This document shows positions 1 to 64,000 of a stretch of DNA of 64,000 nt, one piece after another. How positions within the stretch are numbered: position 1 is the first letter of the stretch; every line of letters begins with the position of its first letter. The notes beneath the pieces were generated by a model. It saw nothing but the letters and a program-made list of their open reading frames with translations. It was not told the DNA's origin and did no database searches. The stretch is from Salinibacterium sp. (GTDB lineage: Bacteria > Actinomycetota > Actinomycetes > Actinomycetales > Microbacteriaceae): contig JAHBSZ010000004.1 in the NCBI GenBank assembly GCA_019638845.1, positions 62,001 to 126,000 of the forward strand, given 5' to 3'. The translations under genes and the position numbers were made by a program.

Positions 1-1
1 C

Positions 2-283
2 GCGGACGCGCTGCTGCGCAAGTGGAATCTGTGGGGCTACATCGATGCGCGTGATGGGGCCCAAGCGGTGAGCCTCGCCCTGGCGAAGGCCACCCCGGGC
101 TTCGAAGCCTTTATCATCGCTGCCGCCGACACCGTCATGTCTCGTCCGAACGCTGAGCTCGTCGCAGAGGTGTTCCCCGGCGTCGAGATTCGGGGCGAAC
201 TCGGCGAGCACGACACGATGCTGTCGATCGCCAAGGCGCGCCGGATGCTCGGCTACGCGCCGGAACACAGCTGGCGGGACTAA
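2..283 (+). CDS. NAD-dependent epimerase/dehydratase, C-terminal part
   Basis: The reading frame is open from the left edge and stops with TAA at 281-283, so only the last 93 or so residues are seen. The fragment has the usual end of an extended SDR nucleotide-sugar epimerase: a YID-RDGAQAVSLAL segment (residues involved in substrate-lobe packing), an F.IAAADTVMSRP stretch and a closing S..KARRMLGYAP motif. The Rossmann domain and YxxxK site lie outside the window, so substrate cannot be judged. It converges on the DUF1990 gene, with stop codons overlapping by a few bases. Confidence 0.75.
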   Translation, partial: ADALLRKWNLWGYIDARDGAQAVSLALAKATPGFEAFIIAAADTVMSRPNAELVAEVFPGVEIRGELGEHDTMLSIAKARRMLGYAPEHSWRD

Positions 284-855
284 GTCTCGAGTCGTCCGGC
301 GAGGGCCGCCAGATACCGTCGCGTAAGGATCAATTGCGCGATCCGAACTCCCGGACCGAGCACCTTCCACCACCGCGTACTGGGGCGGGAGAATGACCGC
401 ACCACGATCCACACCGAGTCGTCTGCCCGGTGTTCGATCATGAAGCTCTCCTCGCCCTGCAGCGGATGACCTTCGAGCGTGCCATACCCGAATCCGCAAC
501 GGTCCGCGTCATCGATGACGTACACCACCCGCACGGGCTCCAGCAGCGGGCCGAAATGCAGCATCGCGGTATCGCCGGGATGCACGAGCTCGAAGCCGTC
601 CGGCGAATAGACCTGTTCGTTCCGAGTGCTCGCATCGGAGGCGATGAGTTCGACCCGAAATCCTGATCGCCGCTTCACGCCCCAGCTCAACACCTGCAGC
701 CTCGCGGATCGCCAACGAGCCTCCCCGTGGCCGATCCGTGCCCGCCCTTCGAACGGTCGGAACCCCGCAGGCGGGAACGAGAGCAGATCAGGCGCTTGGC
801 TGGCGCCCACGGCGCCATAGGTCACGGGCGCTGTGGTCAGGGCCGCGTTGTCCAT
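280..855 (-). CDS. DUF1990 family protein, second copy
   Basis: 191-residue soluble protein of the DUF1990 family, which covers its whole length (LSFPPAGFRP, FEGRARIGHGEARWRSA, HPGDTAMLHFGPLLEPVRVVYV, then a C-terminal SRP..WWKVLGP..R..Q..LTRRYL segment). Biochemical role of the family is not established. I start it at the ATG at 853-855, which overlaps the TGA of the upstream paralogue as TGATG, suggesting translational coupling; a longer frame would begin inside that gene. It is a clear paralogue of the gene at 855-1367. Confidence 0.8.
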   Translation of the reverse strand: MDNAALTTAPVTYGAVGASQAPDLLSFPPAGFRPFEGRARIGHGEARWRSARLQVLSWGVKRRSGFRVELIASDASTRNEQVYSPDGFELVHPGDTAMLHFGPLLEPVRVVYVIDDADRCGFGYGTLEGHPLQGEESFMIEHRADDSVWIVVRSFSRPSTRWWKVLGPGVRIAQLILTRRYLAALAGRLET

Positions 856-1367
856 CACGCGAGGGCCCGCAGGTAGCGCCGAGTGTAGATCTCCTGCGTG
901 ATGCGCAGGATCGGCGCCCCGAGCCACCAGAACCAGTTGGCCGGGCGCGAGAAGGCGCGCACGGAGACGGTGACTGCGTCGTCGCTGTCGAGAGTCACGA
1001 GGAAGGCCTCTTCGCCCTGTTCCGGATGCCCGGGCAGGGTGCCGTACGCAAAACCACCGCGGCGCGGCTCCTCGATGAGGTAGACGACTTCGGCCGGGGC
1101 GAACACCCGGAACGGCCCAAACGGTATCGCGAGGCGGACGGTGTCTCCTACCGCGACCCGCTCACCACTCGCGCCATCGACGCGCATCCCACTGCCGGTC
1201 TGCATGCCCCAGTGCAGGATGGAATCGACCGCGCGGTCGAAGAGTTCGCGGCCGTTGCCGAGGCGTGCCGACCGCACGAGCGGGCGGTAGCCCGCAGGCG
1301 GGCTGCTGAGCAGATCGACGTGCGCCGTCGCTCCGGCTGCAGTGTAGGTCAGCGAAGCTAGCTCCAC
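855..1367 (-). CDS. DUF1990 family protein, first copy
   Basis: 170-residue DUF1990 protein, paralogous to its downstream neighbour: both have LLS.PPAGYRPL, a W(G)xx..SGxRV strand, a (F)GYGTLxGHPxQGEE turn and a final SRPxxxxWxLGxxxRxxQxIxTRRYLxAL. The start overlaps the 3' end of the TM2 gene by 10 nt, so TM2, this gene and the second copy form one leftward operon. Function unknown. Confidence 0.8.
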   Translation of the reverse strand: MELASLTYTAAGATAHVDLLSSPPAGYRPLVRSARLGNGRELFDRAVDSILHWGMQTGSGMRVDGASGERVAVGDTVRLAIPFGPFRVFAPAEVVYLIEEPRRGGFAYGTLPGHPEQGEEAFLVTLDSDDAVTVSVRAFSRPANWFWWLGAPILRITQEIYTRRYLRALA

Positions 1368-1708
1368 TCGGTGACCGCAAGTCCCTCACCGTCGTGCGCC
1401 GCGCCCGCGACGATGATGATGAAGTCGATGAGTGGCCAGATGCCCGCGGTCGCCCAGCCGAGCAGGAGTTTCGCGACACCCGTGCCGATGTTGCCGAGGT
1501 AGAACCGATCGATGCCGAACCCGCCGAGAAAGAAACTCAGGAGCGATGCTGCAGTGCGGCTCTTCGGGGAGGCGCCGGCGGGGCGCGCGTAGTACACGAC
1601 CTGTTGACCGACGGGACGGGACTGCACGTACTGGGTTCCGTCCCACAAATGTTCCTGGCCAGGGTTCCCGGGATCCGTGTACCAACCGGGAGGTGCTGCG
1701 TTCGTCAT
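1358..1708 (-). CDS. DUF2510-TM2 domain membrane protein
   Basis: 116 residues. The N-terminus (about 6-30, PPGWYTDPGNPGQEHLWDGTQ) is a DUF2510 domain, common on actinobacterial membrane proteins. Residues about 50-100 form a TM2 domain: two membrane helices joined by the F(G)IDRFYLGNIGTGVAKLL turn with its conserved D/R pair. Partner and function are unknown. The start is the ATG at 1706-1708, which has no Shine-Dalgarno but sits 6 nt after a TAGGTT -10 box that contains the stop codon of lepA. Confidence 0.85.
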   Translation of the reverse strand: MTNAAPPGWYTDPGNPGQEHLWDGTQYVQSRPVGQQVVYYARPAGASPKSRTAASLLSFFLGGFGIDRFYLGNIGTGVAKLLLGWATAGIWPLIDFIIIVAGAAHDGEGLAVTEWS

Positions 1709-1714
1709 GGGAAA

Positions 1715-1720
1715 AACCTA
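1715..1720 (-). promoter_or_regulatory. -10 box TAGGTT of TM2 gene (leaderless)
   Basis: TAGGTT ends 6 nt before the ATG, placing the transcript start on or next to the start codon. The first three bases are the lepA stop codon (1718-1720). Confidence 0.5.
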
Positions 1721-3592
1721 CTTCGTCTTCTTCGCGGCCTCGACGTCGCCCGTGAGGGCTGCGACGAACGCCTCTTGAGGAACCTCGACGCGACCCACCA
1801 TCTTCATGCGCTTCTTGCCCTCCTTCTGCTTCTCGAGGAGCTTGCGCTTGCGGGTGATGTCACCGCCGTAGCACTTCGCAAGCACATCCTTGCGCATTGC
1901 GCTGATCGACTCGCGCGCGATGATGCGCGCACCGATGGCGGCCTGGATCGGCACTTCGAACTGTTGGCGAGGGATGAGCTTCTTGAGACGCTCGGTCATG
2001 AGCACGCCGTAGGCATACGCCTTCTCGCGGTGCACGATCGCGCTGAAGGCGTCGACCGCCTCACCCTGCAGCAGAATGTCGACCTTCACGAGGTCGGCTT
2101 CCTGCTCACCACTGGGCTCATAGTCGAGCGACGCGTATCCGGCAGTCTTGCTCTTGAGTTGGTCGAAGAAGTCGAAGACGATCTCTCCCAGAGGGATCGT
2201 GTACTTGATCTCGACACGATCTTCACCGAGGTAATCCATGCCGAGGAGGGTTCCCCGTCGCGACTGGCACAGCTCCATGATCGTGCCCACGTAGTCCTTC
2301 GGGGCGAGGATCGCCGCGCGAACCATCGGCTCGCTCACGTGTGCGATCTTCGTGCCCGATGGGAACTCGGAGGGGTTGGTGACGGTGTACTGCTTCTTGT
2401 CTTCCGTGGTGACTTCGTAGGTCACCGAAGGAGCTGTCGAGATCAGATCGAGGCCGAATTCGCGCTCGAGCCGCTCGGTCACGATCTCGAGGTGCAAGAG
2501 ACCGAGGAAGCCGCACCGGAAGCCGAAGCCGAGAGCTACGGATGTCTCGGGCTCGTAGTTCAGCGAGGCATCCGACAGCTTCAACTTGTCGAGCGCCTCG
2601 CGCAGCACCGGGTAGTCACTGCCGTCGATCGGGTACAGGCCGGAGAACACCATGGGCTTGGGGTCGGTATACCCCGGTAGTGCTTGGGTGGAGGGCTTCG
2701 CGGCATTGGTGACGGTGTCGCCGACCTTGGACAGGCGCACATCCTTCACGCCCGTGATCAGGTAACCCACTTCGCCAACGCCGAGTCCCTTGGTCGGGGT
2801 GGGCTCGGGCGAGCTCACCCCGATCTCGAGCAACTCGTGCACGGCCTTCGTCGACATCATCTGGATGCGCTCACGACCGGTGAGCTTGCCATCGATCATC
2901 CGGACATAGGTGATAACGCCGCGGTATGAGTCATACACGGAGTCGAAGATCATGGCCCGTGACGGAGCGTTCGGATCGCCTTGCGGTGATGGGATGAGCT
3001 CGACGACACGATCGAGAAGCTCCTCGACGCCAAGCCCGGTCTTCCCGCTGACGCGCAGCACGTCATCCGGCTTGCCGCCGATCAGGCTCGCGAGCTCTCT
3101 CGCGTACTTGTCAGGGTCGGCCGCCGGCAAGTCGATCTTGTTGAGAACGGGGATGATCGTCAGGTCGTTCTCGAGGGCGAGGTAGAGGTTGGCAAGCGTC
3201 TGAGCCTCAATGCCCTGCGCCGCATCGACCAGCAAGATCGCGCCCTCGCACGCCGCGAGGCTGCGGGAGACCTCATAGGTGAAGTCAACGTGGCCGGGGG
3301 TGTCGATCATGTTGAGCGCGTAGGTCTGCACGGCACCCGTCGCAGAATCAGGCAAGGCCCACGGCATGCGCACCGCTTGACTCTTGATCGTGATGCCGCG
3401 CTCTCGCTCGATATCCATACGGTCGAGATACTGCGCGCGCATGTCGCGATCAGAGACGACGCCGGTGATCCCCAACATGCGGTCGGCGAGCGTCGACTTT
3501 CCGTGGTCGATGTGCGCGATGATGCAGAAGTTCCGGATGAATGCGGGGTCGGTGGAGGCCGGTTGAAGCGACGTGGTGGCCCTGGGACTCAA
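1718..3592 (-). CDS. lepA: Elongation factor 4 (LepA), ribosome back-translocase GTPase
   Basis: 624 residues, full length for LepA. It is a membrane-associated translational GTPase that acts on stalled or mistranslocated ribosomes. Visible: P-loop AHIDHGKS (about 27-34), switch [16 protein letters not shown]3 motif, NKIDLP G4 motif, EF-G-like domains III and V, and the LepA-specific C-terminal domain ending in [16 protein letters not shown], which enters the ribosomal A site. The start is TTG at 3590-3592, chosen because AGAGG lies 6 nt upstream and the protein begins just before the conserved [17 protein letters not shown]-rich hairpin (3602-3633) sits directly upstream of the ribosome-binding site. 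Confidence 0.97.
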
Positions 3593-3601
3593 TGAATGCC
3601 T

Positions 3602-3633
3602 CTCGTGTCGGCCCCGCGCGGGCCGACTACGAG
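3602..3633 (-). terminator. GC-rich hairpin between DUF4190 gene and lepA
   Basis: Stem GTCGGCCC/GGGCCGAC (3607-3614 / 3620-3627) extended by CTCGT/ACGAG. No T-run follows on the minus strand, so it may be a factor-dependent terminator of the DUF4190 gene or an RNA structure masking the lepA ribosome-binding site. Confidence 0.4.
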
Positions 3634-3657
3634 TTTACGAGACGATAGGGCCGGCGC

Positions 3658-3963
3658 TCACCAGCCCCAGGCGCTCATGACGCCGAGAAACGGAAGAGCC
3701 GCCAAGAACGCGCCGATTCCGATCGTGACGGTCGCGACCGAGACGGCACCAGTAACAAGCCCCGCGATCGCAAAATTCTTGCTCGCGGGCTCCTGGCGCA
3801 ACGCGAGAATCGCAACAACGATGGCGGCGACGCCCATGATCGGGCCGGTGCCGGTCACGATCGAGGCGATGCCGAGCACGAGGGAAACGATCCCCAGGGT
3901 GCGAACTGGCGCCGCGGTGGCGGCGGTGGTCTGAGTGGTGGGGGTGGAGTCGGTAAGTGTCAT
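3658..3963 (-). CDS. DUF4190-type small membrane protein
   Basis: 101 residues with two to three hydrophobic helices: residues about 24-47 (LGIVSLVLGIASIVTGTGPI..) and 63-97. The alternation of LGI.SLVLGI.S....GP..G..AIV..ILA.. and FAIAGLVTGAVS is typical of DUF4190 proteins, often tail-less membrane proteins of unknown role in Actinobacteria. A TAGCGT -10 box lies 7 nt before the ATG, with no Shine-Dalgarno. Confidence 0.75.
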   Translation of the reverse strand: MTLTDSTPTTQTTAATAAPVRTLGIVSLVLGIASIVTGTGPIMGVAAIVVAILALRQEPASKNFAIAGLVTGAVSVATVTIGIGAFLAALPFLGVMSAWGW

Positions 3964-3970
3964 GGATATG

Positions 3971-3976
3971 ACGCTA
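3971..3976 (-). promoter_or_regulatory. -10 box TAGCGT of DUF4190 gene (leaderless)
   Basis: TAGCGT followed by 7 nt and ATG at 3961-3963; no ribosome-binding site in between. Confidence 0.45.
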
Positions 3977-4176
3977 CGGTTGATGGTGTCGCCGCGGCAT
4001 CCGGGTAACCCCCGAAATCACAGTGTGGACAGCCCGCAAGGTGGCGGCTACGCCCGAAACACGGTAATGTTGTCTGTTGGCTTACGCGCCGTTTCTTGCA
4101 GCGCGAATTGCGACCGGCTCCGCTGTTTGTGAAGCCGTGTCGCCCAGACATCCCCTCAACGAAAAGGTACAGCCAC

Positions 4177-4437
4177 GTGGCAAACATCAAGTCGCAGATC
4201 AAGCGCATTCTGACCAACAAGAAGTCGCAGGACCGCAACCGCGCCGTCAAGAGCGAGGTCAAGACCGCCGTTCGCGCGACCCGCGCGGCGATCGCCGCTG
4301 GCGACAAGGCCGCCGCCACCGCCGCGCTCGTCGCCGCGTCGACGAAGCTCGACAAGGCCGCGTCGAAGGGCGTCATCCACAAGAACCAGGCAGCGAACCG
4401 CAAGTCGGCGATCGCCAAGCAGGTAGCCGCGCTGTAA
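4177..4437 (+). CDS. rpsT: 30S ribosomal protein S20
   Basis: 86-residue S20, which binds 16S rRNA helices in the lower body of the small subunit. The typical start (V/M)[10 protein letters not shown], the [14 protein letters not shown] core and the closing [19 protein letters not shown] are all present. Start is GTG at 4177, supported by GAAAAGG about 10 nt upstream; a longer frame from 4096 is an artefact. It is a single-gene unit followed by a strong hairpin terminator shared with holA on the opposite strand. Confidence 0.97.
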
Positions 4438-4453
4438 CCAGTCGCACTCTTCG

Positions 4454-4483
4454 AAAAGCCCCTGTCGACGACGGGGGCTTTTT
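4454..4483. terminator. Bidirectional rho-independent terminator, rpsT / holA
   Basis: Perfect 9-bp stem AAAAGCCCC (4454-4462) / GGGGCTTTT (4474-4482) with a T-run on both strands. It ends rpsT from the left and holA from the right, whose stop codon is at 4490. Confidence 0.85.
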
Positions 4484-4489
4484 CGTTCT

Positions 4490-5485
4490 CTAGGAACCGC
4501 GATTGGCGATGATCCCGATCATGCGCTCGAGAGCGTAAACCGGGTCGCGGCCGAGCCCTTTGATCTGCGCATCGGTTTCCGCGATCGTCTCGATCGACGT
4601 CCCTAGGCCCTCTTCACTCCAACCGTGCAGGTCGCGCCGCGCGCGATCTACCTGCCACGGCGCGAGGCCGAACTTCGAGGCGAGCTGCCCCGCCGGCGCG
4701 GTAGAGCCGGCTATCTTCGCCATCGTGCGGACTTTCGACGCGAAGGCAGCGACGATGGGTACCGGGTCCGCACCAGAGGAGAGTGCATGACGCAGAAGCA
4801 CGAGTGCCTCCCCACGTCGACCGGCGATCGCGGCGTCGGCCACCTTGAATGCGTTGGTTTCGACCCTACCGGAGTAGTACCGCTCGACCGTCACCTCGGT
4901 GATTTCATCCGCGTCGTCAGCCAGTAACTGTTGACACGCGGTAGCGAGTTCTGCGAGGTCGTCTGAAAACGCTGAGACAAGGGCTCGGACCGCGCCCGCA
5001 GTCACACGCCGACCGGCGGAGGTGAACTCGGCGGCGGCAAACTCGCTCTTCTCCTGATCCTTCTTCAGTTCGAGGCACGCGATTTCGATGCCAGAGCCCG
5101 CTCCCCCACGAATCGCGTCCAGCAGCTTTTTGCCGCGAACTCCTCCGGCGTGCCGCAACACCAGATAGGTGTCATCTGCGGGAGACGCGAGATAGGCGAG
5201 CGTCTCGGTGATGAACGCATCGGTGCACTTCTCGACATTGACGACGCGGATGAGTCGGGGCTCGTTGAAAAGGGACGGGCTCGCAAGGCTGATGAGCTCG
5301 CCCGGCCCGTAGCCATCGGCCTCGAGGTCATGGATTTCGAGGCTCGGGTCTTCGGCCTTGAGCAGGTCACGCAGCGAGCGGATCGCCCGTTCGGCAAGGA
5401 AGGATTCCGTGCCGCTCACGAGTACCACTGGCGCCGGTCGCACCTTGTTCCACGCGAGTGTCGGGATTTTTGCTGCCGTGGCCAT
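4490..5485 (-). CDS. holA: DNA polymerase III subunit delta
   Basis: 331 residues, normal for HolA, the clamp-loader subunit that opens the beta clamp. The N-terminal domain shows VVLVSGTESFLAERAIRSLRD (about 20-40); further on are the VVNVEKCTDAFI and HAGGVRGKKLLDAI segments and the C-terminal collar helices ending in IKGLGRDPVYALERMI. It lies downstream of comEC in the same direction but has its own TAGCGT -10 box 6 nt before the ATG, so it can be read from a leaderless transcript. Confidence 0.93.
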   Translation of the reverse strand: MATAAKIPTLAWNKVRPAPVVLVSGTESFLAERAIRSLRDLLKAEDPSLEIHDLEADGYGPGELISLASPSLFNEPRLIRVVNVEKCTDAFITETLAYLASPADDTYLVLRHAGGVRGKKLLDAIRGGAGSGIEIACLELKKDQEKSEFAAAEFTSAGRRVTAGAVRALVSAFSDDLAELATACQQLLADDADEITEVTVERYYSGRVETNAFKVADAAIAGRRGEALVLLRHALSSGADPVPIVAAFASKVRTMAKIAGSTAPAGQLASKFGLAPWQVDRARRDLHGWSEEGLGTSIETIAETDAQIKGLGRDPVYALERMIGIIANRGS

Positions 5486-5491
5486 GCCCCA

Positions 5492-5497
5492 ACGCTA
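5492..5497 (-). promoter_or_regulatory. -10 box TAGCGT of holA (leaderless)
   Basis: TAGCGT then 6 nt then ATG (5483-5485). Its TAG is the stop codon of comEC (5495-5497). Confidence 0.5.
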
Positions 5498-7714
5498 CCG
5501 CGCTGTCCAGACACTGACGGCGCCCGGAGAGTCCCCCGATGAAACGAGGATCAGCCCATGCAGATCGGTGCGCTCGGCAACTGTGCCGGCGCTCCCTAGG
5601 ATGTCGAGAAGCCGGTCGGTGGGATGCCCGTATCCGTTGTCAGCGCCGACACCGATGATGCCAACCGTTGCCCCCAACTCCCGGTAAAACGCCTCGGACT
5701 GGTCAGCAGATCCATGGTGAGAGACTTTGACCACGTCGACGTGTCCGATGTGCGGGAGCCGCTCTTGAGCCGCTTCCCCGAGATCTCCGAGAAAGACCGC
5801 GCTGAGGCATCCGGACACACAGTCGACCATGATCGTCACGCTCGCCGGGTTGCCCGGTTCGATTCCGACCATGCGCGTCGGCGGCCATACGACTCGCCAG
5901 TCGAGGCTCCCGAGCACGCCACTGAGCCCCTGCCTCGCGTGTTCCACAGCCGCCCCTCCCGCGACGAGGTCGGCGATCACGCGCTCCGAGTTCCCGTCAG
6001 CGGGACCCACAAGCACGCGGTCGGCCCGACCCACCATGGCATCGACACCGCCGACGTGATCTTTGTCCCAGTGGGTGAGAACGAGCACATCGACTCGATC
6101 GATGCCGAGTTCCGACAGGCAGTGCGTCAACCGGGCCGAGTCGGGTCCGGTATCGATAAGCATGATTTGGCCGCCACTGCGCACGACGACGGCATCACCC
6201 TGACCAACGTCGCATCCCGCAAACTGCCAGTCGGTCGGGCGCGTCAATAGTTCTCCGAGCCGAAGACCGCCGAACACCCCCGCGTAGATCACCGCCACGA
6301 GCGCCACGCCCACCACCGCCCAGCGCCAGCGGAGTGCCAACACCACCGCGACGCTCGCGACCACGGCGAGGACGACGCCCACGAGTCCTTCCGGCCACGG
6401 CAGCTGCGCGAAGGGAGCACCCGCGAAGAAGTGTGCAATCGCGGCAATCCACGCCGAGGGTAGCCACGCAACCGCACAGAGCAACTCCCCGACGGGCGGC
6501 ACGGTCACGAGGGCGATGCACGCCGCGAGGCCCACGACCGTAGCGACAGGGGCCGCAGGTTCGGCGAGCATGTTGGCCACAACGCCGTACGTCGGGATCG
6601 CGGCGTTGAGGATGATGATCACCGGCTGACAGGCCAACCGCGCAGCGAGCGGCACTGCGACCACGAGGGCGAGCCATCGCGGCAGCCAACGCTCCAGTTT
6701 GCGAGCGAGCGGGGCGGCAATGAGCAAGAGGCCGCCGGTCGCGAGGACGGACAAGACGAAGCCAAAACTGCGGGCGAGCCAGGGGTCGACCACCAGCAGC
6801 GCGATGACCGCAAGTGAGAGCACGGGAAGCCCCTGCACCGGGCGTCCACTGGCAAGAGCGAGGAGCACAAGAGCGGCCATCAGGGCGGCGCGCAGCACGC
6901 TCGGTTCCGGGGTGACAAGCACCACGAAGCCGAGAAGCACTGCCCCGGATGCCCCGATCCGAAAACCGCGTGGGGCACCGGCCGCCCCACCCGCGAGCAT
7001 GACCAGCCCAATCACGACGGCGCAATTGGCGCCGGAGACTGCCGTCAGGTGGGTGAGCGAAGATGCTTTCATCGCGTCGGAGAGCTCGTCGCTCACGGCA
7101 GTCGTGTCCCCGATCGCGAGGCCCGCGAGAAGGTCCCCGCCGTCACCGGGCAAGTGCGTGGTCGCGGCGAGGAACCGGGCTCTCAGTGCGTTCGCCCAGT
7201 CCAGCCACCACGGTGGATCACCGACAACCGCGAGGTCGTTTCTCGGGAAGAGCAGAAAGGCGCGATCGTCAGCCGGATCGGTCGCCACCAGTGTCGTCTG
7301 GAACGCGAGTGTGGTGCCGATGCCCAACCGCTCTTTCGCTGTGCCGCCGAAGACCACCACCGGCACGGACACCGCCACGTCGTCAACCTCGTCAAGGGTC
7401 GCCCGAAACGAATCGCCACCCGGGAGGACAGTCTGCGTCGCGCTCACGATCACGGAAACACTGTGGTGCGCAGTAGCTGCATCACGCAGTGATTGTGGCT
7501 GGCGACTCGGAGAGTGAAGCGCAATCGAGGTGCAGCACAGTGCGACGATGAGTGCCACCAGTGCAAGGCGCGGTCGCAGCAGCACCAAGACCCCCGCGCT
7601 GAGCCAGGCGCAGACGAGAGCCGGGATCGACAACGCGGGAAATCCAATGAGTATCGCTGCGGCAAGCCAACCGCACACTGCAGGGACCGCGAGCTGGGCA
7701 TCCGATCGGTTCAC
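5495..7714 (-). CDS. comEC: ComEC/Rec2 DNA-uptake channel
   Basis: 739-residue polytopic membrane protein that passes single-stranded DNA into the cytoplasm. N-terminal membrane and DUF4131-like part, central competence domain (LLAGLAIGDTTAVSDELSDAMKASSLTHLTAVSGANCAVV, typical) with many helices, and a C-terminal metallo-beta-lactamase domain with MLIDTG and the THWDKDH metal-binding motif, so the nuclease-like site is intact. Start is GTG at 7712-7714, overlapping the comEA stop as GTGA; the longer open frame reads through comEA. With comEA it forms a minimal competence operon. Confidence 0.93.
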   Translation of the reverse strand: MNRSDAQLAVPAVCGWLAAAILIGFPALSIPALVCAWLSAGVLVLLRPRLALVALIVALCCTSIALHSPSRQPQSLRDAATAHHSVSVIVSATQTVLPGGDSFRATLDEVDDVAVSVPVVVFGGTAKERLGIGTTLAFQTTLVATDPADDRAFLLFPRNDLAVVGDPPWWLDWANALRARFLAATTHLPGDGGDLLAGLAIGDTTAVSDELSDAMKASSLTHLTAVSGANCAVVIGLVMLAGGAAGAPRGFRIGASGAVLLGFVVLVTPEPSVLRAALMAALVLLALASGRPVQGLPVLSLAVIALLVVDPWLARSFGFVLSVLATGGLLLIAAPLARKLERWLPRWLALVVAVPLAARLACQPVIIILNAAIPTYGVVANMLAEPAAPVATVVGLAACIALVTVPPVGELLCAVAWLPSAWIAAIAHFFAGAPFAQLPWPEGLVGVVLAVVASVAVVLALRWRWAVVGVALVAVIYAGVFGGLRLGELLTRPTDWQFAGCDVGQGDAVVVRSGGQIMLIDTGPDSARLTHCLSELGIDRVDVLVLTHWDKDHVGGVDAMVGRADRVLVGPADGNSERVIADLVAGGAAVEHARQGLSGVLGSLDWRVVWPPTRMVGIEPGNPASVTIMVDCVSGCLSAVFLGDLGEAAQERLPHIGHVDVVKVSHHGSADQSEAFYRELGATVGIIGVGADNGYGHPTDRLLDILGSAGTVAERTDLHGLILVSSGDSPGAVSVWTAR

Positions 7715-8283
7715 GTCGTCACCAGATCGCGGAGACCTTCGAAGGTCTTGTCGCCGATGCCCGTGATGCCCAAGAGATCCTCGATGACGACGAAAGGCCC
7801 GTTCGCCTCGCGCCACTCGATGATGCGAGCTGCCATCGCTGGCCCCACTCGCGGGAGAGTATCGAGCGTCGCAGCGTCGGCGGTATTGAGATTCACGAGT
7901 CCGTTCGACGTCGTGCCCGGTGCCGTGGTCGGTACCTCACCAACGACCGGCACCACGATTTGCTCGCCGTCGACGACAAATCGTGCGAGATTCAGCTGCG
8001 CCTGATCCGCGTCTTCGAGGAAACCGCCCGCGGCCGCCACTGCGTCGACTGCACGGTCTCCGTCGCGCAACTCGTACAACCCCGGGCGCGCGACGGCGCC
8101 GAGAATGTGCACGTAGATTGCCGTTCCCGATCCGCCCGCCGCGGAGGCCGTGGACACCGGCAGGACGGGAGTGACGGTGCCGTGGTCGCCCAAGGCCGAG
8201 ACCACAACGGCACAACCCAACCCCACCAACACGAGCACGACGACGCCACCCGCCTTGGCGCGAGGAGAGAGCGGGAAGTCCAC
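7711..8283 (-). CDS. comEA: ComEA-type DNA receptor with SLBB and helix-hairpin-helix domains
   Basis: 190 residues. One N-terminal membrane helix (about 12-31), an SLBB domain (IYVHILGAVARPGLYELRDGDRAVDAVAAAGG, about 56-88), then a ComEA helix-hairpin-helix domain (LVNLNTADAATLDTLPRVGPAMAARIIEWR and GITGIGDKTFEGLRDL) that binds double-stranded DNA outside the membrane and hands it to ComEC. Start is GTG at 8281-8283, 6 nt after a TAGCCT -10 box. Confidence 0.92.
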   Translation of the reverse strand: MDFPLSPRAKAGGVVVLVLVGLGCAVVVSALGDHGTVTPVLPVSTASAAGGSGTAIYVHILGAVARPGLYELRDGDRAVDAVAAAGGFLEDADQAQLNLARFVVDGEQIVVPVVGEVPTTAPGTTSNGLVNLNTADAATLDTLPRVGPAMAARIIEWREANGPFVVIEDLLGITGIGDKTFEGLRDLVTT

Positions 8284-8289
8284 CCGCCG

Positions 8290-8295
8290 AGGCTA
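8290..8295 (-). promoter_or_regulatory. -10 box TAGCCT of comEA-comEC (leaderless)
   Basis: TAGCCT, 6 nt, GTG. No Shine-Dalgarno sequence between box and start. Confidence 0.5.
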
Positions 8296-8340
8296 CGATC
8301 GCCGCGCCCTCGAAGGTTGTCGGGTGCGGCGACCGGTGGC

Positions 8341-10977
8341 TTACGAGGGCTGAGTGGCGATGTTGACGAGGCGCGGAGCGCGCACGATGACGTTGACGAT
8401 CGCACGATCCCCGACCGCTCGCACCACTGCTGCCGATGCGCGCGCAAGTTCCTCGAGCTCTTCGGTCGAGATCTTGGGACCGACTTCGAGCTTGTCGCGC
8501 ACCTTGCCATCGACCTGCACAATTGCCGTCACCGACTCCTCGACGAGGAGTGTCGGGTCGGCCTTACGCCAGCCGGCAAGGGCGACGGTCGGTTGGTAGC
8601 CCAGCTTCTCCCACATCTCCTCAGCGGTGAACGGGGCGAACAAGCTCAGTGCGATCGTGATGACCTCGACGGCCTCCCGGACTGCTGCGTCGCCACCCCC
8701 AGCGCCCGAGTCGATGACCTTGCGGGTCACGTTGGTGAGCTCCATGATGCGCGCCACGAGAACGTTGAACTTCAGGGACTCGGCAAGACCCGGCCCGTCA
8801 GCGAGGAACCGATGCGTCTGGCGGCGGAGGGCCGCGTCGCCGGTCTTCCATTCGATTTCGGGTGCGCTCGTGACATCCGTGGCCAGGCGGAAGGCCCGGG
8901 CGAGGAACTTTGCGGAGGCCCCCGGCGAGACGTCTTCCCAGTTGATGTTGTCAGCGGGCGGCCCGGCGAACGCGAGAGTGAGCCGCAGAGCGTCGGCGCC
9001 GTAGGTATCGACCTCGCCGGTGAACGTCGTGCTCTTGCGGCTGCGCTTCGACATCTTCTTGCCCTCGGAGAGGACCATGCCCTGGTTGAGCAGCGCGCTG
9101 AACGGCTCGGTAAACGTGACGTAACCGAGGTCGAACAGCACCTTGGTGATGAAGCGCGCGTAGAGCAGATGCAGGATCGCGTGCTCGACGCCTCCCACGT
9201 ACTGGTCGACAGGAAGCCACTTGTCGACCTCGGCCATGTCGAAGGCTTTGGTGTCGTCGTTGGGCGAGATGAAGCGCAGGAAATACCAGGAGCTGTCGAC
9301 GAAGGTATCCATCGTGTCAGCGTCGCGCTTGGCGGGACTACCGTCGCGCGGGTCGGGCACATTCACCCAGTCCGTCGCTGCGCTGAGCGGTGACTCGCCC
9401 CGCGGCTTCAAGTCGAGACCATCGGTCGGGGGCAGCACAACGGGAAGCTGGTCCTCGGGCACGGGAATCAGTTCGCCGTCAGCGCCATGGATGATGGGGA
9501 TGGGCGTGCCCCAGAATCGCTGGCGACTGATGAGCCAGTCACGCAGGCGATAGGTCTTGGCTGCGCGACCGGTTCCTGCCGCCTCGAGCTGTTCGACGAT
9601 CTTCTTGATCGCATTGTTCTTGCTCATGCCGTCGAGCGAACCGGAGTTCATCATCCGGCCATCACCCACAAGGGCGATGCCCGTTGCGGCCGGGTCGAGT
9701 GGGGGTAGATCGTCGGGCAGAATGGCGTGCCCGTTCTCATCGAGCTCGAGCACCGGGATCGATCCGGTGATCGGCGCGTTCGTGTCGAGAACCACCCGCA
9801 CGGGGAGATCGAACTTGCGTGCGAAGTCGAGGTCGCGCTGGTCGTGCGCGGGCACAGCCATCACCGCACCGTGTCCGTAATCGGCGAGCACGTAGTCGGC
9901 CGTCCAAATCGGGATGCGCTCCCCCGTGACGGGGTTGATCGCGAATCGGCCAAGCGAAATTCCGGTCTTCTCGCGGGTGGCATCCTGACGCTCGATCTCA
10001 GTGTTCTTCTGCGCCTGCTCCAGGTAGGCCTTGAACTCCTCCTGCACTTCCGGCGTCGATCCGGCCGCCAACTCGGCAGCGAGCTCAGAGTCGGGCGCAA
10101 CGACCATGAACGTCACACCGAACAGCGTGTCGGGACGGGTCGTGAACACCGTGACGGTCTGATTCGGCGCGGTGGCGCCGAACGCGGGACCTTGTCCCGC
10201 GCCCTCAATCTCGAAGTCGACGTCAGCCCCGATCGAGCGACCGATCCAGTTGCGCTGCATCGAGATCACCTTCGACGGCCATGATCCCTCGAGCTGATTG
10301 AGATCGTCGAGTAGCCGGTCGGCGTACTCCGTGATCTTGAAGTACCACTGGGTCAGCTTCTTCTTGACGACCACTGCGCCCGAGCGCTCGGACGTGCCAT
10401 CCGGCAGCACCTGCTCGTTGGCGAGCACGGTCTGATCTTTCGGGTCCCAGTTGACCCAGCTCTCCTTGCGGTAGGCGAGCCCCTTCTCGTACAGCTTGAG
10501 AAACAGCCACTGGTTCCACTTGTAGTACTCGGGGTCGCTCGTGTGCAGAACGCGAGTCCAGTCGAACGAAACGCCGTAGCGCTGCATGCTCTGCTTCTGC
10601 TGTTCGATGTTGTCGTAGGTCCACCCGACCGGGTTCACCCCACGCTCGATCGCCGCATTCTCTGCGGGCAGGCCGAATGAGTCCCAGCCGATCGGGTGCA
10701 AGACGTTGAACCCACGCTGACGCCAGTACCGCGCGGCGATGTCGCCGAAAGCGTAGGCCTCCGCGTGGCCCATGTGTAGGTCGCCCGACGGGTACGGGAA
10801 CATATCGAGGATGTACTTGCGCGGTCGATTGTCACCCGGGTCGTCGGTCGCAAAGGGTTTGAGCTCGTCCCAGATCGGCTGCCACTTCGCCTGAATGGCC
10901 TCGATGTCATAGCCGTGCGTGTCATCACGCTCGTCGCGCTCGTCGCGCTCATCGGAAGTTCCGCGAAGGTCGGTCAC
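8341..10977 (-). CDS. leuS: Leucyl-tRNA synthetase
   Basis: 878-residue class I synthetase charging tRNA-Leu. Visible are the [12 protein letters not shown] signature (HIGH motif as HMGH, about 67-78), the CP1 editing domain with [14 protein letters not shown], the [15 protein letters not shown] segment and [13 protein letters not shown], a KMSKS motif ending in R rather than S. The C-terminal anticodon-binding part is complete. The first 20 residues are an acidic extension with a tandem DER repeat, encoded by a short 9-bp repeat. Start is GTG with no clear ribosome-binding site, so the exact N-terminus is less certain. Confidence 0.96.
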
Positions 10978-11066
10978 TGGAGTCTCAATTCACTGTGTTT
11001 CGGTGGGGCTGTACCGATCGCCGTTGATCGCGTGCCCCGACGACAACGCCGTGGGCCCCGTCAAGG

Positions 11067-12380
11067 TTACCCAACCCCCAGCACCTCGAGCAGCACGGCG
11101 GACTTAAGATGCGCCTCAGCGAGCTCCTCCTCCGGAACGGAGAGCGCGGTGATTCCTCCCCCTGTACCAATTGTCGAGCCCGCGGCATCCACGACAATCG
11201 ACCGGATGACCATGGCAAGGTCAACCGCACCGTCGAACCCGAGGTATCCGAAAGCCCCAGCGTAGATCCCGCGCGCACGCTGCTCGAGCGCGTCAAGGAT
11301 GCGCGTCGCCGACAGCTTGGGTGCGCCGGTCATCGACCCCGCGGGAAAACACGCCCGAATCGCATCGATTCCGTCGAGGCCGTCGGCGAGGTCGCCCCGA
11401 ATCGTGCTGACGAGCTGGTGCACCTGCGCGTAGCTTTCCACGGCGAGGAGGCTCGTCACCCCCACGGTTCCGGGCTTCGACACGCGTGCGATGTCGTTTC
11501 GCATGAGATCGACGATCATGACGTTCTCGGCGCGCTCCTTGTCACTCGTCTGCAATTCGTCGCGCAATCTCCCGTCACGGGTCTCCGTCGTTCCCCGGGG
11601 CCGCGTGCCCTTGATCGGGCTCGTCAGCACGACGCCGTTCGGGGATACCGAGAGAAATTGCTCGGGCGACGCACTCAGCAGCGAGACCTCGCCCGCGCGT
11701 AGTAGTGCTCCGTGATGGGTGGGGCTCGACTCGCGAAGGGCAAGATACGTGGCCAGCGGATCGGGGCTGATGTCGACCGAGACCTCGGTCGTGAGGCAGA
11801 GCTGATAAGCGTCGCCCTCCCTGATCGACTCCTGGCACGCGCGAATCATGGCGAGGTAATCGTCATCCGAATAGGCCCAGGTCGCCTCGGGGTGGTCGAG
11901 TTGGACCGGCGCGACTGGCTCGACCCGCCGAGATAGCGCCTCAATCACGGTGCTCTGCCAGCCCTCGAGGTCATCGAGGGCCATCAGCGTCACCTCGTGG
12001 CGCTCGTGGTCGAAAGCGAGCGCACGATCCACGCGCATCCACGCGGCTCGCGGATAACGCGGGGTGCGAGCTACCTCGATGCCCATGGTCTCGCCACGGA
12101 GCTCGTAGCCGAGCCAGCCGACCCAGCCGAGACGGAATCCGGGAGGCGGCTGCGCGGTGTCGACATCCTGCGCATGGAGTTGCGCCTGAAGCCAATCCAG
12201 GACGGGAACGTCGAAATCGGTGACGAGTTCCGCCGCGAGCCCGAGGTAGCTCATCCCGGTGGTCGCGTTCGGTCCGCTGTCGAGCCAGAACGCGGCATCC
12301 GCATCGCCACAGATCGCGGCATAGGCGACCGCGGGGTCCACCCAGCGGCCGAGGGAACCCGCGAGTACTCGGTGGCGCAT
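11067..12380 (-). CDS. pabB: Aminodeoxychorismate synthase component I (PabB)
   Basis: 437-residue chorismate-binding enzyme. It lacks an amidotransferase domain, so it probably works with a separate PabA outside the window to make 4-amino-4-deoxychorismate for folate. Motifs: YQLCLTTEV (about 185), SPEQFL, SPIKGTRPRG, DELQTSDKERAENVMIVDLMRND and CFPAGSMTGAPKLSA..ILD, with the catalytic Lys and metal-binding Glu residues of the family. Close homologues include anthranilate synthase component I; the PIKGT-type motif and the neighbouring class-IV aminotransferase favour PabB. Divergent from that gene across only 11 bp. Confidence 0.88.
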   Translation of the reverse strand: MRHRVLAGSLGRWVDPAVAYAAICGDADAAFWLDSGPNATTGMSYLGLAAELVTDFDVPVLDWLQAQLHAQDVDTAQPPPGFRLGWVGWLGYELRGETMGIEVARTPRYPRAAWMRVDRALAFDHERHEVTLMALDDLEGWQSTVIEALSRRVEPVAPVQLDHPEATWAYSDDDYLAMIRACQESIREGDAYQLCLTTEVSVDISPDPLATYLALRESSPTHHGALLRAGEVSLLSASPEQFLSVSPNGVVLTSPIKGTRPRGTTETRDGRLRDELQTSDKERAENVMIVDLMRNDIARVSKPGTVGVTSLLAVESYAQVHQLVSTIRGDLADGLDGIDAIRACFPAGSMTGAPKLSATRILDALEQRARGIYAGAFGYLGFDGAVDLAMVIRSIVVDAAGSTIGTGGGITALSVPEEELAEAHLKSAVLLEVLGVG

Positions 12381-12392
12381 AACCTAAGCCTA
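12380..12392. promoter_or_regulatory. Overlapping divergent leaderless promoters, pabB / aminotransferase
   Basis: On the plus strand TAACCT (12380-12385) precedes the ATG at 12392 by 6 nt; on the minus strand TAGGCT (12392-12387) precedes the pabB ATG at 12380 by 6 nt. Each -10 box touches the other gene's start codon and there is no room for a ribosome-binding site. Confidence 0.5.
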
Positions 12393-13162
12393 TGAGTGTG
12401 GAGTCAATCTTCCGGTGGCGCGACGGCGAGCTCGAGGCTCTCGACTACTGCGATATGACGGAGAGCCGGATCGTCGCCGCCGACTCCTGGTTGGTGACGG
12501 AGGGCACGGCTCTCGCCCTCGGACTGCACCGTGACCGCTTCCTTGCCGCCGCGCCGGGGCACGCCGATTTCTGGGATGCCGCGGTCGCCGCGATTCCGCG
12601 AGAAGGAGACTGGTTCCCCCGCGTCGAGCTGCACTCTCCCCCGCGACTCGTGTTCCGGCTCAGGTCTGCACCCGTCCGCACCCGCTCAGCGGTTCTCGCT
12701 ACCTGGACCGGTACCGACCCGCGAACCGAGCCGAGGGTGAAGGGCCCCGACCTCGCGTCGATGTTGCGCATCCGAACCGCGGTGCAGGCACAGGGAGCCG
12801 ACGAAGCGGTGATCCTCACCGACGACGGTTACATCGTGGAGGGCGCGTACTCGGCGTTGCTGTGGTGGCGGGGCGAAATTCTGTGTGGACCGCCCGAAAC
12901 ATTCAACCGGGTCGACAGCGTGACCGCTCGCAGCGTCCTCACCCTTGCCCGCGCGCTCGGTATCGACACCCACGAGGAGGCCGTCACCCCCCGTGAGCTG
13001 GACGGCACCGAGTTGTGGGCGCTCAGCGCGCTGCACGGCATCCGGATCGTCACTCGCTGGATCGACGGCCCGGAACTTGCCGAGAAGCCCGGCCGGCTCA
13101 CCCAGTGGCGAGCTCGGCTCGACGCCCTACGCCGCCCGCTTGATCCGGTCGCGGGTGCCTAG
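12392..13162 (+). CDS. Class-IV aminotransferase family protein, PabC-like
   Basis: 256 residues of the PLP fold-type IV family (aminodeoxychorismate lyase, branched-chain aminotransferase). ESIFRWRDGELE.LDY opens the protein; a candidate (V)KGPDLASM loop carries the Lys that would bind PLP (about 115), followed by EAVILTDDGYIVEGAYSALLWW, the family's E-GxxSxLxW-like segment. Next to pabB, the best guess is aminodeoxychorismate lyase releasing 4-aminobenzoate, but the motifs are looser than in classic PabC. Confidence 0.75.
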   Translation: MSVESIFRWRDGELEALDYCDMTESRIVAADSWLVTEGTALALGLHRDRFLAAAPGHADFWDAAVAAIPREGDWFPRVELHSPPRLVFRLRSAPVRTRSAVLATWTGTDPRTEPRVKGPDLASMLRIRTAVQAQGADEAVILTDDGYIVEGAYSALLWWRGEILCGPPETFNRVDSVTARSVLTLARALGIDTHEEAVTPRELDGTELWALSALHGIRIVTRWIDGPELAEKPGRLTQWRARLDALRRPLDPVAGA

Positions 13163-13164
13163 GC

Positions 13165-13878
13165 ATGTTTGAACTCCTCGCCGCCGCGGCCCCGAACCCG
13201 ATCGAATGGTTTGGCGGCCTGCTGAGCGGAGCGCTCGGGTGGATTCTGGACATCGTGCAGTCCGTCGACCCGGTGGTGCGCACCGCCCTCGCGGGATTCG
13301 GAATCCTGCTCGAGACGTCAATCCTGGTCGGTCTCGTGGTGCCGGGCGACACGATCGTCGTCGTCGCCGCGACCGCGGTGGGCAGCGTGCCGGAGTACGT
13401 CGCCCTCGCAGTCACCGTGATTCTCGGCGCCCTGTGTGGCGAGAGCATCGGATTCCTCCTCGGCCGATACTTCGGCCCTAAGCTGCGCGCCTCTCGCCTC
13501 GGCCGCCGCATTGGTGAGAGGTGGTGGATTCGTGCCGAAAACTACCTCGACCGTCGTGGTGGCATCGCGGTTTTCGTGTCGCGCTTCCTGCCTTTTCTGC
13601 ATTCCTTGATTCCCGTGACAGTCGGGATGAGCACGATGAGCTACCGCAAATTCATCGCATGGACCCTCCCGGCCTGCACGATCTGGAGCTTCGCTTACGT
13701 GTCAGTCGGTACCTTCGCTGCGGGTAGTTTCGAAGCGCTACTCAGCCGCCTGCACTACGCCGGCTATGTCTTCGTCGCGATAGTGGCGCTGTTCGCCGTC
13801 GCAGTTCTGGTCATCAAGCGAGTACTGGAGCGCGCCGAGCGTCGGCACATGGAGCGAGAGTCCGAGCCGCCCGTCTGA
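13165..13878 (+). CDS. DedA family membrane protein
   Basis: 237 residues. DedA proteins are multi-pass membrane proteins implicated in lipid flipping and envelope homeostasis. Present are the ETSILVGLVVPGDTIVVVA entry helix (about 52-70), the G(A)LCGESIGFLLGRYFGP motif, and the conserved FVSRFLPFLHSLIPVTVGMSTMSYRKF block carrying the family's Arg. It begins 2 nt after the aminotransferase stop, so the two are probably cotranscribed. Confidence 0.9.
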   Translation: MFELLAAAAPNPIEWFGGLLSGALGWILDIVQSVDPVVRTALAGFGILLETSILVGLVVPGDTIVVVAATAVGSVPEYVALAVTVILGALCGESIGFLLGRYFGPKLRASRLGRRIGERWWIRAENYLDRRGGIAVFVSRFLPFLHSLIPVTVGMSTMSYRKFIAWTLPACTIWSFAYVSVGTFAAGSFEALLSRLHYAGYVFVAIVALFAVAVLVIKRVLERAERRHMERESEPPV

Positions 13879-13921
13879 CGTGCTCGAACGATGAAGGGGG
13901 CGTGCTCGAACGACGAAGGGG
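13879..13921 (+). repeat. Two 21-bp direct repeats behind the DedA gene
   Basis: Units at 13879-13899 and 13901-13921 (22-bp period) differ at one base (CGTGCTCGAACGATGA / ..GACGA, then AGGGG). Confidence 0.7.
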
Positions 13922-13945
13922 CGGGATGCTCGCGCACCCCGCCCC
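13918..13945. terminator. Hairpin between convergent DedA and OpuC operons
   Basis: Stem GGGGCGGG (13918-13925) / CCCGCCCC (13938-13945), 12-nt loop. No T-run, but it sits exactly between two converging stop codons. Confidence 0.55.
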
Positions 13946-13959
13946 CGCATCATCCGGTG

Positions 13960-14871
13960 TTACTTCAGGAGGCCGCTATCTTGCAGCCACGCCTTGGCGA
14001 TGTCCGCCGACGACTTCTGGTCGACCGTCGACTGGACGTTGAGAGCAACCAGGCCCTCGGGCGTGAGTTTCGCCTGAACCGCATTGATGACGGTCGCGAT
14101 GGAGTCCGCGATGCTCTTGTTCACGAGCGGCACGACGTTCGACGCGAGGAAGAGGCCCTTGGGGTCGGCGAGCGTTACAAGGTTCTCTGTCTGGATCCGC
14201 GGGTCTGCGCTGTAGACGTTCGCGATGTTGATCGTGCCGGCGAGGAGATCCTCGACGGTCGTGTCACCTGTTGCCGAGAAGCCAACGGTAGCGCCATAGA
14301 CGGAGAGCAAACCGGCCGGGCCGTACGGGCGCTCCTCGAGCTCCGCGTTGCCACCGAGCGTCAAGGGAACAGTGACCTTGGAGAGGTCGGCGAGGGAGGT
14401 GAGGTTGTTCGCGTCCGAGAACTCCTTTGTGACGTTGTAGGAGTCTTGATCGGTCGCGGCAGACTGGTCGAGCACGGTGAGGCTTGCCGGCAGCGCATCT
14501 TTCAGCTCTGCGTAGACAGCATCAGCCGTGGTCGCGGTGGTGTCGGGGCTGTAGTACTGGAGAAGGTTTCCCGTGTACTCAGGGAAAAGGTCGACATCGC
14601 CGTTCTCGAGCGACGGCAGGTAGGCGTCACGCTGACCGATGTTGAACTTGCGCTCGACGGTGAAGCCGGCGTTCTCCAGTGCTTGTGCGTAGATCTCCGC
14701 AATGATCTCGTTCGAGTAGTACGCCTGCGATCCGACCGTGATCGTCTCGCTGGCAACCGATTCCGAACCCGAGTCCAGCGGATCTCCGGATGCGCACCCT
14801 GAAAGGGCCAATGCCGCCCCGACCACGACCGCACCAAGTGCGAGCCGGCCCTTGTTCCTAGCTGTGAACAT
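13960..14871 (-). CDS. OpuC-type osmoprotectant ABC transporter, substrate-binding lipoprotein
   Basis: 303 residues. Lipoprotein signal peptide with lipobox ALSGC (Cys about 26), then an OpuAC/ProX-like binding domain: ETITVGSQAYYSNEIIAEIYAQALENAGFTVERKFNIGQRDAYLPSLENGDVDLFPEYTGNLL is the signature of the choline/glycine-betaine OpuC/OsmF group. AAGAGA upstream of the ATG is a plausible ribosome-binding site. It is the last gene of the four-gene operon. Exact ligand (betaine, choline, carnitine) cannot be read from sequence. Confidence 0.88.
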   Translation of the reverse strand: MFTARNKGRLALGAVVVGAALALSGCASGDPLDSGSESVASETITVGSQAYYSNEIIAEIYAQALENAGFTVERKFNIGQRDAYLPSLENGDVDLFPEYTGNLLQYYSPDTTATTADAVYAELKDALPASLTVLDQSAATDQDSYNVTKEFSDANNLTSLADLSKVTVPLTLGGNAELEERPYGPAGLLSVYGATVGFSATGDTTVEDLLAGTINIANVYSADPRIQTENLVTLADPKGLFLASNVVPLVNKSIADSIATVINAVQAKLTPEGLVALNVQSTVDQKSSADIAKAWLQDSGLLK

Positions 14872-14885
14872 TCGTTTCTCTTTTC

Positions 14886-15620
14886 TTAGACGGTGGGAGA
14901 TTCCACCACCGCGCGACGTCGGGTTGACGACGTGCGGAGTTCTTTGGGTCGCCCGGCGGCTACACCGCGTGGGACGACGACGTGCTGAAGGAGGGCGAAC
15001 AGTCCGTCAAGCACGAGGGCGAGAACGACAATGACGATCGCCGCCCCGAGGATCATGTCGAACCGACGCAGTGGGATGCCCTGGATGATGTACGTGCCGA
15101 CCCCGCCCAGCGTCACATACGCAGCAAGAACGACGGTGGCCACCACCTGGAGCGCACCCGCGCGAATGCCGCCGATGAGCAGGGGAAGGCCAAGCGGGAT
15201 CTCCACTCTCACGAGGATTTGCCACTCGGTCATCCCGACAGCGCGTGCCGCGTCAACAACGCGACGGTCGACGGCCTCGAGGCCCGAATAGGCGCCGGCA
15301 AGGATCGAAGGAATGGCGAGCAACACAAACGCGATAGTCGCCGCGAGCGGTTTCTGGGTAACCCCGATCACGAGCACCAGCAACAGGATGAGCCCGAACG
15401 ACGGGATGGCTCGCGCGGCTCCAGAGATACCGATCGCGACGTTGCGCCCGCGGCCGGTGTGACCGATGTAGTAGCCGAGCGGGATCGCGATGACGCTCGC
15501 AATGAGCACGGCGAGGAATGTGTAGTACAGGTGCAGCCCGATGGCGGCGGGCAAGGGCGACGAGCCCGAGAGTCGGTCGGGCGAGAATATCCATGCGATG
15601 GCATCCGCGAGGAGGTTCAT
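14886..15620 (-). CDS. Osmoprotectant ABC transporter permease 2
   Basis: 244 residues with the BPD_transp_1 fold, five to six helices and the EAA-like loop AVDRRVVDAARAVGMTEWQILVRVEIPLGLPLLIGGIRAG. The ATG overlaps the stop of the preceding permease by 4 nt (ATGA). It would form the membrane channel with the other permease. Confidence 0.88.
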   Translation of the reverse strand: MNLLADAIAWIFSPDRLSGSSPLPAAIGLHLYYTFLAVLIASVIAIPLGYYIGHTGRGRNVAIGISGAARAIPSFGLILLLVLVIGVTQKPLAATIAFVLLAIPSILAGAYSGLEAVDRRVVDAARAVGMTEWQILVRVEIPLGLPLLIGGIRAGALQVVATVVLAAYVTLGGVGTYIIQGIPLRRFDMILGAAIVIVVLALVLDGLFALLQHVVVPRGVAAGRPKELRTSSTRRRAVVESPTV

Positions 15621-16306
15621 GCTCCGGCTCCCTGCGCTGCGGGACCGCTAGAGAGGGCATTGGCGCGCCGGCGGCCCCGTGGAGCCCACGGCATGAGCAC
15701 CCGGCCGAGGCGGGCGAGCAGGAAGTCGACCAGCAGGGCGATGAGCACGACCAAGATCACTCCCGTCAGTATCTCGGGGATGATGCGGCGCTGCGACCCG
15801 TTGGTGAAGAGGTAGCCGAGGCTTTCGACGCCAATGAGGATCCCGACCGTGACGAGGCTGATCGTACTCACCGCCGCAACCCGAAGCCCCGCGAGGATGA
15901 CGGGGCCCGCGAGCGGAAATTCGACAGCCCAGAACCTGCGCCATGCGCCGTACCCCATCGCCGTCGCCGCATGACGGATCGCCGGATCGACAGAGGTAAG
16001 CGCATCAGCGACGGAGCGCGCCATGATCGCGACCGCGTAGATAGTGAGTGCAATCGTGAGGTTGACGGAGCTCAGGAAGCTGATCCCCAAGATGGCGGGC
16101 AGAATCGGCAGGAGGGCGAGAGACGGGATCGTGTACAACAGCCCGGCGATGGTGAGCAACAACCCTCGGGTGAGTTTGTAGCGGTATGCGAGCCACCCGA
16201 GTGGAATCGAGATGAGGAAACCGAGAACGATCGGGGGAATGGCAAGCCTTAGGTGTTCGACCGTGAGCCTGCCGATGAGATCGAAGTTGTCGAGGAGCCA
16301 CGTCAC
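15617..16306 (-). CDS. Osmoprotectant ABC transporter permease 1
   Basis: 229 residues, same family: LRLAIPPIVLGFLISIPLGWLAYR, GLLYTIPSLALLPILPAILG and the EAA loop ATAMGYGAWRRFWAVEFPLAGPVILAGLRVAAVS. It is longer at the C-terminus, which ends in a basic/proline-rich tail. Overlaps both neighbours by 4 nt. Confidence 0.88.
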   Translation of the reverse strand: MTWLLDNFDLIGRLTVEHLRLAIPPIVLGFLISIPLGWLAYRYKLTRGLLLTIAGLLYTIPSLALLPILPAILGISFLSSVNLTIALTIYAVAIMARSVADALTSVDPAIRHAATAMGYGAWRRFWAVEFPLAGPVILAGLRVAAVSTISLVTVGILIGVESLGYLFTNGSQRRIIPEILTGVILVVLIALLVDFLLARLGRVLMPWAPRGRRRANALSSGPAAQGAGA

Positions 16307-17127
16307 GTGTGCGCTCCATCCACGAGAACTCCTTGGGCGCGGCCCTGGCTATCGACGAGCACGGAACCGCGTGGAGTCTTCTTGATCGACAGTGCTCGCT
16401 TGCCCTGCTCGACACCAATGAACGTCGCGACGAAGTCATTAGCAGGATTCTCGGTGATCTCGGTGGGGCTGCCGATCTGCGCGATTCGTGCACCCTGCTC
16501 GAGTATGACCACTTGGTCACCCAGCAGAAAGGCCTCGTCGATGTCGTGCGTAACGAAGACGATTGTCTTGTCGAGGTCGCGCTGAAGTCGGATCGTCTCC
16601 TGCTGAAGTTCAGCCCTGACAATCGGGTCTACGGCACCGAAGGGTTCGTCCATAAGGAGGATGTTGGGATTGGCCGCAAGACCCCGGGCAACGCCCACGC
16701 GCTGCTGTTGCCCACCGGAGAGCTGGTTCGGGTACCGGTTCGCGACCGCGCGGTCGAGTCCGACCGTGTCAAGCAACTCGAGGGCCTGTGCGCGGGCGAC
16801 CTTGCGCGGAACCCCATTGAGCACGGGAACCGTCGCCACGTTGTCGATCACTCGAAGGTGGGGTAAGAGGCCCGAGTTCTGCATCACATAGCCGATGCTG
16901 CGACGCAGGGGAACGGGATTGCGCTCGAGAATGCTTTCGCCGTCGATCTCGATTGCGCCAGCGCTCGGCTCGACCATCCGGTTGATCATGCGTAACAGGG
17001 TCGTCTTGCCGCTGCCCGATGAGCCGACAAGCACCGTCGTCTTTCGGGAGGGGATGACGAGGCTGAAGTCATCGACGGCGACGGTGCCATCGGGGAACGA
17101 CTTCGAGACAGAACGGAACTCGATCAT
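16303..17127 (-). CDS. Osmoprotectant ABC transporter ATP-binding protein
   Basis: 274 residues. Walker A GSSGSGKTT, Q-loop MQNSGLLPHL, signature LSGGQQQRVGVARGLA, Walker B ILLMDEPFGAVDP, H-loop FVTHDIDEA; the C-terminal part (about 230-274) is CBS-like but short. I prefer the ATG at 17125-17127 (MIEFRSVSKSF) with GAGGAA upstream; a GTG 39 nt earlier is possible. First gene of the operon and the likely place of control. Confidence 0.9.
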   Translation of the reverse strand: MIEFRSVSKSFPDGTVAVDDFSLVIPSRKTTVLVGSSGSGKTTLLRMINRMVEPSAGAIEIDGESILERNPVPLRRSIGYVMQNSGLLPHLRVIDNVATVPVLNGVPRKVARAQALELLDTVGLDRAVANRYPNQLSGGQQQRVGVARGLAANPNILLMDEPFGAVDPIVRAELQQETIRLQRDLDKTIVFVTHDIDEAFLLGDQVVILEQGARIAQIGSPTEITENPANDFVATFIGVEQGKRALSIKKTPRGSVLVDSQGRAQGVLVDGAHT

Positions 17128-17246
17128 GTATTGCGGCTCATTCCTCGCGCACGCGCGGATCGACACTTGCCATGGCGGTCATCAGCTAAACAGTGTTCGG
17201 AGCCACTGACATTCCCGATTGCGCAAAAGTTTTGTGCGCCGCGCAG

Positions 17247-17263
17247 TGTGGGCACTGCCCACA
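17247..17263. promoter_or_regulatory. 17-bp perfect palindrome upstream of the OpuC operon
   Basis: TGTGGGCA-C-TGCCCACA, 120 nt upstream of the ATPase start and just past the TetR gene's stop. A second, imperfect palindrome GCGCAAAAGTTTTGTGCGC lies beside it at 17221-17239. Both look like repressor sites; the second could also end the TetR transcript. Confidence 0.5.
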
Positions 17264-17273
17264 AGATCGACCG

Positions 17274-17924
17274 CTACGGGCGACCGAAGTCCTCAGAGAG
17301 CAGTCGCGTCACGACATCGCGACTTGCGTTCAAGAATTCTTCGTCGCCGCGGGGGTTGCGGGCAAATGCCCGAGTGGCCAGCGCATCGGAGATCTCAATC
17401 GCGGTTTCGAACCGGAAGCGAAGTCCAGCGGAGTCTTCGAAGCCAAAACGCTCAACGAGAGCGTCAAGCAGTCGATCGGAAACTATCGAGTTGAAAGTGC
17501 GTTTCTGTGGGGCCGGTCGAAGGTCGAGGACGTCGCCGACGCGGAGACCGCGGAATCCAGGCTCGTTCCGGAAGGCATCGACGAGGACGGTGAACGAGGC
17601 ATCCAGCGCTGCGGTCCAGTCCACATGCTGTGGATCGAGAATCGCCAGTGACGCATTCTCCAGCACACGCTCAAGGTTGCGTGCGGCCAAGGCCTGCAAT
17701 ACCGCAATGCGGTCGGGAAAGTAGCGGTAGACGGTTCCGATCGAGGCGCCTGCGCGCTCGGCGACCATCGCGGTGGTAAGGCGCTCGTAGCCGATCTCGT
17801 CCACAATGCTCGCCGCTGCGTCAAGCAGGGCCGAGAGCCGCGCAGCACTGCGGGCCTGAACCGGTTCGTTCCTTAGGGTGATGCGGGCATCAAGGGTGTT
17901 GTCGACGATCTCTTGGGCAGCCAT
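17274..17924 (-). CDS. TetR/AcrR family regulator
   Basis: 216 residues. N-terminal HTH at about 27-75 (ALLDAAASIVDEIGYERLTTAMVAERAGASIGTVYRYFPDRIAVLQAL), unrelated ligand-binding C-terminus. AAGGAGG stands directly upstream of the ATG. It lies 5' of and in the same direction as the OpuC operon, so it may control osmoprotectant uptake; it is divergent from the SRAP gene. Confidence 0.85.
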   Translation of the reverse strand: MAAQEIVDNTLDARITLRNEPVQARSAARLSALLDAAASIVDEIGYERLTTAMVAERAGASIGTVYRYFPDRIAVLQALAARNLERVLENASLAILDPQHVDWTAALDASFTVLVDAFRNEPGFRGLRVGDVLDLRPAPQKRTFNSIVSDRLLDALVERFGFEDSAGLRFRFETAIEISDALATRAFARNPRGDEEFLNASRDVVTRLLSEDFGRP

Positions 17925-17971
17925 AACCCCTCCTTGCTCAAATTACGCGCTTAACTTCGCCAAATCTTACC

Positions 17972-18001
17972 TTGACCTCCGATAGGGAGCGAGGTCATAA
18001 G
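17972..18001 (+). promoter_or_regulatory. Possible promoter of the SRAP gene
   Basis: TTGACC (17972-17977), 18 nt, CATAAG (17996-18001), 26 nt before the ATG, with GAGAG as ribosome-binding site. Confidence 0.35.
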
Positions 18002-18027
18002 TCCTACGTCCCTGAGAGAATTCCAAG

Positions 18028-18756
18028 ATGTGTGGAAGATTCGTTGTCGCGGGGGCCGCTAGCGACCTGGTCGAGATGTTTGACATTGACCGGACCGCCG
18101 ACGATATGCCGCCGCCGTCGTTCAATGTAGCGCCGACCGATCGGGTGCCGCTCATTCTCGACACAGTGGCCAAAGACGCGGAACCCGACGCGGAGCCAAT
18201 CAGGCGGCTGGAAGCCGCGCGGTGGGGCCTGGTGCCCCCGTGGGCGAAAGACATCAAGACCGGCGTCACCGCGTTCAACGCACGCATCGAATCGGCCGCA
18301 GAGAAGCCACACTTCGCGAACGCAGTTCGCAGACGCCGCGCCATGGTCCCCGCGACGGGGTACTACGAGTGGAAGACCGTCGACGACATCAAGACCCCCT
18401 ATTTCATTCATCTGCCTGAGGGCGAACTAGTTATCTTCGCGGGGCTGTACGAATGGTGGCGCAATCCAGCCGAGGCCGACGACTCGGCAAGCAAATGGTT
18501 GCTCTCGACATCGATACTCACTCGCCAGGCGACCGGCGAGCTCGCAAGCATCCATGACCGGATGCCCGTCTTCCTCTCCCCCGTGCTGCTCGACGAATGG
18601 CTCGATCCACACACCGAGGGTGGAGAAGACCTGCTCGCTGAGATCGCCTATGGCGGCGAAGAGATGGCCGAACGGGTCGAATTCCATCCGGTCGACCGAG
18701 CGGTCGGCAACGTACGAAACAACTCGCCCGCGCTCGTCGAACCGGTCGGGCCGTAA
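18028..18756 (+). CDS. SRAP-domain peptidase / abasic-site DNA crosslinker (YedK-HMCES family)
   Basis: 242 residues covering one SRAP domain. These enzymes autoprocess and attach Cys2 covalently to abasic sites in single-stranded DNA, protecting stalled forks. Key residues are present: MCGRF with Cys2, Asn33 in FNVAPTD, Glu114 in GYYEW and His176 in SIHDRMP. So activity is expected. It precedes the App1-GH15 pair, which has its own promoter. Confidence 0.93.
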   Translation: MCGRFVVAGAASDLVEMFDIDRTADDMPPPSFNVAPTDRVPLILDTVAKDAEPDAEPIRRLEAARWGLVPPWAKDIKTGVTAFNARIESAAEKPHFANAVRRRRAMVPATGYYEWKTVDDIKTPYFIHLPEGELVIFAGLYEWWRNPAEADDSASKWLLSTSILTRQATGELASIHDRMPVFLSPVLLDEWLDPHTEGGEDLLAEIAYGGEEMAERVEFHPVDRAVGNVRNNSPALVEPVGP

Positions 18757-18765
18757 TCACGCGCC

Positions 18766-18771
18766 TAGGCT
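18766..18771 (+). promoter_or_regulatory. -10 box TAGGCT of the App1-like gene (leaderless)
   Basis: TAGGCT, 6 nt (GGGTGA), ATG at 18778. Confidence 0.5.
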
Positions 18772-18777
18772 GGGTGA

Positions 18778-19794
18778 ATGGCCGAACCCGCAGCGCAGCT
18801 CATGCACCGGGCGGCTCGTATCGAAGATGCGTTCCACCGGTGGCGTGAACGATGGGGTCGTAGGCGAGGTCTCGTGACCACGATCGTTCCCTATACCGGC
18901 TACGGAGCCCCGGGCTGGACCCGGGTCCTTTGCCGGGTTGTCCTGACTCGCCCCAGCGTGCCCGCTCGCGACAAGGTTCGCGGTTGGCGGTCGTTCTTCA
19001 GCATCCCGGTCTCCGATACCGAGGTGAGTGTGACTGCGGGCGGCGTCGAGCAGCGAGTCACTCCGAGCCGCGGCGGTGTCGTCGACACCCGGATACCCCT
19101 CGAGCTGACACCCGGGTGGCACACGCTCATCCTGCGCACTGACGACACCGAGCCGGTCACCGCACCCGTCTTCATCGTCGATCCCGCCACCCGTTTTGGC
19201 ATCGTCTCAGATATCGACGACACGGTCATGGTCACCGCACTCCCTCGCCCGTTTCTTGCGGCATGGAACACTTTCGTGCTTGACGAGCATGCGCGCACCC
19301 CCGTGGCAGGAATGGCCGTGCTGTACGAGCGCCTGCGGCGCGAGCATCCATCGTCGCCTGTCGTCTACCTCTCCACCGGAGCGTGGAATGTGGCACCCAC
19401 CCTCACCCGCTTCCTCGACCGCAACCTGTACCCAGCGGGGGCGCTGCTACTCACGGACTGGGGTCCCACGCACGATCGATGGTTCCGCAGTGGGCAGGAA
19501 CACAAGCGTTCGAACCTCGCCCGACTCGTTGAGGAGTTTCCCGATCTGAGGTGGCTGCTTATCGGCGACGACGGGCAGCACGACGAATCCCTCTACGGGG
19601 AGTTCGCTGCGGCGCATCCGGAGAACGTCGCCGCGGTCGCCATCCGAGAGCTGTCAACGGGTGAAGCCGTATTCGCCGGTCGGCGCACCAATGCCGCCGA
19701 ACGAGAGAAGCATTCGTCCGTACGCTGGTTCTACGGTCAGAACGGCGCAGAACTCTCACGCGCGCTCGAGGGCGCAGGACTCCTGGAGAACTAA
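18778..19794 (+). CDS. App1-family (DUF2183) phosphatase
   Basis: 338 residues. The C-terminal half is a HAD-like App1 domain, related to fungal phosphatidate phosphatase App1: catalytic DIDDT at 145-149, then VVYLSTGAWN and KRSNLARLVEEFPDLRWLLIGDDGQHDESLY with the late aspartates. The N-terminal part (about 35-130) is a beta-rich domain typical of bacterial members. Substrate may be phosphatidate or another phosphate ester. Its TAA overlaps the next start (TAATG). Confidence 0.85.
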   Translation: MAEPAAQLMHRAARIEDAFHRWRERWGRRRGLVTTIVPYTGYGAPGWTRVLCRVVLTRPSVPARDKVRGWRSFFSIPVSDTEVSVTAGGVEQRVTPSRGGVVDTRIPLELTPGWHTLILRTDDTEPVTAPVFIVDPATRFGIVSDIDDTVMVTALPRPFLAAWNTFVLDEHARTPVAGMAVLYERLRREHPSSPVVYLSTGAWNVAPTLTRFLDRNLYPAGALLLTDWGPTHDRWFRSGQEHKRSNLARLVEEFPDLRWLLIGDDGQHDESLYGEFAAAHPENVAAVAIRELSTGEAVFAGRRTNAAEREKHSSVRWFYGQNGAELSRALEGAGLLEN

Positions 19795-21572
19795 TGGCAT
19801 TGCTCATCGAGGACTACGCGATCATCGGCGACTGCCACACCGCAGCTCTCGTCGGAAAAGACGGCAGTATCGATTGGCTGTGTCTGCCCCGCTTCGACTC
19901 CGCTTCCACCTTCGGCGCCCTGCTCGGCGATGAAAACCACGGTCGATGGATGCTCGCGCCGACCGATCCCGAAGCGACGAGCACTCGGCGCTACCTCGAA
20001 GACACGTTCATCCTCATCACCACGTGGACAACCGCCACCGGCGTCGTGGAGGTTACCGACTTCATGCCCTATGGGGATCGTCGTGCTGACGTCATCCGAC
20101 GGGTGCGGGGTGTGAGTGGACACGTTGACATGCACGTCGAGTTGCGCGTGCGATTTGGATACGCGGGCGCGCTTCCGTGGATCCGACAAATGCCTGAGGA
20201 AGGCGACCACGCCCTGATCGCCGTGGCCGGCCCCGACGCCATCATCGTGCGCGGTCCGGAATTGAGAGCCAACGACCACGTTCACGCCGCGGATTTCGCC
20301 GTGACCCCGGGTCAGAAGGTCGACCTGACGCTGACCTGGTATCCCGCACATCGCCACGCGCCCGGTCGTATCCCGGTGGGCAAGCGGCTGCGGAAGACGA
20401 CGAAATGGTGGCGCACGTGGGCCTCTGCATCTCAGCAATCCCCCCTGTACACCGAAGAGGTGCGTCGGTCGCTGCTCGTGCTTCGTGCCCTCACTCACGA
20501 AGACACGGGAGGCATCGTGGCTGCCGCGACTACCAGCCTCCCCGAGAAGTTTGGTGGGCAGCGCAACTGGGACTATCGCTACGTATGGTTGAGGGATGCA
20601 TCCCTGACCCTGCATGTGCTGCTCGAACATGGCTACATCGGTGAGGCCGATGCCTGGCGCAACTGGCTCTTGCGCGCGATTGCGGGAGACCCCAACGACG
20701 TGCAGATCATGTACGGTCTCTCGGGCGAGCGACGACTTCAGGAGTGGGAACTCGACAGCCTGCCTGGCTATGACGGCGCCAGCCCGGTGCGGATTGGCAA
20801 CGGCGCGTACACGCAGTTCCAGGGTGACGGGTTCGGCTACGTCATGCTCGCGCTCCAGGCCGCCCGGCGCCAAGGCGAGAAGGAATCGGACTTCTCCTGG
20901 CCGCTCCAGCGCGCACTCATGACCTATGTCGAGGAGAACTGGCATCGACCCGACAACGGAATCTGGGAGATCCGAGGTCCGGAACGCGAATTCACGCACT
21001 CACGGGTAATGCTTTGGGCTGCAGTCGACTGTGCGATCAATGCGGTACGCGAATTCGGCCTCGACGGCCCTGTCGAAAGCTGGGAGCAGTTGCGCGACGA
21101 GATGCGTGCCGACATCGAGGCCCGCGGATTCGATACCGCGCGCAATAGCTACACGCAGTATTACGGCAGCACGGGAGTGGATGCCTCGCTTCTTCAGCTC
21201 TCCCAGGTGGGCTATCTCGACGCCAACGACCCGCGCATGCTCGGCACCGTCGCCGCTATCGAGAATGAACTACTCCAGGGTGGACTACTGCTGCGGTACC
21301 TCACGGAGTCCGGTGTCGACGGTCTGCCCGCGGGTGAAGCAACATTTCTCCCGTGCTCGTTCTGGCTCGTCGAGCAGTACGCCAACTCCGATCGTCTCTC
21401 TGACGCGGTCGAACTCATGGACAAGCTGTGCTCCTTCGCCAACGATGTGGGCCTGTTGAGTGAGGAATACGACGTGGACGAAAAGCGTCAAGCGGGCAAC
21501 ACTCCCCAGGCTCTCAGCCATCTCGCGCTCGTGCGCGCCGCCGACGCCATCGCCGCGGCATCCGCTCGCTGA
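19794..21572 (+). CDS. Glycoside hydrolase family 15 protein (glucoamylase/trehalase-like)
   Basis: 592 residues without a signal peptide, so cytoplasmic. The opening IEDYAIIGDCHTAALVGKDGSIDWLCLPRFDS is the mark of bacterial GH15 proteins; the (alpha/alpha)6 barrel follows, with RNWDYRYVWLRDASLTLHVLL (about 258-278), NGIWEIRGPEREFTHSRVMLWAAVDCAI and GEATFLPCSFWLVEQY. Such proteins cleave alpha-glucosides including trehalose; the exact substrate is open. Translationally coupled to the App1-like gene by TAATG. Confidence 0.9.
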   Translation: MALLIEDYAIIGDCHTAALVGKDGSIDWLCLPRFDSASTFGALLGDENHGRWMLAPTDPEATSTRRYLEDTFILITTWTTATGVVEVTDFMPYGDRRADVIRRVRGVSGHVDMHVELRVRFGYAGALPWIRQMPEEGDHALIAVAGPDAIIVRGPELRANDHVHAADFAVTPGQKVDLTLTWYPAHRHAPGRIPVGKRLRKTTKWWRTWASASQQSPLYTEEVRRSLLVLRALTHEDTGGIVAAATTSLPEKFGGQRNWDYRYVWLRDASLTLHVLLEHGYIGEADAWRNWLLRAIAGDPNDVQIMYGLSGERRLQEWELDSLPGYDGASPVRIGNGAYTQFQGDGFGYVMLALQAARRQGEKESDFSWPLQRALMTYVEENWHRPDNGIWEIRGPEREFTHSRVMLWAAVDCAINAVREFGLDGPVESWEQLRDEMRADIEARGFDTARNSYTQYYGSTGVDASLLQLSQVGYLDANDPRMLGTVAAIENELLQGGLLLRYLTESGVDGLPAGEATFLPCSFWLVEQYANSDRLSDAVELMDKLCSFANDVGLLSEEYDVDEKRQAGNTPQALSHLALVRAADAIAAASAR

Positions 21573-22096
21573 CCAGCCCCATCGGCCCGCGGTGATGCCC
21601 GCCCCCGCCACCTCGCAGTACGAAAACGCAGGAGATTGCGCGCGGCGAGCCCCCGGGCATCCGTTTTCGGCGTCGATCGGTGCCGATCTCCTGCGTTTTC
21701 GGAGCGGGGCGGGTGGGGGCGGGAGAAAAAGAGCGGGGCGCGCCGAAAACCTCGACACTGATTTCGACGGATTCCGCAGTTAGTCAAGCGCAAAACGAAC
21801 CAATTCCATCAACTTGCGCGCGCAATCAGTGGCGATATCGTCCTGAGAGCGCTCTCATCACCCGTGATCGCCCCCAAACGGGGGTGATCGCAGCGCTTGA
21901 CGGTATATCGGTGCGCTGATACTTTTTCCTCGCTGGCGTTTTGGTCCCCCAGATGGAGGACCGGAGCAGGGGCTTCACCCGAAGAGGCCCGCAGCACGCG
22001 AGACCATGAACCACGTTGCGCCCTGCCCGTTGGTGATTCGCTTACCCGATCACCAGCAGCAGTGGCCGACGGGGGTTCGACACGATGTCCGCGAAC
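21573..22096. other. 524-bp gene-free stretch with a large inverted repeat
   Basis: I see no convincing gene here. Its left half holds a long imperfect hairpin (21597-21724). The right half, about 21780-22080, is less GC-rich and contains GTGATCGC repeats (GTGATCGCCCCCAAACGGGGGTGATCGCAG near 21863-21892, with CCCC/GGGG pairing) but no recognisable promoter or RNA gene. Confidence 0.5.
21597..21724. repeat. Large imperfect inverted repeat behind GH15
   Basis: Inner 16-nt arms CGAAAACGCAGGAGAT (21621-21636) and ATCTCCTGCGTTTTCG (21686-21701) are perfect; outer arms are GC-rich and imperfect (21597-21612 and 21711-21724). A T-run does not follow. It could be a REP/MITE-like element. Confidence 0.7.
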
Positions 22097-23266
22097 TCAG
22101 TCGATGATCGCGCGGCACTCCTCGAAACAGTGCTGATACGTGGTCGTCTCTCCCGAGAGCGTTCGACGTAACACGAGTAGCCGTCGAACTGCATCGTCGA
22201 TTGTTGCTTCGCTGATCGTGCCCGCGTCCACCGCTGCGTGAATTCCGGCGACGACTGCGGGAACGTCCACGCGCTGCACGTACAGCAGCATTGTGTTGCC
22301 TGCCGCAACGGCGAGCACAGCGTTCTGCACCTGGTTGGTGTACTCCGGGCGTCCCGAGTTCTCGAGCATGTTCATGTCATCGGTAATAGCGATGCCCTCG
22401 AATCCAAGCTCGTTGCGCAAGATCTCGTGCCAGAGCGGCGAGAGAGTTGCCGGTACGGGATCGATCGCGTCGAACTCGAGGTGCCCGAACATGACGAGCT
22501 CTGCGCCCGCGTCGATGCCGGCAGCGAATGGCTGCTCGTGGCCGGTGCGCCAGTCGTCGAGACTCATACCGGTGGTCGGGATGCTCGAATGTGAATCCCC
22601 CGGAGCCACCCCGTGCCCGGGAAAGTGTTTGAGGGTGGAGAGCACTTCGCCCCGCTCCCCTGTGACCGCGGCGGCGACCCGCGGCGCGGCATCCGCCGGC
22701 GTCGAACCCATCGACCTGTCGAAGATGAACGAGTTCGGATCCCCGGTGACGTCGGCGACGATCCCGAAGTTCACCGAGATGCCGTCACTCTTGAGCAGTG
22801 CCCCGCGGTCCGCGAAAGCCGACTCCGCCGCGGCAGGATCCGCATAGCGCAATTCTGCCGCCGACGGTCCGTCGTCGGGGTGTATTCGGCGAACCACACC
22901 ACCCTCTTGGTCGGTGGCGATAAGCACCGGAAGCCCCTGCTCGCCCGCAATTACCGGTGCCCAGTTCGCGAGGATACTTGCAGGGTCGGGAATGTTGTCG
23001 CCCATCAGGATGACCCCGCCGAGGCCCTGTCCACGCGCGAACCCACCAATTGCGTACGGGTCCAAGCCCGGAACATGCACCATGAGCATGCTCGCGATCT
23101 TCTCGTCGAGACTCATGGTGCCCAGTCGGTCATCGGCGTATAACTGCACCGGGTCCACGACCGCACGCGTCGGCAGGGCCCCGAAGATGAGCACGGGGGC
23201 CGGGGGGCCTGTGCACCCGGCGAGAAAGATCATTGTGGTCACGATCGCTGCGACAAAGACCCTCAC
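22097..23266 (-). CDS. Lipoprotein beta-N-acetylhexosaminidase, GH3 (NagZ-like)
   Basis: 389 residues. Signal peptide with lipobox LAGC (Cys18). One GH3 (alpha/beta) barrel; ATDQEGGVVRRI, the substrate-loop motif KHFPGHGVAPGDSHSSIP (His/Asp acid-base dyad) and ITDDMNML with the nucleophile Asp are intact. It would trim GlcNAc from muropeptides outside the membrane. Start is GTG at 23264-23266, overlapping the regulator's stop as GTGA; a longer frame reads into that gene. Confidence 0.9.
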   Translation of the reverse strand: MRVFVAAIVTTMIFLAGCTGPPAPVLIFGALPTRAVVDPVQLYADDRLGTMSLDEKIASMLMVHVPGLDPYAIGGFARGQGLGGVILMGDNIPDPASILANWAPVIAGEQGLPVLIATDQEGGVVRRIHPDDGPSAAELRYADPAAAESAFADRGALLKSDGISVNFGIVADVTGDPNSFIFDRSMGSTPADAAPRVAAAVTGERGEVLSTLKHFPGHGVAPGDSHSSIPTTGMSLDDWRTGHEQPFAAGIDAGAELVMFGHLEFDAIDPVPATLSPLWHEILRNELGFEGIAITDDMNMLENSGRPEYTNQVQNAVLAVAAGNTMLLYVQRVDVPAVVAGIHAAVDAGTISEATIDDAVRRLLVLRRTLSGETTTYQHCFEECRAIID

Positions 23267-24900
23267 GCTGGCTTGCTCTGATCCGTCGGCAGCGGCAGGA
23301 GCACTCGGTTCGCAATTCCAGTACGCGACGAAACGTGCCAACGCGAAAAGATCGCTTGAATGTGCTTCTCCACCGTCTTATTGCTGATGCCCAGTTCTTC
23401 GGAGATTGCTCGGTTCGATCGGCCCTGCGCGACGAGACTCGCCACCTGCCGCTGACGCTCGGTCAATCCGTCGAGTTCTGAGGAGATCCGAGACCTGCCG
23501 AGGCTAGCGGGGATCGCGGATCGGGAAGTCGCACCGAGGGCGATAAGGGCGCGGGACAGGTGGTTCTGTACTGTGCGTCCCGAGAGGAACAGCGCTTGGC
23601 CGATCATCCGATTCGAATAACCTTCGGCTGCAAGCAGGGTGACTTGTTGTTCGCGTTCCGAAAGCACCTGCCAGCCGGCACCCGCCGCGGGACGCAATCG
23701 ACGCCCGAGACGACGCAGCTCCCGTGCGGACCAGTTGCGCACCGCGATAGCTCCCAAGAGCGTCGCTTCGTCCGCCGCATCCCGCAAGCCCGCAACCGCT
23801 GCTCCCCGAGCCCCCGTCGCGGCTAGTGCGGCTGCCTCGAGCACCCGGGCCCGTGTGGCATCCAGCCGACCGCCAGCGATGAGTGCCCGCGCCGCCGAGA
23901 TCGCGGCTCGCTCGGCACCGCTTTCGTTATTCCCGCTTGCCACATCGATACGGCTCAACGTGCGCTCGACGGCAGCTGCGGCCATGTCGTGGATCTGCAG
24001 CGGTGCGACACGTCGACCCCAGCCGCGCGCCGCGCGCAGGTCCCCACTCTCGATAGCCGCGGTTGCGAGAAGTTCGTACGCATACGCCCGATCCACGGTC
24101 TGCAACCGCGGCAATGCGGCACCACCCGACGCGTGGAGCACGATCTGGGCCGCGCGATCCGTGTTGCCGACCGCAGCCAGTCCGTACGCGCACAGAATAT
24201 GCGCGCCGACCGGCACATACGAACGCGGATCGGGGTCGAGCGCGACCACGAGCGTCGCAAGTCGCTCGGTTTCGGCGCCGTTCTCTCGTTGCGCTTCGAT
24301 GTAGGCGCCGGTCGCTGCGGCGAGCATCCGCGCCGCGAGACCGCCGTACGATTCGGCCTCTTCCTGCGCGAGCGAGACGACGTCGACGGCCTCGCCGACC
24401 TTCCCCTGAAAGGCGAGCGCACGCGCGAGCCCGATGCGGGCAAAGATCGGCGCTTGCAGCGATGAAGTCCAACGTCGAGCCACGTACTCGTTCGCCCAGC
24501 GCTCGGCGTCGATAAGACGACCGGACGACATGGATGCCTCGATCGCAAGATACCCGCCAACACAGCCATCTTCGTCCGGCCATGCGGGGTCAAACGTGAC
24601 CTCACCATGTCGCGTCCCGCCCTCGCCCGGGGGCGCGACGCATGCCGAAAATTGTTCGACAGCACTCGTGATCGCGCGGGATCCCACGTCGTCGGCACCG
24701 CCACGCGCGAGTTCGCTCCACCGTTTCGCCGCCTCGTGCCGCCCCGCGATTGCGGATGCAAACGCCGCGACGCCGGCGATACGCGACGCAGCCCCCTGCT
24801 GCGTGGCCGCTGCGAATTCGGCGGCAAGTTTTGACAGTGCCTCGTCGAGCTTCGCCTCGAGCACCAAGTCGAGGCACTCACCAAGAACCGAGGAGGCCAT
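23263..24900 (-). CDS. LuxR-type regulator with two tandem C-terminal HTH domains
   Basis: 545 residues. About 1-400 is alpha-helical, TPR-like with many Ala-rich helix pairs, like the sensor part of LuxR/LAL regulators but without a P-loop. Two complete GerE-type HTH units follow: LSEREQQVTLLAAEGYSNRM.. at about 413-465 and LTERQRQVASLVAQGRSNRA.. at about 479-531, joined by a 13-residue linker. One HTH is the rule, so this is unusual. It overlaps the NagZ-like gene, which it may control together with itself. Confidence 0.85.
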   Translation of the reverse strand: MASSVLGECLDLVLEAKLDEALSKLAAEFAAATQQGAASRIAGVAAFASAIAGRHEAAKRWSELARGGADDVGSRAITSAVEQFSACVAPPGEGGTRHGEVTFDPAWPDEDGCVGGYLAIEASMSSGRLIDAERWANEYVARRWTSSLQAPIFARIGLARALAFQGKVGEAVDVVSLAQEEAESYGGLAARMLAAATGAYIEAQRENGAETERLATLVVALDPDPRSYVPVGAHILCAYGLAAVGNTDRAAQIVLHASGGAALPRLQTVDRAYAYELLATAAIESGDLRAARGWGRRVAPLQIHDMAAAAVERTLSRIDVASGNNESGAERAAISAARALIAGGRLDATRARVLEAAALAATGARGAAVAGLRDAADEATLLGAIAVRNWSARELRRLGRRLRPAAGAGWQVLSEREQQVTLLAAEGYSNRMIGQALFLSGRTVQNHLSRALIALGATSRSAIPASLGRSRISSELDGLTERQRQVASLVAQGRSNRAISEELGISNKTVEKHIQAIFSRWHVSSRTGIANRVLLPLPTDQSKPA

Positions 24901-24906
24901 CCCGTG

Positions 24907-24912
24907 ATGCTA
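24907..24912 (-). promoter_or_regulatory. -10 box TAGCAT of the LuxR-type gene (leaderless)
   Basis: TAGCAT, 6 nt, ATG at 24898-24900. Divergent from the UbiA promoter 53 nt away. Confidence 0.5.
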
Positions 24913-24964
24913 TCCGCCGGTGAGCTTCATCAGCCAGCCGATCTGGTTCGCTGGACTGTCGCAC

Positions 24965-24970
24965 TACCAT
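24965..24970 (+). promoter_or_regulatory. -10 box TACCAT of the UbiA gene (leaderless)
   Basis: TACCAT, 6 nt, ATG at 24977. This decides the start over a GTG at 24920 that has neither ribosome-binding site nor -10 box. Confidence 0.5.
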
Positions 24971-24976
24971 CGGGAG

Positions 24977-25804
24977 ATGCGGAAACTGGCGGCGTTGGCG
25001 CTCTCCACCCACCCGGGGCCAACCATCGCTGTCACCCTCATCACCGTGGTTCTCGGCTTCAGCGTAGGGCTGGAATGGTGGCGTCTGCTGCTGCTCGGGC
25101 TCGCCCTCCTCGCCAATCAAGTATCCGTCGGCCTGTCGAACGACTGGCTCGACGCGGACCGAGATCGCGCCGTCGGACGCACGGACAAACCCGTGGCTAT
25201 CGGAGCCATTGGCGCGGGCGCCGTGCGCACCGCGGCCTTCGCTTCTGCGCTATTCGCGGTGGCCCTCACGGTCCCGCTCGGATGGGCTGCCACGGTGGCC
25301 CACGCCACGTTCATCCTCTCGGCCTGGAGCTACAACGCGGGACTCAAGAGCACGGTCATTTCGGTTGTCCCGTACATCATCAGTTTCGGTCTGCTCCCGC
25401 TCGTCGTGACGCTCTCGCTACCGCATCCGGCCATCGCCTCCCCGTGGGCAATGCTCGCGGGAGCGTTGCTGGGCATCGCAGCACACTTCGCGAATGTCCT
25501 GCCCGATCTCACGGATGACGCGGCCACCGGCATCCGAGGACTCGCCCACCGCGCTGGAGCTCGCACCGCCGGACTCGTGATTGCTGGCACGTTGGCCGGT
25601 GCATCGACGAGCGTTGTCCTCGGGCTTGGCTACCCACAATTCCCGGGCTGGATCGGACTCGGCCTGAGTGTCGTGCTCGCCGTCACCTGTGCCGCGCTCG
25701 TGCTTGCGGGTCGATCGACACGATTGATTTTTCGACTCATCATCGCGGGGGCGCTCATCGACGTCGCACTGCTTGCGATGTCAGGGACGCGCCTGCTCGC
25801 CTAA
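24977..25804 (+). CDS. UbiA-family prenyltransferase
   Basis: 275 residues, about eight membrane helices. First Asp-rich motif NDWLDADRDRAVGRTDKP (about 55-72) and a second, NVLPDLTDDAATGIRGLAHRAG (about 177-198), bind the Mg-prenyl diphosphate. Members make menaquinone, heme O or similar prenylated products; no neighbour shows which acceptor is used. Its end overlaps the MFS gene by 4 nt in convergent orientation. Confidence 0.85.
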   Translation: MRKLAALALSTHPGPTIAVTLITVVLGFSVGLEWWRLLLLGLALLANQVSVGLSNDWLDADRDRAVGRTDKPVAIGAIGAGAVRTAAFASALFAVALTVPLGWAATVAHATFILSAWSYNAGLKSTVISVVPYIISFGLLPLVVTLSLPHPAIASPWAMLAGALLGIAAHFANVLPDLTDDAATGIRGLAHRAGARTAGLVIAGTLAGASTSVVLGLGYPQFPGWIGLGLSVVLAVTCAALVLAGRSTRLIFRLIIAGALIDVALLAMSGTRLLA

Positions 25805-27177
25805 ATCGCCGGCGGTGACGTGACCGGCTGCGAATTGTCAGGGTTTCGGATGCCCGCGAACGACACCACCCCGCCGAGCACGAGTAAGGCTGCCGTCACC
25901 ACGATGACGCGGTGGAAGCCTTCGACGTCGAGGGTACCCGCGACGATCACGCCGATCATCGCCGTCGAGATCAGACCCGCCACGCGCGACACGGCGTTGT
26001 TCGTCGCCGACCCGATACCGGCCTGGGCCGAAGGAATCGAGCCGAGAATCGCGGCGGTAAGGGGGGCAACGGTGATCGAGAGCCCAACCGCGAAGATCAC
26101 GACTCCCGGAAGTACGTTCCACCAGTAGTTGACTTCGTTGCCCATCGTGAGGAACCACAGGAACCCGATACCCCCGACGATTGGCCCTAGCGTCATGAAC
26201 AAGCGCGGGCCGTGCTTTCCGGCAAGAGTGCCGAACAGACCGGACAGAAGGATGTTGCCAAGCGAGATCGGTAACAGGGCGAGAGCGGCAAGCGTTGCAG
26301 GGAATCCAGCAACTTGCTGGAGGAACACGACGATGATGAAGCCGCCGAGGGAAAGGGCCGCGTAAACGAACACCGTCGACACGTTGCCCCAGGCGAAGTT
26401 GCGCACCCCGAAGATGCCGAGGGGAAGCATGGGGTGCTTCGCGCGGCGCTCCCACAGGATGAAAGCGATGAGCGACAGGATGCCGATACCGAACGGCAGG
26501 ACGATCGCAGGACTCCCCCAGCCGTAGTTGCCCTGCTCGATGAGCGCGAAGACGGGCCCACCCAGCCCGACGGCCCCGAGCACGGCTCCGACGTAGTCGA
26601 TCGAAACACCCGCCTTGCGTGCATCCTTCTGCCCCAGCATGACCAGCAGCACGAGTGCTGCGACAATCGGGAGGACGTTGATGACGAACACCCACCGCCA
26701 GCTCAGGTAGTCGACGAAGAGACCACCGAGGATCGGGCCGGCCAGAAACGCCGCGCTCGTCCATGCGGTCCAGAGTCCGATCGCCTTGCCCTGTTCGGCG
26801 TGGCGAAACGTGGAGATAATGAGCGCGAGGGAACTCGGCACGAGCAACGCCCCCGCAATACCCTGAACCCCACGCATGACGATCAGGAACTCTGCGCTCG
26901 GCGAGAGCGCGATGAGGAGAGAAGCCGCACCGAACGCGATGAGACCGACGCGCAGGACGACGATGCGCCCGAAGACATCCGAGAACGAACCCGCCAACAG
27001 CATGAGCGAGCTCAGTGTGATCAGGTAGGCGTCCACGACCCACTGCTGGGTGCTGAGCCCCCCACCGAGATCCGCGCTCATCGCCGGGAGTGCGACATTG
27101 ATCACCGAGCTATCGAGAAACGCAACGAACGACGCAAGGATGGCAATGATCAAAACAAGTCGCTGCGGGCGGGTCAT
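25801..27177 (-). CDS. MFS multidrug transporter, DHA2 (14-helix) family
   Basis: 458 residues starting at MTRPQRLVLIIAILASF. Motif A-like GSFSDVFGRIVVLRVGL, motif C-like GALLVPSSLALIISTF and the FLDSSVINVALPAM motif of helix 1 are those of EmrB/QacA-type drug:H+ antiporters. Fourteen hydrophobic segments can be counted. Start is uncertain by about 30 codons; a longer frame overlaps the divergent oxidase gene. Confidence 0.87.
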   Translation of the reverse strand: MTRPQRLVLIIAILASFVAFLDSSVINVALPAMSADLGGGLSTQQWVVDAYLITLSSLMLLAGSFSDVFGRIVVLRVGLIAFGAASLLIALSPSAEFLIVMRGVQGIAGALLVPSSLALIISTFRHAEQGKAIGLWTAWTSAAFLAGPILGGLFVDYLSWRWVFVINVLPIVAALVLLVMLGQKDARKAGVSIDYVGAVLGAVGLGGPVFALIEQGNYGWGSPAIVLPFGIGILSLIAFILWERRAKHPMLPLGIFGVRNFAWGNVSTVFVYAALSLGGFIIVVFLQQVAGFPATLAALALLPISLGNILLSGLFGTLAGKHGPRLFMTLGPIVGGIGFLWFLTMGNEVNYWWNVLPGVVIFAVGLSITVAPLTAAILGSIPSAQAGIGSATNNAVSRVAGLISTAMIGVIVAGTLDVEGFHRVIVVTAALLVLGGVVSFAGIRNPDNSQPVTSPPAI

Positions 27178-27259
27178 GCTCCATTCAACACCCTGACGGA
27201 GACAACCCGCCGGGTCGATGGCCGCAGTCAGTCCGTCGGTAACGGTGGACAATAGCCTC

Positions 27260-28489
27260 GTGAGCATCGGAACAAACTGGGCCAGGTACTACGAGTACGC
27301 GGCGACCACCTTGCACAGTCCCTCAACTATTGACGAGCTGAGCGAGATCGTCGCCACGGCCCCGAAAATCCGGGCGCTCGGGAGCAGGCATTCGTTCAAC
27401 GACCTGGCCGACTCCGCCGAACTCGTGTCTCTTGATCGACTCCCCCCGGACATCCGGATCGACGAGGAAAGCGAGACCGTCTCGTTCAGCGCGGGCGTTC
27501 GCTACGGAGACCTTGCGGCGGAGCTGGAGTTGCAGGGTTGGGCACTGCGCAACATGGCATCGCTGCCCCATATCTCCGTGGCTGGGGCCGTCGCGACGAG
27601 CACGCACGGCTCCGGCGATCGAAACGGAACCCTTGCGCGAGCGGTGTCTGGTCTCGAGTTCGTCACCGCAACCGGCGAGCTTCTCGCGGTCACGCCCGTC
27701 GATGAGGCTTTCGACGGCGCGGTGGTCTCACTCGGCGCCCTCGGTGTCGTTGCACGCATCACTCTCGACATTGAACCCAGCTACGAGATGCGTCAGCAGG
27801 TCTATTCGGGAATCACCTGGGAGCACCTCCTCGACAACTACGACGCCATCACCGCCCGCGCCTACAGCGTGAGCATTTTCACCGACTGGTCGGATGATGC
27901 CCGCACCACCGTGTGGCTCAAAGGGCGCCTCGACGAGCGCGCGCTCCCGCAAGACGTGTACGGCGCGAAACCGCTCGCCGATGATGTTCGCCTCACCGAA
28001 GGCAGCGCCCAGAACACAACCCGTCAGGGCGGGGAGCCCGGACCGTGGAACGAACGCCTACCGCACTTCAGGATGGGGTTCTCCCCGAGCAACGGTGACG
28101 AACTCCAGACGGAGTACTTCGTGCCCCGTCAGGACGCGATTGCGGCCCTGAGGGCGGTTCGAGCGCTCGGCGATCGCATCACCCCGCACCTGCACATCAC
28201 CGAACTGCGCACGATGGCCGCCGATTCCCTGTGGCTGAGCGGTGCGTATGGCACGGATGCCACGGCAATCCATTTCACCTGGAAGAACGAGCCCTCTGCG
28301 GTGCTGCCGCTCCTCCCGGTGATCGAGGCCGCGCTGGAGCCGTTCGGCGCCCGCCCGCACTGGGGAAAACTGTTCGCTTCCGTGCGTCGCGAGCGTTACC
28401 CGCGACTCGACGACTTCGTGGCCCTCGCCCACGATTTCGACCCGAACGGCAAGTTCCGGAACACCTTCCTCGACCGCAACGTGTTCTGA
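27260..28489 (+). CDS. FAD-linked alditol/xylitol oxidase-like protein
   Basis: 409 residues of the VAO family. N-terminal FAD domain with (A)LGSRHSFNDLADSAE (about 37) and SLPHISVAGAVATSTHGSGDRNG (about 96-118), matching actinobacterial alditol oxidases, in which the His of the RHSFN motif binds FAD covalently. C-terminal ALO domain ends HWGKLFA..RERYPRLDDFVALAHDFDPNGKFRNTFLDR. Likely oxidises a sugar alcohol, giving H2O2. Start GTG at 27260 follows GACAAT by 6 nt; an ATG at 27218 is possible. Confidence 0.85.
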   Translation: MSIGTNWARYYEYAATTLHSPSTIDELSEIVATAPKIRALGSRHSFNDLADSAELVSLDRLPPDIRIDEESETVSFSAGVRYGDLAAELELQGWALRNMASLPHISVAGAVATSTHGSGDRNGTLARAVSGLEFVTATGELLAVTPVDEAFDGAVVSLGALGVVARITLDIEPSYEMRQQVYSGITWEHLLDNYDAITARAYSVSIFTDWSDDARTTVWLKGRLDERALPQDVYGAKPLADDVRLTEGSAQNTTRQGGEPGPWNERLPHFRMGFSPSNGDELQTEYFVPRQDAIAALRAVRALGDRITPHLHITELRTMAADSLWLSGAYGTDATAIHFTWKNEPSAVLPLLPVIEAALEPFGARPHWGKLFASVRRERYPRLDDFVALAHDFDPNGKFRNTFLDRNVF

Positions 28490-28506
28490 ATCGGCTAGCG
28501 CGTCAG

Positions 28507-31047
28507 CTAGAGCATCCCGACACTCGTCACGCGCACCACGGCGAGCCCCTGCTCGACCGACTCCGCGAGATCGACAGTCGCGCTGATACCCCAGTCATGG
28601 TCGCCCGCGGGGTCATCGAAGATCTGCCGCACTGTCCACGCCTGCGGCCCTTCCGTGATCACGATCATCGAGGGGCCGCGCGCGTCTCCCCCGGTGCCCA
28701 GCGAGCCGTGCTCGTCGAAGTACGGGTCCATGGCATCCGCCCACGCATCGGCGTCGAGGCCAGCCGCGGCATCAAGCTCCCCGAGTGACTCCCAATTCTC
28801 GAGCGCCGCGAGCTGCACGCGACGGAACATCTCATTGCGGACGAGTACGCGGAAAGCCCGCGGGTTCGCGAGAACGGAAGGGGGCGCGGGCGGCACGACC
28901 GGGGCTGTCGGGTCATCGGCGGGGTTGACCATCGACTCCCACTCGTCGAGCAGGCTGGAGTCGACCTGCCGCACGAGTTCTCCAAGCCATTCGATCACGT
29001 CACGCAGTTCTTCAGTCTTGACATCGTCAGGGATGGTCTGGCGCGCGGCCCGATACGCGTCGGAGAGATATCGCAGCACCAAACCCTCGCGAGGCGCGAG
29101 ACCGTAGAAGCCGGTGAAATCGGCGAACGTCATGGCGCGTTCGTACATGTCGCGCACCACCGATTTGGGGCTGAGCTCAAAGTCCCCGATCCACGGCTGC
29201 GTCGCCGAGTACTTCTCGAACGCGGCATCGAGCAACTCTTCAAGGGGTTTAGGCCAGGTGATCTGCTCGAGGAGTTCCATGCGCTGGTCGTATTCGATGC
29301 CCTCAGCCTTCATGGCCGCGACGGCCTCGCCACGCGCCATGAACTGCTGCTGCTGCAACACCGGGCGAGGGTCGTCAAGCGTGGACTCGAGAATCGAGAT
29401 CATGTCGAGTGCATAGGTCGGCGACTCGGGGTCGAGCAGCTCGAACACGGCGAGCGCGAACGGCGACAGAGGCTGGTTGAGGGCGAAGTTGGGCTGCAGG
29501 TCGACTGTCAAACGGATCTCGATGCGTTCATCGAGTGTCTCGACGAGTTCACCGTCGTACGCCGCCATGATCGGCACGGTGATTTGCTCGACGACTCCGG
29601 CCGCGCGTAGCGTGCGGTAAATCGCGAGTGCCTTCCGGGCGAGCGCGAGCTTGGAGTGCCAAGTCTCGTGTGACTCGAAGATGAGGTCGCGCATGATCTG
29701 GAACGCATCCCCGCCGCGACCGATCACGTTGAGGATCATCGAGTGGCTCACGTTCAGGTGCGAGGTGAGCAATTCGGGCTCCGCGTTGATGAGCCGCTCA
29801 AAACTCGGTTGACCCCACGAAACGAATCCTTCGGGTGCCTTCTTGCGCACGATCTTGCGGATCTTCTTGACGTCATCGCCAGCCTTCGACACGAGACGAG
29901 CGTTCTCGGCTTCGTGTTCGGGAGCTTGCGCGACGACCGAGCCGGCGGTGTCATACCCGGCCCGGCCAGCCCGACCCGCGATCTGGTGGAATTCGCGGGC
30001 GCTGAGTTGCCGCATCCGGGTGCCGTCGTACTTGGTGAGGGCCGTGAGCAGAACGGTGCGGATCGGCACGTTGATACCCACGCCCAGCGTGTCGGTGCCG
30101 CAGATCACTCGCAACAGTCCGCGCTGGGCGAGTTGTTCGACGAGTCGACGGTACTTGGGCAGCATTCCCGCGTGATGTACCCCGATGCCGGCACGGATAA
30201 GTCGTGACAAGGTCTGCCCGAACCGGGTGGTGAACCGGAACCCGCCGATCGCCTCAGCGATCTCGTCGCGTTGCTCGCGGCTGATGACCTTGATGCTCGT
30301 CATGGCTTGCGCGCGCTCAAGGGCTGCCGCCTGGGAGAAGTGCACGATGTAGATCGGTGATTGGCCGGTGTGCAAAAGGTCTTCGACGGTCTCGTGCACC
30401 GGTGTGAGTACATAGGAGTAGTGCAGCGGCACTGGTCGATCGACCCCGGTGATGAGTGCGGTCTCGCGACCGGTACGGCGCGAGAGGTCATCGGCGATCG
30501 GCTTCATGTCGCCGAGAGTCGCCGACATGAGAACGAACTGCACTTTCGGCAGTGTCAGGAGGGGAACCTGCCACGCCCAGCCTCGGTCGGGGTCCGCATA
30601 GAAGTGGAACTCGTCCATGACAACTTGGTCGACGGGAGCATCGGCCCCCTGGCGCAGGGCGAGGTTGGCGAGAATCTCTGCCGTACAGCAGATGATCGGG
30701 GCATCCGGATTCACGCTCGAGTCCCCGGTGACCATGCCGACATTCTCTGCGCCGAAGATGTCGACGAGAGCAAAGAACTTCTCGCTCACGAGCGCCTTAA
30801 TCGGGGCAGTGTAGAACGTACGCTGACCTTGTGCGAGGGCAGTGAAGTGCGCAGCAATCGCGACCAGCGACTTGCCCGTACCCGTCGGTGTGGACAGGAT
30901 GAGGTTCGCACCGGAGACGATCTCGATGAGAGCTTCGTCTTGCGCGGGATAGAGCGGCAGCCCACGGCCCTCGGCCCACCCCGCAAAGGCCGTGTAGGCG
31001 GCATCCGCTTGGTACGGGCTCGGCGCGAGGTCGAGGAGAGCGGGCAT
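28507..31047 (-). CDS. Ski2-like DEAD/DEAH RNA helicase with DUF3516 domain
   Basis: 846 residues. Helicase motifs: Q/I STPTGTGKS (about 52-60), TAPIKALVSEKF, DEFHFYADPDRGWAWQ (box II as DEFH), SATLGD, and motif VI HQIAGRAGRAGYD. The C-terminal half is the DUF3516 helical domain found in actinobacterial HelY-like enzymes. Role is probably RNA unwinding in turnover or ribosome maturation. Start ATG 31045-31047 lies 6 nt behind TACGGT. Confidence 0.88.
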   Translation of the reverse strand: MPALLDLAPSPYQADAAYTAFAGWAEGRGLPLYPAQDEALIEIVSGANLILSTPTGTGKSLVAIAAHFTALAQGQRTFYTAPIKALVSEKFFALVDIFGAENVGMVTGDSSVNPDAPIICCTAEILANLALRQGADAPVDQVVMDEFHFYADPDRGWAWQVPLLTLPKVQFVLMSATLGDMKPIADDLSRRTGRETALITGVDRPVPLHYSYVLTPVHETVEDLLHTGQSPIYIVHFSQAAALERAQAMTSIKVISREQRDEIAEAIGGFRFTTRFGQTLSRLIRAGIGVHHAGMLPKYRRLVEQLAQRGLLRVICGTDTLGVGINVPIRTVLLTALTKYDGTRMRQLSAREFHQIAGRAGRAGYDTAGSVVAQAPEHEAENARLVSKAGDDVKKIRKIVRKKAPEGFVSWGQPSFERLINAEPELLTSHLNVSHSMILNVIGRGGDAFQIMRDLIFESHETWHSKLALARKALAIYRTLRAAGVVEQITVPIMAAYDGELVETLDERIEIRLTVDLQPNFALNQPLSPFALAVFELLDPESPTYALDMISILESTLDDPRPVLQQQQFMARGEAVAAMKAEGIEYDQRMELLEQITWPKPLEELLDAAFEKYSATQPWIGDFELSPKSVVRDMYERAMTFADFTGFYGLAPREGLVLRYLSDAYRAARQTIPDDVKTEELRDVIEWLGELVRQVDSSLLDEWESMVNPADDPTAPVVPPAPPSVLANPRAFRVLVRNEMFRRVQLAALENWESLGELDAAAGLDADAWADAMDPYFDEHGSLGTGGDARGPSMIVITEGPQAWTVRQIFDDPAGDHDWGISATVDLAESVEQGLAVVRVTSVGML

Positions 31048-31053
31048 GCCTCA

Positions 31054-31059
31054 ACCGTA
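31054..31059 (-). promoter_or_regulatory. -10 box TACGGT of the helicase gene (leaderless)
   Basis: TACGGT, 6 nt (TGAGGC), ATG. Confidence 0.45.
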
Positions 31060-31065
31060 CAGTGG

Positions 31066-31094
31066 TTGACAGCTTTAGCTAAGTAGATTAGCTT
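31066..31094 (+). promoter_or_regulatory. Promoter and operator of the hydrolase-TetR operon
   Basis: TTGACA (31066-31071), 17-bp spacer, TAGCTT (31089-31094), then 7 nt to the ATG at 31102: a near-consensus promoter giving a leaderless message. A perfect inverted repeat AGCTAA-GTAGA-TTAGCT (31077-31093) covers the spacer and most of the -10 box and is well placed for repression by the TetR protein encoded in the same operon. Confidence 0.65.
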
Positions 31095-31101
31095 TACGGC
31101 T

Positions 31102-31899
31102 ATGACTACACAATTCCTCGGCACCATCGCCTACGAGGTCTCGGGCGAAGGCCCCCTCGTGCTCTGCATCCCCGGCATGGCCGACCTACGGTCGACCTTC
31201 CGCTTCCTCGCGCCCGCCCTTGTCGCGGCCGGATACCGCGTCGCGATCATCGACCTCCGCGGTCACGGCGACTCCACTGCGGCTGCGGACCCCGCCGCCT
31301 CTTACGACAACTCGAGCAATGCCGCGGATGCCGCAGCCCTCATCGCCCACCTCGGCGGGCCCGCGGTCGTGCTCGGCAACTCGATGGGCGCCGCGATCGG
31401 CGTTCTGATCGCTGCCGAGCATCCTGAGCTGGTTTCCGGTCTGGTGCTCGTCGGCCCATTTGTGCGCAACGGAAGGATCTCCAGGGTGATGAAAGCTCTC
31501 ATGCGGGTGCTCACGACGCGGCCACTCGTTGCTGCAGTCTGGAACGCGTACCTTCCCTCCCTCTACGCCGGACGCAAGCCTGCGGACTTTGCCGAGTATC
31601 GCGCCACCCTCATCGCAACGCTGAAGCGCAGCGCTGCAGCTGTGTCGAAGACCATGCGGACGAGTCATGACGACGCCGAGGCCGCTCTGTCCCGAGTCGA
31701 CACTCCGGTGCTCGTGGTGATGGGCGAACTCGACCCGGACTTCTCGACGCCGCAGGCTGAGGCCGAGTGGATCGTGGATCAGCTCGGCGGGTCGATCGTG
31801 ATGGTCCCCGAGGCCGGGCATTACCCACAATCCCAGCGACCCGATGTCATGCTCCCCGCCGTGACGAGCTTCCTCCAGTCCGTGACCCACAGTGCCTAG
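31102..31899 (+). CDS. Alpha/beta-hydrolase
   Basis: 265 residues, soluble. Oxyanion region PLVLCIPGMADLRSTFR, nucleophile elbow GNSMGAAIG (Ser about 95), acid near VMGELDPDFSTP and His in PEAGHYPQSQRP form the triad. The family covers esterases, haloperoxidase-like and C-C hydrolases, so substrate is open. Overlaps the TetR gene by 8 nt. Confidence 0.88.
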   Translation: MTTQFLGTIAYEVSGEGPLVLCIPGMADLRSTFRFLAPALVAAGYRVAIIDLRGHGDSTAAADPAASYDNSSNAADAAALIAHLGGPAVVLGNSMGAAIGVLIAAEHPELVSGLVLVGPFVRNGRISRVMKALMRVLTTRPLVAAVWNAYLPSLYAGRKPADFAEYRATLIATLKRSAAAVSKTMRTSHDDAEAALSRVDTPVLVVMGELDPDFSTPQAEAEWIVDQLGGSIVMVPEAGHYPQSQRPDVMLPAVTSFLQSVTHSA

Positions 31900-32467
31900 G
31901 GCAGGGCTCACCCAGGATCGCGTGGTCATCGAGGCTGAACTCCTCGCGGACGAGGTCGGGTTGGCGAACATCTCACTCGCAGCACTCGCCGAACGGCTCG
32001 GTGTCAAGGTGCCGAGCCTGTACAAACACGTGGATGGCCTGCCAGCCCTGCACAGGCTCGTCGAAGTGCGCGCGAAGTCCGAGATCGCGGATGTGTTGGC
32101 CCGTGCAACCGTGGGGCGGTCTCGCGATGACGCACTGGACGCGCTGGCTTTCGCCTACCGCGACTGGGCCAGGCGGCATCCGGGTCGCTACGAAGCGACT
32201 GTTACTGCGCCGTCCGCTGACGACCCGAGTTCAATGGAGGCGTCGGGACGCGCGGTGGGCGTCATGTTCGATGCGCTCGCCGGGTACGGGCTCACCGGTG
32301 ACGACGCGATCGATGCGACTCGGTCGTTCCGCGCAGCTATCCATGGCTTCATCGCACTCGAGGCCGTGGGCGGCTTCGGCATGCCCCGCGACGTCGACCT
32401 GACTTTCAGACGGCTCGTCGCCGCGCTGCGCCTGTCGCTCGGCGAGTGGAGTCGGGTCAGCGCCTAG
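31892..32467 (+). CDS. TetR regulator with WHG (TetR_C_33) domain
   Basis: 191 residues. HTH at about 8-55 (VIEAELLADEVGLANISLAALAERLGVKVPSLYKHVDGL), C-terminal WHG-type domain (FRAAIHGFIALEAVGGFGMPRDVDLTFRRLVAAL). GTG start inside the hydrolase gene. Probably autorepresses the operon through the inverted repeat at 31077-31093. Confidence 0.87.
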   Translation: MPRAGLTQDRVVIEAELLADEVGLANISLAALAERLGVKVPSLYKHVDGLPALHRLVEVRAKSEIADVLARATVGRSRDDALDALAFAYRDWARRHPGRYEATVTAPSADDPSSMEASGRAVGVMFDALAGYGLTGDDAIDATRSFRAAIHGFIALEAVGGFGMPRDVDLTFRRLVAALRLSLGEWSRVSA

Positions 32468-33393
32468 GAGTGCTCGGCCGCGACCCGGGCGTACACAGTC
32501 TCTACGTAGGCCCAGAAACCATCGACGTCCAACTTCGTCGCAACGAGTGCGTTGGGCGCCGGCGGGTCGAAGTCGACCACGGTCATCCCGTCGGTGAACT
32601 CCCCGCGGGTCTCGATGTCGACTCGCGCGGGCTGAGTGAGAAACAGGTCAGGCCGCGCGACGTACGCCACCGCGCACACGTCGTGCACGGCCTGTCCGTC
32701 CCAGTCCGGCACCTTCGGGTTGAAGTAGAAGGTCGCGAGCGGAACGATGAGTTCGTCTGCGAGAGTGCCGAGCTTCGTGAGGCGCTCGACTACAGAACCG
32801 TTGGCCTGCGCTTGAAGGGTGAGGTCGAGACCGATCATGGTCACCTGCCAGTCGGCGTCGAACACGATCCTCGCCGCCTCAGGATCTGCCCAGATGTTGA
32901 ACTCGGCGGCCACGGTGGCGTTGCCTCGGGTGTACGAGCCGCCCATGATCGTGAACGAAGCGGCCCAGCGGGCGATCGCGGGCTCCCGCTCGAGCGCGAT
33001 AGCGATATTGGTCAAAGGTCCCGTTGCCACGAGGTGAATGGCGCCGGGTGTCGCCTTGAGCGTGTTGATGATGAAATCGGCCGCATGGATGCCCGTGACA
33101 GGCAGCGTGGCAGGAGGGAGCACGACACTACCCAGTCCTCCGGTGCCGTGCACGTGAGTCGCGTCACGGTGCTGTCGCGTCAGCGGCTCAGCCGCACCTG
33201 CCGAGACGGGAACCGTCGCGAAACCGAGGTATTCCCGCAGCTGTAGCGCGTTGCGTGTGGTGTTCTCGAGTCTGACGTTACCGCCGACGGTCGTTACTCC
33301 GACAAGCTCGATGTTGGGGTCGCCGTGCGCGAGCAGCAGCGCGAGCGCGTCATCGAGGCCGGGGTCGCAGTCGAGAAGGAGCTTGTAGGGCAT
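32464..33393 (-). CDS. Nucleoside hydrolase (inosine/uridine-preferring type)
   Basis: 309 residues. The Ca-binding signature DCDPGLDDALALL (about 8-20), VGVTTVGGN, HLVATGPLTNIAIAL and FNIWADPEAARIV are all there. Hydrolyses ribonucleosides to base and ribose for salvage. Start ATG lies 6 nt after TAGGCT. Confidence 0.92.
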   Translation of the reverse strand: MPYKLLLDCDPGLDDALALLLAHGDPNIELVGVTTVGGNVRLENTTRNALQLREYLGFATVPVSAGAAEPLTRQHRDATHVHGTGGLGSVVLPPATLPVTGIHAADFIINTLKATPGAIHLVATGPLTNIAIALEREPAIARWAASFTIMGGSYTRGNATVAAEFNIWADPEAARIVFDADWQVTMIGLDLTLQAQANGSVVERLTKLGTLADELIVPLATFYFNPKVPDWDGQAVHDVCAVAYVARPDLFLTQPARVDIETRGEFTDGMTVVDFDPPAPNALVATKLDVDGFWAYVETVYARVAAEHS

Positions 33394-33399
33394 GCCACG

Positions 33400-33405
33400 A
33401 GCCTA
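33400..33405 (-). promoter_or_regulatory. -10 box TAGGCT of the nucleoside hydrolase (leaderless)
   Basis: TAGGCT, 6 nt (CGTGGC), ATG. TAG is also the stop codon of the EamA transporter gene (33403-33405). Confidence 0.5.
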
Positions 33406-34293
33406 GGCCGCGGCGAGCAACACCGAAGCGCCGATCGCGGCAGCGACTCCGGCCAACTGCACGACGGACATCCGTTCCCTATGCACGATCGCCGCAAGCA
33501 CGATTGTCACGACCGGATACAACCCGACGAGCACTGAGACCACCGCGAGGCTCCCCGCGTGAAGCGCGAGCACCAAAAGGGCGTTGCTGAGCCCGAGCAA
33601 CACGCCTCCCGCAGCACTCGCAACCCGCGCACGGGCAATTGTCGGTTGCGGCCCAGACTGCTCCTCATCGAGAATCGCGAGAGCCCGCTTCGCGCGGGGC
33701 AGCAGCCTGACCGCGAGCAGCACGATTCCGAGCAGCACGAACCCGACGATGATCTCCACGACGGCCGCCGTGACTCCGGAATCCGCGGGCGCCCGGTCCA
33801 ATGCGACTATCGACAAGCCGAGGCCGGCACCAGCGAATACGCTCATCACGACCGTGCGACGCGGGATGCCCGGCGCTCCCTCCCTCCGGGTGACCGAGAT
33901 GAGCGAGCCGCCCACGATCGCCAGCGCGACCCCGACCCACGCGAGGAGTTCCAGCCGCTCGCCAATCGCCACCGCGATGCCGACAGGAACGAGGGCACCG
34001 ACAACGGCGATAAGCGGCGAGGCAAGACTCATCGGTCCCGCGGCGAGCGCCGCATAGAACAGTAGAAATCCCAGGATCGCTACGACCCCTGCAATGGCGC
34101 CCCACACAATCGTCTCTATCGACCACGTGCCTCCGACAAGAGGCAGCACCATCAACAGCACGAGGCACGCCACGGCATAGGTGATCGTCGTACCGGGCAG
34201 TACGCGGAGGCGCCGCGCGCCAACGGCACCGAGGAAATCGGAAGCGCCATAAGACACGGCACACAAGAGAGCGAGGACTACCGCGATGGCCAT
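33403..34293 (-). CDS. EamA/DMT-family transporter
   Basis: 296 residues, ten hydrophobic helices in two EamA repeats (about 4-135 and 150-290), e.g. VLALLCAVSYGASDFLGAVGARRL at the start and SVLVGLYPVVTIVLAAIVHRERMSVVQLAGVAAAIGASVLL at the end. A drug/metabolite exporter of unknown substrate. Confidence 0.88.
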   Translation of the reverse strand: MAIAVVLALLCAVSYGASDFLGAVGARRLRVLPGTTITYAVACLVLLMVLPLVGGTWSIETIVWGAIAGVVAILGFLLFYAALAAGPMSLASPLIAVVGALVPVGIAVAIGERLELLAWVGVALAIVGGSLISVTRREGAPGIPRRTVVMSVFAGAGLGLSIVALDRAPADSGVTAAVVEIIVGFVLLGIVLLAVRLLPRAKRALAILDEEQSGPQPTIARARVASAAGGVLLGLSNALLVLALHAGSLAVVSVLVGLYPVVTIVLAAIVHRERMSVVQLAGVAAAIGASVLLAAA

Positions 34294-34311
34294 GTGCCTA
34301 AGCGTCTCACG

Positions 34312-34317
34312 TACAAT
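34312..34317 (+). promoter_or_regulatory. -10 box TACAAT of the zinc-ribbon SDR gene (leaderless)
   Basis: TACAAT, close to consensus, 5 nt before the GTG at 34323; no ribosome-binding site. Confidence 0.5.
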
Positions 34318-34322
34318 CTTTT

Positions 34323-35771
34323 GTGCCCTCTTCCATCGACCCCTCTGATCTTGAGGTCACCCTCCGCGTGCTCAAGAGCATGGCCGAACTGGATCACGAG
34401 CACCCGGACTTCATCGCCGTTCGCCAAGCAACCGCAAAGATGTTCAAGGCTGTCAAGAAGGAACGCCGACTCGAGAAGCGTGCGGGTATCGCCGATGCCG
34501 ACCGCAGCGTCATCGCAGCCACGGCGACCGGAGCCCCCGACCGAATCGACGACGAGACGCGCGGTATTCCGATCGCCACCCGAATCGAGACCCCGACCGC
34601 CGGTACCCTCATCAAGCCCCGCTCGTGCTACATCTGCAAGCAGCCTTACACGATCGTCGACGCGTTTTACCATCAGCTCTGCCCCGACTGCGCGGCGATG
34701 AGCCACGAGAAGCGTGACGCCCGTGCCGACCTCACCGGCAAGCGAGCCCTGCTCACCGGTGGCCGAGCCAAGATCGGCATGTACATCGCATTGCGGCTGT
34801 TGCGGGATGGCGCCCACACCACGATCACCACGCGATTTCCACGCGACGCGGTACGACGTTTCACCTCACTCGACGACTCCGCCGACTGGATCCACCGCCT
34901 TCGCGTTGTGGGGATAGACCTGCGTGACCCTGCTCAGGTGATCGGGCTCGCCGAGTCCGTTGCCGAGCAAGGGCCGCTCGACATTCTCATCAACAATGCG
35001 ACTCAGACCGTGCGTCGCACTGCGGGCGCATACCAGCCGCTCGTCGACGGCGAACTCGCACCCCTGCCGAACGGCCCCCTGCCCGAACTCGTCACCTTTG
35101 GGCACACCAACGATCCACACCCCCAGGCCCTTCAGCAGTCCGTGGCTGCCCACCCCATCCTCGCCGCTGCTGCCGCGCGCGCCGAAGAACTCACCGAGCA
35201 GGCGCTCGCACCGGGGTCGAGCTCACTCGAACGGCTCGCTGCCGGAACCGCGATCGACGCCGGTGGGCTGCTCCCCGATCTCGAGCACGTCAACTCGTGG
35301 ACGCAGCACGTGGACGAGGTCGATCCGCTCGAAATGCTCGAGGTGCAACTCGCCAACACGACGGCGCCGTTCATCCTCATCTCGAAGCTGCGGCCCTCGA
35401 TGGCTGCCTCCCCCGCCCGCCGCAAGTACGTCGTGAATGTGAGCGCCATGGAGGGCGTGTTCGGACGCGGCTACAAAGGCCCGGGGCATCCGCACACGAA
35501 CATGGCGAAGGCCGCGGTCAACATGCTCACCCGCACGAGCGCGCGGGAGATGTTCGAGACCGACGCAATCTTGATGACGAGTGTCGACACCGGCTGGATC
35601 ACCGACGAACGACCGCATCCGACGAAAGTGCGTCTCGCCGAAGAGGGGTTCCATGCGCCGCTCGATCTCGTCGACGGCGCCGCCCGCGTCTACGACCCGA
35701 TCGTGCGTGGCGAGGCCGGCGACGATGTGTTCGGCGTCTTCCTGAAGGACTACGCCCCGGGCTCGTGGTGA
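34323..35771 (+). CDS. Large SDR-family protein with N-terminal Cys4 motif
   Basis: 482 residues, about twice a normal SDR. Residues 1-95 are helical and charged; C102-x2-C105 (CYIC) and C120-x2-C123 (CPDC) form a zinc-ribbon-like knuckle; the Rossmann domain starts at about 140 with TGGRAKIG in place of TGxxxGIG, then ILINNATQTVRR, a long insertion (about 250-340) and VVNVSAMEGVFGR..KGPGHPHTNMAKAAVNMLTRT. The usual YxxxK is seen only as HxNMAK, so the Tyr is replaced. Function unknown. GTG start, leaderless. Confidence 0.8.
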   Translation: MPSSIDPSDLEVTLRVLKSMAELDHEHPDFIAVRQATAKMFKAVKKERRLEKRAGIADADRSVIAATATGAPDRIDDETRGIPIATRIETPTAGTLIKPRSCYICKQPYTIVDAFYHQLCPDCAAMSHEKRDARADLTGKRALLTGGRAKIGMYIALRLLRDGAHTTITTRFPRDAVRRFTSLDDSADWIHRLRVVGIDLRDPAQVIGLAESVAEQGPLDILINNATQTVRRTAGAYQPLVDGELAPLPNGPLPELVTFGHTNDPHPQALQQSVAAHPILAAAAARAEELTEQALAPGSSSLERLAAGTAIDAGGLLPDLEHVNSWTQHVDEVDPLEMLEVQLANTTAPFILISKLRPSMAASPARRKYVVNVSAMEGVFGRGYKGPGHPHTNMAKAAVNMLTRTSAREMFETDAILMTSVDTGWITDERPHPTKVRLAEEGFHAPLDLVDGAARVYDPIVRGEAGDDVFGVFLKDYAPGSW

Positions 35772-35775
35772 GGCA

Positions 35776-35970
35776 ATGAAAGTCGGCGACCGTGTCGTCG
35801 TGCGCTACCGCCTCGCCGATGGACGAGCGACGGATGCCCTCGGCATTCTCCTGGAGGCAACACCAACCCACCTCGTCGTCGACGGCAAACGGGGAGTCGA
35901 GCGGATCGCCGTGGATGACGTCATCGCAGCCAAGCAGGTTCCGCCGCCACCCGCGCCACGCCCACGCTGA
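35776..35970 (+). CDS. Small protein resembling a stand-alone SH3-like domain
   Basis: 64 residues: GDRVVVRYRLADGRATDALGILLEATPTHLVVDGKRGVERIAVDDVIAAKQVPPPP. This is like the beta-barrel N-terminal domain that precedes GNAT acetyltransferase domains in some actinobacterial proteins, but no GNAT follows. It begins 4 nt after the SDR stop, so it is probably translated by coupling. Confidence 0.65.
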   Translation: MKVGDRVVVRYRLADGRATDALGILLEATPTHLVVDGKRGVERIAVDDVIAAKQVPPPPAPRPR

Positions 35971-35973
35971 CCA

Positions 35974-36777
35974 CTAGGTCGTGCTCGCGCGGCGGATGTT
36001 CTTGACGTCGATCGGACCGATCACCGGCGATCCGCGCTTCTTCCGACCGTCGATCGCGAACCAAATCACGTTTTCGAGCAGCACGTAGGGCACATACGCC
36101 GCGAGTTGGAGGATGACCACCGGGACCAGGAGCGCTCCCGCGTAGCTCGCCCACACGAGCACACGCCACTGCCGTCCGAGCAGGCTCGTCACGAGCGGAG
36201 CAGTGAGCATTACCGCACCGACCCACCACGGCAGGCCGAACGCAAGCGCCGCGACGGGGGCACCGACTATCAGAGCTAAACCGAACGCCGCGAGCACGAG
36301 GTAGCCGACGAAGGCCGCCACGGCATGCTTCTGGTATCTCTCGAGCGAGACGAACGTCCACATAAGCCACGACCGGAATGGGGCAACCTCGAGCTCTCGC
36401 AGGCCCAGGCGGAACGCGCGGTCGATCCGCACCCGCCGCGCCACGGCCTCCCGACTGTCGATGAGCCCAGACTGGTGATCGCTGTACACCTTCCAGCATT
36501 CGCTGTCGTGAACGACGGCAGGCGCGGTCTGTCGGCCGTAGGACGCGATCAAACTCCAGAAGAGCGTCGGCACGGAGGCGAGGTCTGTGCGATTGCCTGG
36601 CTCCGGGTGCAGGTCTGGCTCGTGTCGATGCGCCCAGGTGATCTCGGCACTCGGCGGCGCCTCGCCCATGCCCTCGTAATAGCCGATCGTCTGCCGCAGT
36701 TGGAACGTGGGTGCCGCAATGGGTACCTGAGCAAGCTCAATCGTTGTCAGTTTGGCGCGGTCAGAATCGACGAACAC
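35974..36777 (-). CDS. DUF1353 protein with membrane segments
   Basis: 267 residues. The N-terminal part carries the DUF1353 pattern, with PGNRTDLASVPTLFWSLI (about 60-77) and VVHDSECW (about 88). The C-terminal 130 residues add three or four hydrophobic helices and end in a charged cytosolic tail. DUF1353 is common in phage-related proteins, but nothing else here is phage-like. GTG start with GAGGGGG upstream. Role unknown. Confidence 0.7.
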   Translation of the reverse strand: MFVDSDRAKLTTIELAQVPIAAPTFQLRQTIGYYEGMGEAPPSAEITWAHRHEPDLHPEPGNRTDLASVPTLFWSLIASYGRQTAPAVVHDSECWKVYSDHQSGLIDSREAVARRVRIDRAFRLGLRELEVAPFRSWLMWTFVSLERYQKHAVAAFVGYLVLAAFGLALIVGAPVAALAFGLPWWVGAVMLTAPLVTSLLGRQWRVLVWASYAGALLVPVVILQLAAYVPYVLLENVIWFAIDGRKKRGSPVIGPIDVKNIRRASTT

Positions 36778-36796
36778 GGATGCCCCCTCAATCGGT

Positions 36797-37819
36797 CTAC
36801 CGGGAGGCTAGCCCGATCCGCCGACGAGCGGAACCGGTGACCAGGATCACGCCGACCAACACCCCCAGTACCGCGACGGCAGCAGGACGCCGGACATCGA
36901 GCCCCGTTTCCGCGAGTGAAGGTCCCGCCGCGACGACCACGGGAGTGTTAGCGGCACGAGCGGCTGCCGCGGCCGCGAAGGAGATAGCCGCGGCATCGGA
37001 CACCGTGGTCATCGTGGGCCCGGAGATCGGGGTGCCCGCGGCGCCCGGTGTGAGTCCTCCCGTCGCGGTCGCACACGTGCTCGGGGTACGGATGACGTTG
37101 CTGTCGAGCGTGACTGACCCGTCGAGAGCGAGCAGGCGCGCGCCCTCGGCCGTGCCCGAGCCGACCGTGGCATCCGTGGTCGCACTGACCGACGTCCGGG
37201 CGATGAGAGTGCCCGCAAACAGCGAACTCGTCCCGAGGGTTGCCGAACTGCCGACTTGCCAGAACACGTTGCACGCCCGGGCTCCACCCACGAGCGCGAC
37301 GACGCTGTTCGAGCTCGTGATGAGGGTCGAACTCGATTGGAAGACGAAGACGTCGTCCGGGCCACCGTTGAGAACGACAGTTCCCGTGAGTTGGAGCGTA
37401 TTTGCCGCCGGGGCTCCGTGATAGACCCCCGGGCCGTACTCGAGCCCGCCCAACTCGTTGGGTATTGCGGTTCCGCCGAGCGCTTCGAGCGCGTCATACG
37501 CGTTGCTCGCATCACTCTGGCCGTTCACCGCTTGCGCCGCGGGCGGCGTGTAGATGGTGCCGTTCACGAGTCCCGGCGGAAAACCGGTCACGGCGGCAGC
37601 GAGACCGGGCGACAGTCCGACATCGCCGGTGATGACCGACGGTCCAGTGTTCGACACGGCAAGTCCGCCTAAAACTGCGAGGCTCTGGGCAGAGCCGAGG
37701 AAGTCCGAGTCCCCCGCTACGCCAGCAGCGGCGTGGGCTGCGCTGACGGGCAGGAAGACGGCGAACGCGAGTCCACAGGCGAGTGTCAGCGAGGGAAGAG
37801 TGCGGCGATACGTGACCAT
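36797..37819 (-). CDS. Ice-binding protein (DUF3494), LAETG wall-anchored
   Basis: 340 residues. Signal peptide (TYRRTLPSLTLACGLAFAVF.. cut near AHAAAG), then a DUF3494 beta-solenoid of about 200 residues (LGGLAVSNTGPSVITGDVGLSPG, DASNAYDALEALGG, LGGLEYGPGVYHG, GPDDVFVFQSSSTLITSSNS, ACNVFWQVGSSATLGTSSLFAGTLIA), the fold of bacterial ice-adhesin/antifreeze proteins. A short Ala/Thr-rich spacer leads to LAETG (302-306), a hydrophobic helix and RRR: a sortase-E-type sorting signal. Start ATG at 37817-37819 is chosen because AGGAA lies 6 nt upstream. Confidence 0.88.
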   Translation of the reverse strand: MVTYRRTLPSLTLACGLAFAVFLPVSAAHAAAGVAGDSDFLGSAQSLAVLGGLAVSNTGPSVITGDVGLSPGLAAAVTGFPPGLVNGTIYTPPAAQAVNGQSDASNAYDALEALGGTAIPNELGGLEYGPGVYHGAPAANTLQLTGTVVLNGGPDDVFVFQSSSTLITSSNSVVALVGGARACNVFWQVGSSATLGTSSLFAGTLIARTSVSATTDATVGSGTAEGARLLALDGSVTLDSNVIRTPSTCATATGGLTPGAAGTPISGPTMTTVSDAAAISFAAAAAARAANTPVVVAAGPSLAETGLDVRRPAAVAVLGVLVGVILVTGSARRRIGLASR

Positions 37820-38016
37820 TGGGGATTCCTGTCGATTCATGAGGGTGTAGCGCACCGTTCATGATCAGCAGGGATGTGCATCCCACGGGTTGTCTCAGCT
37901 GGTCTCCCCCAAGACTGAGTTGTCTACTCCCAATAGTCAAGCGTCGAGCATTGGCGGCGTACCCCGGTCTCTCCGAGTTCTGGGCCGTATCATGTCCACA
38001 ACGTTGGGAGGCTCGG

Positions 38017-38586
38017 GTGTCGCAGGTCGCCGTCGCTCGAACCCCTCGGCACCCCGATGTCGATGAGCGCATCTTCACCGCAGCCCTCGACATCGTGCGA
38101 GGCAAGGGACCACTCGCGGTGAGCGTCGAGTCGGTCGCCGCGGCATCCGGCGTCGCGAAAACGACGATCTACCGCCGATACGAGAACCGCGAGTCGCTAC
38201 TCACTGCGGCGATCATGTCCGCCGCGACCACAGTCGAGTTCCCGTCCGCCCTCTCGGCGAAGGACTCATTGCGCTGGGTGCTGCGACACGCGCGCGACAC
38301 GATCGAGAACGTCGTCGGGCGCGGCACCATCGCTGCGGTCATCATGAACGAAGACCCACAATTCACAGAACTGCTGCTCGGGATGATCCGCAACTCGACC
38401 CGTCCTCTGCGCGTCGACCTCCGCGAACGTGCCCTCGCGGGAGAGATCAAGGCCGACCTCGACATCGAACTTGCCATGAGCGTTGTGCTCGGGGTCGTCG
38501 TTGCCGAACTTATCCGTGGCCGGGCGACCGAAGACGACTGGGTGGAGGCAGTACTCGCCCTGCTCTGGCCGGCGTTCGAGGCCTGA
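38017..38586 (+). CDS. TetR regulator next to the lipid cluster
   Basis: 189 residues. HTH at about 15-62 (ERIFTAALDIVRGKGPLAVSVESVAAASGVAKTTIYRRYENRESLL), TetR_C_11-like C-terminus. GTG start with GGGAGG 5 nt upstream; the longer frame from 37861 has no such signal. Its stop faces that of the alkyl-DHAP synthase-like gene 12 nt away. A candidate repressor of the cluster's divergent promoter. Confidence 0.85.
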   Translation: MSQVAVARTPRHPDVDERIFTAALDIVRGKGPLAVSVESVAAASGVAKTTIYRRYENRESLLTAAIMSAATTVEFPSALSAKDSLRWVLRHARDTIENVVGRGTIAAVIMNEDPQFTELLLGMIRNSTRPLRVDLRERALAGEIKADLDIELAMSVVLGVVVAELIRGRATEDDWVEAVLALLWPAFEA

Positions 38587-38598
38587 GCAGGGCGCGAA

Positions 38599-40356
38599 CT
38601 ACTTCTTCGATGCGGGCTTTCGTGCCACCGGAGCCTTCTTCGCAGCAGGCTTGCGCGTGGCCGGAGTCGTCACCTTCGGACGAGGCAGGATCTTGCCGGG
38701 GTTGAAGTTGTCGTTCGCATCAGAACTCGCGAACAGTCCGGCCATAATCTTGACGCCCTCGGGAGAGATGTCTTCGCTCAGCCACGGCGAGTGCTCGAGC
38801 CCGACCCCGTGGTGGTGCGAGATCGTCGCATCGTTGTCGACGAACGACTGCTGGATGGCTTTCTTGACGACGTCGTATTCGGCGATCGGATCCTTGTCGA
38901 ACACGAACGCAAAGGTGAAGTACAGGCACGCGCCCGAGTGATACGAGTGCGACATGTGCGACATGATCCAGCCTTGGATGCCGATCTGGTCGTAGGCGCC
39001 CTGAGCCGCTGCGTAGGCCGCGTCATGCACTTGATTGAGCTTCGACCACGGCGCTGCGGTCTCCGACACGTCACCCGCTGCCCCCATGTCGAGCAGGAAG
39101 TCGCGCAGATACGGGGTGTCGAACTTCTTCTGGTCGTACAGCACCCCGGGGCCGGTTCCAATGATGGTGAGGCCCTTGTGCTTGCGGATGATCTTCTCCA
39201 CGAGTTTGCGCTGACGCTTCGCGTGCGAGGGGCTGCCCTCGTACCCGATGAACGACAGGCAGATCTGATCGAGGTTCTTCTTGCCCCACGCCACACTCAT
39301 GATCCAAGGCAGGAGCGTTCCCGCCATGAACTTGTCGAGCCCCTTGCGGTCTTTGGACGTCGCGAGCGAGAAGCCCGTCTCCCGCGCATCGGAGATGCGG
39401 GTGATCGAGGGGGCTGCGTCCGACTCAGAGATCTCTTGCATGGCAGCGATGCCTGCCTCCCAGTTCGGGAAGAAGTAGGCATAGACGTCGCGCTTGGCGG
39501 GAATACGGTGCACTTGAGCGGTGACCTCCGTGATCACGCCGAGGCGTCCCTCCGAGCCGAGGATCATCTCGCGAACCGACGGGCCGCTGGAGGTCGACGG
39601 CAGCGGACGCAGCACGAGGGCACCGCCCGGACGCACGACCCGCAGGCCGCGTGCAATGTCGGCAATGTCTCCATACTTGTCTGACTGCATTCCGGATGAG
39701 CGAGTGGCGACCCAGCCGCCAATTGTCGAATGTGTGAAGCTGTCGGGGAAGTGACCGATCGTCCACCCCTGGGCGTTCAGTTGCGCCTCGAGGTCGGGGC
39801 CTTGAGCACCGGCCTGGATGCGGGCGAGGCCAGAGTCCGTGTCGATGTCGATGACCTTGCTCAGGCGACCGAGGTCGAGCGACACGATGGTGCGCTTCTC
39901 CTCAGGCATCGGCTCGAGACTTCCACCGATGTTGCTTCCGCCGCCAAACGGAATAATCACGGCGTTCGCGGCGACCGCAGCATCCACGATCTTCTGGACT
40001 TCGGCTTCGTCTGCCGGGTATACAACGACATCCGGGCTCCGCAGAATGAGGTTGCCGCGTACCCGCATGAGGTCACGGATGCTCTTGCCGTAGGTGTGCA
40101 CGACGCGTGCCATGTCGTCCGTGGTGACGTGCTTGGCACCGACCACGCCGGTGAGTGTCTTGACGAACGCTGCGGTCGCGTTCGACTTGCCCACTTTGAG
40201 GTCGGAGAACGACGGCTCCCCCGCGCGAGTCGCGGTGAGCAGGTCGAGCCCGACCGCATACTTCACGAACGGCGCGAAGCCGGGCTTGTCCTCATAGTGG
40301 AAGCCGACACCGTCGACGCCCCAGCCCCACCACTTCATGTGCTTGACGTCAGTCAT
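38599..40356 (-). CDS. Alkyldihydroxyacetonephosphate synthase-like FAD oxidoreductase
   Basis: 585 residues. FAD_binding_4 domain with PFGGGSNIGGSLEP (about 138-151) and (G)WTIGHFPDSFTHSTIGGWVATRSSGMQSDKYGDIADI, the phosphate-binding block typical of alkyl-DHAP synthases; the C-terminal FAD-oxidase_C domain contains HMSHSYHSGACLYFTFAF and HHHGVGLEHSPWL, matching the AGPS active-site His cluster. The known reaction swaps the acyl chain of acyl-DHAP for a fatty alcohol, making an ether bond. The last 25 or so residues are a Lys/Ala/Pro tail. AGAAGGGA precedes the ATG. Confidence 0.87.
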   Translation of the reverse strand: MTDVKHMKWWGWGVDGVGFHYEDKPGFAPFVKYAVGLDLLTATRAGEPSFSDLKVGKSNATAAFVKTLTGVVGAKHVTTDDMARVVHTYGKSIRDLMRVRGNLILRSPDVVVYPADEAEVQKIVDAAVAANAVIIPFGGGSNIGGSLEPMPEEKRTIVSLDLGRLSKVIDIDTDSGLARIQAGAQGPDLEAQLNAQGWTIGHFPDSFTHSTIGGWVATRSSGMQSDKYGDIADIARGLRVVRPGGALVLRPLPSTSSGPSVREMILGSEGRLGVITEVTAQVHRIPAKRDVYAYFFPNWEAGIAAMQEISESDAAPSITRISDARETGFSLATSKDRKGLDKFMAGTLLPWIMSVAWGKKNLDQICLSFIGYEGSPSHAKRQRKLVEKIIRKHKGLTIIGTGPGVLYDQKKFDTPYLRDFLLDMGAAGDVSETAAPWSKLNQVHDAAYAAAQGAYDQIGIQGWIMSHMSHSYHSGACLYFTFAFVFDKDPIAEYDVVKKAIQQSFVDNDATISHHHGVGLEHSPWLSEDISPEGVKIMAGLFASSDANDNFNPGKILPRPKVTTPATRKPAAKKAPVARKPASKK

Positions 40357-41038
40357 GTGCGTGTCCCTTCTGAGAGTGCGCCGGCATCGGCGACACGGTT
40401 TCATGCAATCGACGGACCTCGTCCGCCAATCGAGTCGAGAATTTGTCTGCAGTCTCACCAGACTCTGGCATCATCGGTGGTCCGAAGACCACTGTCACGG
40501 GCAATCTTCCGCGCTTGGGCCAGCTGACCCCGCGCGGCATTGCGGCACTTGCGCCCACCAGCGCGATGGGCAGGCATGGCGATTTCGTCGCAATCGCGAG
40601 GGCCGCGGCGCCGGGCTTGAAACGGCCCATGACACCGGTCTTCGAACGCCCACCCTCGGGGAAGATCAACAGTGGGACCTTCCGATCGAGCAGCGCCTTC
40701 GACGAACCGCCTCGCTTACCTTCTGACCTTCGCTCGATCGCGAACGCGTTGAAGAACAACGTCGTGAGCCATTTACGCCACTGCACATCGAAGAAGTAGT
40801 CGGCGGCGGCGCCGGCCGCGAGATACCGAGCAAGGCGGTACGGCAGTGCACCGATCACGAGCGGCGCGTCGAGGTGACTCGAGTGGTTCGCGACCACGAT
40901 GAACGGAGCATCCAGATCTTTGATGTCCTCTTCGCCTTGGGTAGTCACCCGCACCAGCCGCCACACCAGGGGTTTGAGGAGGCCGCGTTGGGCTACCCGG
41001 CGCACCCGCGCCACACCCGGCGAAGTGAAGCGGTCCAT
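40349..41038 (-). CDS. 1-acylglycerol-3-phosphate acyltransferase-like (PlsC) protein
   Basis: 229 residues. PlsC-type acyltransferase with NHSSHLD (H52-x4-D57), the FPEGGRS loop (126-132) and PIALVGA; membrane-associated. In this context it may acylate DHAP or an alkyl-glycerol phosphate. Start ATG overlaps the SDR stop as TGATG, and its own stop overlaps the next gene by 8 nt. A longer frame starts inside the SDR gene. Confidence 0.87.
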   Translation of the reverse strand: MDRFTSPGVARVRRVAQRGLLKPLVWRLVRVTTQGEEDIKDLDAPFIVVANHSSHLDAPLVIGALPYRLARYLAAGAAADYFFDVQWRKWLTTLFFNAFAIERRSEGKRGGSSKALLDRKVPLLIFPEGGRSKTGVMGRFKPGAAALAIATKSPCLPIALVGASAAMPRGVSWPKRGRLPVTVVFGPPMMPESGETADKFSTRLADEVRRLHETVSPMPAHSQKGHAHD

Positions 41039-41841
41039 CAGCGCTTCTCCGACGTCACGGAACTCTGTTCGGAGTCTGTAGTGCGGCTCGACGAAATGCT
41101 GGCCGAGATCGACCGAATGGTGCGCAACGGGAGGTGCCGCACAAACCACCCGATCATCCGGTATCGAACTGTGGGTATGGAAACAACGCGACCTCGCCGC
41201 GCATCCCGAAGCGCAGCGCGCGCGACAGTCTCGGGGTCGCTCCACAGGAAGTCGGGAACAGAACTACGGCGCATCCCAGCACGTTCGTGCCATTCGGTAC
41301 GCACCCACCCTGGCAGCACTGCGGTGACCGTGACACCGCTTCCGCGCAGTTCCACGGCGAGCCCTTGGCTGAACGAAGTGACCCACGCCTTGATCGCCGC
41401 ATACGACCCTGTCGCCAAATACGTTTGCAGACTCGAAACGTTGATGATCGACCCGCCACGACCGGCCATCGACCGGCCAGCGGCGCCCCCGAGCACGAGC
41501 ACAGCGCGACACATAACCTCGAAGGCATGTTCGTGGTGCGAGGTGTCAACTGAGGTGAGGGGCGTGTGCACTCCGAAGCCTGCGTTGTTGATGAGCAGGT
41601 CGAGGGGCCGCTCGGGATCGTCGATTCGGGCTACGACGCGCGCAACATCTGCGCGGTCTGCGAGGTCGACGCTCATGGTCTCGACATGGATGCCCGAAGC
41701 GGCATGCAATTCGTCTGCTGAAGCCTTGAGGCGATCCGGGTCGCGGGCGACGAGCACGAGGTCGTACCCGCGTGCGGCTAGCTGTCGGGCAAACGCGGCG
41801 CCGATGCCGGAAGTGCCGCCCGTGATGAGAGCCGTAGCCAT
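41038..41841 (-). CDS. Short-chain dehydrogenase/reductase of the lipid cluster
   Basis: 267 residues, classical SDR: TGGTSGIG (8-15), NNAG (86-89), Ser in INVSS and YAAIK (YxxxK) all intact. Closest in style to ketosphinganine/acyl-DHAP reductase-like and fatty aldehyde reductase-like SDRs, with a hydrophobic/basic C-terminus that may touch the membrane. Could reduce alkyl-DHAP to alkyl-glycerol phosphate. First gene of the leftward arm; TAATGT -10 box 7 nt before ATG. Confidence 0.85.
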   Translation of the reverse strand: MATALITGGTSGIGAAFARQLAARGYDLVLVARDPDRLKASADELHAASGIHVETMSVDLADRADVARVVARIDDPERPLDLLINNAGFGVHTPLTSVDTSHHEHAFEVMCRAVLVLGGAAGRSMAGRGGSIINVSSLQTYLATGSYAAIKAWVTSFSQGLAVELRGSGVTVTAVLPGWVRTEWHERAGMRRSSVPDFLWSDPETVARAALRDARRGRVVSIPTVRYRMIGWFVRHLPLRTIRSISASISSSRTTDSEQSSVTSEKR

Positions 41842-41848
41842 GACGGAT

Positions 41849-41873
41849 ACATTACGCTACGGGTCCCGTAGCG
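41849..41873. promoter_or_regulatory. Divergent promoter with perfect 19-bp palindrome
   Basis: CGCTACGGG-T-CCCGTAGCG at 41855-41873 abuts the leftward -10 box TAATGT (41854-41849) on its upstream side, so it fills the -35/-10 spacer. The rightward side has TAGACT at 41883-41888 as a possible -10. An excellent operator candidate for the TetR at 38017. Confidence 0.65.
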
Positions 41874-41924
41874 CCGCTCGGGTAGACTTCACTGGACTCT
41901 TCACCGCTCTCGGAGGTAACACGG

Positions 41925-42731
41925 ATGCCGGATCATAAAGAGGCGTCCGTGGACATCATGCGATTCCCGGCCCCCGACTTTGACGTGCGGGAGTATGCGC
42001 GCAATGCTGCCGGCTCGCACCGGGACGAATTGGGTCTCGAGGAGTACCGCGAGAACCCGCTCAGCGCGGAGGGTTTGCGCCTCATCCGCTACCTCCAGGT
42101 GATCGAACGGGCCACCATGACGCACTTGCGCAGCGTGCTCGTCACGGCGACCCACAAAGACGCCAGGATTACGGCGTTCCTCACCACGTGGGCGTTCGAG
42201 AAGTACTGGATCGCCGACGCCTTTGAACAGATCGGCCTCGCCCACCAGCCCGAGGGCACCGACGTTGACCGCGCACCCTTCATTACCCCCGCAGAGCGCA
42301 CGATCCGGGAGTCGATTGTCGCCAACATCATCGGCCTTCCGATGATCGCGGTGCACATGACTCTGGGCACCATCGACGCCTGGCTCAGCCAAGCGGCCTA
42401 TGCACGGCTTGCAGCTCTTGAACAGCACCCCCAGCTGGCTAGAACCATGCAGAAGTTCACCGAGCTCAAAGAGCGCCAGCTGACCTTCTTCGAAGCACAA
42501 TCCCGCTATCGCCTTACTGAATCGAAGCAGGCACGCAAGCTCACGCGCAAGCGACTCATCAAGACCCCGTGGCCGATCGGCGCGAAGGCAGAACCGCGAG
42601 AGGAGACCGTCTACTTCTTCGACCGTCTCTTTGGTTCTGCCCGCGAGCTCGTCGCCGAACTCGACGCCCGCATCGACACCCTCCCCGGCCAGACCGGCCT
42701 GTCGCTCATCCGAAAGGCCGCCCAGCTGTGA
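41925..42731 (+). CDS. Ferritin-like protein lacking diiron ligands (pseudoenzyme)
   Basis: 268 residues, paralogue of the diiron protein at 45033. Shared: PLP/SAE..LR.IRY.., (L)VT.(S/T)HK, IAVHM, AAY.R.A.LEQHP.L and the F(F/Y).(A)Q(S/A)R helix. Of the six ligand positions only the first Glu (E61) remains; the others are K93, I96, A152, K182 and Q185. It should not bind two irons. GGAGG lies 8 nt before the ATG. It overlaps the reductase start by GTGA, so all three rightward genes are coupled. Possibly a structural or regulatory partner. Confidence 0.8.
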   Translation: MPDHKEASVDIMRFPAPDFDVREYARNAAGSHRDELGLEEYRENPLSAEGLRLIRYLQVIERATMTHLRSVLVTATHKDARITAFLTTWAFEKYWIADAFEQIGLAHQPEGTDVDRAPFITPAERTIRESIVANIIGLPMIAVHMTLGTIDAWLSQAAYARLAALEQHPQLARTMQKFTELKERQLTFFEAQSRYRLTESKQARKLTRKRLIKTPWPIGAKAEPREETVYFFDRLFGSARELVAELDARIDTLPGQTGLSLIRKAAQL

Positions 42732-45043
42732 CTCCCACACGCGCGACGACCACACGCACCTTGACCAACGAGCATGTCTTCCTCACCGGAGGCACTGGCT
42801 TCCTCGGTCAGGCGATACTCGAACGGCTGCTGTCGTCGCATCCCGGCACACGAATGACCTTGCTCGTGCGCGGCAAAGGCAGCCAGACTGGCGAGGCCCG
42901 ACTCGAAGGGCTGTTGCGCAAACCCGTATTCAAGGGCTGGGTCGAGTCCGTCGGCGGCAAAGAGAAGGCGGCCGCCGAGTTCGCGCGCCGCGTCACCGCC
43001 CACGAGGGAAGCCTGAGCAACGTCGGCGTCCTTCCGGACGATATCGACATCGTCTTGCACTCCGCGTCGACGGTGTCGTTCGACCCGCCCATCGACGAAG
43101 CCTTCGACACGAACGTGGGCGGCGCCTACGGCGTGTACGGCGCGCTACTCGCATCCAAGAGCGACCCGCACGTCGTGCACATCTCTACTGCCTACGTCGG
43201 CGGCATTCGCAAAGGCATCGCGCCCGAGGCATCCCTCACTCATAACGTCGACTGGCGTGCCGAATACGAAGCCGCGAAGTCTGCGCGCCTTCGGGTGGAG
43301 ATGGAGTCACGACAGCCGGAGGCGCTGCGCGAACAGCTTCAGCGCGCAAAAGCGCGCCACGGCAAGACCGGCCCGCAAGCAGTTGCCGGTTTCGCCGAAA
43401 CCGCACGCGCCGAGTGGGTTCGTGAACGCCTCGTCGACTACGGTCGCACCCGCGCCGAGAGCCTCGGCTGGACCGACGTGTACACGCTCACGAAGGCGTT
43501 CGCCGAGCGCGCTGCGGAAGAGCTGTGGTCGCAAGCCGGCCACCGGCTCTCGATAGTGCGACCGTCGATCATCGAGAGCGCGCTTACGCATCCGTTTCCC
43601 GGCTGGATCGACGGGTTCAAGGTCGCAGACCCGCTCATCATCGCCTACGGTCGCGGCCAGCTCCCCGACTTTCCTGGGCTTCCCGATTCGATCCTCGATG
43701 TCATCCCCGTGGACTTCGTGGTGAACGCCGCACTCGCGGCCGCTGGTCGCCCCGCTAAGCCCAACGATGCGAAATACTTCCAGGTCGTCTCCGGCAAGAC
43801 CAACCCGCTGCCGTTCCACCGCATGTACGAGAACGTCAACCGCTACTTCACCGAGAACCCGCTGCCCGATGAGAAGGGCGACATCATTGTGCCCAAGTGG
43901 CGCTTCCCTGGTGGCCAAAAAGTCGAGAAGGCGCTCGAGAAGCGCGAGCACCAGGTGGTCCGCGCCGAGAAACTCATCGAACGGATGCCGACAACCAAGC
44001 GCACGCGCGAGTGGCTCGACACCGTGCGCAAGGGCAAGCACGGCCTTCAGCAGTTGCGAGCGTTCACCGAGCTGTACCGCGCGTATGTGCAGACGGAGAT
44101 CATCTTCGACGACACCAACACACGCGCGCTCCTCGCCTCGCTGCCCAAGAAGGTGCAGGCCGACGAAGGCTTCGACGTCAACGACATCGACTGGGAACAC
44201 TACTGGCAGCAAGTGCACTTCCCGGCGGTGACCACGCTCACGCGCGCGTTCGGCAAGCGCCCCTCGGCGAAGGCCAAGAGCCAGAAGGTGCTGCCCGCTC
44301 GCACCGACGTGCTTGCCGTGTTCGACCTCGAGGGCACCGTGCTCGAATCGAACCTCGTGAAGCAGTACCTCACGCTGTGGGCAGGCACGGTCCCCCGATC
44401 CCGCGTCGCCCACGACCTGGCGAACTTCACCTTCTCGCTGCGCAAGTACTGGCGTGCGGAGCGCCGTGACCGCGGCGAGTTCATCCGTACGTTTATGCGC
44501 CGTTACAAGGGGTTCAAGGTCAGCGAGATCGAGCGTCAGGTACGCGGACCGTTTGGCCGGGCGATGCTGCGTCGTGCCCTGCCGGACGCGCTGCGTCGCG
44601 TGCAGGAGCATAGGGATGCCGGCCACCGCACGATCTTGGTGACCGGATCCATCGACCTCACGGTCACACCATTCTTGCCGTACTTCGACGAGGTCGTCGC
44701 GGGCCGGATGCACGACGTTGACGGAGTGCTCACCGGCTTCCTCGCCGACCCGCCGCTCGTCGACGAAGCCCGTGCCGCATGGCTGCGCCACTATGCCGCC
44801 CAGAACGGATTCGACCTCGAGAACTCATACGGCTACGGCGACAACCACGCCGACCTCGTGTGGCTTCAGCTCGTGGGAAACCCGAACGCCGTGAATCCGG
44901 ATATCAATTTGTACCGTCACGCCAAGGAAAAGCACTGGAATGTGTTGGACTGGAAGCGCAGGGCTACAAGCGTTGCGAGCGCTGGCTCCGAATCAGCTAA
45001 GAATGAATCGACCAGCACGGAAGGAGTCGAGCATGGCGTTTGA
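42728..45043 (+). CDS. Fatty acyl-CoA reductase fused to a HAD-like phosphatase domain
   Basis: 771 residues. N-terminal NAD_binding_4 reductase: GGTGFLG (21-27), (V)LHSASTVSFDPP, YTLTK (Y252-x3-K256) and VRPSIIESAL, as in fatty acyl-CoA reductases giving fatty alcohols; a helical sterile-like linker about 400-510; then a HAD-IB domain with DLEGT (D533, E535 where Asp is usual), TGSIDLTV and YGYGDNHADL. A predicted fatty alcohol source for an alkyl-DHAP synthase. The HAD half might remove phosphate or act like the phosphatase/acyltransferase fusions of related proteins. GTG start overlaps the previous stop. Confidence 0.88.
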   Translation: MTPTRATTTRTLTNEHVFLTGGTGFLGQAILERLLSSHPGTRMTLLVRGKGSQTGEARLEGLLRKPVFKGWVESVGGKEKAAAEFARRVTAHEGSLSNVGVLPDDIDIVLHSASTVSFDPPIDEAFDTNVGGAYGVYGALLASKSDPHVVHISTAYVGGIRKGIAPEASLTHNVDWRAEYEAAKSARLRVEMESRQPEALREQLQRAKARHGKTGPQAVAGFAETARAEWVRERLVDYGRTRAESLGWTDVYTLTKAFAERAAEELWSQAGHRLSIVRPSIIESALTHPFPGWIDGFKVADPLIIAYGRGQLPDFPGLPDSILDVIPVDFVVNAALAAAGRPAKPNDAKYFQVVSGKTNPLPFHRMYENVNRYFTENPLPDEKGDIIVPKWRFPGGQKVEKALEKREHQVVRAEKLIERMPTTKRTREWLDTVRKGKHGLQQLRAFTELYRAYVQTEIIFDDTNTRALLASLPKKVQADEGFDVNDIDWEHYWQQVHFPAVTTLTRAFGKRPSAKAKSQKVLPARTDVLAVFDLEGTVLESNLVKQYLTLWAGTVPRSRVAHDLANFTFSLRKYWRAERRDRGEFIRTFMRRYKGFKVSEIERQVRGPFGRAMLRRALPDALRRVQEHRDAGHRTILVTGSIDLTVTPFLPYFDEVVAGRMHDVDGVLTGFLADPPLVDEARAAWLRHYAAQNGFDLENSYGYGDNHADLVWLQLVGNPNAVNPDINLYRHAKEKHWNVLDWKRRATSVASAGSESAKNESTSTEGVEHGV

Positions 45044-45845
45044 CATCGACAGATACACCAGCACCTCCAAGAAGGTGGTCTGGGGCGATCTCGACTTCGA
45101 TCAGTTCACGACGAATCCGCTTCCCGAAGCGACGTTGCGCAGCATCCGATACATGGCTGATATCGAGTACCACACGGTCTGCTACTTGCGCGATCTGCTC
45201 GTCACCCCGTCGCACAAGGAGGCCGATGTCTCGGCCTTCATGACGATGTGGAACCGTGAGGAGTTCTGGCACGGCGAAGCACTATCGGCAGTGCTTGCGG
45301 CACACGGGGTGACCCTCGACTTCGACCAGCTCAAGGCCACCCGCCTGAAGCTCGGCTGGAAGGATCGCCTCGACCCGATCAAGCAGTCGCTGCTCGGCAA
45401 CATCGTGGGCAAAGACTTCATCGCCGTGCACATGATCTGGGGTGCCGCGAACGAGTGGTCTGCTGTCGCCGCTTACAACCGCATGGCCGACCTCGAACAG
45501 CACCCCGTCTTGGCCGAACTGCTGCGCCGCATCGCGAAGCAGGAGGCACGCCACGTCGCGTTCTATGCGACTCAGGCGCGCGACCGCCTTGCCAAGAGCA
45601 AGAAGGCACAGGTGTTGGCCCGCTTCGCGTTGAAGAACGCGTGGGGTCCGGTCGGCTCGAGTGTCATGGCGCCCATCGAGGTCACCCACGTCATGGGCCA
45701 CATCTTCGCGGGCGAGGAGGGCATGCGGGAGATCCGCAAGCTCGACGAGCACATCTCACGGATGCCCGGACTCGAGGGCCTCACCATCGTGGAGACCGCG
45801 ATGAAGAAGTATGGCGTCTCTGCCCCCGCCGCGGTTGCTGCGTAG
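45033..45845 (+). CDS. Ferritin-like diiron protein
   Basis: 270 residues. The four-helix diiron pattern is complete: E45, E77-x2-H80 (EFWH), E141, E171-x2-H174 (EARH). Soluble, similar in layout to acyl-ACP desaturases and other O2-activating carboxylate-bridged enzymes. In this cluster it may desaturate or hydroxylate an alkyl/acyl chain. AAGGAG lies 6 nt before the ATG, which is inside the reductase gene (11-nt overlap). No annotated function can be assigned. Confidence 0.85.
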   Translation: MAFDIDRYTSTSKKVVWGDLDFDQFTTNPLPEATLRSIRYMADIEYHTVCYLRDLLVTPSHKEADVSAFMTMWNREEFWHGEALSAVLAAHGVTLDFDQLKATRLKLGWKDRLDPIKQSLLGNIVGKDFIAVHMIWGAANEWSAVAAYNRMADLEQHPVLAELLRRIAKQEARHVAFYATQARDRLAKSKKAQVLARFALKNAWGPVGSSVMAPIEVTHVMGHIFAGEEGMREIRKLDEHISRMPGLEGLTIVETAMKKYGVSAPAAVAA

Positions 45846-45848
45846 CTC

Positions 45849-46343
45849 GTGACAGTCCGCGTCGAACGAGTTGACCTGCCGGGAATCGGCATTCGCACCG
45901 ATGTCATCACCCGTAGTGGGCGACGGGTGAGCGTCGTCTCGCAGCGCACCGGTGAGCGCGACCTCGCACTCTTCGATGTCGACGACCCGGATGCCAGCAC
46001 CGACACCATCCCGCTCACCGACGATGAGGCGGCCGCGATCGCAGAGCTCTTGGGCGCGTCGATTGCTCTTAGCCGGCTCTCCAGCCTGAGCGAGAGGGCC
46101 GTCGGGCTCTACACCGACGAGATCTCCCTGCCGCCGGACTCCAAGTACGTGGGACGACCGATGGGTGATACGAAAGCACGCACCCTCACCAGTTCGTCGA
46201 TCGTGGCAATCTCCCGCGGCACCGAGATCATCGCGTCGCCGACCCCGGACATAATCTTCGAGAGCGGCGACGTGATCATTGCTGTCGGCACCCGCAAAGG
46301 TCTCGATGCGCTGAGCAAGCTCATCGACCGCGGACCGAGCTAA
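45849..46343 (+). CDS. KhtT-like regulatory subunit with TrkA-C domain
   Basis: 164 residues. The N-terminal half is a small beta/alpha domain; residues about 80-160 form a TrkA-C (RCK_C) domain (EISLPPDSKYVGRPMGDTKART, IIASPTPDIIFESGDVIIAVGTRKGLDALSKLI). Such proteins gate the antiporter encoded next door. GTG start 3 nt after the previous stop. Confidence 0.87.
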   Translation: MTVRVERVDLPGIGIRTDVITRSGRRVSVVSQRTGERDLALFDVDDPDASTDTIPLTDDEAAAIAELLGASIALSRLSSLSERAVGLYTDEISLPPDSKYVGRPMGDTKARTLTSSSIVAISRGTEIIASPTPDIIFESGDVIIAVGTRKGLDALSKLIDRGPS

Positions 46344-46350
46344 GCCGACT

Positions 46351-47544
46351 ATGCACGATACGACCCTGCTGCTCATCGAAGTCGGAGCGCTTCTGCTCGT
46401 GCTGAGCTTGCTGGGTCGCGTGGCCTTGCGCTTCGGCGTTTCGCCCATCCCCCTTTATTTGCTCGCGGGGCTGACCGTGGGCCACGGCGGCGTTCTCCCG
46501 TTGCAAGCGAGCCAGGACTTCTTCGAGGTCGGCTCGGAGATCGGCGTCATCTTGCTGCTTGCGATGCTGGGGCTCGAGTACTCCCCCTCGGAGCTCGTCC
46601 GCAACCTCAAGCAGTCCCGCCTGGCAGGAGTGCTTGATGCTCTGCTCAACGCGATACCGGGGGCTGCGTTCGCGTTGCTCCTCGGGTGGGGGCCGGTGGC
46701 CGCTGTGACACTCGCTGGGGTCACGTGGGTGTCGTCATCCGGGGTTGTCGCCAAGGTGTTGCGTGACCTGCGTCGACTGAGCAACCGTGAGACGCCGGTA
46801 ATCCTGTCCGTGCTGGTCATCGAAGACCTGGCGATGGCCTTCTACCTCCCTGTGCTCTCTGCCTTGGTGATCGGTGCGGGTCTACTGCAGGGCGCAACGA
46901 CCGTCGTGGTTGCGGTGACGGTGGTCGTGGTCATCCTGTTCGCTGCTTTGCGGTTCGGCAAGGTTCTCTCGCGACTGTTTCCGGCGCAGAGCCCCGAACC
47001 GCTGCTCCTCGGGGTGCTCGGGCTCACGATGCTCGTCGCCGGGCTCGCAGAGCAGGTGAGTGTGTCGGCGGCTGTCGGCGCATTCCTCGTCGGTATCGCC
47101 ATCTCGGGTCAGGTCGCCCATAACGCGACGGTGGTGCTCGCTCCCCTGCGGGATCTGTTTGCCACCGTGTTTTTCGTGTTCTTCGGGATCGCCACCGATC
47201 CGGCCGACATCGTGCCGGTCATCCTTCCCGCGCTTGCACTCGCCGTCGTCACCATCGCAACGAAGACGCTCGGTGGGTACATCGCGGCCCGGCGTGCGGG
47301 AATCGGCGTTCCCGGTAGCTGGCGCACCGGCCTCACCCTCACGCCGCGTGGCGAGTTCTCGATCGTCATCGCCGGGCTTGCCGTGGGTGCGGGCATCGAG
47401 CCCATGCTCGCCCCGCTCGCCACCGCCTACGTGCTCATCACCGTGATCGCCGGCCCACTGCTGGCGAGAATCCCGGATGCGACGTGGTTCAAGAACGCCG
47501 TGCGCAATCGACGGTTGGCGACCGAGGCCAGCGAGCCCGTCTAG
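46351..47544 (+). CDS. CPA2-family K+(Na+)/H+ antiporter, KhtU/KefB-like
   Basis: 397 residues, twelve or so helices. The CPA2 hallmarks GSEIGVILLLAMLGLEYSPSEL, the (V)SSSGVVAKVL discontinuous helix, VLVIEDLAMAFYLP and VSVSAAVGAFLVGIAISGQ are present. No soluble KTN domain, which agrees with the separate TrkA-C subunit. Likely exports K+ or Na+ in exchange for H+. Confidence 0.9.
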   Translation: MHDTTLLLIEVGALLLVLSLLGRVALRFGVSPIPLYLLAGLTVGHGGVLPLQASQDFFEVGSEIGVILLLAMLGLEYSPSELVRNLKQSRLAGVLDALLNAIPGAAFALLLGWGPVAAVTLAGVTWVSSSGVVAKVLRDLRRLSNRETPVILSVLVIEDLAMAFYLPVLSALVIGAGLLQGATTVVVAVTVVVVILFAALRFGKVLSRLFPAQSPEPLLLGVLGLTMLVAGLAEQVSVSAAVGAFLVGIAISGQVAHNATVVLAPLRDLFATVFFVFFGIATDPADIVPVILPALALAVVTIATKTLGGYIAARRAGIGVPGSWRTGLTLTPRGEFSIVIAGLAVGAGIEPMLAPLATAYVLITVIAGPLLARIPDATWFKNAVRNRRLATEASEPV

Positions 47545-47561
47545 ACCGGGACGGACGGCAC

Positions 47562-48146
47562 CTAGAGCTCGTGATCGTCTCGATGGGCGCCGTAGAACTC
47601 TGACTGGCGCTGCATGAGTTGCTTCATGGTGGTGCCGCGGCCCGCCCCGTAAACGGTGCCGGCAAAGTCCAGTTCGCGCTGCATCGCCCAGATCTCGTCG
47701 TGCTTGTCGGGCGACAGTATCTGATCCCCCACCGCGACCCACCCGATCGGCACCACTGTTCCGGGCTGCACAGTCGTGTTGACCTGGACAACGCCGTTGA
47801 TGCGCACCTCAGCTCCCTCGCCGATCACACTGCCGGGGAAGAGCGAGGCTCCGGTCGCGATGAACACCTCGTCGTGCACGATGGCGCCGTTCACGTGCGC
47901 GTGCGGACCGATCATGACGCTCGCACCGATGGTCACGTCGTGTCCGGCGCGAGCACGGACGAGGGCGTTTTCCATCACTATCGTGTTCTCGCCGATGGTC
48001 ACGCGACCATCCTCAGAACTCACGACCGCCCCGTGCAGGATGCGGGCTCCGGATGCCACACTCACCTCACCCACGACTGTCGCTGTCGGGGCGACCCACG
48101 CGTCGGGGTGGATCGTCGGCGCCTTGCCACGGTGTTCTACGAGCAC
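47562..48146 (-). CDS. Gamma-carbonic-anhydrase-like hexapeptide protein
   Basis: 194 residues. Left-handed beta helix of hexapeptide turns (WVAPTATVVGEVSVASGARI..) with HVNGAIVHDEVFIATGASLFPGSVIG, of the CaiE/PaaY group. The first metal His of true gamma-CAs is seen in GPHAHV but others are not clear, so enzyme activity is unsure. Start GTG at 48144-48146 is chosen because it follows TACCGT by 6 nt and matches the family N-terminus (VEHRGKAPTIHPDA). Confidence 0.82.
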   Translation of the reverse strand: MLVEHRGKAPTIHPDAWVAPTATVVGEVSVASGARILHGAVVSSEDGRVTIGENTIVMENALVRARAGHDVTIGASVMIGPHAHVNGAIVHDEVFIATGASLFPGSVIGEGAEVRINGVVQVNTTVQPGTVVPIGWVAVGDQILSPDKHDEIWAMQRELDFAGTVYGAGRGTTMKQLMQRQSEFYGAHRDDHEL

Positions 48147-48152
48147 GACCCG

Positions 48153-48158
48153 ACGGTA
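48153..48158 (-). promoter_or_regulatory. -10 box TACCGT of the hexapeptide gene (leaderless)
   Basis: TACCGT, 6 nt (CGGGTC), GTG. Confidence 0.45.
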
Positions 48159-48256
48159 TCTCACAGCCAGTGACCAGGTGATCTCGCTGGCACACGACAC
48201 GCCGCAGGCGCGTCACACAAATGGGGGCCAAAAGAGGAGTAACATTTTTGTCAACA

Positions 48257-48272
48257 CCGGTCTACCGACCGG
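48257..48272 (+). promoter_or_regulatory. Inverted repeat before the 52-aa gene
   Basis: CCGGTC-TACC-GACCGG, 22 nt upstream of the ATG at 48295; TTTTTGTCA just before it may be a -35 region. Confidence 0.35.
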
Positions 48273-48294
48273 ACTCTATGGTGAGGGGGCAGTC

Positions 48295-48453
48295 ATGGAA
48301 GCCAATCGTTGGACGAACCGACTGCACACGCCCGACCGTAATGCCCAGCAGGCCGCTGAACTGACCACCGAGTCGTTGAGCCGCATGCTCGAAGAGTCCC
48401 TTCTTCTTGACGCACGCGAATGGCCCGCGCTGCACGCGGTCTCTGCAGGCTAA
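48295..48453 (+). CDS. Small hypothetical protein, 52 aa
   Basis: MEANRWTNRLHTPDRNAQQ then a Leu/Glu-rich amphipathic helix (LTTESLSRMLEESLLLDAREW). Not recognised. Supported by an ATG with GAGGGGG about 6 nt upstream and a promoter-like stretch with an inverted repeat before it. Soluble, acidic at the C-terminus. Confidence 0.55.
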   Translation: MEANRWTNRLHTPDRNAQQAAELTTESLSRMLEESLLLDAREWPALHAVSAG

Positions 48454-48471
48454 CTTCCGCCAAGTTGACCG

Positions 48472-48819
48472 CTAGCGGGATTGCCGCTTGCGACCCGGCT
48501 TTTGCTGACCCTTAACCGCGGGGGCGCGACCTTTGCCTTTCGACGCCTTGGCCTTTCCGCCGGGTTTCGCCGCGGACGCCGCAGCCGCCCTCGCCGAGCT
48601 GGCCAGCTGCCGCTCCGCGTCCACAAGAAATGCCTCACCCTCAGCCGTGAGTTGCGTCGAACTCGCGCTCGAGTCGAACAACTCGTAGCCCAGTTGCGAT
48701 TCGATCGACCTCATTGTCGCGATGAGTTCCGAGCGCGGGATGCTCAGCGCTCGCGCCGCGTGGGCGAAGTGCAGGTGCCGCGCCGCAGTGACAAACTGTT
48801 TGAGCGCTGCGTGGTCCAT
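48472..48819 (-). CDS. LysR-type HTH mini-protein with Lys-rich tail
   Basis: 115 residues. Residues 1-60 are a LysR N-terminal HTH (LKQFVTAARHLHFAHAARALSIPRSELIATMRSIESQLGYELFD); the effector domain is absent. From about 78 the chain is Ala/Gly/Lys/Arg-rich (KPGGKAKASKGKGRAP..RKRQSR), like histone-H1-type tails. It might be a nucleoid or accessory DNA-binding protein rather than a broken LysR. ATG 7 nt after TAGCCT. Confidence 0.75.
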   Translation of the reverse strand: MDHAALKQFVTAARHLHFAHAARALSIPRSELIATMRSIESQLGYELFDSSASSTQLTAEGEAFLVDAERQLASSARAAAASAAKPGGKAKASKGKGRAPAVKGQQKPGRKRQSR

Positions 48820-48826
48820 GGTGCTC

Positions 48827-48832
48827 AGGCTA
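48827..48832 (-). promoter_or_regulatory. -10 box TAGCCT of the LysR-like mini-gene (leaderless)
   Basis: TAGCCT, 7 nt (GAGCACC), ATG. Confidence 0.45.
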
Positions 48833-49050
48833 TGGCACTCGCCGGCGGGCCGGGTTCAGGGAGATACCGTTTGGTGCCCCACTACCCCCACTCGGTTCTC
48901 GCCTTGATCTCAGACGTCATCCAGGGGATCGAAACCAGAAACTTGGTCACATTCCACGCCACGCCCGACGTTTGAACGAGTAGGAATCAATTCTCTATCT
49001 CATCATTGCGCTGCATCGTCCAGGTGCTCCCGGTGCCTCGCAGCCGCCCA

Positions 49051-49500
49051 CTATTTGGGAATGCATGGATCCTTGCTGAAACTATCGTCCGATTGCTGCC
49101 ACTCGTTGCGATCTAGACCATTCGGCGGGACGTAGAACTGTTCGCGTGCGACGATGATGCCTCCCTCGGGCGCAGGGCGGGAGACGGTGACTCGGAGAAT
49201 ATCTCCGGGCGCCAAATCTAGTACTTGCGGTCGCTCGCCAGAGATTGCAATCACTTCGCCGTCGACGACTGAAATCGACGAGCGCTCCCAGAAGGTAGTC
49301 CAGACTTCCGTCTCAGATAGGTTTCTTTGCTCCAGTGTGAGCTTGGCGTCGTGAACGTCACCGCACACAGCAAGGACAAGGCCAGAGTCAGCACCCTGGA
49401 TTGCGACGGGGAGTCTTTCCGGAGCAACAAGGAATGAGCATCCACCGATCCCGAGAACTGCAGCCAAGAGTCCTGCAGCCGCAAGTTGTCGACGTCTCAC
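49051..49500 (-). CDS. Lipoprotein of the RHS-island family, putative immunity
   Basis: 149 residues from the GTG at 49498-49500 (AGCAGG 6 nt upstream; a GTG at 49587 would add 29 residues). Ideal lipoprotein signal: RRRQLAAAGLLAAVLGIGGC. The mature part has GLVLAVCGDVHDAKL, similar to AVCEPIDV and KVCDAIAV in the lipoproteins paired with HExxH toxin tips at 60776 and 56499. So it is probably an orphan immunity protein whose toxin is gone. Function inferred only. Confidence 0.65.
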   Translation of the reverse strand: MRRRQLAAAGLLAAVLGIGGCSFLVAPERLPVAIQGADSGLVLAVCGDVHDAKLTLEQRNLSETEVWTTFWERSSISVVDGEVIAISGERPQVLDLAPGDILRVTVSRPAPEGGIIVAREQFYVPPNGLDRNEWQQSDDSFSKDPCIPK

Positions 49501-49562
49501 CTTGGGCCTGCTAGCAGGTGAAAGGGCGCCGACAGACTCCTGATCATCAAGACCTTCTCCAG

Positions 49563-49802
49563 CTACGTTCTCGCGATGGCAAGCCACGAGACGAAGACAA
49601 TTATAACTCCCAGAGTCACTGCGAAGATTCCAAACACGCCGACGACTGCGGGCGTCGCTCCTTGTGCAGTCCGACGGCCAATCGCGCCCAATCTGGCCTG
49701 CTGCCTCGCCGCACGCGCCGCGAACTTCTCTCGGTTCACAATGGTGAATACTCCGGCGACTATCGTTGCTGCGCCCAGAATTATGGGGAACCAGTCACTC
49801 AT
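49563..49802 (-). CDS. Two-helix membrane protein, paralogue of 59522
   Basis: 79 residues, starting MSDWFPIILGAATIVAG; two membrane helices flank a basic loop (NREKFAARAARQQARLGAIGRRTAQG). Nearly the same protein is encoded at 59522-59761. Start at the ATG 49800-49802 with TTGGAG 6 nt upstream, conserved in both copies. Not recognised as a known family; likely a duplicated immunity or cassette gene. Confidence 0.65.
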   Translation of the reverse strand: MSDWFPIILGAATIVAGVFTIVNREKFAARAARQQARLGAIGRRTAQGATPAVVGVFGIFAVTLGVIIVFVSWLAIART

Positions 49803-49841
49803 AAGCAACTCCAAATCCGAGGCCACCAACCGCCGACGCCT

Positions 49842-50042
49842 TCACACCGTAGTCAAGAGAGCCACCGCTCCGAAGATCACGATGATGACCACCCCGATCA
49901 CTATCCACTGGCGAGGGGTCGTCCTTTGTGGGGGTTCTCCCTTTGCGGCCCTCTCGTCGGCTCCCTTTCGGAGTATTCGATATCGCCAGTATGAAGTGGC
50001 CGTGCCAGCGGCGACCAGGAGAATCAAGAGGAGTGCATCCAT
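49842..50042 (-). CDS. Small two-helix membrane protein
   Basis: 66 residues: helix at 3-18 (MDALLLILLVAAGTATSY), basic loop RYRILRKGADERAAKGEPPQRTTPRQW, helix WIVIGVVIIVIFGAVALL. Not recognised. One of a run of small membrane genes in the same direction. Confidence 0.5.
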   Translation of the reverse strand: MDALLLILLVAAGTATSYWRYRILRKGADERAAKGEPPQRTTPRQWIVIGVVIIVIFGAVALLTTV

Positions 50043-50160
50043 CACGCCTACTATCGCAGCCGAGCGGTGAACTCCACGAGAGTTCGATCTATATCGACTG
50101 AGTTGCCGGTGCCCCTAGTCGTCATAAATTCAGCGGCATCAGTCCGGGGCTCGGGCCGGG

Positions 50161-50424
50161 TCAGTCCCCCTCGTTGGGTTGGATGTCATAGGCCGGGTCC
50201 GACCTATATCGAGCAATAAACGCCGCTGCGGGGAGCAGGACGAAGACTATGGCCGAAACGAATGCTGGCAGATGTACTCCAATGACAACAAGGAGAACTA
50301 GACACATCGCGTAGACGAGTGCAGCGGCCAGGAGTATCCATGAGGCTCGTCGAAGCCGTCGCCCTCGCCTAGAAGGTGATGTAGCCACCCGGTGGACCTC
50401 CCGCCCAGCGATCTCGTTGCGCAT
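50161..50424 (-). CDS. Small basic membrane protein
   Basis: 87 residues with an Arg-rich N-terminus (SRRGRRLRRASW) and two helices (about 28-70), ending in an acidic tail. ATG start, weak ribosome-binding site. Not recognised; part of the run of small envelope genes. Confidence 0.5.
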   Translation of the reverse strand: MRNEIAGREVHRVATSPSRRGRRLRRASWILLAAALVYAMCLVLLVVIGVHLPAFVSAIVFVLLPAAAFIARYRSDPAYDIQPNEGD

Positions 50425-50439
50425 GTTGGCAACACATCA

Positions 50440-50799
50440 CTAGCGCGAACCCAGAGCCAGTGCCTCTTGACACACAGTCACACCCGAGCCTTCCGCTGGC
50501 AAGAGTGAACAGCTTGAAACGAGATACACCTGAGCATCTTGTTCTGACAGCGCACCCACCCCGATAACCTGGGGATGTGCAGTCAACTCTTGCATCCACT
50601 CGGCAGCCGAGGAACAACTCGGAATGGTCTTCGCGAGTTCTTCGCTCGTAACAAATAGCATGCCCGGTAGAGGCTCGATTGGGGTCACATCTGCAATGCT
50701 CTCAGAGCATGACGCTGCCCGTCCTTGACTCGTGCAACCCGCAAGAACCGCTACGCTCAGGGCCGCCAGACAGATGAACCCAGATAAATTCTTGATCAT
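50440..50799 (-). CDS. Cys-rich lipoprotein, hypothetical
   Basis: 119 residues. Lipobox VLAGC (Cys about 21), then five further Cys in the mature part, suggesting disulfides outside the cell. The ATG at 50797-50799 has GGAG 9 nt upstream. No family recognised; by position it may be an immunity protein. Confidence 0.6.
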   Translation of the reverse strand: MIKNLSGFICLAALSVAVLAGCTSQGRAASCSESIADVTPIEPLPGMLFVTSEELAKTIPSCSSAAEWMQELTAHPQVIGVGALSEQDAQVYLVSSCSLLPAEGSGVTVCQEALALGSR

Positions 50800-51160
50800 T
50801 GGTGACATCTCCATTAGGTGCCCTCAGAGCAATCTTGGTTCCGTTGCGTGTGAACCATCCGCACTCTGCGCACCAGTCATTCTCCACCGTGCGCCTACCT
50901 CGACGTCACGGTCCTAGGCGTTTATTGGATCCGAGCCATTCGCCGGTCGTGCACAGTCTAGATTGCAGCCCACGAACCAGGTCCTCGAGACTCTCGAATG
51001 ACGTCGCTCGGCATCGGTGGTAGTTCTTGCTGTGCTCGCCATGCTGGCTCGCGGATTTACGGCGCGGGCCGCTGGCGACGAGTTCACCGCCAGCGTGATC
51101 TTCCTGGCTGGTGGTATCGACAACGAATGTCGCCCCGGTGACGACCTCCACCAGAGGGTC
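50800..51160. other. 361-bp stretch without a supported gene
   Basis: Short frames exist on both strands, but none has a ribosome-binding site, recognisable sequence or matching composition. Probably decayed cassette DNA. Confidence 0.4.
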
Positions 51161-52040
51161 CTAAAGGTGAGGCCTCAATGTTGGAGTTGGGTTTCCGTGC
51201 GCCCGCAGTCGAGCTCGCAACGCGTCGCGAACTTCCTTAGTCACAGGGTGTTTCGTGAAGCTGCCCGTTGCGATCCAACCATTTCCCTTCGCACCACCGG
51301 CGGCGAAGCCGTACCTAAAGGTGGAGTCGTTGACCGTGCCCGGAGCATCCGTCACCCGCGACACCACCCGCCCGGTGACGTCGCGCACATAGGCGACCGT
51401 GGTCCCATCCGACAGAGTCGTCGTCATGTGACGGTCGGCCACGTCGTATCCCAGGGTCTGGTCGGCCAACACGGTCGTGTTGCCGTGCGCGTCATACACC
51501 AACGACGGCAACGGGCCCACCGTCGACAGGGCACCGCCGGCGACCGGGGACGCCCCGGTCGGAGCGTTGGCGACGTTCGTGGAGGTGAGTCGGTCGGCGT
51601 TGTCGTAGCAGTACGAGACTGTGGTGGGGGTGCCACTGTCTTGGGTGTCGGAGTACGCAGTACGGTTGCCGTTCATCCCTGCTGCGGGGTTCGCGCCGCA
51701 CCCGCCGGTGGAGGCGTAGGTGTAGGTGAGGGTGTGGCGCGGGATGATGGCGGTGCTCAGTCGGCCAGCCGTGTCGTAGCTGTAGGCGGAGGTCTCCACA
51801 GTGGTTCCGTCGGTGAGAGTGTTCTGGATGATCCGCCCCGACTGCGAGCGGATGACACTGTCGGTCACCGCCGCCTGCGCGGTGGTGCTTGCTGGGATGG
51901 TTTCGGTCCACGCATCCTCAGTGAGGGTCACATCATCCACAAGCAACGAACCTGCCGCGGTGGTGCCGGTGGAGGTGTCCTGCAGTTGCAGGTCGTGGCT
52001 GGTCGCCGTCGCCGTGAACAGGTAGGTCAGCTTCGCCCAC
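51161..52040 (-). pseudogene. RHS-core fragment 6, no recognisable tip
   Basis: The frame matches the main RHS gene from its carbohydrate-binding-like [18 protein letters not shown] part through [38 protein letters not shown] and [18 protein letters not shown], then leaves the core after FAAGG and ends after a basic 40-residue tail. Both ends are abnormal: the 5' end joins an inverted glgB-like 3' fragment at 52041, and the RHS hyperconserved LGRFLSVDP part is missing. Confidence 0.85.
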
Positions 52041-52316
52041 CTCATCGCCTTACCGCGGTGGTCTCGTTCCCGCGATTCCGTCGTGGGCCTGTTCAACTTC
52101 CGAGGCAACCCCTCCGGCCCGTACGGCATCGGCCTGCCCTTCGGCGCAGTCTGGGACGAGATCTTCAACACGGATGCCACGGAATTCGGTGACCCGGGCG
52201 TCGGCAACTACGGCTCTGTCACCGCGCTGGACGAGCCGTTCCAGGGGCGTCAGGCGTCAGTGGAGCTGACGCTGCCGCCGCTCGGCGGGCTGTGGTTAGC
52301 GCCGCGGAAGGTGTAG
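52041..52316 (+). pseudogene. glgB-like gene, 3' end only
   Basis: About 91 codons ending in TAG at 52314-52316. VVGLFNFRGNPSGPYGIGLPFGAVWDEIFNTDATEFGDPG and (F)QGRQASVELTLPPLGGLWLAPRKV look like the C-terminal beta domain of 1,4-alpha-glucan branching enzymes. No catalytic part is present. It abuts the RHS fragment at 52040 and lies just beyond the stop of the gene at 52325. Confidence 0.75.
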
Positions 52317-52324
52317 AAGACTCT

Positions 52325-52888
52325 CTACGCAGTCAGGTGGGGAAGTCGGTCACGCATTTCGATGATGAGCTGGCGAGCATTCTCGGACCGGGCAAAGAGT
52401 TTGTGTCTCGAGTCCCATCTCCAGTCGTCCAAGGTGATATCAATCGATGAATCTGTGCGTGTGTCAATCGTGAGGATGGTCTCCCACGATGTGAATGAAT
52501 CTAACTGCACGGTGGAAACCTCTTTGATGTCCCTGAGCGGAATTTGCTTCTCTGTATCGCCTGCCAGATTGCCAATAACAAGTGTGGTTGCGTCGATTCC
52601 TAGGAACACGGCGGACGTACCGCGCAAGCTATCCACGTACGTGCCAGTGAGGAGCACGTCCAAGTGCGGAATCACATTTCTTGCGCGATTCAGTCGATTT
52701 CGTGCCCTCACTGTCAGGGCAATCACTGCACCGCCTGCGATCAACACAATCGCGACGAATCCCAGCACGGTTTGAGTCACATCGGTCACGCTCGGCGTGG
52801 AGCTGACCAAACGCGAAATCTGAAGGGCGCTAACGGACGCAACCAGCACGAGTCCGGAAACTAGCCCAAGGGTTCTTTGACTCAACAT
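52325..52888 (-). CDS. Membrane protein with PH-like domain, putative immunity
   Basis: 187 residues. Two helices (about 8-28 and 40-62), then a cytosolic beta-rich domain (TTLVIGNLAGDTEKQIPLRDIKEVSTVQLDSFTSWETILTIDT) and a terminal helix (ENARQLIIEMRDRL), the layout of bacterial PH-like domains. The gene at 54922 has the same architecture. Start uncertain among ATG and a TTG spaced better from GGAGG. Confidence 0.6.
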   Translation of the reverse strand: MLSQRTLGLVSGLVLVASVSALQISRLVSSTPSVTDVTQTVLGFVAIVLIAGGAVIALTVRARNRLNRARNVIPHLDVLLTGTYVDSLRGTSAVFLGIDATTLVIGNLAGDTEKQIPLRDIKEVSTVQLDSFTSWETILTIDTRTDSSIDITLDDWRWDSRHKLFARSENARQLIIEMRDRLPHLTA

Positions 52889-53052
52889 CACCCTCCATTG
52901 AATTGCAAAGCGATGTCGCCAGCAAGGAATTCGACAGAGAACATCCCCGATAGGACTGAGACCTTTGCGGTAGACAAACCTCGAGAGGGACTGCTGAGGG
53001 TTTCGGTTACTCCTCGGCTCAGGATCGAAATCACCACACGTGAGGAGTCACC

Positions 53053-53229
53053 TCAACCCCCAGCAGTCCCCACCGTGTCGCCAGAATTTGCGGCAGTAGC
53101 CCCCCGACCGACCATCGCCGCGATAGCAAGTGCCAGGGTCGGCACGCTGAACCAAGCGCCGAACCAGGTGCGCCTGCGGGCAGTTTCGGTCAACGCACCG
53201 CGCGGCCCGGCTCCCAGAGAATCTTCCAT
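53053..53229 (-). CDS. Small membrane protein, 58 aa
   Basis: MEDSLGAGPRGALTETARRR, then one hydrophobic helix (WFGAWFSVPTLALAIAAMVG) and a short Gly/Thr tail. AGAGGGGGTGACAG directly precedes the ATG, a strong ribosome-binding site. Not recognised. It follows the 68-aa gene at 53307 in the same direction. Confidence 0.5.
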   Translation of the reverse strand: MEDSLGAGPRGALTETARRRTWFGAWFSVPTLALAIAAMVGRGATAANSGDTVGTAGG

Positions 53230-53306
53230 CTGTCACCCCCTCTTGTATCCGGCCAAGCCTGAAAGTATCCAGAGCACAGGTGCCGACTCGCCGGGCCTAG
53301 TGGCGT

Positions 53307-53513
53307 TCAGCGCGATGTGAGTAGAACCAGGGCAATCCCGAGGCAACCGCACGCTAGAACCAATATGAGTATTCGCTTCGCCAAGACCTGACTCGGATTG
53401 ACTTGATAACCAGACAGTCGGGCTTTTTCAACAGCCCGACGCTGGACATAGAAAGTTGCGATCAAAGCGAGCACAGTCAATCCAACAACAACAAGGATAA
53501 ATACGAGTCCCAC
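53307..53513 (-). CDS. Small two-helix membrane protein, putative immunity for CT5
   Basis: 68 residues from GTG at 53511-53513, with AAAGGAG 6 nt upstream. Helix 1 VGLVFILVVVGLTVLALIATFYV, basic loop, helix 2 RILILVLACGCLGIALVLL. It follows the CT5 stop (53528) by 14 nt; the ribosome-binding site lies between. Position suggests immunity to the hydrophobic CT5 tip. Confidence 0.55.
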   Translation of the reverse strand: MGLVFILVVVGLTVLALIATFYVQRRAVEKARLSGYQVNPSQVLAKRILILVLACGCLGIALVLLTSR

Positions 53514-53527
53514 CAAGATCTCCTTTG

Positions 53528-54915
53528 TCAACACAGCAACATGCACCACCACTCAAAGCCGGTTTCTGTGTAGCCGATGGCTGCACCCCATCCTTCCCCA
53601 AAAGCCCCAGCGATAGCCATTGTGGACACGGTGATCCCGCAGCCGCTCGCTGCGCCCGCCAAGAAGCCGACGCCCGCCGTGAGCTCACCCGGCCCGAACG
53701 CAGCAACTCCCAGCCCAACCGCAGCACCAGCCGCACAGCCAGCCCCATAATCGCGCAAAGAGACGCCATCGATCTGAAAATCTCCGAATGCCCGCCAGGC
53801 TTCATCGCGAGCTTGCGCCGCCTCGGCGATTAGAGTTTGCTGCCGCGCCGTGAGAGGCGGCGCACACCATGCATTCCAACTTCCACAGGAAGTAGTCGGC
53901 GGCGCTAGCGTATTGGCTGTCGATTTGTTGGCAGAATTCGTGATCGGAATCCAGACCGGCCTCTGACCGCTCTTTTTCATTCGCTCGTAGCTATCAGCCG
54001 TCATCTCGCCTGATAGATCAAACATGTTGATCGGGTCCGCGGGGTAGTCGTACGAGTTGCTCACCCCGCCCTCGATCGGGTCCACGGATAGGAACCGTCC
54101 CAGCGCTGCGACGTAGAGTCGCACGCCCATCTCGATGGTCGCGATCGACCCCTGGTGCTCGAGGAGTTTGCGTGCACCACCAACCCACCCGTAGTCCGCA
54201 TCACCTGGTGAGGTGTCGGCAACCAAGTCGTCGGCGGTGACGGTTCCGATGTTGCCGGTGACCGGGTCGATGGGTTGCCCAAACGGGTCATAAGTGGAGC
54301 GGGCGCCCTGGCGGAGGCCTGCAGCATCCGTTACCAGGATGGTGTCGCCGTGCAAGTTCCCATACGCCCACGTCTGCGCGGTCGCGGTGATCGATGCGGA
54401 TGCCCCACCCGGCAACGACACATCCCGTTGGATGACGGCGCCGCTGGCGTCGAGCACGCCGAACTGGCTGCCTGCGGCGAACGTGTACCGCACCGTCGTC
54501 GCCACCGTCGGCCCGGACCCATCAGGGTCGGAGGTGCGGGCCACGATCCGGCCGCTGACATCCCGCTGGTAGACGACAGTGCTGGTCACCAGGCCGTCGA
54601 CGACGGTGGTGGCCATGTGCCGGTCGGCCACGTCATACGACATCGTTTGGTTCGCCAGCGTGGTCGTGTTGCCGTGCCCGTCATACGACAACGACGGGAT
54701 CGGACCCACCGTCGACAGTGCACACCAGCTACCGGGGACGCCCCTGTCGGTGCGTTCACCACCGCGGTAGAGGTAAGGCGGTCGGCATTGTCGTAGCAAT
54801 ACGCCACCGACGACGGGGTGCCACCATCCTTCGTGTCAGAGAAACCAGTACGGTAGGTCGCGGTCGGGGCGGAACGGCCCACGACGCCCCTCGACTGGAT
54901 CTGCTGTATGGCCAT
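53528..54915 (-). pseudogene. Orphan RHS cassette 5 with hydrophobic C-terminal tip (frameshifted)
   Basis: Frame 1 (ATG 54915) reads [37 protein letters not shown]; near 54720-54735 a frameshift moves the core ([18 protein letters not shown]) into another frame, which continues through [32 protein letters not shown]. The tip is about 145 residues: [21 protein letters not shown], then Gly/Ala-rich hydrophobic stretches and a terminal WWCMLLC. Tip could be membrane-active. It starts 7 nt after the stop of the upstream cassette's gene. Confidence 0.8.
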
Positions 54916-54921
54916 TGCCAG

Positions 54922-55542
54922 TCAGCTGAGTTCAGGGTGGCCATCCTTATCGCCTGACGGGCCACGCTCAAGCTGTATTCGCGCGAGAAGTGTTCGCACC
55001 TCGTCGATCTTCGCGGGAGATATCGCACTCTTCCCGCCGCGTCCGACCATGAACGCAACTCTGCCCGTCACCGGAGACTCCAACGAGAGTCCAGGAAATC
55101 CAACACCGTTCATCTCGACAAAGATTTCGTGAACATCGGTGACCTCTGGCCAGCTGATACGTATCGGCGACACGGACGCCGAGCCCCAGAACGCCATTCC
55201 ACGCTGTCCAACGCTGAGGACCGAGATACGGGAAGGTGGCAAAGAACCATCATTCCGAACTCTACCGAGACGCTCCCGAGAAGTTCGGTCGAGCCAAGCC
55301 ACGACAGCAAGGTCATCGGGAAACTTCCCCGCCAGGTCCCGCAGCCTTCCCGAAGTCCAGGCGGATCTCAGAAAAACAACCAGCGCCATCGTGCCCGTGG
55401 CCGCAATTCCGATTCCTAACCCGAGGGAAAGTGGCTCGACATCGTCGCCACGCCCTACACGGGCAAAGATCAGAATTAGTTGGGATGCGACAACAAGTCC
55501 CAGCGCAACAAGTGTCGCCCAATAGGCGATAGACCGCTTCAT
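54922..55542 (-). CDS. Membrane protein with PH-like domain, putative immunity for CT4
   Basis: 206 residues from [15 protein letters not shown]. Two helices (about 5-28, 40-60), a soluble part with beta-rich RISVLSVGQRGMAFWG..SPIRISWPEVTDVHEIFVEM and a terminal helix. Its ATG overlaps the CT4 stop as TGATG. Same layout as 52325-52888. A tip gene followed by an overlapping membrane gene is a typical toxin-immunity order. Confidence 0.65.
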   Translation of the reverse strand: MKRSIAYWATLVALGLVVASQLILIFARVGRGDDVEPLSLGLGIGIAATGTMALVVFLRSAWTSGRLRDLAGKFPDDLAVVAWLDRTSRERLGRVRNDGSLPPSRISVLSVGQRGMAFWGSASVSPIRISWPEVTDVHEIFVEMNGVGFPGLSLESPVTGRVAFMVGRGGKSAISPAKIDEVRTLLARIQLERGPSGDKDGHPELS

Positions 55543-56483
55543 CAAGTGACCCCGATCGAATCTAGGAACGAGCCGGAATTGTACGGGGGGCATGCCATTG
55601 CAATACAGTATGGCTCCTCGCTCCCCGGCATTAGATGGCGGAGAAAATCAATCGCCAGACCTGCCTGCTGACTTAGACCCAAAGAGTCCGCCACTTCTGC
55701 AAGTCTCTGGCCACGCAAGTACATGGCGCCTCCCATCCCAGTCGCCCCGGTCGCGGTTGCAATTGTGCCGACTATGCAACCGCTTGTCATTCCGTTGTTG
55801 AGGCACTCGATTGCTGTCGAGATAGCGCCTGTTAGTACGCTCAAGGCTGCCAGTGGTTTGGAAAGCACTGGACACCACTCAACGCAACCGGCGGCCGCAA
55901 GTCCCGATACGACGCTCACCCCGCCCAACGCTAGTCCGATCGCATTCCAGCGCGCCTTGGCAAGATTCCTTTTCTGCACCGGCGGTTCTCCACAATCCCT
56001 CCCCATGCACACCCGTTTACCCGTGAGGTCGTACCCGTTGATCGGGTCGGCCGGGTAGTCGTACGAGTTGCTCACCCCACCCTCTACCGGGTCTACCGAC
56101 AGGAACCGTCCCAGTGCGGGCACGTACTGCCGCACGCCCATCTCGATGGTCGCCACACTGCCTTGGTGTTCATACAGTTTCTTGTGCTGACCGACATACC
56201 CGTAGTCGGCATCGCCGGGCGAGGTATCCGGAACCGCATCATCCGCTGTGGCGGTACCAATGTCCCCGGTGGTCGGGTCGATGGGTTGCCCGAACGGGTC
56301 AAAACTTGCCCGGGTGCCCTGACGGATGCCGGTGGCATCCGCCGTCACGATCACATCCCCGTGCAGGTTCGGATACGCCCACACCGCCACCCCAGTAGCT
56401 GCAGTGATCGACACCGACACCCCACCCGACAACGACACCTCACGCTGCAGCACCTGGCCCGTCGCATCCAACACCACAATCAA
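55542..56483 (-). CDS. Orphan RHS cassette 4, 5'-truncated
   Basis: 313 codons. Core begins at [15 protein letters not shown], right after the lipoprotein gene of cassette 3, and runs to [17 protein letters not shown]. The tip (about 135 residues) starts [10 protein letters not shown] and contains two or three hydrophobic helices ([46 protein letters not shown]) with several Cys. No start codon with a ribosome-binding site, so probably silent unless recombined into the main gene. Confidence 0.75.
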
Positions 56484-56498
56484 GCGCGGTGGGTCCGC

Positions 56499-56960
56499 TC
56501 AGCACCAGTCCTGGGCCGTCGCCCCTGCCATGTCGGTCCAGTATCCCTCCTTAAGTTCTGTGAGGTTGAACTGTGCGACGTCGTTGTTGCCTCCCACCTG
56601 GAGCAGCGAGATGACGACACCATCTCGAGCAAAGTCAATCGTGCCCTCGGTATAGGGAACGTCGACGGTGAAACCTGATGGTGCTTGGCCAAGGACGACC
56701 ACGCTCCCGGCAGGGAGACTCTGGCCCGTCCCACTCGCGACCCACACCTCCGTCAAGTCCGGGTTCGACGTGTCCGCCGTGCTGAACTTGCTGACTACGA
56801 TCGTGTCGACGGCGATGGCATCGCATACCTTGAACGCAAGAGACCCGTCCAACAGTCCTGCGAGGGTTGACGACTGAGCTGAACATCCTGAGAAAAGTGC
56901 GCCGAGAAGTATTAGCAGGGCCAATCGCCCGGCCCGTTTGTTGCTGGATTGCGTGCTCAT
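56499..56960 (-). CDS. Lipoprotein, putative immunity for HExxH tip CT3
   Basis: 153 residues. Signal with lipobox LFSGC (Cys about 24). The mature part has [22 protein letters not shown] at 56958-56960 overlaps the CT3 stop by 4 nt (ATGA), as the 60776 lipoprotein overlaps CT1. Pairing with a metallopeptidase-like tip suggests a membrane-anchored inhibitor acting outside the cytoplasm. Confidence 0.7.
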
Positions 56961-57937
56961 CGCTTGTACCCGCCGTCGTGCAGTCCAGCATAGATCTCGA
57001 AGGCGTTGTAGCACCCGGTGGACGCGAATTGGGTGCAGTTGCCGTGGTTGCCTGGACCCTCTGCGGCCCACTGTTGAACCGAGCTGAATGCTTCAAGTGC
57101 GTACGCTGTTTGAAATTTGACGTTCCCCAACGCAGCCCATTGCGCCATATGCCGCTCTTCGTGGGCAACCTCGTTTGGGGAAATTGACGCAAGCGGCTTG
57201 TAGGTAACGTACACGTTGCCGTACGTAGTACCACCCCCGAGATAGAGTCCCCCCTGAAGTCGGGGTGGTGCACCTGGGTTCGTGCAGATGATCAGCAAAT
57301 TTGCGGTCATCGTGCTGCAGTTGTATCCCGCCGCCTGGGCCTTGTTGAACCAGTACAAGGTCACCGGCTGGTTTGATACTGCCACCTTCGTCGCCACCCG
57401 CGATCTGAACGCGTTCGCCTGCGCCAACGCAGATTTCCCGCCAACCCCATCGATGAGCATTGCAGCACCCGTCAGGTCGTACCCGTTGATCGGGTCGGCC
57501 GGGTAGTCGTACGAGTTACTCACCCCACCCTCTACCGGGTCTACCGACAGGAACCGTCCCAGTGCGGGCACGTACTGCCGCACCCCCATCTCGATGGTCG
57601 CCACACTGCCTTGGTGTTCATACAGTTTCTTGTGCTGACCGACATACCCGTAGTCGGCATCGCCGGGCGAGGTATCCGGAACCGCATCATCCGCTGTGGC
57701 GGTACCAATGTCCCCGGTGGTCGGGTCGATGGGTTGCCCGAACGGGTCAAAACTTGCCCGGGTGCCCTGACGGATGCCGGTGGCATCCGCCGTCACGATC
57801 ACATCCCCGTGCAGGTTCGGATACGCCCACACCGCCACCCCGGTGGATGCGGTGATCGACACCGACACCCCACCCGGCAGTGACAGCTCACGCTGCAGCA
57901 CCTGGCTGGTGGCATCCAACACGGCAAACACACCACC
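56957..57937 (-). CDS. Orphan RHS cassette 3 with HExxH metallopeptidase-like tip
   Basis: Core homology begins at about 57937 ([16 protein letters not shown]) and reads through to INGYDLTG. The tip of about 170 residues carries [11 protein letters not shown] (HEERH codons at 57149-57163) and [11 protein letters not shown] near the end, an HExxH plus downstream Glu pattern. The open frame extends to 58114 through non-RHS sequence; no convincing start. Related tip to that of the main RHS gene. Confidence 0.78.
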
Positions 57938-57952
57938 AGCGGACAAACAAAG

Positions 57953-58031
57953 AACCCCGTCCAAGAGATTCTCTTGGACGGGGTTCGGAAACATTACTTT
58001 TGGTGGTCCTAAGCGAACAGCTTCCGAACCC
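57953..58031. repeat. Two adjoining inverted repeats at the cassette 3 boundary
   Basis: Repeat A: AACCCCGTCCAAGAGA (57953-57968) and its exact complement 57970-57985, one-base centre. Repeat B: GGGTTCGGAA (57981-57990) and TTCCGAACCC (58022-58031). Possible element ends, recombination site or terminator. Confidence 0.75.
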
Positions 58032-58041
58032 TTCATCCCCT

Positions 58042-58320
58042 GTGAAGAACGCCCATGCATGGCTGATAGATCCGAATCGCCAGGAACGATATCGGGCGAC
58101 TCCAGCGGCCTCACCGCGAAAGCAAGCGCAGGTTCGACTCAACGAGGCCCAGGAACTGGAGGTGATCGCTGCCTACCGCTCTGGCCTCACCGTCTACGAG
58201 GTGGGTGCGCGATTCGGGATCCACCGGACAACGGTGAGCGCAATCATGCGGCGTCAGGGGGTGAGAATGCGTCGTGCACCAAAACGGCCCTATCGTCTGC
58301 GAGCCCGCCTTCCCGAGTGA
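58042..58320 (+). pseudogene. Helix-turn-helix protein, recombinase/transposase remnant
   Basis: About 92 codons from GTG 58042, without ribosome-binding site. [47 protein letters not shown] is an HTH like those ending serine recombinases or leading some transposases. No catalytic domain remains. The only plus-strand coding trace in this part besides glgB. Confidence 0.6.
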
Positions 58321-58673
58321 GTTTCTCCACCACGGCCAGCAGTGCTCTAGCTAGCTGGCGAATGCGCGAGGTAGCGGAAACTCTGAGGAGGCTCGACACC
58401 GAGTACTTTGCGGAGTGCCCCAAGGTGGCCGGAATAGGCCATCCCCCACCTCAAGCAACGTCGACTCGAGCGCGCCGTGCAAATATTCAGCGAGAGCATC
58501 TTGCGGCAGGGCCATCTCTGTGGAAACAGATCCCAAACTTCGCTTGAGTCGACTCTGGTCGCGCATCAACTAGCTCTGAACTTCGACAAGGATCTGACGC
58601 CTTTGCACCAGCAAGAGAATCGTTTGTTCGACAAGCACGAATCGAGCGTGCAAGAGCTATAGCTCTCGACCTC
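58321..58673. other. 353-bp stretch without a supported gene
   Basis: No frame with recognisable sequence; lies between the HTH remnant and the IS256 remnant, probably element debris. Confidence 0.4.
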
Positions 58674-59448
58674 CTAGTAGCGGCGGTCGGCGCCGTCCCA
58701 TTCGTCGTGTTGCTCGATGAGGACGTGCCCCGCGAGGCGGAGCAGTGCGGTGGGGTTGGGGAACGTGCCGACGACGTCGCTGCTACGCTTGATCTCCTTG
58801 TTGCCACGTTCCAGCGGGCTGGTGGACCAGATCTGACGCCAGTGCGCGTACGGGAGCGGCGCGAACGCGAGGAGGTCGTCACGGGCCGAATCGAGCATTC
58901 CGGCGACTTTCGGGTGGGAGCGGCCGAGCATGCGGACGACTTCGTCGAACTGGGCGTGGACGTGCTTCTTGTCGGGTTGCGCGAAGATCGTGCGGATGAT
59001 CGAGGCGACCATCGGCCCGACGGTCTTCTGACTCGGTTTCTCCGACCTCGAAGCCGAGGACTTCCCTTCTGCCGTCAGCCGCGACGACGACGACTTGGGA
59101 GACGACTCGCCGGCCGACGCGGGCTTTGCAATAGGTCGCGTCGAGGAACACGTACGGGTAGCCGGTGTCGGCGAGGGGCCGGTCCCGGAACGCGGCGACG
59201 TCCTCGTCGAGGTTCGCGCAGATCCGTGAGACCTCGGACTTGCTGATCCCGGTGTCAGCGCCGAGCGCCTTCACCAGATCGTCAACCTTCCTCGTGGAGA
59301 CGCCGTGGACTGATCGACCCGACGGCGCCGTTCCAGCAACGACGGGAAGAAGGACCCCGCCTTCAAATGACATGGTCCGCTTCCTATCCGGGTTCCGTCG
59401 CCGCGCCCGATCTACCCAGACAAATATGGGCATGAATACGACGAGCAA
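58674..59448 (-). mobile_element. IS256-family transposase remnant
   Basis: N-terminal frame has HGVSTRKVDDLVKALGADTGISKSEVSRICANLDEDV and YPYVFLDATYCKARVGRRVVSQVVVV (first catalytic Asp). After GFEVGETESE, near 59030, an internal deletion removes about 80-90 residues including the second Asp and shifts frame; VASIIRTIFAQPDKKHVHAQF..STSPLERGNKEIKRSSDVVGTFPN (third catalytic residue) to the end follows in another frame. The N-terminus is also missing. Inactive. Confidence 0.85.
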
Positions 59449-59521
59449 ACCCAGGGCGATTCAGGTGGCATCCAACATCTGTGCCGTACGCATCGAAGAA
59501 TCTGTCGAAGGAAAGAAACGG

Positions 59522-59761
59522 CTAAGTTCGAGCGAAAGCGAGCCACGAGGCGAAGAGGATCACAATCCCCAGAATCACCGCGAAAATTCCGAACATTCCG
59601 ACGACTGAGGGCGTCGCTCCTTGAGCAGTCCGACGGCCCATCGATCCCAATTTCGCCTGCTGCTTCGCCGTATGCGTCGCGAATTTCGCTCGGTTCACAA
59701 TGGTGAATATCCCGGCGACTATCGTTGCGGCCCCTACAACGAAGGGGAACCAGTCACTCAT
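59522..59761 (-). CDS. Two-helix membrane protein, paralogue of 49563
   Basis: 79 residues, MSDWFPFVVGAATIVAG.., same length and layout as 49563-49802 and very similar in DNA, including the upstream TTGGAG. It starts 39 nt after the stop of cassette 2, so it may be that tip's immunity protein. Confidence 0.65.
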   Translation of the reverse strand: MSDWFPFVVGAATIVAGIFTIVNRAKFATHTAKQQAKLGSMGRRTAQGATPSVVGMFGIFAVILGIVILFASWLAFART

Positions 59762-59800
59762 TAGAGACTCCAAATCCGTGGCCGCCAATCGACGCCGCGT

Positions 59801-60650
59801 TCACCATAATCCTTTTGTGTAGCTGACGCCCGCTCCGCAAATTGCCTCTGCCCCGACCGCGACACCGGCGCCCCCGAATACATTTCCCGATTCTCCCTCA
59901 CCTATCTCAATATATCCTCCCCCTCTCGGGGTTGCGATAGTGCAGTTCGCTAGAAGCGCCCAGCCTGGTTTTGCGTTCCAGCCCAGCCCCAGCGAGCCGC
60001 CAATTCCAGCTTTCGGGCCAACCTGAGCGCCCAGCACTATGTCGAAATGGCTCTTTGAGATCGCAACGCCCACGTTCCCGCACGCGAAACTGCACCATTC
60101 CACTGAAATGTCCAGACTCAACTTGCTCAGGACGTCTTGGAACTGCGGCGGCAAACTAATCGGTCCGACAGGGTCTATCGGGTCAGGAGGTCGGGGTGGG
60201 TTGGACGGAGTCCGGCCATTGCTCAGCGGGATCCACGCCGCCTTCGCGGCGACGATCCCGGAACGTGCGGCAACGCGTTCGAAGTTGTCCGCGGTCATCT
60301 CGCCGGTCAGGTCCAGTTTGTTGATCGGATCCGCCGGGTAGTCGTACGAGTTGCTCACCCCGCCCTCGATGGGGTCGACGGACAGGAACCTGCCCAGCGC
60401 GGGCACGTACTGCCGCACCCCCATCTCGATGGTCGCCACGGAGCCTTGGTGTTCATACAGCTTCTTGTGCTGACCGACATACCCGTAGTCCGCCTCGCCG
60501 GGCGACATATCCGGAACCGCATCATCCGCCGTGACGGTACCAATATCCCCGGTCACCGGGTCGATAGGTTGCCCGAACGGGTCGATAGGCTGCCCGAACG
60601 GATCAAAACGTGCCCGGATTCCCTGACGGATGCCCGTGGCATCCGTGGTC
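59801..60650 (-). pseudogene. Orphan RHS cassette 2 with Gly-rich tip
   Basis: Core homology starts at about 60650 ([22 protein letters not shown]), contains a 21-bp duplication giving [14 protein letters not shown], and ends INKLDLTG. The tip of about 165 residues begins [15 protein letters not shown], has a Pro-rich spacer ([18 protein letters not shown]) and a Gly-rich, beta-like end. GTG at 60556 could start a 251-residue protein, but no ribosome-binding site is seen. Its 5' end joins an inverted glgB-like fragment. Confidence 0.78.
60558..60599 (-). repeat. 21-bp tandem duplication in RHS core
   Basis: Units 60558-60578 and 60579-60599 differ by one base; the duplication is in frame and repeats seven residues. 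Confidence 0.8.
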
Positions 60651-60745
60651 AGGACGACCCGTTCCAGAGGCGTCTGGCGTCGAAGGAGCTGACGCTGCCG
60701 CCGCAGAGCGAGCTGTGGGTGGCGCGCCTCGGAACGGGAAGTGCT
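60651..60745 (+). pseudogene. Second glgB-like 3' fragment
   Basis: About 30 codons, [26 protein letters not shown], matching PFQGRQASVELTLPPLGGLWLAP at 52227-52310 in both DNA and protein. Same position relative to its neighbours: between a cassette's 5' truncation and the previous gene's 3' end. Confidence 0.7.
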
Positions 60746-60775
60746 GTCGGCGATCGACTGGCACGTCTGGTGTCC

Positions 60776-61207
60776 TCAACGACAGGGATCGTCCGTGACC
60801 TCGCCGCTTGTCTGGAGCCACCCTTCGCTCGGAATCTCGATGGGCCCGCTACTGTCGAAAATCGAGCTCCAACTTGCTCCCTTTCCAACGCCTTCGAACT
60901 TGATCGAGATCGTGTTAACTTTCTCGAGATCCACTTGCTCGAAGTAGCCGTCGAGACCTTCGGTCGCAACTCCGGATTTGAGCACCGTTTCGGGAGCCAC
61001 TTTCGCCTCCCCATGAAGATCTAGAAAGACTTGACGCCCCGTTTCGCCACTTGCCGCACCATAAATCTCGCGAACGTCGATGGGCTCGCATACCGCAACA
61101 AGAAGATCATTACCGGACCGCGAGAGAGAATTGGGTCCTCCGCCGAACCTCTCTGTGCAGCCAACTAGCGAGAGTGACACCGCGAGGACGAACACCAGCA
61201 ATCTCAT
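60776..61207 (-). CDS. Lipoprotein, putative immunity for the main RHS tip
   Basis: 143 residues. Signal with lipobox SLVGC (Cys about 17); mature part [19 protein letters not shown] at 61205-61207 overlaps the RHS stop by 4 nt (ATGA). Same arrangement and a similar AVC motif as the lipoprotein of cassette 3, whose tip is also HExxH-type. Confidence 0.72.
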
Positions 61208-64000
61208 CTTCGCCATTCGTCGTCCCATTGACACGCCCAATAGCCGGAGCCTCTGAAGGCCTTCGCCTCGACCTCGTAGAGATTGTTGCATCCGCCGCCT
61301 CCGACTTGTGAGTAATTGCCGCTCATCACCGTGGATAGCAAGGTCATCGCAGTCCAATTCGCGAGGAATCCACCGCCATCCCGAGCCCATTGTTGGGCAT
61401 GTACGGTCTCATGGTCGATGAAGGCCTGCGGAATGTCCTCGTAGTATCCCCCGGCGAACACCACGTCCCCGACGGTGAGGCCCTCCCCGGCCTTCATGCC
61501 GCGCATCCTCGCACAGACCCACACGAGGCTCGCTTGCTGACGACAATCCGCCGCGAACGAGTTCGCGACACCCAATGCGAGACCAGTAATCCAAGTATTC
61601 GCGTCCCGTCGCTCTTGATTGCTAATCGAAAGAGGAATCCACTCCGAAATCGCTTGAGCAGGGTTTTTCGCATAGACACGATCGAAATGGTCGGCGGTCA
61701 TCTCGCCTGTTAGGTCGTACCCGTTGATCGGATCCCCCGGGTAGTCGTACGAGTTGCTCACCCCGCCCTCTACCGGGTCGACGGACAAGAACCGTCCCAG
61801 CGCGGGCACGTACTGCCGCACCCCCATCTCGATGGTCGCCACACTGCCTTGGTGTTCATACAGTTTCTTGTGCTGACCGACATACCCGTAGTCGGCATCG
61901 CCCGGCGAGATATCCGCAACCGCATCATCCGCTGTGGCGGTACCAATATCCCCGTTGGTCGGGTCGATGGGTTGCCCGAACGGGTCAAAACTTGCGCGGA
62001 TGCCCTGACGGGTGCCCGTGGCATCCGCCGTCACGATCACATCACCGTGCAGGTTCGGATACGCCCACACCGCCACCCCAGTAGCTGCAGTGATCGACAC
62101 CGACACCCCACCCGGAAGTGACAGCTCACGCTGAAGCACCTGGCTCGAACCATCCAACACGGCAAACAAACCACCCGCGGCGAAGCTGTACCTAAAGGTG
62201 GTGTCGTTGACCGTGCCCGGAGCATCCGTCACCCGCGACACCACCCGCCCCGTCACATCCCGCACATAGCTGACCGTGGTGCCATCCGTGAGTGTCGTCG
62301 TCATATGCCGGTCGGCCACGTCATACCCCAGAGCCTGGTCAGCCAACACGGTCGTGTTGCCGTGCACGTCATACACCAGCGAAGGCAATGGACCCACCGT
62401 CGACAGGGCACCACCCGCGACCGGGGACGCCCCCACCGGCGCATTCACCACACTGGTGGAGGTGAGGCGGTCGGCGTTGTCGTAGCAGTACGACACCGTC
62501 GACGGAGTACCACCATCCTTCGTGTCAGAGAAACCCGTACGGTTACCGTTCATCCCCGCCGCCGGATTCGCGCCGCACCCGCCGGTGGAGGCGTAGGTGT
62601 AGGTGAGGGTGTGGCGCGGGATGATGGCGGTGCTCAGTCGGCCAGCAGCGTCGTAGCTGTAGGTGGAGGTTTCGACGGTCGCACCGTCGGTGAGGGTGTT
62701 CTGGATGATCCGCCCCGACTGGGAGCGGATGACACTGTCGGTCACCGCCGCCTGCGCGGTGGTGCTTGCTGGGATGGTTTCGGTCCACGCATCCTCGGTG
62801 AGGGTGACATCATCGATGAGCAGGGAACCTGCCGCGGTGGTGCCGGTGGAGGTGTCCTGTAGTTGCAGGTCGTGGCTGGTCGCCGTCGCCGTGAACGGGT
62901 AGGTCAGCTTCGCCCACACCGGGGTCGTGGTGTAAGGGTCGGCAGCGGTCGGAGTGCTGTCACCGATACCGGCAACCCCGAGGGTGACAGTGTCGGTGAT
63001 CGCCGACGTGTTAGCACTGGCCACCCACGCCTCAAGCGTGTACGTGTGCCCCACAGTCAAACCAGTGACCGTGCGGGTGGCGATCGCCGGATCGGTGGAA
63101 GTTTGCACGAGCGCTGCCGCCCCCGACCCGGTGTGGGCATCCGTGCTGGCGCTCACATTCGACCAGGAATCCAAGTCGGTCTCGAACCCGGTGCTGTAAG
63201 CAGTGGCTGCCGGGTGCTCGACCGTGGAACCGGGCACCGTGATATCCGGGAACGACCACGTGATCGAGTCGGTCGACCCGGTCACTCCCCTGCCGATCGC
63301 AGACAGGCTGGTGCCATTGAGATAAGACACCGACTGCAGCAGTTGATTACTTGCGTAAACAGGGTCGGCATAGGTGACACCGTCGAGTTTGACGAGTTCG
63401 ACTTTGCCGTCGAGGTCATACTCGAACGCCTGCACCGACGCCACCCCACCGGGCGGGGTTGTCGACACCGAAGTGACCCGACCCGTCAACGCCGCGTAAC
63501 TCGGGGTGGTGACCGTGTTCCACACATCGGTGTACGACACGGTGCGACCGAGCAGGTCGACGGTGGTGCTGATCCGGGACCCGTTCGGCGAGCCCGCAAC
63601 CGCACCGTCCTCCACATAGGTGGCCAGCGGGTTGCCGCCGGAAGCGTAGTTGTAGGTGACCGTGCGTGCCGGGGATGCTCCGAAGGCGGAGAAGTAGCTA
63701 GTGCTGACCCGACCGCGTACATCGAAGGTGACACAGGACCAGGTGGTGTCGCCGGATCGTTTCGTGCCGACCGTGCGCCCGAACAGGTCATACACGTATT
63801 CGGTGACGATCGCAGTGCCTGTGGCGGGGGTTGGTCCGGTGCTGGATTTCAGGAACCCGTACTGGGGTGTGGTCGCGGGCAGCCCGCAGATCACGGAACC
63901 CAGTTGTTGGTTGTCGCCCCAGTAGGTGAAGGTCGAGCCTGCGGTGGTGGCGGGCTGGTCTTGGGCGACCGCGGCGGGAAGTCTCTTGGTGAGGCGACGC
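61204..64000 (-). CDS. RHS-repeat polymorphic toxin, 5' end outside the window
   Basis: 932 codons seen; the frame is open to the right edge. Many YD repeats ([41 protein letters not shown]), a jelly-roll/CBM-like insert ([20 protein letters not shown]) and the hyperconserved end [32 protein letters not shown]. The tip (about 165 residues) starts [17 protein letters not shown] and has [12 protein letters not shown] (HETVH codons at 61399-61413) and CNNLYEVEA, a metallopeptidase-like pattern. RHS shells encapsulate such tips for delivery to other cells. This is the only intact RHS gene here. Confidence 0.88.

Follow-up and report, generated by a model that had tools for sequence, protein, structure and literature searches.

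Six overlapping genes in the window (the whole stretch of 64,000 nucleotides analysed here, from Salinibacterium sp.) may encode an O2-dependent ether-lipid pathway ending in plasmalogens, a reading to which we give a probability of roughly two in three. It is based on gene content, gene order, co-inheritance and conserved catalytic residues, and the substrate of each enzyme is one that we infer. A fatty acyl reductase (FAR) would convert acyl-CoA or acyl-ACP into a (branched) fatty alcohol, a PlsC-type enzyme would acylate DHAP, an alkyl-DHAP synthase (AGPS) would put the fatty alcohol in place of the acyl chain, yielding alkyl-DHAP, and an SDR would convert this into alkyl-glycerol-3-phosphate, which would enter normal phospho- or glycolipid synthesis, with a HAD phosphatase fused to the FAR possibly sending part of it to glycolipids. 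The ferritin-like protein Fer2, probably in a heteromer with the metal-poor Fer1, would then use O2 to form a double bond adjoining the ether oxygen.

The ether part of this pathway is well supported. Somewhat less firmly than the pathway itself, we also favour a broader proposal, namely that a second, non-homologous O2-dependent plasmalogen desaturase (a soluble ferritin-like heteromer of active Fer2 and metal-poor Fer1) replaces CarF/PEDS1 in aerobic actinobacteria, that many “C14:0 2-OH” peaks reported in the family are misread anteiso-C15:0 dimethylacetals, and that plasmalogens are common in the family. Fer2 is probably unrelated to the desaturase known from humans and myxobacteria.

Gene layout and the putative ether-forming enzymes

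Two arms diverge, with SDR-PlsC-AGPS running leftward and Fer1-(FAR-HAD)-Fer2 rightward, and a TetR gene lies at the edge (window coordinates):

38017..38586, + strand: TetR-family regulator, convergent with AGPS (TetR_N E 2.8e-8, TetR_C_11 E 3.8e-8)
38599..40356, - strand: AGPS-like alkyl-DHAP synthase, a FAD protein of 585 aa (2uuu E 3.8e-110, 4bby E 5.4e-74)
40349..41038, - strand: PlsC-type acyltransferase, proposed DHAP or lyso-lipid acyltransferase (Pfam Acyltransferase E 2.3e-18)
41038..41841, - strand: SDR, proposed alkyl-DHAP reductase (adh_short E 3.8e-40)
41855..41873, no strand: perfect 19-bp palindrome CGCTACGGGTCCCGTAGCG in the gap separating the arms, probably the operator for TetR
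41925..42731, + strand: Fer1, ferritin-like paralogue of Fer2 with an incomplete metal site (ligand positions, 106 alignment rows)
42728..45043, + strand: FAR-HAD, fusion of a fatty acyl reductase, by homology an alcohol-forming one, and a HAD-IB phosphatase-like domain
45033..45845, + strand: Fer2, soluble diiron desaturase-like protein (ligands, fold), proposed vinyl-ether (delta-1') desaturase subunit

These open frames bear out the gene families and the overlapping two-arm layout given in the initial annotation. AGPS overlaps the end of PlsC by 8 bp, the PlsC ATG shares one base with the SDR stop, and the overlaps are 4 bp between Fer1 and FAR-HAD and 11 bp between FAR-HAD and Fer2. The TetR protein is the probable regulator of the divergent promoter: the palindrome is also present alongside its closest relatives, and its 15-bp core is found a single time in the window, where 0.18 occurrences would be expected (up to 2 mismatches). 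Scanning the window for Rfam families and tRNA genes yielded no matches, neither promoter nor terminator scans rose above chance, and no relative turned up in a pattern-based search of viral contigs.

AGPS, the only ether-forming candidate within the cluster, is by sequence a true relative of alkyl-DHAP synthases. It aligns to the solved enzyme 2uuu over residues 63-556, most of its length, with the SHHHGVG loop aligned, and scores 372 bits against a solved alkyl-DHAP synthase versus 79 against the best other flavoprotein. The SHHH loop and R320 are invariant in 105 rows, with Y479 kept in 105/105 and Y472 in 100/105; we take R320, Y479 and Y472 to be the active-site Arg and Tyr residues. Invariant residues also mark PlsC (H and D of HX4D, plus FP, 108 rows), the SDR (S137, Y147 and K151, 108 rows) and FAR-HAD (Y252, K256, D533, E535, D705 and D709, 109 rows). 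In Pfam, FAR-HAD matches NAD_binding_4 (E 3.2e-45), HAD (3.6e-29) and, below that family's cut-off, Sterile (3.6e-7), and a profile search relates the FAR half to the solved fatty acyl-CoA reductase 7eoz (E 9.5e-65), whose family makes alcohols. Cyanobacteria produce alkanes with an acyl reductase and a neighbouring ferritin-like enzyme, so FAR-HAD and Fer2 might by analogy make hydrocarbons or wax esters, with the AGPS-like protein being an unrelated FAD oxidase; we rejected this very improbable reading because of the specific AGPS match, with its His loop kept, and the alcohol-forming FAR type.

Co-inheritance of the two arms

The six genes occur in the window's order and strands in 50 of 55 fetched family regions, five of these 50 having 2.4 kb inserted ahead of Fer2, and likewise in 72 of 80 named loci, taken from 307 matches in named genomes, the two sets overlapping in genomes. 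Among the 55 regions, the exceptions are two that end at contig ends (L060, L091), one without the Fer pair (L063) and two with the pair about 7 kb off on the other strand (L084, L086). When 199 genomes of the family were searched, an AGPS orthologue was present in 55 of the 56 that carry FAR-HAD, the 56th (G107) having a contig end exactly where AGPS is expected, and none occurred without FAR-HAD. Likewise, in ten genera whose listed members differ in FAR-HAD, AGPS follows it in 10/10 and Fer2 in 8/10 (g22 and g80 differ in Fer2). The initial annotation had predicted a dedicated ether-lipid operon, naming a neighbourhood search for both arms as a way to challenge it; the arms do travel together, and this co-inheritance supports the prediction, in which the enzyme activities are putative.

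The Fer pair is less strictly tied to the core. Fer2 is present in 54 of the 56 FAR-HAD genomes, while of the 59 genomes in this set of 199 that are positive for Fer2, 5 have the pair with neither FAR-HAD nor an AGPS orthologue (one, G142, has a distant AGPS-like match, 39%), and a sixth family genome (G850) has the pair with no AGPS match at E 1e-40. Since the pair occurs in genomes lacking the core, it can have a use without it. Outside intact clusters, the Naasia and Kocuria loci have the pair elsewhere in the same genomes, and genomes with a broken-up cluster mostly still encode the Fer proteins. Genus g323 has Fer2 alone, with AGPS in 8/8 genomes tested (61-64% identical), and FAR-HAD and Fer2 occur with no AGPS match in L157 (Haloactinopolyspora) and in L152.

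The ferritin-like pair as a candidate desaturase

All 101 Fer2 rows have the six putative diiron ligands, whereas none of 106 Fer1 rows has a ligand residue at the positions of Fer2 E77, H80 and E171; because these three are missing throughout, Fer1 is probably a non-catalytic partner. Fer1 has no Pfam or NCBIfam match at E 0.001. Fer2 matches FA_desaturase_2 and Rubrerythrin, both below their cut-offs; against PF03405 (soluble acyl-ACP desaturase) it reaches 20.7 bits, below the gathering score of 22.7, and this profile matches 41 of 51 scanned rows (41 Fer2 and 10 Fer1) at E<=0.01. The nearest folds of its AlphaFold2 model (pLDDT 87.5) in a Foldseek search were soluble acyl-ACP desaturases, the best match being weak (E 1.6e-3, nothing at E<=0.001), with TM scores on the query of 0.49-0.62 for the ten best matches and identities of 12-18% for the 15 best.

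Known soluble acyl-ACP desaturases have their ligands in an E, ExxH, E, ExxH layout, and Fer2 has putative ligands in this layout and a fold resembling, if weakly, that of the castor delta-9, Thunbergia and M. tuberculosis DesA2 enzymes. It differs in its low identity (12-18%) and its score under the family cut-off, has an inactive-looking paralogue as neighbour and stands in an ether operon context. It is rather improbable, but conceivable, that the Fer pair desaturates or oxygenates acyl-ACP or acyl-CoA in general and rides with the ether operon by chance: the nearest folds act on acyl-ACP, the pair occurs without the core, and one genus has it behind an epoxide-hydrolase gene (L172). Set against this are the co-inheritance of Fer2 with the core, its retention where the cluster is broken up, and the mainly branched saturated chains of the carrier Subtercola vilae in the published fatty acid table (PMC5945732).

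Dimethylacetals in carriers and known plasmalogen systems

No known vinyl-ether domain was found in the six carriers tested. PF10520 (Lipid_desat, CarF/PEDS1) matched in 0/6 carriers at E<=1, against 12/296 genomes of the phylum in a control, and the search of the window's own genome gave no PF10520 protein; a CarF hidden elsewhere was thus not found in the six. DUF2229, which we take to be the PlsA domain, likewise matched in 0/6 at E<=1 (control matches 6/14, above the cut-off in 4). Dimethylacetals are the chemical mark of plasmalogens, can also arise from aldehydes, and FAR enzymes pass through an aldehyde.

Subtercola vilae DB165 carries the cluster (L167), its genome has no PF10520 or DUF2229 match at E<=1, and its reported fatty acids include 17.0% i16:0, 3.2% a15:0 and 1.9% a17:0 dimethylacetals (about 22% in total; PMC5945732). 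In the same table the sole unsaturated acyl chain, a-15:1, is undetected, and a second paper gives C17:1 at 1.3% and C18:1 at 0.8% (PMC9287328); since unsaturated chains are absent or minor beside these dimethylacetals, no other product of the desaturase-like pair is abundant there. The dimethylacetals of this carrier and its missing matches to the known vinyl-ether domains lend support to the initial annotation's guess of a vinyl ether made by a ferritin-like protein, and we propose Fer2 for this step. Two extra genes inside the S. vilae cluster (LarA-like and a second PlsC) could matter for its dimethylacetals; the Agreia (L141, L146) and Frigoribacterium loci have the cluster and lack this insert, and dimethylacetals are reported in both genera.

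A cluster making saturated alkyl-ether lipids only, with the Fer pair modifying chains otherwise (mid-chain desaturation, hydroxylation) and dimethylacetals coming from another enzyme or from FAR aldehydes, seems unlikely to us. The FAR aldehyde intermediate speaks for it, as do a peak that one paper gives as aldehyde/DMA and a MAG, possibly incomplete, that keeps FAR-HAD, AGPS, PlsC and SDR without a Fer2 match (L142, genome G207). The S. vilae profile and the missing PF10520 and DUF2229 matches argue against it.

Some carriers fit the plasmalogen reading less well. Salinibacterium metalliresistens H3M29-4 has all six genes (L095) and three ordinary chains as 94% of its acids; a Frigoribacterium endophyticum strain also has all six (L170), and the species is reported without a15:0 DMA. 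Frondihabitans, with the cluster present (L151, L156, L159), is tabulated with C14:0 2-OH as a major component and dimethylacetals absent (PMC5945732). This counter-example is weakened because in Kineococcus the MIDI “C14:0 2-OH” peak proved by GC-MS to be anteiso-C15:0 dimethylacetal (PMC7472656), and because the S. vilae papers differ, one giving dimethylacetals and no 14:0 2-OH (PMC5945732), the other 15.6% 2OH-C14:0 and no dimethylacetals (PMC9287328). Against such misreading, the Subtercola lobariae table has 14:0 2-OH (10.3%) and dimethylacetals together, the latter from cells grown at 20 instead of 25 deg C (PMC5945732). A further poor fit to the plasmalogen reading is the Subtercola endophyticus profile, which has no 2OH-C14:0 peak (PMC9287328), though FAR-HAD is present in 12/12 genomes of the genus.

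The relevant passages on dimethylacetals in aerobic actinobacteria name no gene (PMC7472656, PMC5945732), and in the accessible open-licence text we found no gene cluster behind them; the present one offers a testable genetic basis for this old observation. A review treats plasmalogens of aerobic bacteria as a myxobacterial exception via CarF, with true CarF otherwise only in Leptospira (PMC9131029). As described there, the animal peroxisomal/ER pathway (FAR1, GNPAT, AGPS, PexRAP, PEDS1) has the same list of steps, including an O2-dependent desaturase; here, however, the steps lie in one bacterial cluster, FAR is fused to HAD, and the candidate desaturase is soluble and ferritin-like, whereas PEDS1 is a membrane protein. 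Myxococcus xanthus (elb operon, MXAN_1676-1674, CarF) is also aerobic, with AGPS, FAR, acyltransferase and HAD proteins and branched chains, but its main route is described as needing multidomain ElbD, with CarF as desaturase (PMC9131029). The reductive, anaerobic clostridial PlsA/PlsR system, with the same proposed end product, is reported to act on diacyl lipids (PMC9702350). Taken together, PlsA, CarF/PEDS1 and Fer2 suggest that the vinyl-ether step evolved at least three times, and a soluble two-subunit desaturase, if real, would lend itself to study more readily than the membrane enzyme with which humans make plasmalogens.

In one phylum genome (L193), a CarF-type gene (PF10520 E 3.4e-48; 178 bits against the NCBI CarF cut-off of 500) adjoins a FAR and the C-terminus of an AGPS, an arrangement that parallels the present one but has another desaturase. 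None of the nine remaining CarF regions retrieved, some of them short, matched AGPS.

Cluster layout and enzyme identities

The six genes, in overlapping frames, occupy positions 38599-45845 of the window as two divergent arms separated by an 83-bp gap, with a TetR gene facing that of the alkyl-DHAP-synthase-like FAD protein (AGPS). The gene content proposed in the initial annotation (AGPS-like protein, PlsC and SDR leftward; a fatty acyl reductase-HAD fusion, FAR-HAD, between two ferritin-like proteins rightward) was confirmed as open, overlapping frames.

Leftward arm: SDR, PlsC-type acyltransferase, AGPS
Rightward arm: Fer1, FAR-HAD, Fer2 (Fer1 and Fer2 being the ferritin-like proteins)
41855-41873, gap between the arms: perfect palindrome, 19 bp

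In the proposed pathway, acyl reduction would be followed by DHAP acylation, alkyl exchange and ketone reduction, the same order of steps as in the animal ether-lipid/plasmalogen pathway (available text of PMC9131029), and the last step would be an oxygen-dependent desaturation; within the operon, Fer2 is the sole candidate for it. We consider the ether core of this pathway very likely (probability about 0.9) and regard Fer2 as a reasonable, somewhat favoured candidate for the vinyl-ether enzyme; that the HAD domain frees alkyl-acylglycerol for glycolipids we infer only tentatively.

AGPS matched two alkyl-DHAP synthases of solved structure, 2uuu and 4bby, at 372 and 253 bits (best other flavoprotein, 79 bits), SHHHGVG loop included, and three histidines, R320 and Y479 are invariant in its 105 aligned rows. 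The FAR half has a profile match to a solved fatty acyl-CoA reductase, and the HAD half matches phosphoserine-phosphatase-like proteins, with D533, E535, G640, D705 and D709 kept across 109 rows. Catalytic residues are retained in both SDR and PlsC (row alignments); neither reached an NCBIfam cut-off among the families shown, and among solved proteins the SDR has diverse relatives. Rows comprise the window and the distinct sequences from fetched loci L037-L171, leaving out identical and short rows (1 Fer2, 4 AGPS, 2 FAR-HAD, 4 PlsC).

The palindrome motif, CGCTACGG-N3-CCGTAGCG, was found again in the inter-arm gap of 15 of the 124 loci examined, 14 of them (L092-L101, L103, L105, L107, L109) with a nearby TetR match (55-85% identity) and one (L106) with none. 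It is absent from 29 TetR-match loci of the 124, including L108 (54%), L149 (58%) and those of Herbiconiux, Plantibacter and Subtercola vilae, which are more distant, and also from L037, L104 and L155, close relatives lacking this TetR. Judged from sequence, it is probably an operator for the TetR of this sub-group. An ice-binding-like protein (36797-37855; PF11999, E 1.4e-48), perhaps related to a cold habitat, adjoins the TetR gene, and a sodium/hydrogen-exchanger family transporter (46351-47544; PF00999, E 1.5e-50) lies downstream of Fer2.

Co-inheritance of the two arms

The arms, which the initial annotation had left to a neighbourhood search, do travel together. Among 199 genomes of the Microbacteriaceae (own genome included; orthologues at AGPS identity of at least 61% and Fer2 of at least 60%), FAR-HAD occurs in 56, the AGPS orthologue in 55 and the Fer2 orthologue in 59. 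FAR-HAD is accompanied by AGPS in 55/56 genomes (the exception is G107, where the contig ends) and by Fer2 in 54/56 (exceptions G113, at a contig end, and G101, 85% complete); none of the 199 has the AGPS orthologue without FAR-HAD, and five have Fer2 without it. Distant AGPS-like matches (32-41% identity) occur in four FAR-HAD-negative genomes (G017, G063, G064, G142). Fisher p values, which ignore relatedness of the genomes, are 1e-48 (FAR-HAD/AGPS) and 3e-40 (FAR-HAD/Fer2). In ten genera whose listed members differ in FAR-HAD, AGPS follows it in all ten and Fer2 in eight; among listed members, Fer2 departs from it in g22 (core without Fer2) and g80 (Fer2 without core), and in g58 Fer2 is found in 1/3 and the core in 0/3.

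All six genes stand in the same order in 50 of 55 fetched regions and, among the matches listed, in 72 of 80 named loci. The eight exceptions among the named loci stop at contig ends (L135, L149), have no Fer pair in the locus (L142, L145, L166), are rearranged (L154) or lack AGPS, SDR and Fer1 (L152, L157). A profile search recovered Fer2 in 13 of 14 genomes searched, including those of L145, L166, L152 and L157, and found none in the genome of L142, a MAG. In genus g323, which belongs to another family, Fer2 with no Fer1 match is found in 12 genomes, AGPS is present in 8/8 Fer2-positive genomes searched for it, and FAR-HAD, SDR, PlsC and AGPS form a single operon in the three regions read.

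Fer2 and its proposed link to plasmalogen chemistry

Fer1 and Fer2 are paralogues with 33% identity. The ligands E45, E77, H80, E141, E171 and H174 are kept in 101/101 Fer2 rows, whereas 0/106 Fer1 rows (rows being assigned to whichever window protein matched better) have the ligand residue at the E77, H80 and E171 positions, which mostly hold Lys, Ile and Lys; on these residues, Fer2 is probably able to bind two irons, and Fer1 probably unable to. Fer1 matched no curated family, and the window Fer2 scored below every curated-family cut-off. The closest folds to the AlphaFold2 model of Fer2 (pLDDT 87.5, pTM 0.87) are those of soluble acyl-ACP desaturases (TM on query 0.49-0.62 for the ten best), followed by R2-like oxidases and R2 proteins, with no match reaching E 0.001; in a profile search of solved sequences, M. 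tuberculosis DesA2 (E 0.003) ranked behind a designed helix bundle.

Acid methanolysis of plasmalogens yields dimethylacetals (DMA). S. vilae DB165 has all six genes, its genome gave no match to PF10520 or DUF2229 (the known vinyl-ether enzymes CarF/PEDS1 and PlsA), and FAR-HAD is present in 12/12 genomes of its genus. Excerpts of the literature report for this strain i16:0 DMA 17.0%, a15:0 DMA 3.2% and a17:0 DMA 1.9%, with a-15:1 not detected (PMC5945732). For Agreia they report iso-C15:0 DMA up to 4%, and for Frigoribacterium faeni and F. adelgis a15:0 aldehyde/DMA (PMC12823222); cluster loci occur in Agreia pratensis, A. bicolorata and several Frigoribacterium. The available part of a Kineococcus paper (PMC7472656), which also takes dimethylacetals as a plasmalogen sign, identified by GC-MS the peak that MIDI named C14:0 2-OH as anteiso-C15:0 DMA, and states that only the anaerobe library of MIDI knows dimethylacetals, so that negative DMA reports are weak. 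The excerpt of PMC9287328 gives 2OH-C14:0 for the type strains of S. vilae (15.6%), S. boreus (10.4%), S. frigoramans (9.9%) and S. lobariae (3.9%), and none for S. endophyticus; all four of the former have published dimethylacetals.

Contrary evidence, a second module and spread

Several observations count against the six-gene proposal. The Fer pair occurs without the core in G025, G057, G079, G102 and G142, and in G850 with no AGPS match in the AGPS search. F. endophyticum, in the partial source, is reported without a15:0 DMA, despite all six genes in a strain of the species (L170), and the ordinary branched acids of Salinibacterium metalliresistens H3M29-4 (L095; 41.05, 25.60 and 27.46% in the excerpt of PMC10713820) leave little room for DMA. 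As a separate observation, one genus that has the Fer pair and no ether core carries an epoxide-hydrolase gene overlapping fer1 (L172, 7394-9360).

Also counting against the proposal, the genomes of L157 and L152 gave no AGPS match; there FAR-HAD is followed by a LarA-like gene (NPN-dependent isomerase family; by position in L152) and a second PlsC (L157, Haloactinopolyspora, 13621-16173; L152, with Fer2 adjoining). S. vilae has the same two genes after FAR-HAD (L167, 12352-14624; LarA-like below the family cut-off), and its FAR-HAD groups with those of L157 and L152 (local support 100, long branch), so what it makes may in part depend on this module, which perhaps offers another way to that lipid. 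A diacylglycerol-kinase-like gene directly after Fer2 in S. vilae (L167, 15667-16770) fits a lipid-phosphate step opposite to that of the HAD domain.

Among the matches listed, the nearest FAR-HAD relatives of the window strain are Rhodoglobus, Leifsonia and Salinibacterium loci. The cluster has probably passed between lineages: in a FastTree phylogeny of FAR-HAD, two rows from Microbacterium fall within the Salinibacterium-Rhodoglobus group and one from Streptomyces sits next to Schumannella, and a 2.35-Mb linear Streptomyces plasmid (NBC_01450), typed as mobilizable, carries the six genes together (L255, 4711-12792). Neither ether lipids nor plasmalogens are new; in the literature searched we found no published description of this set of genes, whose candidate desaturase is of the soluble diiron type. 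Of 296 genomes of the phylum that were searched, 12 have PF10520, and in one locus of the same phylum (L193, 2903-6152) a CarF/PEDS1-type gene adjoins a FAR gene and the end of an AGPS gene, which may be the same pathway equipped with the known desaturase.
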